From Clostridiales bacterium (GTDB lineage: Bacteria > Bacillota > Clostridia > Lachnospirales > Lachnospiraceae), in contig JAJQBV010000173.1 of assembly GCA_021203115.1 (NCBI GenBank), forward strand, positions 1 to 16,365: 16,365 bases of DNA. The letters run 5' to 3'. The notes beneath the pieces were generated by a model, which was not told where the DNA came from, made no database searches, and worked only from the letters and a program-made list of their open reading frames with translations. This document shows, one piece after another, positions 1 through 16,365 of this stretch. How positions within the stretch are numbered: position 1 is the stretch's first letter; each line of letters starts with the position of its first letter. The position numbers were made by a program, and so were the translations under genes.

Positions 1-906
1 TTGGAGGTTCAGATGCTGGGATGCGCGGTTGGGGAGTATCGGGTGTATTTGCTGCATCGTTCGGGTGAGGAGACAGCTTTTTCTGTGGAAGGAGTTCCGA
101 TAGGAGATCTCCGTGTCCGGAGCGGATTCGGAAAAGAGGTTTTTCTGTTCCCGGCGGAGAATATCGGGGAAAGTACCTATCGCCTGAGCGATTTTTGCGG
201 GTTGTATCTCTCGATGGGCGAGGCAGGGTTTGTTGCCAGCCAGTGGGATGATGGGGAATTAGACTGGGGGAGTTTTCATATATACAAACGTCCGGACACT
301 TCCGGAACGGACAGAACGGATGACGGGCAGACGAATGATGACAGTATCGGGTTCGGAGAGGACAAAAAGAATGCGGAAGATGGGCAAAAAAGCATCGGTG
401 TTGCAGAGGATAAATCAGACCAGAATGAAGAAAAGAAGACAGGGGGTGTGACAACAGGCGCAGACGACCAGCCGCAGCCGAATCCGCCGGAGGTACAGGC
501 CACCCAGACAGCGGCTGCCGCAGATTTCTCTCCGTATGTGACCGCGTGGGAGAAACAGTGGCAGCGATTCTGCGCACGGCATCCGGTTTTCTGCCCGTTC
601 GACGAGGCGCAGGATATCTATGCGGTGAAGGCGGACCTGCGTGATCTGCGGAGTTTGCCGAAACAATATTGGCAATTAGCAAACAACAGCTTTCTCCTCC
701 ACGGATATTTTAATTATAAGTACATTCTCTTCGGCTGTGTGAACGGTGAAAAGAAAAAATGGTTTGTGGCCGTTCCGGGGGTGTTTCAGAATCAGGAGCA
801 GATGCTGGCCGGAATCTTCGGATTTCCCGATTTTCGCACGAAACATGTGACAAAGCAGAAGAGCGGAGAATTCGGATTCTGGTACCGGTATCTTGATAAA
901 TTATGA
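1..906 (+). CDS. DUF6128-like protein, 5'-partial
   Basis: Open frame from the first base to a TGA at 904-906. The first codon is TTG without visible upstream sequence, so the gene probably begins outside the window. The N-terminal part (to about residue 95) looks like a small beta-rich domain. It is followed by a low-complexity, Asp/Gly/Lys/Gln-rich hydrophilic linker (about 96-175). The C-terminal domain (about 178-301) is rich in aromatics and includes HPVFCPFD, NNSFLLHGYFNYKYILFG and a VPGVFQNQEQMLAGIFGFP stretch. This C-terminal pattern resembles the DUF6128 family of Lachnospiraceae, which has no known function. No signal peptide or membrane segment is visible in the part present. It ends 46 bp before the tadA start on the same strand, so the two may be co-transcribed. 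Family assignment is from memory and moderately sure; no function is claimed. Confidence 0.7.
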   Translation: MEVQMLGCAVGEYRVYLLHRSGEETAFSVEGVPIGDLRVRSGFGKEVFLFPAENIGESTYRLSDFCGLYLSMGEAGFVASQWDDGELDWGSFHIYKRPDTSGTDRTDDGQTNDDSIGFGEDKKNAEDGQKSIGVAEDKSDQNEEKKTGGVTTGADDQPQPNPPEVQATQTAAAADFSPYVTAWEKQWQRFCARHPVFCPFDEAQDIYAVKADLRDLRSLPKQYWQLANNSFLLHGYFNYKYILFGCVNGEKKKWFVAVPGVFQNQEQMLAGIFGFPDFRTKHVTKQKSGEFGFWYRYLDKL

Positions 907-952
907 TATTTCGTATATCATAAAACCACCTGAAAACAGACGGAGAATTAGG

Positions 953-1453
953 ATGCAGCAGGATAAATATATGAAGGAAGCGATCCGGCAGGCCAAAAAA
1001 GCCTACGCGCTGGGGGAGGTTCCCATTGGCTGCGTGATCGTGTATGAGGACCGGATTATCGCGCGCGGGTACAACCGGAGAAATACGGACAAAAATACGC
1101 TGTCCCACGCGGAGATCACGGCAATCCGGAGGGCAAGCAAAAAGATGGGAGACTGGCGGCTGGAGGGGTGTACGATGTATGTCACCTTAGAGCCCTGTCA
1201 GATGTGCGCCGGCGCGCTGGTGCAATCCCGTATTGACCGAGTGGTGATCGGGACGATGAACCCGAAAGCGGGCTGCGCGGGCTCCGTTTTAAATCTGCTC
1301 CAGATGGCAGAGTTTAACCATCAGGTGGAGATTGAGCGCGGTGTTTGCAGGGAGGAGTGCGCTGATCTGCTGCAGCGGTTTTTCGTTGAGCTGCGGGAGC
1401 GGAACCGGCGGGAAAAAGAGAATAAAAATAACCCGGCCGACGAGTGTTCCTAA
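953..1453 (+). CDS. tadA: tRNA-specific adenosine deaminase TadA
   Basis: Cytoplasmic zinc deaminase converting A34 to inosine in the anticodon of tRNA-Arg(ACG). The predicted protein has 166 aa, the normal TadA length. The cytidine-deaminase fold signature is complete: the HAE motif (SHAEITAI, about residues 52-59) supplies a zinc ligand and the catalytic Glu, and the PCxxC motif (EPCQMCAGA) supplies the two Cys ligands. The frame stays open back to 893, but the start at 953 is preferred. It gives MQQDKYMKEAI, has a GGAG 7-8 bases upstream (942-945), and avoids overlap with the preceding gene. In Bacillus subtilis this gene sits directly before the SRP RNA and dnaX; here about 6 kb separates them. 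The tail is Arg/Lys/Asn-rich. Confident. Confidence 0.96.
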   Translation: MQQDKYMKEAIRQAKKAYALGEVPIGCVIVYEDRIIARGYNRRNTDKNTLSHAEITAIRRASKKMGDWRLEGCTMYVTLEPCQMCAGALVQSRIDRVVIGTMNPKAGCAGSVLNLLQMAEFNHQVEIERGVCREECADLLQRFFVELRERNRREKENKNNPADECS

Positions 1454-1530
1454 GAATAATCTGTAGTTGAGCTTAGACACCGCCGATACAGATGTCAGAC
1501 ATCTGCACTCCTTTCGGAACCGGGTTATTA

Positions 1531-2340
1531 TTAAGGTTGAATTTCGATCGGCCCGTTTTGGGCGATATAGTGATATCTGCCGTCCTCTCCCTGATACACT
1601 TCCAGATTGCAGGGAACATTCTGAGACGGATCCGGATGATTTTTCCAGAGCTCATACAGCTTCGGGAGGAAGACGGGCCACTGGCTGGCCTCATAGTCCT
1701 CATGGTCTGTCGCCCAGTTGGGTGTCGGCCGGTAATCCGGGTTTTCTTTCAGCATATCCAGAACAAAGCCGGGCGGCATGGAGCATCTGGAGTTTGCCAC
1801 CGTCGCCGTGATGTGGAGGAGGCCGCCCTCGCAGTCTTCCCACATATGTACGGTGGAGTCCACGAATTCCCCGATGTCATTGAAAACGCCCTCGCAGAGG
1901 ACATGCTTTAAACAGGTCGTAAACGGGAAAAAGTCATCCAGAGCCAGGCGGTGGATCTGTACACCCTCGCCGCCGAAGACCGGAATCCCCCGTCCGACCG
2001 TTTCCGCAATCATGTGAACGGAGTTCTCAAAGCCGACCTCCGCCGGAGATTTGATCCATGTGAACTTTTTGTGCGAGCCCGGCGCCCAGAGATAATAGCC
2101 CTTGTCCATGTTTGCCCAGAACCAGTCCAGCATTTCGGCGGTGACGCCCGGAAGAAAATGCTGCTTCTGGGAGGGGAGCTCGTATCCTTTTGCGATCGCT
2201 TCCGGCGTCAGCCGCAGGGCGGGAAGGAGCGGATCCGGCTTTGCCGGAGGCTCGAAGGGGAGCAGGTCGATGTGAATATTGTCCCGGACAGGCTGATAGG
2301 TCTGACCGGCGTTCGGTGTATATGTGACAGCGTCTGACAT
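1531..2340 (-). CDS. Divergent Phy/PhlG-family (phloretin / DAPG hydrolase-like) zinc hydrolase
   Basis: 269-aa protein, start ATG at 2340 with a G-rich Shine-Dalgarno (TGGGGGT) just upstream. It is related to the two hydrolases at 2723 and 3693 but clearly more distant. Family hallmarks I can align are PGVTAEMLDWFW (residues 64-75), a His in APGSHKKF (H90), an HxxxE pair in SVHMIAE (H109/E113) and a second HxxxE (H213/E217). The last pair is followed after seven residues by LPKLYE, with exactly the spacing seen in both paralogues. In PhlG the zinc is held by two His and two Glu with the last pair as HxxxE, so the metal site looks intact. It lacks the N-terminal YYKYY motif and carries about 35 extra C-terminal residues. 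It has its own near-consensus promoter and no LysR operator copy. Likely reaction: hydrolytic C-C cleavage next to an aryl ketone; substrate unknown. Confidence 0.8.
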   Translation of the reverse strand: MSDAVTYTPNAGQTYQPVRDNIHIDLLPFEPPAKPDPLLPALRLTPEAIAKGYELPSQKQHFLPGVTAEMLDWFWANMDKGYYLWAPGSHKKFTWIKSPAEVGFENSVHMIAETVGRGIPVFGGEGVQIHRLALDDFFPFTTCLKHVLCEGVFNDIGEFVDSTVHMWEDCEGGLLHITATVANSRCSMPPGFVLDMLKENPDYRPTPNWATDHEDYEASQWPVFLPKLYELWKNHPDPSQNVPCNLEVYQGEDGRYHYIAQNGPIEIQP

Positions 2341-2369
2341 AGTGTACCCCCATAAAATAGTATGAGATT

Positions 2370-2398
2370 ATTATAAGTGTGTGCGCGTGCGCCGTCAA
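2370..2398 (-). promoter_or_regulatory. Sigma-A promoter of the divergent hydrolase gene (1531-2340)
   Basis: Reading the minus strand, TTGACG (2398-2393), a 17-bp spacer, then TATAAT (2375-2370). The predicted start is near 2363, giving a leader of about 22 nt. The -35 box directly abuts the T-tract of the tRNA terminator. No regulator-type palindrome is seen upstream, so expression may be constitutive. Confidence 0.8.
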
Positions 2399-2435
2399 TA
2401 AAAAACGCCTGCTGTTTCGTATCACAGCAGGCGTT
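2399..2435 (-). terminator. Intrinsic terminator of tRNA-Ser
   Basis: Perfect 11-bp stem AACGCCTGCTG (2404-2414) / CAGCAGGCGTT (2425-2435) with a 10-nt loop. On the minus strand it is followed by six T (2405-2400). It lies 4 bp beyond the tRNA 3' end and stops tRNA transcription before the hydrolase promoter. Confidence 0.9.
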
Positions 2436-2439
2436 TCAG

Positions 2440-2526
2440 CTGAGACGGTGGGATTCGAACCCACGATCCCAAAAAGTACTACCTGATTTCGAGTCAGGAC
2501 CGTTATGACCGCTTCGATACGTCTCC
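2440..2526 (-). tRNA. tRNA-Ser(CGA)
   Basis: The minus strand folds as a class II tRNA. The anticodon stem is CCTGA/TCAGG around loop CTCGAAA, so the anticodon is CGA, reading UCG. The T arm GTGGG-TTCGAAT-CCCAC is perfect. A 17-nt variable region marks it as serine type, and the discriminator base is G. CCA is not encoded. Oddities: acceptor GGAGACG pairs with CGTCTCA at only six positions, leaving a G1-A72 mismatch, and the long variable arm pairs poorly. It has its own promoter and terminator. Identity is sure; full functionality is slightly less so. Confidence 0.92.
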
Positions 2527-2536
2527 ATGGCTCAAT

Positions 2537-2565
2537 ATTATAATCGGATTTTACGGAGGCGTCAA
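2537..2565 (-). promoter_or_regulatory. Promoter of tRNA-Ser(CGA)
   Basis: Minus strand: TTGACG (2565-2560), 17-bp spacer, TATAAT (2542-2537). The predicted start lies a few bases before the mature tRNA 5' end at 2526. It is divergent from the hydrolase promoter at 2642-2670. Confidence 0.85.
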
Positions 2566-2604
2566 TTCTTTTTTAAATTGAATTTTCCGCATCTTTCCGG
2601 CGAA

Positions 2605-2624
2605 TTATTCCGATCAGGCATGAA
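2605..2624 (+). promoter_or_regulatory. Putative LysR-regulator operator, copy 1 (hydrolase gene 2723-3547)
   Basis: Sequence TTATTCCGATCAGGCATGAA. It is an imperfect palindrome with a T-N11-A core (T2608, A2620) as LysR-type regulators recognise. The dyad extends to 2627 as TTATTC-N11-GAATAA. It matches the copy at 5667-5686 at 16 of 20 positions and the copy at 4649-4668 at 16 of 20. Its centre is about 63 bp upstream of the predicted start of the hydrolase gene. Binding is inferred, not shown. Confidence 0.65.
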
Positions 2625-2641
2625 TAAAAAAATCTGTTCGC

Positions 2642-2670
2642 TGTACATGACGCTGCAGTGAAGATATAAT
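2642..2670 (+). promoter_or_regulatory. Promoter of hydrolase gene 2723-3547
   Basis: TGTACA (2642-2647), 17-bp spacer, perfect TATAAT (2665-2670). The -35 box matches the consensus at only four of six positions, as expected of an activator-dependent promoter, and the putative operator lies just upstream. Predicted start about 2677, leader about 46 nt. Confidence 0.65.
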
Positions 2671-2722
2671 AATGTAAAAGAACCGATTCATTTCACTATC
2701 ATTTTATGGAGGAGGAAGACAT

Positions 2723-3547
2723 ATGGATGCACCGAAAGTAAAAGTTTCCGAGGAAGGGAAAAAGCGCAGCTATTACAAGTATTATCTGAAGGACATTGCA
2801 GAAGTCCCGGCTGAGAAGCAGAAGATTCTGGAGAACCCGAAGGGTGATCCGGCAGACGCGCTTCGCATTGAGGACCGAAACCGGATCTTTGAGCCGGGCT
2901 ATCTGGCGGGAGAGGCCGGTTATTATCTGTTGGAGAACGGCACCGCAGTGGTGGCGAACAAGACAGATTTCCCGGGCTCGAAGGGTGAGATGCTTCAGTG
3001 GTGGTTCGCATGGCACGGTGTGGAGCCGACCCGTTATGCGATCTGGGATCCGCATGACCACCATGGGCTGGAGGTCAGCGATGAGGATCGTGCAAAGATG
3101 ATCGACCCGAATCTGACACCTGCGCAGAAGTGCGCCGGTATTCATCACACGGTTTACGAGTCGCTTGTGCCGGGCGAAAAGCCGGATCACATCGAGATTG
3201 ACTTCAGAGATCCGGGTGAGATGGGCTTTGATACATCCAAGATTTTCACGGAGAACTGCTCTTTTATCGTCTGCGCCAATACCGGCTTGGAAGCGCCGGA
3301 CGGGAGTATGGTTCCGGTGGTGATGATGCACATGGCCAGAGATACGGAGGATGGATGCGAGCTGCGCAGCCGCTTCTGGATGGGATATCACATCATCGAC
3401 GGTGAGCCCAAAAAGCTGCTGCCGGACGGAATCGAGTTCCCGGAGCCGATACTGAAAGCGCTTCTGGCGCACAATTTCCTGGAGTATACGAATCTGTCTA
3501 CCATCCTGCCGTCGGTCTACGCGGAGGAGAAGGATAACTGGGCATGA
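2723..3547 (+). CDS. Phloretin hydrolase / DAPG hydrolase-like zinc C-C hydrolase, paralogue 1
   Basis: 274 aa, start ATG at 2723 with a strong GGAGGAGG (2708-2715). Known family members cleave a C-C bond between a polyphenol ring and a carbonyl. Phloretin hydrolase of Eubacterium ramulus (about 30 kDa subunits) yields phloroglucinol and 3-(4-hydroxyphenyl)propionate; PhlG cuts diacetylphloroglucinol. Visible motifs: YYKYY (17-21), LRIEDRNRIF (48-57), GEMLQWWFAWH (88-98), a His in DPHDHHG (H113), HxxxE at H142/E146 and HxxxE at H250/E254. The H / E / HxxxE pattern and spacing fit the PhlG zinc site. Soluble, no signal peptide. It ends in AEEKDNWA, almost the same tail as the convergent paralogue at 3693-4508. 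A LysR operator copy lies upstream. The family is confident; the substrate could be another acylphloroglucinol or dihydrochalcone. Confidence 0.88.
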   Translation: MDAPKVKVSEEGKKRSYYKYYLKDIAEVPAEKQKILENPKGDPADALRIEDRNRIFEPGYLAGEAGYYLLENGTAVVANKTDFPGSKGEMLQWWFAWHGVEPTRYAIWDPHDHHGLEVSDEDRAKMIDPNLTPAQKCAGIHHTVYESLVPGEKPDHIEIDFRDPGEMGFDTSKIFTENCSFIVCANTGLEAPDGSMVPVVMMHMARDTEDGCELRSRFWMGYHIIDGEPKKLLPDGIEFPEPILKALLAHNFLEYTNLSTILPSVYAEEKDNWA

Positions 3548-3608
3548 TTATAGCTGCGGCAGCAGAACAGAATGCCATATAAGGAATGGCATGTAATGAA
3601 CCACACAA

Positions 3609-3645
3609 AAATCCCCGGAATGCAGCAGGTGCATTTCGGGGATTT
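3609..3645. terminator. Bidirectional terminator between convergent hydrolase genes
   Basis: A 15-bp stem with arms at 3609-3623 and 3631-3645, one G-T wobble and a 7-nt loop. The minus-strand exit is the more U-rich (ATTTTTG); the plus-strand exit has only ATTTCT. A smaller hairpin, ATGCCAT/ATGGCAT, precedes it at 3572-3592. It separates transcripts arriving from both sides. Confidence 0.8.
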
Positions 3646-3692
3646 CTGAATACAGCTTTAAAATCTATGCCGGTGCTGAAAACACATTTGTT

Positions 3693-4508
3693 TTACGCCC
3701 AGTTGTCTTTCTCCTCCTCATAGATGGAGGGAAGGATCGCAGCCAGATTGGCGAACTCTTTTACATTATGGTGCAGGAGGCAGAGCGGTCCGGCGGCCGG
3801 AATCTTTACGTCGTCCGGGATGCACTTTACTGCTTTGCCGTCGATGATCTGCCATCCGAACCAGAATCTGGAGCGAAGGATGGAACCGCCCTTGGCGGGA
3901 CGGAGGAAATGGGTCATCACAACGGGAACATCCGGCGTCTCATCATTGCCGATGATCTGTACATTGGCGCAGACCAGCGCGTTGCATGCCTCGGTGTCTA
4001 CCTTGCTCTCGTCATAACCCATTTTGGACGGACGTTCAAAGGCGATGCGCAGCAGGTCGGTCTGGCCGAGTCCGATGTCCTCCCAGATATTGTGGACGCT
4101 GCCCCAATGGCGCTCGCGCATGGAGAGGCTCATATCCAGAGCTTTCGCTGGGTCATCCAGATAGACATCGTAGTGATCCTCGTTGTCCCAGCAGGCATAG
4201 CGGAGACGGTCGATGGGATGCCATGCGAACCACCAGTCCATCATCTCGCCGGTCACGCCGGGGAAAAATGTCTTGTTGGCGATGAGCGCGGTGCCGTCCT
4301 CCAGCTGCCACCAGCCGAACTCGCCCGGAAGGTCGCCGGGAAGGAAGAGGTCGTTGCGGTTCTGAATGCGCAGAGCCAGAGAATTGTCCAGCGGCTCCGG
4401 AGTGATCATGTCGTATTTTTCCTGCGGTGCAGCGGCAAGATCCTGCGCGTAATATTTGTAGTAGCTTTTTTCACGGTCCTTTAAGGACGCGGGCACTTTT
4501 TTTGCCAT
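3693..4508 (-). CDS. Phloretin hydrolase / DAPG hydrolase-like zinc C-C hydrolase, paralogue 2
   Basis: 271 aa, start ATG at 4508 with AGGAGGAG upstream. It aligns along its whole length with the product of 2723-3547: YYKYY (16-20), ALRIQNRNDLF (45-55), ANKTFFPGVTGEMMDWWFAWH (77-97), metal His H112 in WDNEDHYD, H139/E143 in SVHNIWED and H247/E251 in LLHHNVKEF, and C-terminal LPSIYEEEKDNWA. The full set of putative zinc ligands is kept. By eye it resembles the Eubacterium ramulus phloretin hydrolase type at least as closely as paralogue 1 does. The two convergent copies probably arose by duplication followed by divergence, perhaps to widen the substrate range. It has its own promoter and operator copy, between it and the LysR gene. 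Expected to be cytoplasmic and homodimeric, as in characterised members (family knowledge). Confidence 0.9.
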   Translation of the reverse strand: MAKKVPASLKDREKSYYKYYAQDLAAAPQEKYDMITPEPLDNSLALRIQNRNDLFLPGDLPGEFGWWQLEDGTALIANKTFFPGVTGEMMDWWFAWHPIDRLRYACWDNEDHYDVYLDDPAKALDMSLSMRERHWGSVHNIWEDIGLGQTDLLRIAFERPSKMGYDESKVDTEACNALVCANVQIIGNDETPDVPVVMTHFLRPAKGGSILRSRFWFGWQIIDGKAVKCIPDDVKIPAAGPLCLLHHNVKEFANLAAILPSIYEEEKDNWA

Positions 4509-4589
4509 AATACTTCTCCTCCTGTTATTTGATTAATAATGATGGTTTTAAAATCGGACACGAAAACGGTGTGCCGAATACTTACCTAT

Positions 4590-4618
4590 ATTATACAGAA
4601 TGCGGGAAAATCCGGCAA
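4590..4618 (-). promoter_or_regulatory. Promoter of hydrolase gene 3693-4508
   Basis: Minus strand: TTGCCG (4618-4613), 17-bp spacer, TATAAT (4595-4590). Predicted start about 4583, so the leader is about 75 nt. The putative operator at 4649-4668 lies upstream. Confidence 0.75.
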
Positions 4619-4648
4619 TAATGTACAGAGGGAAAGGTTTTTTCGTAC

Positions 4649-4668
4649 TTATTCCGCTACGGAATGAA
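4649..4668 (-). promoter_or_regulatory. Putative LysR-regulator operator, copy 2 (hydrolase gene 3693-4508)
   Basis: Plus-strand sequence TTATTCCGCTACGGAATGAA. It contains the perfect dyad ATTCCG-cta-CGGAAT (4651-4665) with T-N11-A at T4652/A4664, the most symmetric of the three copies. Its centre (4658) is about 75 bp upstream of the predicted hydrolase start, roughly one helical turn further than in the other two copies. It lies 12 bp beyond the end of the LysR gene. Confidence 0.65.
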
Positions 4669-4679
4669 CGGTATGCCGC

Positions 4680-5600
4680 CTATTCCCGGCTTCGCGTCGG
4701 CCGCAGCTCATCGATAAATTTCTGAATCTGGGGCTTCAGGTTGTTGGGATTCCACGCGCAGATGACGCCGTTCATCTGGTCGACGACGGGAATCTTGACC
4801 AGATCCGGGTTGTCGGGACAGTCAAAATATTCGTCGATGAAGAGAAGGGCGTTTTCCTGCTTCCGGAAGAGATATTTGATTTCGTAGGCGTTTCGGTAAC
4901 CGGGGACGATGGTGGGTTTCACATGGTAAGGAGCCATCCGCTCCTCCAGATCCTCCCGATGCGTCTGCCGCTGCTTCTGTTCCAGTGTGGCAAAGTTCTC
5001 GTACAGTATGTCTGCCATTTTCTGGGTGGTGTTCTTTGCCAGAGGATGTGTCTGGTTCATCATGACATTTGCGTGGGAGCAGGCGGCCCACTTCCAGCAC
5101 AGACCCAGATCCTCCAGAACATAGTGCTCAAAGTCGGGAACCATGATGAGGTCATACCTGCCCTCGAGCAGATCCTCCTCCAGATCGGTCATGTAGGCGC
5201 TGGCAAAACTCAGCTTGATTTCGGGGTGAGATTTTGCAAACTCCTCCTCAATCTCCCAGAGATACAGCTCCGGGCGCGCGGTATTCATGATGCCGATGTG
5301 CAGCTTTTTGTCCTCCTGATTCTGGATGGAGGCTGCCTTGATGTAGCTGTTATGCAGAGCTTTGATCTCATCGTTCCACTCGTCGTAGAGAAGCTGGCCG
5401 ACCTTTGTCAGATGGATCTCACGGGTCGTCCGTATAAAAAGTGTGACTCCGAGGTCGCGCTCCAGTCGGGCGACGCTCTTGCTGACCGCAGACTGCGTCA
5501 TGTTCAGATAGCCGCTGGCTTTCGCGAAGCCGCCGCACTCCGCGACGCGAAGGAATACGATGATCTGTTGGATGGTGACAGGCGCCAGTGTAAAATCCAT
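4680..5600 (-). CDS. LysR-family transcriptional regulator
   Basis: 306 aa from the ATG at 5600, chosen because GGAGG (5607-5611) stands 6-7 bases upstream. An upstream ATG at 5666 would overlap the gene's own predicted promoter. N-terminal winged helix-turn-helix at about residues 10-68: QQIIVFLRVAECGGFAKAS, then MTQSAVSKSVARLERDLG and LTKVGQLLY, all typical of the family. Residues of about 90-300 form the periplasmic-binding-like effector domain (LHIGIMNT, DLIMVPDF, LLFIDEYF). It ends in TAG. It is divergent from the MFS gene, with a shared operator between them. I infer that it controls the transporter and the two close hydrolase paralogues and senses an aromatic substrate or product. LysR function is confident; the regulon is inferred. 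Confidence 0.93.
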   Translation of the reverse strand: MDFTLAPVTIQQIIVFLRVAECGGFAKASGYLNMTQSAVSKSVARLERDLGVTLFIRTTREIHLTKVGQLLYDEWNDEIKALHNSYIKAASIQNQEDKKLHIGIMNTARPELYLWEIEEEFAKSHPEIKLSFASAYMTDLEEDLLEGRYDLIMVPDFEHYVLEDLGLCWKWAACSHANVMMNQTHPLAKNTTQKMADILYENFATLEQKQRQTHREDLEERMAPYHVKPTIVPGYRNAYEIKYLFRKQENALLFIDEYFDCPDNPDLVKIPVVDQMNGVICAWNPNNLKPQIQKFIDELRPTRSRE

Positions 5601-5631
5601 TCCGAGTCCTCCAATCATTATTATAGTAGAA

Positions 5632-5660
5632 ATTATACGCTCTGACGGAAGATTTTTCAA
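5632..5660 (-). promoter_or_regulatory. Promoter of the LysR gene
   Basis: Minus strand: TTGAAA (5660-5655), 17-bp spacer, TATAAT (5637-5632). Predicted start about 5625. The operator at 5667-5686 begins only 6 bp upstream of the -35 box, which fits autoregulation. Confidence 0.8.
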
Positions 5661-5666
5661 CCGCAT

Positions 5667-5686
5667 TTATTCCTGTAAGGCATAAA
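5667..5686 (+). promoter_or_regulatory. Putative LysR-regulator operator, copy 3 (LysR/MFS divergent region)
   Basis: Sequence TTATTCCTGTAAGGCATAAA. The arms TTATTCC and GGCATAA are complementary at six of seven positions, and the core is T-N11-A (T5670, A5682). Its centre is about 64 bp upstream of the predicted MFS start and about 51 bp upstream of the predicted LysR start, so one site could serve both genes. Confidence 0.7.
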
Positions 5687-5703
5687 TGAGAACGATTCAT
5701 TCG

Positions 5704-5733
5704 TTGGACAGTTCTTTATGAAAATTTTATAAT
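5704..5733 (+). promoter_or_regulatory. Promoter of the MFS transporter gene
   Basis: TTGGAC (5704-5709), 18-bp spacer, TATAAT (5728-5733), predicted start about 5740, leader about 42 nt. A second TATAAT at 5744-5749 lacks a matching -35. A short dyad AACGA-N5-TCGTT (5691-5705) overlaps the -35 box. Confidence 0.7.
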
Positions 5734-5781
5734 ATTTTTGGAATATAATAGGGTTCGACAAAAAAGAAAGGAAGGGTAAAC

Positions 5782-7050
5782 ATGAACTCAAACAACAACA
5801 CAAAGAGTAACTTTGGCAAGTGGGGCTGGTCCATGATCATCTACTGCGCGATCAGCTACTATCTTGCCGCAGCGCTCTCCACAGATGCGCTGAACTGGTT
5901 CCCCTCGGCGTTCCAGGCGTACCACGGCTGGGGCGAGAAGTTCGTCAACATGTGCAATTCCATGGCCGGTATCGGCGGATGGATCGGTGTGGCAGCGGCC
6001 ATCGTTTTCAGTATCATGACGGCGAAAAGGGGCAGCCGTTTTATGGCACTGTTCGGAAATATCATCACCGGCGTTCTCTGCCTGGTCATGGCATTTACCG
6101 AATCCCAGCCGGTGTTTTTCCTGATGGTTATCTGCCTGACATTTGTGGGCGGCAACATTCAGTTGAACTGTGTACCGAACAACATTATGAACGTATGGTT
6201 CCCGAAAAAGAAGGGTCTGGCGCTGGGCTGGGCTTCCATGGGTCTGCCGATCTGCACCGCGACGATTATCGTGATCTTTTCCGCGATCGGTAATCCGGGT
6301 ACCGCGTACATTATGTTGGGCATCGTTTGCTTTGCATTTGGTATTGTCTCTCTGTTCTGGGCAAAGAACACACCGGAGGAGGTTGGCTGCACACCGGATA
6401 ACGAGCCGGTTGATCTGGAGGAGGCAAAGGCTCTGATGGCAAAGCAGGAAGCCGCGGCAAAGGATATGACGCTCGGCGTGATTGCGAAGGACAAGAACAC
6501 ATGGCTCATCGGAATCGGACACGGCCTGCTCTGGATGACCACGATCGGTCTGGTTTCGAACTTTGTGACGAAGATGGTTATGACCGGTATTGATTCCAAC
6601 TTTGCGGTTATGATGCTGACTGTGGCTGCCGTGATCGGTATTGTCGGTTCCTATATCTGGGGCTGGCTGGATCAGAAGTTCTCCACCAAAATCGCGTCCA
6701 TTATTTACGGCTGCTGGTATCTGATCGCACTGCTGATCATGATTTTCCAGAACGGAGCGATGGCGCTGGTTATTCTGGCTGCGATTTTTGTCGGTTTCGG
6801 CATCGGCGGCATCGGAAACCTGATCCCGTCCATCATCGGCACCTGCTTCGGCCGTTTCGGCTTCATTCAGGCGAACCGTCTGATCGCGCCGATCAACACG
6901 GCGGTTCGTTCCACTGCTCTGATCATCATCGGTGCGGTTGGCGTTGCAAACCTGAATACAGCGTACATGATTTTCTTTGCCGGTTCTGTGATCGCGATTA
7001 TCATGATCTGCTTTATCAAGCCGGATGAGAAAAAGATTAAATTCAAATAA
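5782..7050 (+). CDS. MFS transporter, oxalate/formate-antiporter-like (OFA) type
   Basis: 422 aa, start ATG at 5782 with AAGGAAGG upstream. Very hydrophobic, with about twelve membrane segments in two halves, at roughly 15-35, 58-80, 86-105, 110-130, 145-168 and 172-193, then 240-262, 272-296, 304-323, 326-348, 365-388 and 393-412. A charged central loop (about 195-238) separates the halves. A motif-A-like loop, MTAKRGSRF (79-88), follows helix 2. NVWFPKKKGLALGWASMG (137-154) resembles the WFPxxRGLAxG signature of OFA-type carriers. Context (divergent LysR, two aromatic hydrolases, shared operator) suggests uptake of the hydrolase substrate or exchange with an aromatic acid product. MFS membership is sure; OFA subfamily and substrate are inferred. 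Confidence 0.92.
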   Translation: MNSNNNTKSNFGKWGWSMIIYCAISYYLAAALSTDALNWFPSAFQAYHGWGEKFVNMCNSMAGIGGWIGVAAAIVFSIMTAKRGSRFMALFGNIITGVLCLVMAFTESQPVFFLMVICLTFVGGNIQLNCVPNNIMNVWFPKKKGLALGWASMGLPICTATIIVIFSAIGNPGTAYIMLGIVCFAFGIVSLFWAKNTPEEVGCTPDNEPVDLEEAKALMAKQEAAAKDMTLGVIAKDKNTWLIGIGHGLLWMTTIGLVSNFVTKMVMTGIDSNFAVMMLTVAAVIGIVGSYIWGWLDQKFSTKIASIIYGCWYLIALLIMIFQNGAMALVILAAIFVGFGIGGIGNLIPSIIGTCFGRFGFIQANRLIAPINTAVRSTALIIIGAVGVANLNTAYMIFFAGSVIAIIMICFIKPDEKKIKFK

Positions 7051-7074
7051 GGGATATGCGTGAATAGCAAAGCG

Positions 7075-7110
7075 AAAGCCGTGCGGGAGAAATGTCCTGC
7101 ACGGCTTTTT
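7075..7110. terminator. Bidirectional terminator between MFS gene and SRP RNA
   Basis: Stem AAAGCCGTGCGGGA (7075-7088) / TCCTGCACGGCTTT (7095-7108) with one G-T wobble and a 6-nt loop. It is followed by T7106-7110 on the plus strand, and AAAAAG on this side gives a U-rich flank only for plus-strand transcription. In reverse the helix is followed by CTTTCG. It ends the MFS mRNA and plausibly also stops SRP RNA transcription, which arrives from the opposite side. Confidence 0.85.
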
Positions 7111-7129
7111 GTTGAGTTTTGATTTCAAA

Positions 7130-7393
7130 TCCGAGCATCCTGCGTTGAATCCCGACCCCAGACGTTACTTCTGCAGTTAGCTCATCCCAGGCACCCTCAC
7201 GGCACACAGGAGATCCTGCTTAGGGCTGCTCCATTCCTGACCTGACCCGGTTCACAGGTTCCTGTTGCGCGAGACCCGGAAATCCACGCCACTTACAGAA
7301 GGCAGCTCTACGATCGAAAACCCGCGGCAGGATATCACCCCAACTATAGCGGATTGATGGTACAGGGCGCCGCTGCTGCCCCGGCTGCTCGGA
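7130..7393 (-). ncRNA. ffs: Signal recognition particle RNA, long bacterial form with Alu domain
   Basis: RNA scaffold of the signal recognition particle, which binds Ffh at the S domain. The minus strand carries the conserved core GTCAGGTCAGGAATGGAGCA around a GGAA tetraloop (7234-7237 on the plus strand) and then GCCCTAAGCAG. It also has GAGCTAACTGCAGAAGTAACG near the 3' end and the Alu-domain stretch GCGCCCTGTACCATCAATCC near the 5' end, all closely matching Bacillus scRNA. The termini pair as TCCGAGCA/TGCTCGGA (7393-7386 with 7137-7130), which sets the ends at about 264 nt. The 5' end fits the promoter at 7400-7429. The apical helix-8 pairs have covaried relative to the usual sequence (C-G to A-U next to the loop). 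In Bacillus the gene lies in the same orientation between tadA and dnaX; here it is reversed. Confidence 0.95.
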
Positions 7394-7399
7394 GTCTTC

Positions 7400-7429
7400 A
7401 GTATACCATTGCTGCGGCTTTTATGTCAA
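7400..7429 (-). promoter_or_regulatory. Promoter of SRP RNA
   Basis: Minus strand: perfect TTGACA (7429-7424), 18-bp spacer, TATACT (7405-7400). The predicted start is at about 7393, matching the terminal helix of the RNA. It is a strong stable-RNA type promoter, divergent from the pfk promoter. Confidence 0.88.
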
Positions 7430-7475
7430 GCATCTGTAAAAAACGAAAAAATGCCCGGAAATCACGGTCCACAAC

Positions 7476-7504
7476 TTGTAAAACCCTATTGAATTTGCTA
7501 AAAT
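7476..7504 (+). promoter_or_regulatory. Promoter of the pfk-dnaX-ebfC-recR-tkt operon
   Basis: TTGTAA (7476-7481), 17-bp spacer, TAAAAT (7499-7504). Predicted start about 7511, leader about 52 nt. No other convincing promoter was seen before the terminator at 13019. Confidence 0.65.
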
Positions 7505-7562
7505 CTTGGGAGTGGGTAACGATATATCCCGCAGAATGTGAAAGATGAAGGAGGAAGCTCGC

Positions 7563-8636
7563 ATGAAACGAATCGGTATGCTGACCAGCGGCGGGGATTG
7601 CCAGGCTTTAAATGCGGCGATGCGCGGCGTGATGAAGGGGCTTTCCACCGGCGGTGATGAGCTGGAGATTTACGGATTTTACGATGGATACAGAGGACTG
7701 ATTTACAGTGATTACAGATATCTGACAGCCCGGGACTTCTCCGGCATCCTGACCAAGGGCGGGACAATTCTCGGCACATCGCGGCAGCCGTTTAAGGAGA
7801 TGCGGATACCGGATGAGAATGGTCTGGACAAGGTGGAGGCGATGAAACACACCTACCACAAGCTGAATCTGGACTGTCTGGTGATTCTCGGCGGAAACGG
7901 AACGCAGAAGACGGCCAACCTGCTTCGGGAGGAGGGGCTGAATGTCCTGCATCTGCCGAAGACGATCGACAATGATATCTGGGGGACGGACATTACGTTC
8001 GGATTCCAGAGCGCGCTGAATATCGCGACGAACACCATTGACTGTATTCACACTACGGCGGCTTCCCATAACCGGGTGTTTATTGTGGAGGTTATGGGAC
8101 ACAAGGTGGGCTGGCTTCCGCTTCACGCGGGGATTGCGGGCGGCGCCGACATTATCCTGATTCCGGAAATTCCGTATAAGATTGATAAGATTGTGGAGGC
8201 GGTAGACCGCAGGACGCGTCAGGGAAAGGGCTTTACGATTCTGGCGGTCGCGGAGGGCGCGATTTCCGTGGAGAACGCAAAGCTTTCCAAGAAAGAGTTT
8301 AAGGAGATGGTGCAGAGTGTGAAATACCCCTCTGTCTCCTACGAGGTGGCGGATCAGATCGGGCAGATGACCGGCCGCGAGGTGCGCGTGACGGTGCCCG
8401 GACATATGCAGCGCGGCGGCAGTCCCTGTGCGTTCGACCGGGTGCTCTGCACGCAGCTGGGCGCGGCGGCGGCGCAGGCCATTGAAGACAGGGATTTCGG
8501 TTACATGATCGGGATGGTAAACGGGCAGACGACGCGGGTTCCCTTAAGTGAGGCGGCCGGAAAGTTAAAAACCGTGGATCCGGACTGTCAGCTGGTTCAG
8601 GAGGCCAAAAAAGTAGGTATTTGTTTCGGAGACTAA
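7563..8636 (+). CDS. pfk: 6-phosphofructokinase
   Basis: Phosphorylates fructose 6-phosphate to fructose 1,6-bisphosphate, the committed step of glycolysis. 357 aa from the ATG at 7563, chosen for the AAGGAGGAAG just upstream; an ATG at 7545 lies before that ribosome site. Motifs: nucleotide loop TSGGDCQALNAA (8-19), GGTILGTSR (66-74), GGNGTQKTA (110-118), PKTIDNDIWGTD (132-143, catalytic Asp in TID at 136), VEVMGHKVGWL (175-185) and PGHMQRGGSP (279-288). At the two phosphoryl-donor positions it combines Gly (G113, like E. coli G104) with Lys (K133, where E. coli has Gly124). Asn112 replaces the E. coli Mg-binding Asp103. These features mark the long group-III-like PFK clade rather than classic PfkA, so ATP use is likely but not certain from sequence. 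Longer than E. coli PFK (320 aa). Confidence 0.93.
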   Translation: MKRIGMLTSGGDCQALNAAMRGVMKGLSTGGDELEIYGFYDGYRGLIYSDYRYLTARDFSGILTKGGTILGTSRQPFKEMRIPDENGLDKVEAMKHTYHKLNLDCLVILGGNGTQKTANLLREEGLNVLHLPKTIDNDIWGTDITFGFQSALNIATNTIDCIHTTAASHNRVFIVEVMGHKVGWLPLHAGIAGGADIILIPEIPYKIDKIVEAVDRRTRQGKGFTILAVAEGAISVENAKLSKKEFKEMVQSVKYPSVSYEVADQIGQMTGREVRVTVPGHMQRGGSPCAFDRVLCTQLGAAAAQAIEDRDFGYMIGMVNGQTTRVPLSEAAGKLKTVDPDCQLVQEAKKVGICFGD

Positions 8637-8665
8637 CAGGCGTTTCGGAAAGTGAGGAGCCGAAG

Positions 8666-10249
8666 ATGTCATATACGGCTTTATACAGAAAGTACCGGCC
8701 GGAGGATTTCACCGATGTCCGGGGGCAGGATCACATTGTCAAAACGTTAAAAAATCAGATCAAAGCCGACCGGGTCGGCCATGCGTACCTGTTTTGCGGC
8801 ACACGAGGTACGGGGAAGACGACGGTGGCGAAAATTTTTGCCAAGGCGGTCAACTGCGAGCACCCGGTGGACGGCAATCCCTGCGGGGAATGCGCCATGT
8901 GCCGCGCGATTCAGAACGGCACTTCCATGAATGTCATCGAGATTGACGCGGCTTCCAACAACGGCGTGGACGATATCCGGCAGATTCGGGAGGAGGTTGC
9001 CTACTCTCCCACGGAGGGTCGGTATAAGGCCTATATCATCGATGAGGTTCACATGCTCTCGGGTCCGGCGTTTAACGCGTTTTTAAAGACGCTGGAGGAG
9101 CCGCCGGCCTATGTGATCTTTTTGCTGGCGACGACAGAGGTTCACAAGATTCCGGTTACGATTCTATCCCGCTGCCAGCGGTATGATTTCCGGCGGATTA
9201 CCATTGACATGATTGCGGACCGGCTGCGCGAGCTGCTGGATCGGGAAGGTGTGGAGGCGGAGGACGCTGCGGTCCGCTATGTGGCCAGAGCGGCGGACGG
9301 ATCCATGCGGGATGCGCTGAGCCTGATGGAGCAGTGCATCGCGTTTTATCTCGGAGAAACGCTCACCTACGACCATGTGCTGGAGGTGCTCGGCGCGGTG
9401 GACACGGAGGTGTTCAGCCGGCTGCTGCGGGCGATTTATGCGAAGGATGTGACGGCCTCCATCCATATTCTGGAGGAGATGATCATACAGGGCAGGGAGC
9501 CGGGACAGTTTGTGACTGATTTCACATGGTATCTGCGGAATCTGCTTTTGGTGAAGTGCACGGACCGGCTGGAGGATGTTCTGGATATGTCCAGTGAGAA
9601 TCTGGCGCTCCTTAGGGAAGAGGCGGATATGATCGAAAATGAGGTGATCATGCGGTATATCCGGCAGTTTTCGGATCTGTCTGCACAGCTACGCTACGCT
9701 ACGCAGAAGAGGGTTCTCATAGAGATCGCTTTTATCAGACTGTGCCGCCCGTCGATGGAGAGCGGGCAGGACGCGCTGGCGGATCGGGTCGCTTATCTGG
9801 AACAGCAGATGGAAAAGGGAGTGATCCCCGCGGCGGCTGCAGCGGGGACGGCAGGAGCAGCGCACGGTTCGGATTCCGTTTCCGCCAAAAGGACGGCGCC
9901 GCCGAAACCGACGATGCCGAAGGCGATTCCGGAGGATGTAAAGCAGGTGGTGAAGCAGTGGCGCGCGATCATCGCGGAGATGGGCGGACGGGCGCATGTT
10001 CATCTGGGGAAAGCGAAACTCAGTCTGGGCGGAGATAACCGGCTGATGCTTGTGTTTGACGATGAGATGGATTACAATTATGCGGCGGATGAGACGCATA
10101 AGCAGGAAATTACGGATCAGATTTCGAGACGGATCGGCAAGGAGATTTCCATTCACGTTCAGAAAAATGAGAGCGGGAAACCGGCCGGGGATGTCTATCC
10201 CGATTTGGAACAGATCATACACATGGAAATAGAGATAGAGGATATTTGA
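8666..10249 (+). CDS. dnaX: DNA polymerase III subunit gamma/tau
   Basis: Clamp-loader ATPase that loads the beta clamp and organises the replicase. 527 aa from ATG 8666 ([12 protein letters not shown]), preceded by GAGGAG; the open frame extends 15 codons further up but overlaps pfk. AAA+ motifs are Walker A GTRGTGKT (45-52), a zinc module with C64, C73, C76 and C79, Walker B IIDEVH (124-129), sensor 1 around TTE (156-158) and the SRC arginine finger (168-170). The collar domain follows to about residue 360. An Ala/Pro/Lys-rich linker (about 385-420) leads to a C-terminal tau-type domain with [11 protein letters not shown]. No A-rich slippery site like that of E. coli dnaX was seen. 29 bp downstream of pfk, 14 bp before ebfC. 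Confidence 0.97.
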
Positions 10250-10263
10250 AAGGAGCGACAGCA

Positions 10264-10611
10264 ATGGCAAAGGGAAGAGGCGGTTATCCGGGCGGCATGC
10301 CGGGCAACATGAACAACCTGATGAAGCAGGCGCAGCGGATGCAGCGCCAGATGGAAGAGGCGACAAAGGAGCTGGAGGAGAAGGAAGTGACGGCGACTGC
10401 CGGAGGAGGTGCCGTTGAGGTGACGGGGTCCGGCAAAAAAGAGGTCGTGAAGGTAAAGCTGGCCGAGGAGGTCGTAGATCCGGATGATATCGAGATGCTG
10501 GAGGATCTGATCATGGCGGCGGTCAATGAGGCGCTGCGTCAGATGGAGGATCTCTCGCAGGAGTCCATGAACAAGATCACCGGAGGATTAGGCGGAGGAT
10601 TTCCATTCTGA
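10264..10611 (+). CDS. ebfC: YbaB/EbfC-family nucleoid-associated protein
   Basis: 115 aa from ATG 10264, with AGGAG at 10251-10255. Small dimeric DNA-binding protein of the YbaB/EbfC family, encoded between dnaX and recR in most bacteria. The N-terminal segment is Gly/Met-rich ([19 protein letters not shown]). A helical region [20 protein letters not shown] follows, then the beta strands with [16 protein letters not shown], and a C-terminal helix with [14 protein letters not shown]. The tail GGLGGGFPF is typical of Firmicutes members. Its stop codon overlaps the recR start by one base (TGATG), so the two are translationally coupled. Confidence 0.96.
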
Positions 10612-11207
10612 TGGATTACTATAGCAAGCAGATCAGCGAGCTGATCGAGGAGCTGTCGTCGCTTCCGGGTATCGGCAGCAAGACGGCTCAGCGGCTGGCG
10701 TTTCATATTTTAAACATGCCGGCAGACCGCGTGGAGCATCTGGCGGATACGCTGGTGAATGCGCGGCACAATGTCCGGTACTGTAAAACCTGCTGTACAC
10801 TGACTGATGCGCAGGAGTGCCCGATCTGCCGGAATCCGGCGCGTGACCATCAGACGATCATGGTTGTGGAGAACACCCGTGATCTGGCGGCTTATGAGAA
10901 AACCGGGAAGTACGAGGGGGTTTATCACGTCCTTCACGGCGCGATCTCGCCCATGCTGGGGATCGGACCGTCTGATATCCGGCTTAAGGAGCTGATCCAG
11001 CGGCTGGAGGGGGATGTGAAAGAGGTGATCATCGCCACGAATTCCAGTCTGGAGGGAGAGACCACGGCGATGTACATCAGCAAGCTGATCAAGCCCACGG
11101 GCATCCGGGTCTCGCGCATTGCCAGCGGAGTGCCGGTCGGAGGCGATCTGGAATATATCGATGAAGTCACCCTGCTCCGCGCTTTGGAGGGCAGAGTTGA
11201 TTTATAA
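10611..11207 (+). CDS. recR: Recombination mediator protein RecR
   Basis: 198 aa, the standard length. Acts with RecO (and RecF) to load RecA on SSB-coated single-stranded DNA. Domains in order: helix-hairpin-helix LPGIGSKTAQRLAF (18-31), a four-Cys zinc finger C58/C61/C70/C73, a Toprim domain starting at IMVVENTRDLAAYE (83-96) with ATNSSLEGETTA (142-153), and the C-terminal Walker-B-like segment ending RVSRIASGVPVGGDLEYIDEVTLLRAL. Starts within the ebfC stop; no separate ribosome site is needed although GGAGG motifs lie upstream. 24 bp before the transketolase gene. Confidence 0.97.
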   Translation: MDYYSKQISELIEELSSLPGIGSKTAQRLAFHILNMPADRVEHLADTLVNARHNVRYCKTCCTLTDAQECPICRNPARDHQTIMVVENTRDLAAYEKTGKYEGVYHVLHGAISPMLGIGPSDIRLKELIQRLEGDVKEVIIATNSSLEGETTAMYISKLIKPTGIRVSRIASGVPVGGDLEYIDEVTLLRALEGRVDL

Positions 11208-11231
11208 TGTGATAAATAAGGGAGGAAGACC

Positions 11232-12068
11232 ATGACAAAAACAGAGCTTGAGAAAGTCGCTGTAGAGGTGCGGAAGGGGATTGTCACTGCGGTACACAGT
11301 GCGAAGTCCGGCCATCCGGGAGGATCCTTGTCGGCGGCGGATATTTTTACGTATCTGTATTTTGCGGAGATGAATATCGATCCGGCGGATCCGAAAAAGG
11401 CGGACCGCGACCGTTTTGTCCTCTCCAAAGGACATACCGCGCCGGGGCTTTATTCCGTGCTGGCACAGCGGGGCTATTTCCCGAAGGAGGAGCTTGAGAA
11501 TCTGCGGCACGTCGGTTCTTATCTCCAGGGGCATCCGGACATGAAGCACATTCCGGGCGTGGATATGTCCAGCGGTTCCCTCGGACAGGGCTTTTCCGCT
11601 GCCGTGGGCATGGCTCTTGCCGGAAAGATGGACGGAAAGGATTATCGGGTGTATGCCCTCGCCGGTGACGGTGAGATTCAGGAGGGGCAGATCTGGGAGG
11701 CGGCCATGTTTGCCGGCCACCGCAAGTTGGACAACCTTGTGCTGATCGTGGACAACAACGGTCTTCAGATCGACGGGCGGATTGACGATGTCTGCTCCCC
11801 GTACCCGATTGATGAGAAGCTGGAGGCGTTTCAGTTCCATGTAATCCGGATCAACGGAAATGATTTCGATGAGATCGCGGCGGCCTTCCGGGAAGCGCGG
11901 GAGACAAAGGGACAGCCCGCCGCCATCGTTGCAAGGACGATAAAAGGAAAGGGCGTTTCCTATATGGAGGATCAGGCGGGATGGCATGGCAAGGCTCCGA
12001 ATGATGAAGAGTACGCGATCGCCATGAAAGAATTGGAGAAAGCGGGGGAAGAGATATGCCGGAAGTAA
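11232..12068 (+). CDS. tkt: Transketolase, N-terminal subunit (TPP pyrophosphate-binding half)
   Basis: 278 aa with GGAGGAAG (11220-11227) before ATG 11232. Carries the thiamine diphosphate domain of transketolase: SGHPGGSLSAADIF (26-39), SKGHTAPGLY (65-74), SSGSLGQGFSAAVGMALA (113-130), and the TPP/metal motif starting GDGE (145-148) and ending at DNN (174-176). The catalytic pyrimidine-binding half is in the next gene, so the enzyme is a two-subunit transketolase of the non-oxidative pentose phosphate pathway, common in Firmicutes and archaea. The two genes overlap by 13 bp. A related two-subunit synthase acting on another sugar cannot be excluded from sequence alone, but transketolase is by far the likeliest. 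Confidence 0.93.
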   Translation: MTKTELEKVAVEVRKGIVTAVHSAKSGHPGGSLSAADIFTYLYFAEMNIDPADPKKADRDRFVLSKGHTAPGLYSVLAQRGYFPKEELENLRHVGSYLQGHPDMKHIPGVDMSSGSLGQGFSAAVGMALAGKMDGKDYRVYALAGDGEIQEGQIWEAAMFAGHRKLDNLVLIVDNNGLQIDGRIDDVCSPYPIDEKLEAFQFHVIRINGNDFDEIAAAFREARETKGQPAAIVARTIKGKGVSYMEDQAGWHGKAPNDEEYAIAMKELEKAGEEICRK

Positions 12069-12994
12069 AAAAGATTGCGACGAGAGAAAGCTACGGGAAC
12101 GCGCTGGCGGAGCTCGGAAAAGAATATGATAATCTGGTTGTTTTGGACGCGGACCTGGCCGGTGCGACGAAGACCGGCGTTTTCAAAAAAGCATTTCCGG
12201 ATCGCCACATCGACTGCGGGATTGCGGAGGCGAATATGATGGGGATTGCGGCCGGGCTGGCTACCTGCGGGAAGGTTCCCTTTGCAAGCACGTTTGCCAT
12301 GTTTGCGGCCGGGCGTGCGTTCGAGCAGGTGCGCAATTCCATCGGATATCCCCATCTGAATGTCAAGATCGGCGCGACGCACGCGGGCATTTCGGTTGGC
12401 GAGGACGGTGCGACGCACCAGTGCAATGAGGATCTGGCGCTGATGCGCGCGATTCCCGGCATGGTGGTCATCAATCCGTGCGACGATGTGGAGGCGCGGG
12501 CGGCGGTTCGGGCGGCGTATGAGTATGTGGGCCCGGTTTATCTGCGCTTCGGCCGGCTTGCGGTTCCGGTGATCAACGATGAGGAAAGTTATTGTTTTGA
12601 GATCGGAAAGGGGGTCACGCTCCGGCAGGGCAAGAGCGTCACGATCATCGCGACGGGACTCTGCGTCAGCGAATCTCTGGAAGCGGCGAAGCTTCTGGAG
12701 GCGGACGGCATCGACGCGGAGGTCATCAATATCCATACGATCAAGCCGTTGGATGAGGAGCTGGTTCTCGCTTCCGCGGCGAAGACCGGCAAGGTGGTTA
12801 CGGTAGAAGAACACTCTGTGATCGGCGGGCTGGGAAGCGCGGTCTGCGATCTTCTCAGCGAGAAGGCGCCGACGAGAGTGATGAAGATCGGCATCAACGA
12901 CCAGTTCGGCGAGTCCGGCCCGGCAGCGGCACTGATCCGGAAATATGGTCTGGATGCGGAAAGTATTTACAAAAAAGTCAGGGCTTTTGCATAA
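12056..12994 (+). CDS. tkt: Transketolase, C-terminal subunit (pyrimidine-binding half)
   Basis: 312 aa, ATG at 12056 inside the end of the N-terminal subunit gene (GGGGGAAGAG upstream), so the two are coupled. It contains the conserved Glu that activates TPP in DCGIAEANMMGIAAGLA (E58), FASTFAMFAAGRAFEQVRN (76-94), the loop GATHAGISVGEDGATHQ (106-122), and a C-terminal transketolase domain with ITIKPLD-like INIHTIKPLDEEL and VVTVEEHSVIGGLGSAV. Last gene of the operon; a strong terminator follows 25 bp later. Confidence 0.93.
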   Translation: MPEVKKIATRESYGNALAELGKEYDNLVVLDADLAGATKTGVFKKAFPDRHIDCGIAEANMMGIAAGLATCGKVPFASTFAMFAAGRAFEQVRNSIGYPHLNVKIGATHAGISVGEDGATHQCNEDLALMRAIPGMVVINPCDDVEARAAVRAAYEYVGPVYLRFGRLAVPVINDEESYCFEIGKGVTLRQGKSVTIIATGLCVSESLEAAKLLEADGIDAEVINIHTIKPLDEELVLASAAKTGKVVTVEEHSVIGGLGSAVCDLLSEKAPTRVMKIGINDQFGESGPAAALIRKYGLDAESIYKKVRAFA

Positions 12995-13018
12995 GAGTCC
13001 ACAATCAGACAGGAGAAC

Positions 13019-13050
13019 AGGCCCGTGGCGATAACGCCATGGGCCTTTTT
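13019..13050 (+). terminator. Intrinsic terminator of the pfk-to-tkt operon
   Basis: 12-bp stem AGGCCCGTGGCG / CGCCATGGGCCT with one G-T wobble and loop ATAA, followed by TTTTT (13046-13050). Confidence 0.93.
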
Positions 13051-13173
13051 GCCGTGTCCGGGCGGAATTTGCGATTTCTTCCGGCATAAAATGGCAAAAT
13101 GTGCATACGGTCCTGTGGTACGATCTGGGAAATTATGGATTCTAGGAATCGCAGAACAGGAGTGTGTGACAAT

Positions 13174-13992
13174 ATGGGAAATGAAAACAGAAATGACATA
13201 ACTCTGCCCAGAAACATCAGGCAGATCGGAGCGTTTGACGGAAAGTATCGGGTGTATATCGAGGATTTTGTCTACACCTATGTACACCGTTTCATCCATC
13301 AGAGACGGCACAGCGAAACCGTGCTGGCGGCGGTTCTCTTGGGAAGGTCTGTTTCCGATGGAGACCGGGAGTATATTTTTATCAGCGGCGCGCAGAAGGT
13401 GGATTTCGGATCGGCGGATGAGATGCCGGGATTTTCGGAGCCAAAGCAGCCTGCCGGGGCGGCGGATGAACTGCGGGGAGACCGGGAATTCGCGCAGGAG
13501 AGAGGAGCGGAAAAGAGACAGGCTGAGTTTTGGGACAGGGTTTATCAGCGGATCAAACAGTCCTTTGACGAGGTGGACGTTCTGGGGTGGTATTTCAATC
13601 TGGACGGAAGCTGTCTGGCAATCAGCCCGCAGGTGCAGCAGTTTTTTGAATCCACGTTCCGGAAGGGGTCACGGTTTTTATATCTCGAGGACTGTCTGGA
13701 GCAAGAGGATGCCTTTTTTGTTCAGGAGCAGCACAAGCTCCAGAGGTTGTCCGGTTACGCGGTATACTATGAGAGAAATCCGCAGATGCAGCAGTTTATG
13801 ATCGAGGAGAAGGAACGGCTGACGCCAAAGCCTTTGCGTGAGGACATCCAACAGCGGGATGATGTGGTGCAGAATTACCGTGCGATTATGAGCAAGCTCA
13901 ACGAAAAGCCGCCGAAACGAAAGCTTCAGCCGGCGCTTTATCTGGCGGGCGCTGCGGTGATGGTGATTGCGACGGCGACGGCCGTCATGTAG
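13174..13992 (+). CDS. N-terminal part of an interrupted LysM membrane protein (degenerate MPN/JAB-like domain plus TM helix)
   Basis: 272 codons from ATG 13174 (AGGAG at 13158-13162) to an in-frame TAG at 13990-13992. The open frame extends up to 13099, but MGNENRNDITLPRNIRQIG is the family-like start. Residues 10-75 contain LPRNIRQIG, VYIEDFVYTYVH and VLLGRSV...EYIFISGA. After an acidic linker, 117-210 contain VDVLGWYFNLDGSCLAI and LSGYAVYYERN. This looks like an MPN/JAB fold in which GWY is kept but the metal-binding His-x-His of active JAMM enzymes is absent (inferred). A membrane helix at 253-272 (ALYLAGAAVMVIATATAVM) is cut exactly by the stop. The same frame continues with the linker and LysM domain (13993-14499). 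The product could still be made as a membrane-anchored cytoplasmic domain. Confidence 0.7.
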   Translation: MGNENRNDITLPRNIRQIGAFDGKYRVYIEDFVYTYVHRFIHQRRHSETVLAAVLLGRSVSDGDREYIFISGAQKVDFGSADEMPGFSEPKQPAGAADELRGDREFAQERGAEKRQAEFWDRVYQRIKQSFDEVDVLGWYFNLDGSCLAISPQVQQFFESTFRKGSRFLYLEDCLEQEDAFFVQEQHKLQRLSGYAVYYERNPQMQQFMIEEKERLTPKPLREDIQQRDDVVQNYRAIMSKLNEKPPKRKLQPALYLAGAAVMVIATATAVM

Positions 13993-14499
13993 ATCGGGAG
14001 TTACCAGAATCTGAAGCTGCTGCAGCAGACGATGCAGACGCTGTCCGGAGCGGTGGATGCGGAGGATCCGGATGCTGCCGCGGAAGATATGGCGGCTGCG
14101 GATGATGCGGAGAGCGGCAGCGCGGACGCTGAAGCTGCGGATGATTCCGGAGATGCGGGTGCCGCTGCGGCGGAGGACAGTTTGGCATCGGGCGCGGATG
14201 CGTCGGGGAGTGACGGCACTGCAGCCGCGGAGGAGACGGATGTTTCGACAGCCGATGTGACAGCGGAAGCGGCAGAAGAGACGGCGCAAAATTCAGACAC
14301 ATCGACCGGGACCGTTGCAGAGACTGCGGAGACGGGAACCGCTCTGCCGGACTACTACGTTGTGCAAAAAGGGGACAATCTGATGGCGATTAGCCAGTCT
14401 GTCTATAATACGACGGAAAAGGTCGATGAGATCTGCGCGTTGAACGGGATCGAAGATATGAACATGATCTATGAGGGGCAGACGCTGCTGCTCCCTTAA
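13993..14499 (+). pseudogene. C-terminal part of the interrupted gene: acidic linker and LysM domain
   Basis: Same frame as the preceding segment, without a shift, continuing IGSYQNLKLLQQTMQTLSG. An Ala/Asp/Glu-rich low-complexity linker runs from about 14053 to 14340. A LysM peptidoglycan-binding domain (14353-14496) begins YYVVQKGDNLMAISQSVYN and includes VDEICALNGIEDMN and IYEGQTLLLP. LysM normally binds glycans outside the membrane. There is no ribosome site before the first internal ATG (14032) and no signal peptide, so independent translation as a secreted protein is unlikely. The LysM part is intact, which suggests either a very recent nonsense mutation (for instance CAG to TAG), readthrough, or a sequencing error. 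Annotated as the 3' part of a broken gene. Confidence 0.75.
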
Positions 14500-14534
14500 A
14501 GGGAGGCGGATCCGGAGCCGGCGGGAAAATCCAT

Positions 14535-14563
14535 TTGTAATAAAGGCTGCTTTGTGATATATC
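14535..14563 (+). promoter_or_regulatory. Possible promoter of the DUF5711-like / cvpA genes
   Basis: TTGTAA (14535-14540), 17-bp spacer, TATATC (14558-14563). The -10 box is imperfect. No terminator with a T-tract separates it from the LysM gene, so read-through transcription is also possible. Confidence 0.45.
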
Positions 14564-14608
14564 TATATTAGGAGGAAACCGAAACGAGAGGAACGCCGGG
14601 AGGAGCGC

Positions 14609-15832
14609 ATGAGCGACAAAGGAAAAAGCAATCTTCGCATCGTTGAGACAAACTGGGATGAGATTGAACAGAAAATCCGGGAACACCGCAGAAAGCGGCT
14701 CCGCGCGGCGGCGATCGTTGTCGCGGTGTGTGTGGCGGCGGCGATTGTCTATTATGTCTATATGCAGCATAAAACCTATGATGACTATCTGGTGACGGAA
14801 GAGATTTCCCGCTCCGACACATCGGCGACGCACTATCTGGCTTATGCGGACGGCTATCTGAAGTACAGCAACGACGGCATTTCCTATGTCACGGTCAGCG
14901 ATACGATCCTCTGGAACCAGAGCTACGGCATGGAAAACCCGATGGTTTCCATCTGCGATTCCTATGTGGCAGTCGCGGACAGGCAGGGTGAAACCGTTTA
15001 TGTGATGAGCGAGAGCGGCGTCGCGTGTGAGATTTCCCTCAATATGCCGATTGCCCGGGTGGAGGTCGCGGCTCAGGGGACCGTGGCTGTTTTGTCAGAG
15101 GACAGCGGCACGGGCTATCTTTCCCTCTATGACAAAAACGGGAAGCTGATCGCGGAGGGAGCCATCTATCTGGAGAACAGCGGAATCCCCATGGACATCG
15201 CACTGTCCACGGACGGGAACAACCTCGCGGTTTCAATTGTCGATGTCAGCAGCGGAGCGGCCGCGACGACGATCAATTTCTACAATTTCAGCACGGCGGG
15301 ACAAAACCAGATTGACAATCTGGTGGCGGCATATACCTATGAGGAGACGATCATACCGGAGCTGGTGTATGTCAGCGAGAGCAGGCTGATCGCCTTCGCG
15401 GATACCGGAGTGTATACCTTCAACGGGTCCGGCACGCCGACAGAGGGCGCTGTTCTGACGGTTTCGGATGAAATACAGAGTGTTTTTTATGATGACGGCT
15501 ATTTCGGGCTGGTGTTCAGCGACGCGACCAAAGACGCCGGCCGCATCATCAAAGTATATGACACCGCCGGCAGCGAACAGGTGACTATTGAGACGGAGTT
15601 TTCCTACGACAGCATCGGTTTCCTTGACAATCATGAGATTTTCCTCCTGAATGCGACGCAGTGCAGCGTTTTTACACTCGGAGGCCTGCAGAAATTCACA
15701 TATGAGTTTGATGAGGAGGTTCGCGGATTTTTCCATGAGAGCGGATTCCGCCATTATGTGATCCTGAAGGAGAGCGCGACCGAGCGGGTGCGGTTGCGGC
15801 TGTTCCCCTCGCTCACAGAGGATGAAGAATGA
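14609..15832 (+). CDS. DUF5711-like membrane-anchored protein
   Basis: 407 aa, ATG 14609 with GGGAGGAG (14598-14605). A basic cytoplasmic N-terminus (to about residue 31, with a run of Arg/Lys) precedes one membrane helix (about 32-51, AAAIVVAVCVAAAIVYYVYM). A large extracellular domain then shows repeated short beta-strand units (YLAYADGYLKYSNDG, YVAVADRQGETVYVMSESG, GTVAVLSEDSG, YLSLYDKNGKLIAEG), suggesting a beta-propeller-like fold. It resembles the DUF5711 family of Clostridia; function unknown. The stop TGA overlaps the start of the CvpA gene (ATGA), so the two are translationally coupled and probably act together at the membrane. Confidence 0.82.
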   Translation: MSDKGKSNLRIVETNWDEIEQKIREHRRKRLRAAAIVVAVCVAAAIVYYVYMQHKTYDDYLVTEEISRSDTSATHYLAYADGYLKYSNDGISYVTVSDTILWNQSYGMENPMVSICDSYVAVADRQGETVYVMSESGVACEISLNMPIARVEVAAQGTVAVLSEDSGTGYLSLYDKNGKLIAEGAIYLENSGIPMDIALSTDGNNLAVSIVDVSSGAAATTINFYNFSTAGQNQIDNLVAAYTYEETIIPELVYVSESRLIAFADTGVYTFNGSGTPTEGAVLTVSDEIQSVFYDDGYFGLVFSDATKDAGRIIKVYDTAGSEQVTIETEFSYDSIGFLDNHEIFLLNATQCSVFTLGGLQKFTYEFDEEVRGFFHESGFRHYVILKESATERVRLRLFPSLTEDEE

Positions 15833-16365
15833 ACTGGTTATTGCTGGGTATTTTGATTGTTTTTCTCATATGTATTGTTCACGGCTGGCGGCGCGGTCTG
15901 CTGCGGCTGTTGTTTTCGCTGATTTCATGGATCGTGATGATCATTCTGATTTCATATATCAGTCCGTATATCACGGATTTTCTCAGGGAAAATACGGGGA
16001 TTTATTCATGGATTGAAAAGCAGTGCGCCGCGACGATAGAGACGCGGCTCGGAACCGGGCTGGAGTTTCTCGCCGCGCAGGGCGCAGAGGCGGCGGCTGA
16101 TTGGATTCTGAAGGGGATCGTGTTTCTCGTCGCGCTGCTTGTGACGATTGTTCTGATCCGGCTGGTCTATCACGCGCTGGGGATTGTGGATCACATCCCC
16201 ATTCTCAGGGGTGTCAACCGTCTGCTCGGGCTGGTCGGCGGCGGGGTTGAGGCATATATTCTGATCTCGCTGTTTTTCCTCTTTGTATCGGTGATCGCCG
16301 GAACGCAGATCGGCACTTTGCTGACGGGCTACATAGAGGAAAACGCGTTTTTGTCGTTCTTATAT
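15829..16365 (+). CDS. CvpA-family membrane protein, 3'-partial
   Basis: Starts with ATG 15829 overlapping the preceding stop (ATGA) and stays open for 179 codons to the window end, so the C-terminus is missing. Hydrophobic segments lie at about 2-17 (NWLLLGILIVFLICIV), 23-45 (GLLRLLFSLISWIVMIILISYIS), 96-117 (GIVFLVALLVTIVLIRLVYHAL) and 142-162. The spaced helices, HGWRRGLLRLLFSLISW near the N-terminus and the later PILRGVNRLLGLVGGGVEAYILI motif, are characteristic of CvpA, the colicin V production family whose exact role is unclear (linked to envelope homeostasis). Coupling to a DUF5711-like gene is, as far as I recall, common in Lachnospiraceae. Confidence 0.88.
   Translation, partial: MNWLLLGILIVFLICIVHGWRRGLLRLLFSLISWIVMIILISYISPYITDFLRENTGIYSWIEKQCAATIETRLGTGLEFLAAQGAEAAADWILKGIVFLVALLVTIVLIRLVYHALGIVDHIPILRGVNRLLGLVGGGVEAYILISLFFLFVSVIAGTQIGTLLTGYIEENAFLSFLY

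Follow-up and report, generated by a model that had tools for sequence, protein, structure and literature searches.

A T-N11-A dyad shared by hydrolase, transporter and regulator promoters as the candidate operator of a LysR-type regulon in Lachnospiraceae

Regulons of LysR-type regulators (LTTRs) in which the regulator gene and a target gene are divergent are well known, those of BenM and CbnR being examples. The LTTR tetramer is described as resting one pair of its DNA-binding domains on a strong recognition site and the other on a weaker activation site, and as shifting upon effector binding. For hydrolases of family PF18089 the described regulator is of a different type: in DAPG-producing Pseudomonas, the TetR protein PhlH is reported to repress phlG (PMC8003664). 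Enzymes of the phloretin hydrolase family are also found in clusters of anaerobes such as Eubacterium ramulus, Clostridium scatologenes and Catenibacillus, and the phloroglucinol cluster of C. scatologenes is reported to include a transporter and a transcriptional regulator (PMC10470551).

The locus considered here lies in a window of 16,365 nucleotides, which is the whole stretch of DNA that was analysed, from a host genome (G000) of 1.69 Mb in 242 contigs that is 79.75% complete. With the regulons of the BenM and CbnR type it shares a regulator carrying both LysR domains, a T-N11-A dyad near -65 and a divergent target, a likeness drawn at the level of the general scheme and with predicted TSSs. 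Unlike them, it has PF18089 C-C hydrolase genes as putative targets: one dyad type is shared by several paralogues, an unlinked one included, and in one target class it stands about one helical turn further away. The hydrolase family is that of the PhlG/PhlH system, but the linked regulator is a LysR and not a TetR protein, and the PhlG equivalog model NF047887 (cut-off 600 bits) is reached neither by hyd1 (105.2 bits) nor by hyd2 (90.2 bits) or hyd4 (71.6 bits), while hyd3 gives no match to it. The clusters of the anaerobes named above are likened to the locus by description, through the phloretin hydrolase family; unlike the present case, the accounts of those phloretin hydrolase and phloroglucinol clusters, in their accessible portions, describe no operator and name no LysR protein.

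Two hydrolase genes of the island, hyd1 (2723..3547, plus strand, 274 aa) and hyd2 (3693..4508, minus strand, 271 aa), score 229.1 and 256.7 bits against PF18089 (DAPG/phloretin hydrolase family; Pfam cut-off 22.7), and hyd4, located elsewhere in the host genome (L017:853-1656), scores 234.2 bits. The three are 40-46% identical in pairwise comparisons, and the best solved relatives of hyd2 are the phloretin hydrolase (5xe5/5xey) and PhlG (3hwp). The third gene of the window, hyd3 (1531..2340, minus strand), is a distant relative, also above the cut-off at 25.5 bits, that was left outside the regulon. A His-Glu-His-Glu set of residues, which I take to be the metal ligands of PhlG, aligns in hyd1 to hyd4, and in hyd2 against 5xe5; divergent as hyd3 is, it keeps these four presumed ligands. 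The regulator gene, lysR (4680..5600, minus strand, 306 aa), starts at 5600 with GGAGG upstream and matches HTH_1 (72.2 bits) and LysR_substrate (46 bits), both above cut-off. Divergent from it is a gene for an MFS transporter (5782..7050, plus strand, 422 aa, MFS_1 67.6 bits). The island seems to be set inside a tadA - tRNA-Ser - SRP RNA - dnaX - recR block (window 893-11207): it is bordered by a tadA-like gene and the tRNA-Ser gene at one end and, at the other, by the large SRP RNA (7131-7392) together with dnaX- and recR-like genes, the protein names being presumptive ones based on the translations.

Three copies of a 19-bp dyad of the T-N11-A type, with the consensus TTATKCC-N5-GGMATRA, occur in the window. 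Operator 1 (2605..2624, dyad 2605-2623, plus strand) precedes hyd1; operator 2 (4649..4668, dyad 4649-4667, minus strand) precedes hyd2 and lies directly 3' of the lysR stop codon; operator 3 (5667..5686, dyad 5667-5685, without assigned strand) is common to the divergent lysR and MFS promoters. The initial annotation had reported these 20-mers at the same coordinates, as imperfect palindromes with a T-N11-A core and without further copies in the window, and on all of this it was right. Each site has no mismatch to the consensus, T4-N11-A16 is present in all three, five, six and six of the seven arm positions are complementary, and tolerating three mismatches adds only site 3 read on the opposite strand. 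The three window operators are real and far beyond chance, 200 shuffled windows giving a mean of 0.07 matches (maximum 2) at up to three mismatches. The annotation had also seen no operator upstream of hyd3. This stands insofar as the tRNA-Ser gene (2439-2526) intervenes between site 1 and hyd3, but site 1 does lie in the hyd3/hyd1 divergent region, 265 bp before the hyd3 ATG.

Promoters predicted purely by consensus match are found for hyd1 (TGTACA-17-TATAAT, 2642..2670, plus strand), hyd2 (TTGCCG-17-TATAAT, 4590..4618, minus strand), the MFS gene (TGGACA-17-TATAAT, 5705..5733, plus strand) and lysR (TTGAAA-17-TATAAT, 5632..5660, minus strand). Relative to the predicted TSSs, the centre of operator 1 is at -63 from hyd1 and that of operator 2 at -75 from hyd2, while operator 3 is centred at -64 from the MFS gene and at -51 from lysR. 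The spacing of about 63-75 bp given earlier between each site and the predicted start downstream of it thus holds for the predicted TSSs of hyd1, hyd2 and the MFS gene; it does not extend to lysR, nor to start codons, which were rejected as its meaning since the dyad centres are 109 (hyd1), 150 (hyd2), 106 (MFS) and 76 bp (lysR) away from them.

The same geometry was found in relatives, where promoters were chosen by the best hexamer score downstream of the dyad, with a bonus for a 17-nt spacer and with distance ignored. Relative to the predicted TSS, the dyad centre lies at -63 for hyd1 in 3/3 genomes, at -74 or -75 for hyd2 in 8/8 (sites with 0 to 2 mismatches), at -65 for hyd4 in all six genomes having the dyad (at up to 2 mismatches), at -64 for the MFS gene in six of the seven genomes examined (the G215 site has 3 mismatches, and G417 is without a dyad) and at -51 for lysR in six (G000, G213, G210, G216, G215, G331). 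The hyd2 dyad is therefore placed about one helical turn further from the TSS than the dyads of hyd1, hyd4 and the MFS gene. The dyad keeps its distance from the next promoter even where the spacer differs, although, orthologous promoters having a common ancestry, these fixed distances are not independent draws. More distant systems give similar values: -66 for the reductase-hydrolase operons in both G205 and G206, -64 for a hydrolase gene in G067 (another genus, with a LysR 37% and a hydrolase 61% identical), and -63 for one hydrolase gene of G203 whose promoter is weaker. Towards lysR in these distant systems, the dyad is at -49 in G205, and no convincing promoter was found at the dyad in G206 and G067. 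One 2-mismatch match (G217:C3, one among 17 PF18089 genes with promoter analysis) seems fortuitous, its promoter being weak and overlapping the start.

The same dyad before hydrolase, transporter and regulator genes, at a distance kept in relatives, is very probably a LysR control site. The interpretation I favour is that the LysR protein (4680-5600) is probably an autoregulated, pathway-specific activator of phloroglucinol-type C-C hydrolase genes and of the MFS gene, acting through the dyad. Its recognition site would be TTATKCC-N5-GGMATRA, bound at -63 to -75 (hyd1, hyd2, MFS and the unlinked hyd4); from there it would activate these four promoters in response to an aromatic effector, and would control its own gene through the dyad between lysR and the MFS gene. 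The effector would be a polyphenol or its cleavage product. Activation, autoregulation and the polyphenol effector are suggested by position, gene content and knowledge of the family; the divergent lysR-MFS layout with its shared site is accompanied by a second layout, lysR-site-hyd2. If the dyad is the LTTR recognition site, the activation site may be a TTC-rich element that accompanies most dyads just ahead of the -35 box, but similar letters are present at hyd4-like promoters without a dyad.

The main competitor, which I consider unlikely, keeps the LysR protein on the dyads and has it mainly repress, repression being relieved by a ligand as with the TetR protein PhlH at phlG. This would agree with phlG, the best-studied PF18089 gene, being reported as under ligand-relieved repression (PMC8003664), and lysR itself may be repressed from its site at -51. 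The dyads, however, lie upstream of -35, with a gap of 6 to 30 bp, and not over the core promoter. Moreover, the distances seen are those usual for LTTR activation, which counts against mainly repressive control.

The host genome holds few copies of the sequence. At up to three mismatches the 20-mer gives 15 strand hits, against 5 for the reversed control; at up to two it is found in four places, the three window sites and C241:734-753. The 19-bp dyad without mismatch occurs in exactly four places, again the three window sites and C241:735-753. The genome-wide scan that had been proposed as a check thus revealed no unrelated spread, all four places at up to two mismatches being at hydrolase or lysR/MFS promoters. 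The C241 dyad precedes hyd4, whose predicted promoter (TTTACA-17-TACAAT) puts it at -65. As the hyd4 gene was invisible in the window from which the initial annotation was made, this site amounts to an out-of-window prediction that held. It also makes the annotation's compact regulon within the island too narrow a description: the three island sites hold, and the fourth is on another contig.

Conservation was followed in the 20 genomes of the genus, ten of which have a LysR match at 1e-40; four contigs with LysR orthologues each carry dyads. The comparison of orthologous loci, also proposed at the outset, bore out the site: the dyad is met again, in a fixed geometry, at orthologous promoters of other species and genera. 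PF18089 matches are present in 19/20 genomes, with 0 to 12 match rows per genome and 107 rows in total; the hydrolases are strongly multiplied in this genus, and most are without a dyad. From 84 of these rows 79 genes were analysed (five row pairs were merged as one gene each); of the 23 omitted rows, one (G200:C49) scored 77.6 bits and the other 22 reached about 31 bits at most. A close set of 67 genes, in which every gene with a row of at least 100 bits was kept, was then scanned over upstream regions of up to 350 bp, four of which (161, 171, 198 and 242 bp) were cut short by a contig end. The best upstream dyad had 0, 1 or 2 mismatches in 9, 4 and 4 genes, that is, 13/67 genes with a 0-1-mismatch site. 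Shuffling each region 20 times (1,340 in total) gave no site at 0 or 1 mismatch, and 0.8 per set at 2.

These sites are concentrated in genomes with this LysR: 12 of the 13 belong to the 31 close genes of the six genomes whose LysR is at least 68% identical, and the other 36 close genes hold a single one (in G209, a genome that is 73% complete). Control of every PF18089 paralogue was rejected on the same figures, since 12/31 close genes in the six core genomes have a 0-1-mismatch site. As delimited by the dyad, the predicted regulon reaches beyond the island and leaves out most paralogues. Of the 18 places with a perfect dyad in the 20 genomes, 15 belong to hydrolase genes or operons or to lysR/MFS, the three exceptions being two in G159 and one in G200. 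At 0 mismatches the reversed control gave 0 in one set of six genomes; in a set of nine it gave 2, with the dyad in 8 places, 6 of them on target. One mismatch was dropped as a genome-wide criterion, since in the 20 genomes the dyad then gives 216 strand hits and the reversed control as many as 132. G216 stands out at this level, with 31 strand hits against 8, and has only two perfect places, both on target.

The hyd4-like genes, 13 in number and chosen by Pfam match start as putative orthologues, separate the dyad from the promoter. The promoter TTTACA-17-TACAAT is exact in ten of them and near-exact in two more, and the dyad stands at -65 in six (G000, G213, G209, G216, G215 and, with 2 mismatches, G211) and is absent in seven. 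The same promoter with a dyad in some genes only suggests that genes may enter or leave the regulon through the dyad. The agreement between dyad and LysR match is imperfect: G203 has a LysR and no dyad at hyd4, and both G211 (2-mismatch site) and G209 (perfect site; genome 73% complete) have the hyd4 dyad and no LysR at 1e-40.

Beyond the closest orthologues, LysR proteins of 52% (G205, G206) and 37% identity (G067) have the dyad beside a hydrolase gene or its operon. No site at up to two mismatches was found for four LysR homologues of the genus with 30-41% identity, one of them the paralogue of G216 (32%) beside a hydrolase gene. In the dyad-bearing operons of G206 (L133:2005-5919) and G205 (L130:5167-8827), the hydrolase gene comes after genes for a fumarate-reductase-like flavoprotein and for a nitronate-monooxygenase/FabK-like protein; these two proteins could possibly carry out further steps of the hydrolase pathway. 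In G205, a flavoprotein-lysR-150-aa block occurs twice in tandem on one contig (L130:7076-15648), either a real duplication or an effect of assembly. A 318-aa protein, P0081, in which a LysR HTH is followed by the second part of a hyd2-like hydrolase, was rejected as a natural fusion and not used as evidence: it is cut in both domains and its two member sequences come from a single contig, which makes an in-frame deletion or a chimeric assembly the likelier origin.

In the family as a whole, a LysR match at 1e-55 was obtained in 9/397 genomes, host included; scoring was limited to five candidates per genome, so that some relatives may have escaped notice. In G331, MFS-lysR-hyd2 is accompanied by sites having 0 and 1 mismatch, and in G386 lysR-hyd2 by a perfect site, with the distances equal to those of the window. 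A 1-mismatch site adjoins a hydrolase gene in G067; around the 2-mismatch sites of G246 and G313, the 3.9-kb stretch contains no hydrolase gene. No dyad at up to two mismatches was found at the loci of G417 (LysR 46%, with an MFS gene), G395 (LysR 31%, beside a hydrolase gene) and G252. Single perfect dyads occur elsewhere in G246 and G417, not at hydrolase genes.

This distribution bears on a second alternative, slightly less probable than repression, whereby some other transcription factor binds the dyad and lysR is merely among its targets. The dyads of G209 and G211, where no LysR was found, and the LysR homologues without a dyad would be explained in this way. Yet the dyad accompanies this LysR clade beyond the genus, where it again lies beside lysR; G209 is 73% complete; and the T-N11-A core is described as the usual LTTR pattern. 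That the dyads are RNA or DNA structures, such as a terminator after lysR (operator 2 does immediately follow its stop codon), or chance repeats is very improbable, given 0/5 terminator-like hits at dyads, the window shuffles and the 0/1,340 shuffled upstream regions, which exclude chance, and a distance to the next promoter conserved over a varying spacer.

Enzymes of gut anaerobes for the breakdown of flavonoids and phloretin-like compounds are being catalogued, and neither their regulation by LysR proteins nor a LysR operator for PF18089 hydrolases appears in titles or abstract openings among the matches listed, most subscription journals lying outside the search. The LysR/dyad regulon proposed here for the activator is a new example of a familiar type of gene control. 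With a single regulator, a 19-bp candidate operator and a set of target promoters in hand, the inducer becomes accessible to reporter assays, and the dyad sorts up to a dozen PF18089 matches per genome into those with it and those without. On a broader and more tentative view, Lachnospiraceae may possess an LTTR subfamily in which one dyad code recruits a changing set of diverged C-C hydrolase paralogues, one target class being acted upon from one helical turn further away, so that the range of plant polyphenols under a single sensor would be rewired by gain and loss of operators.
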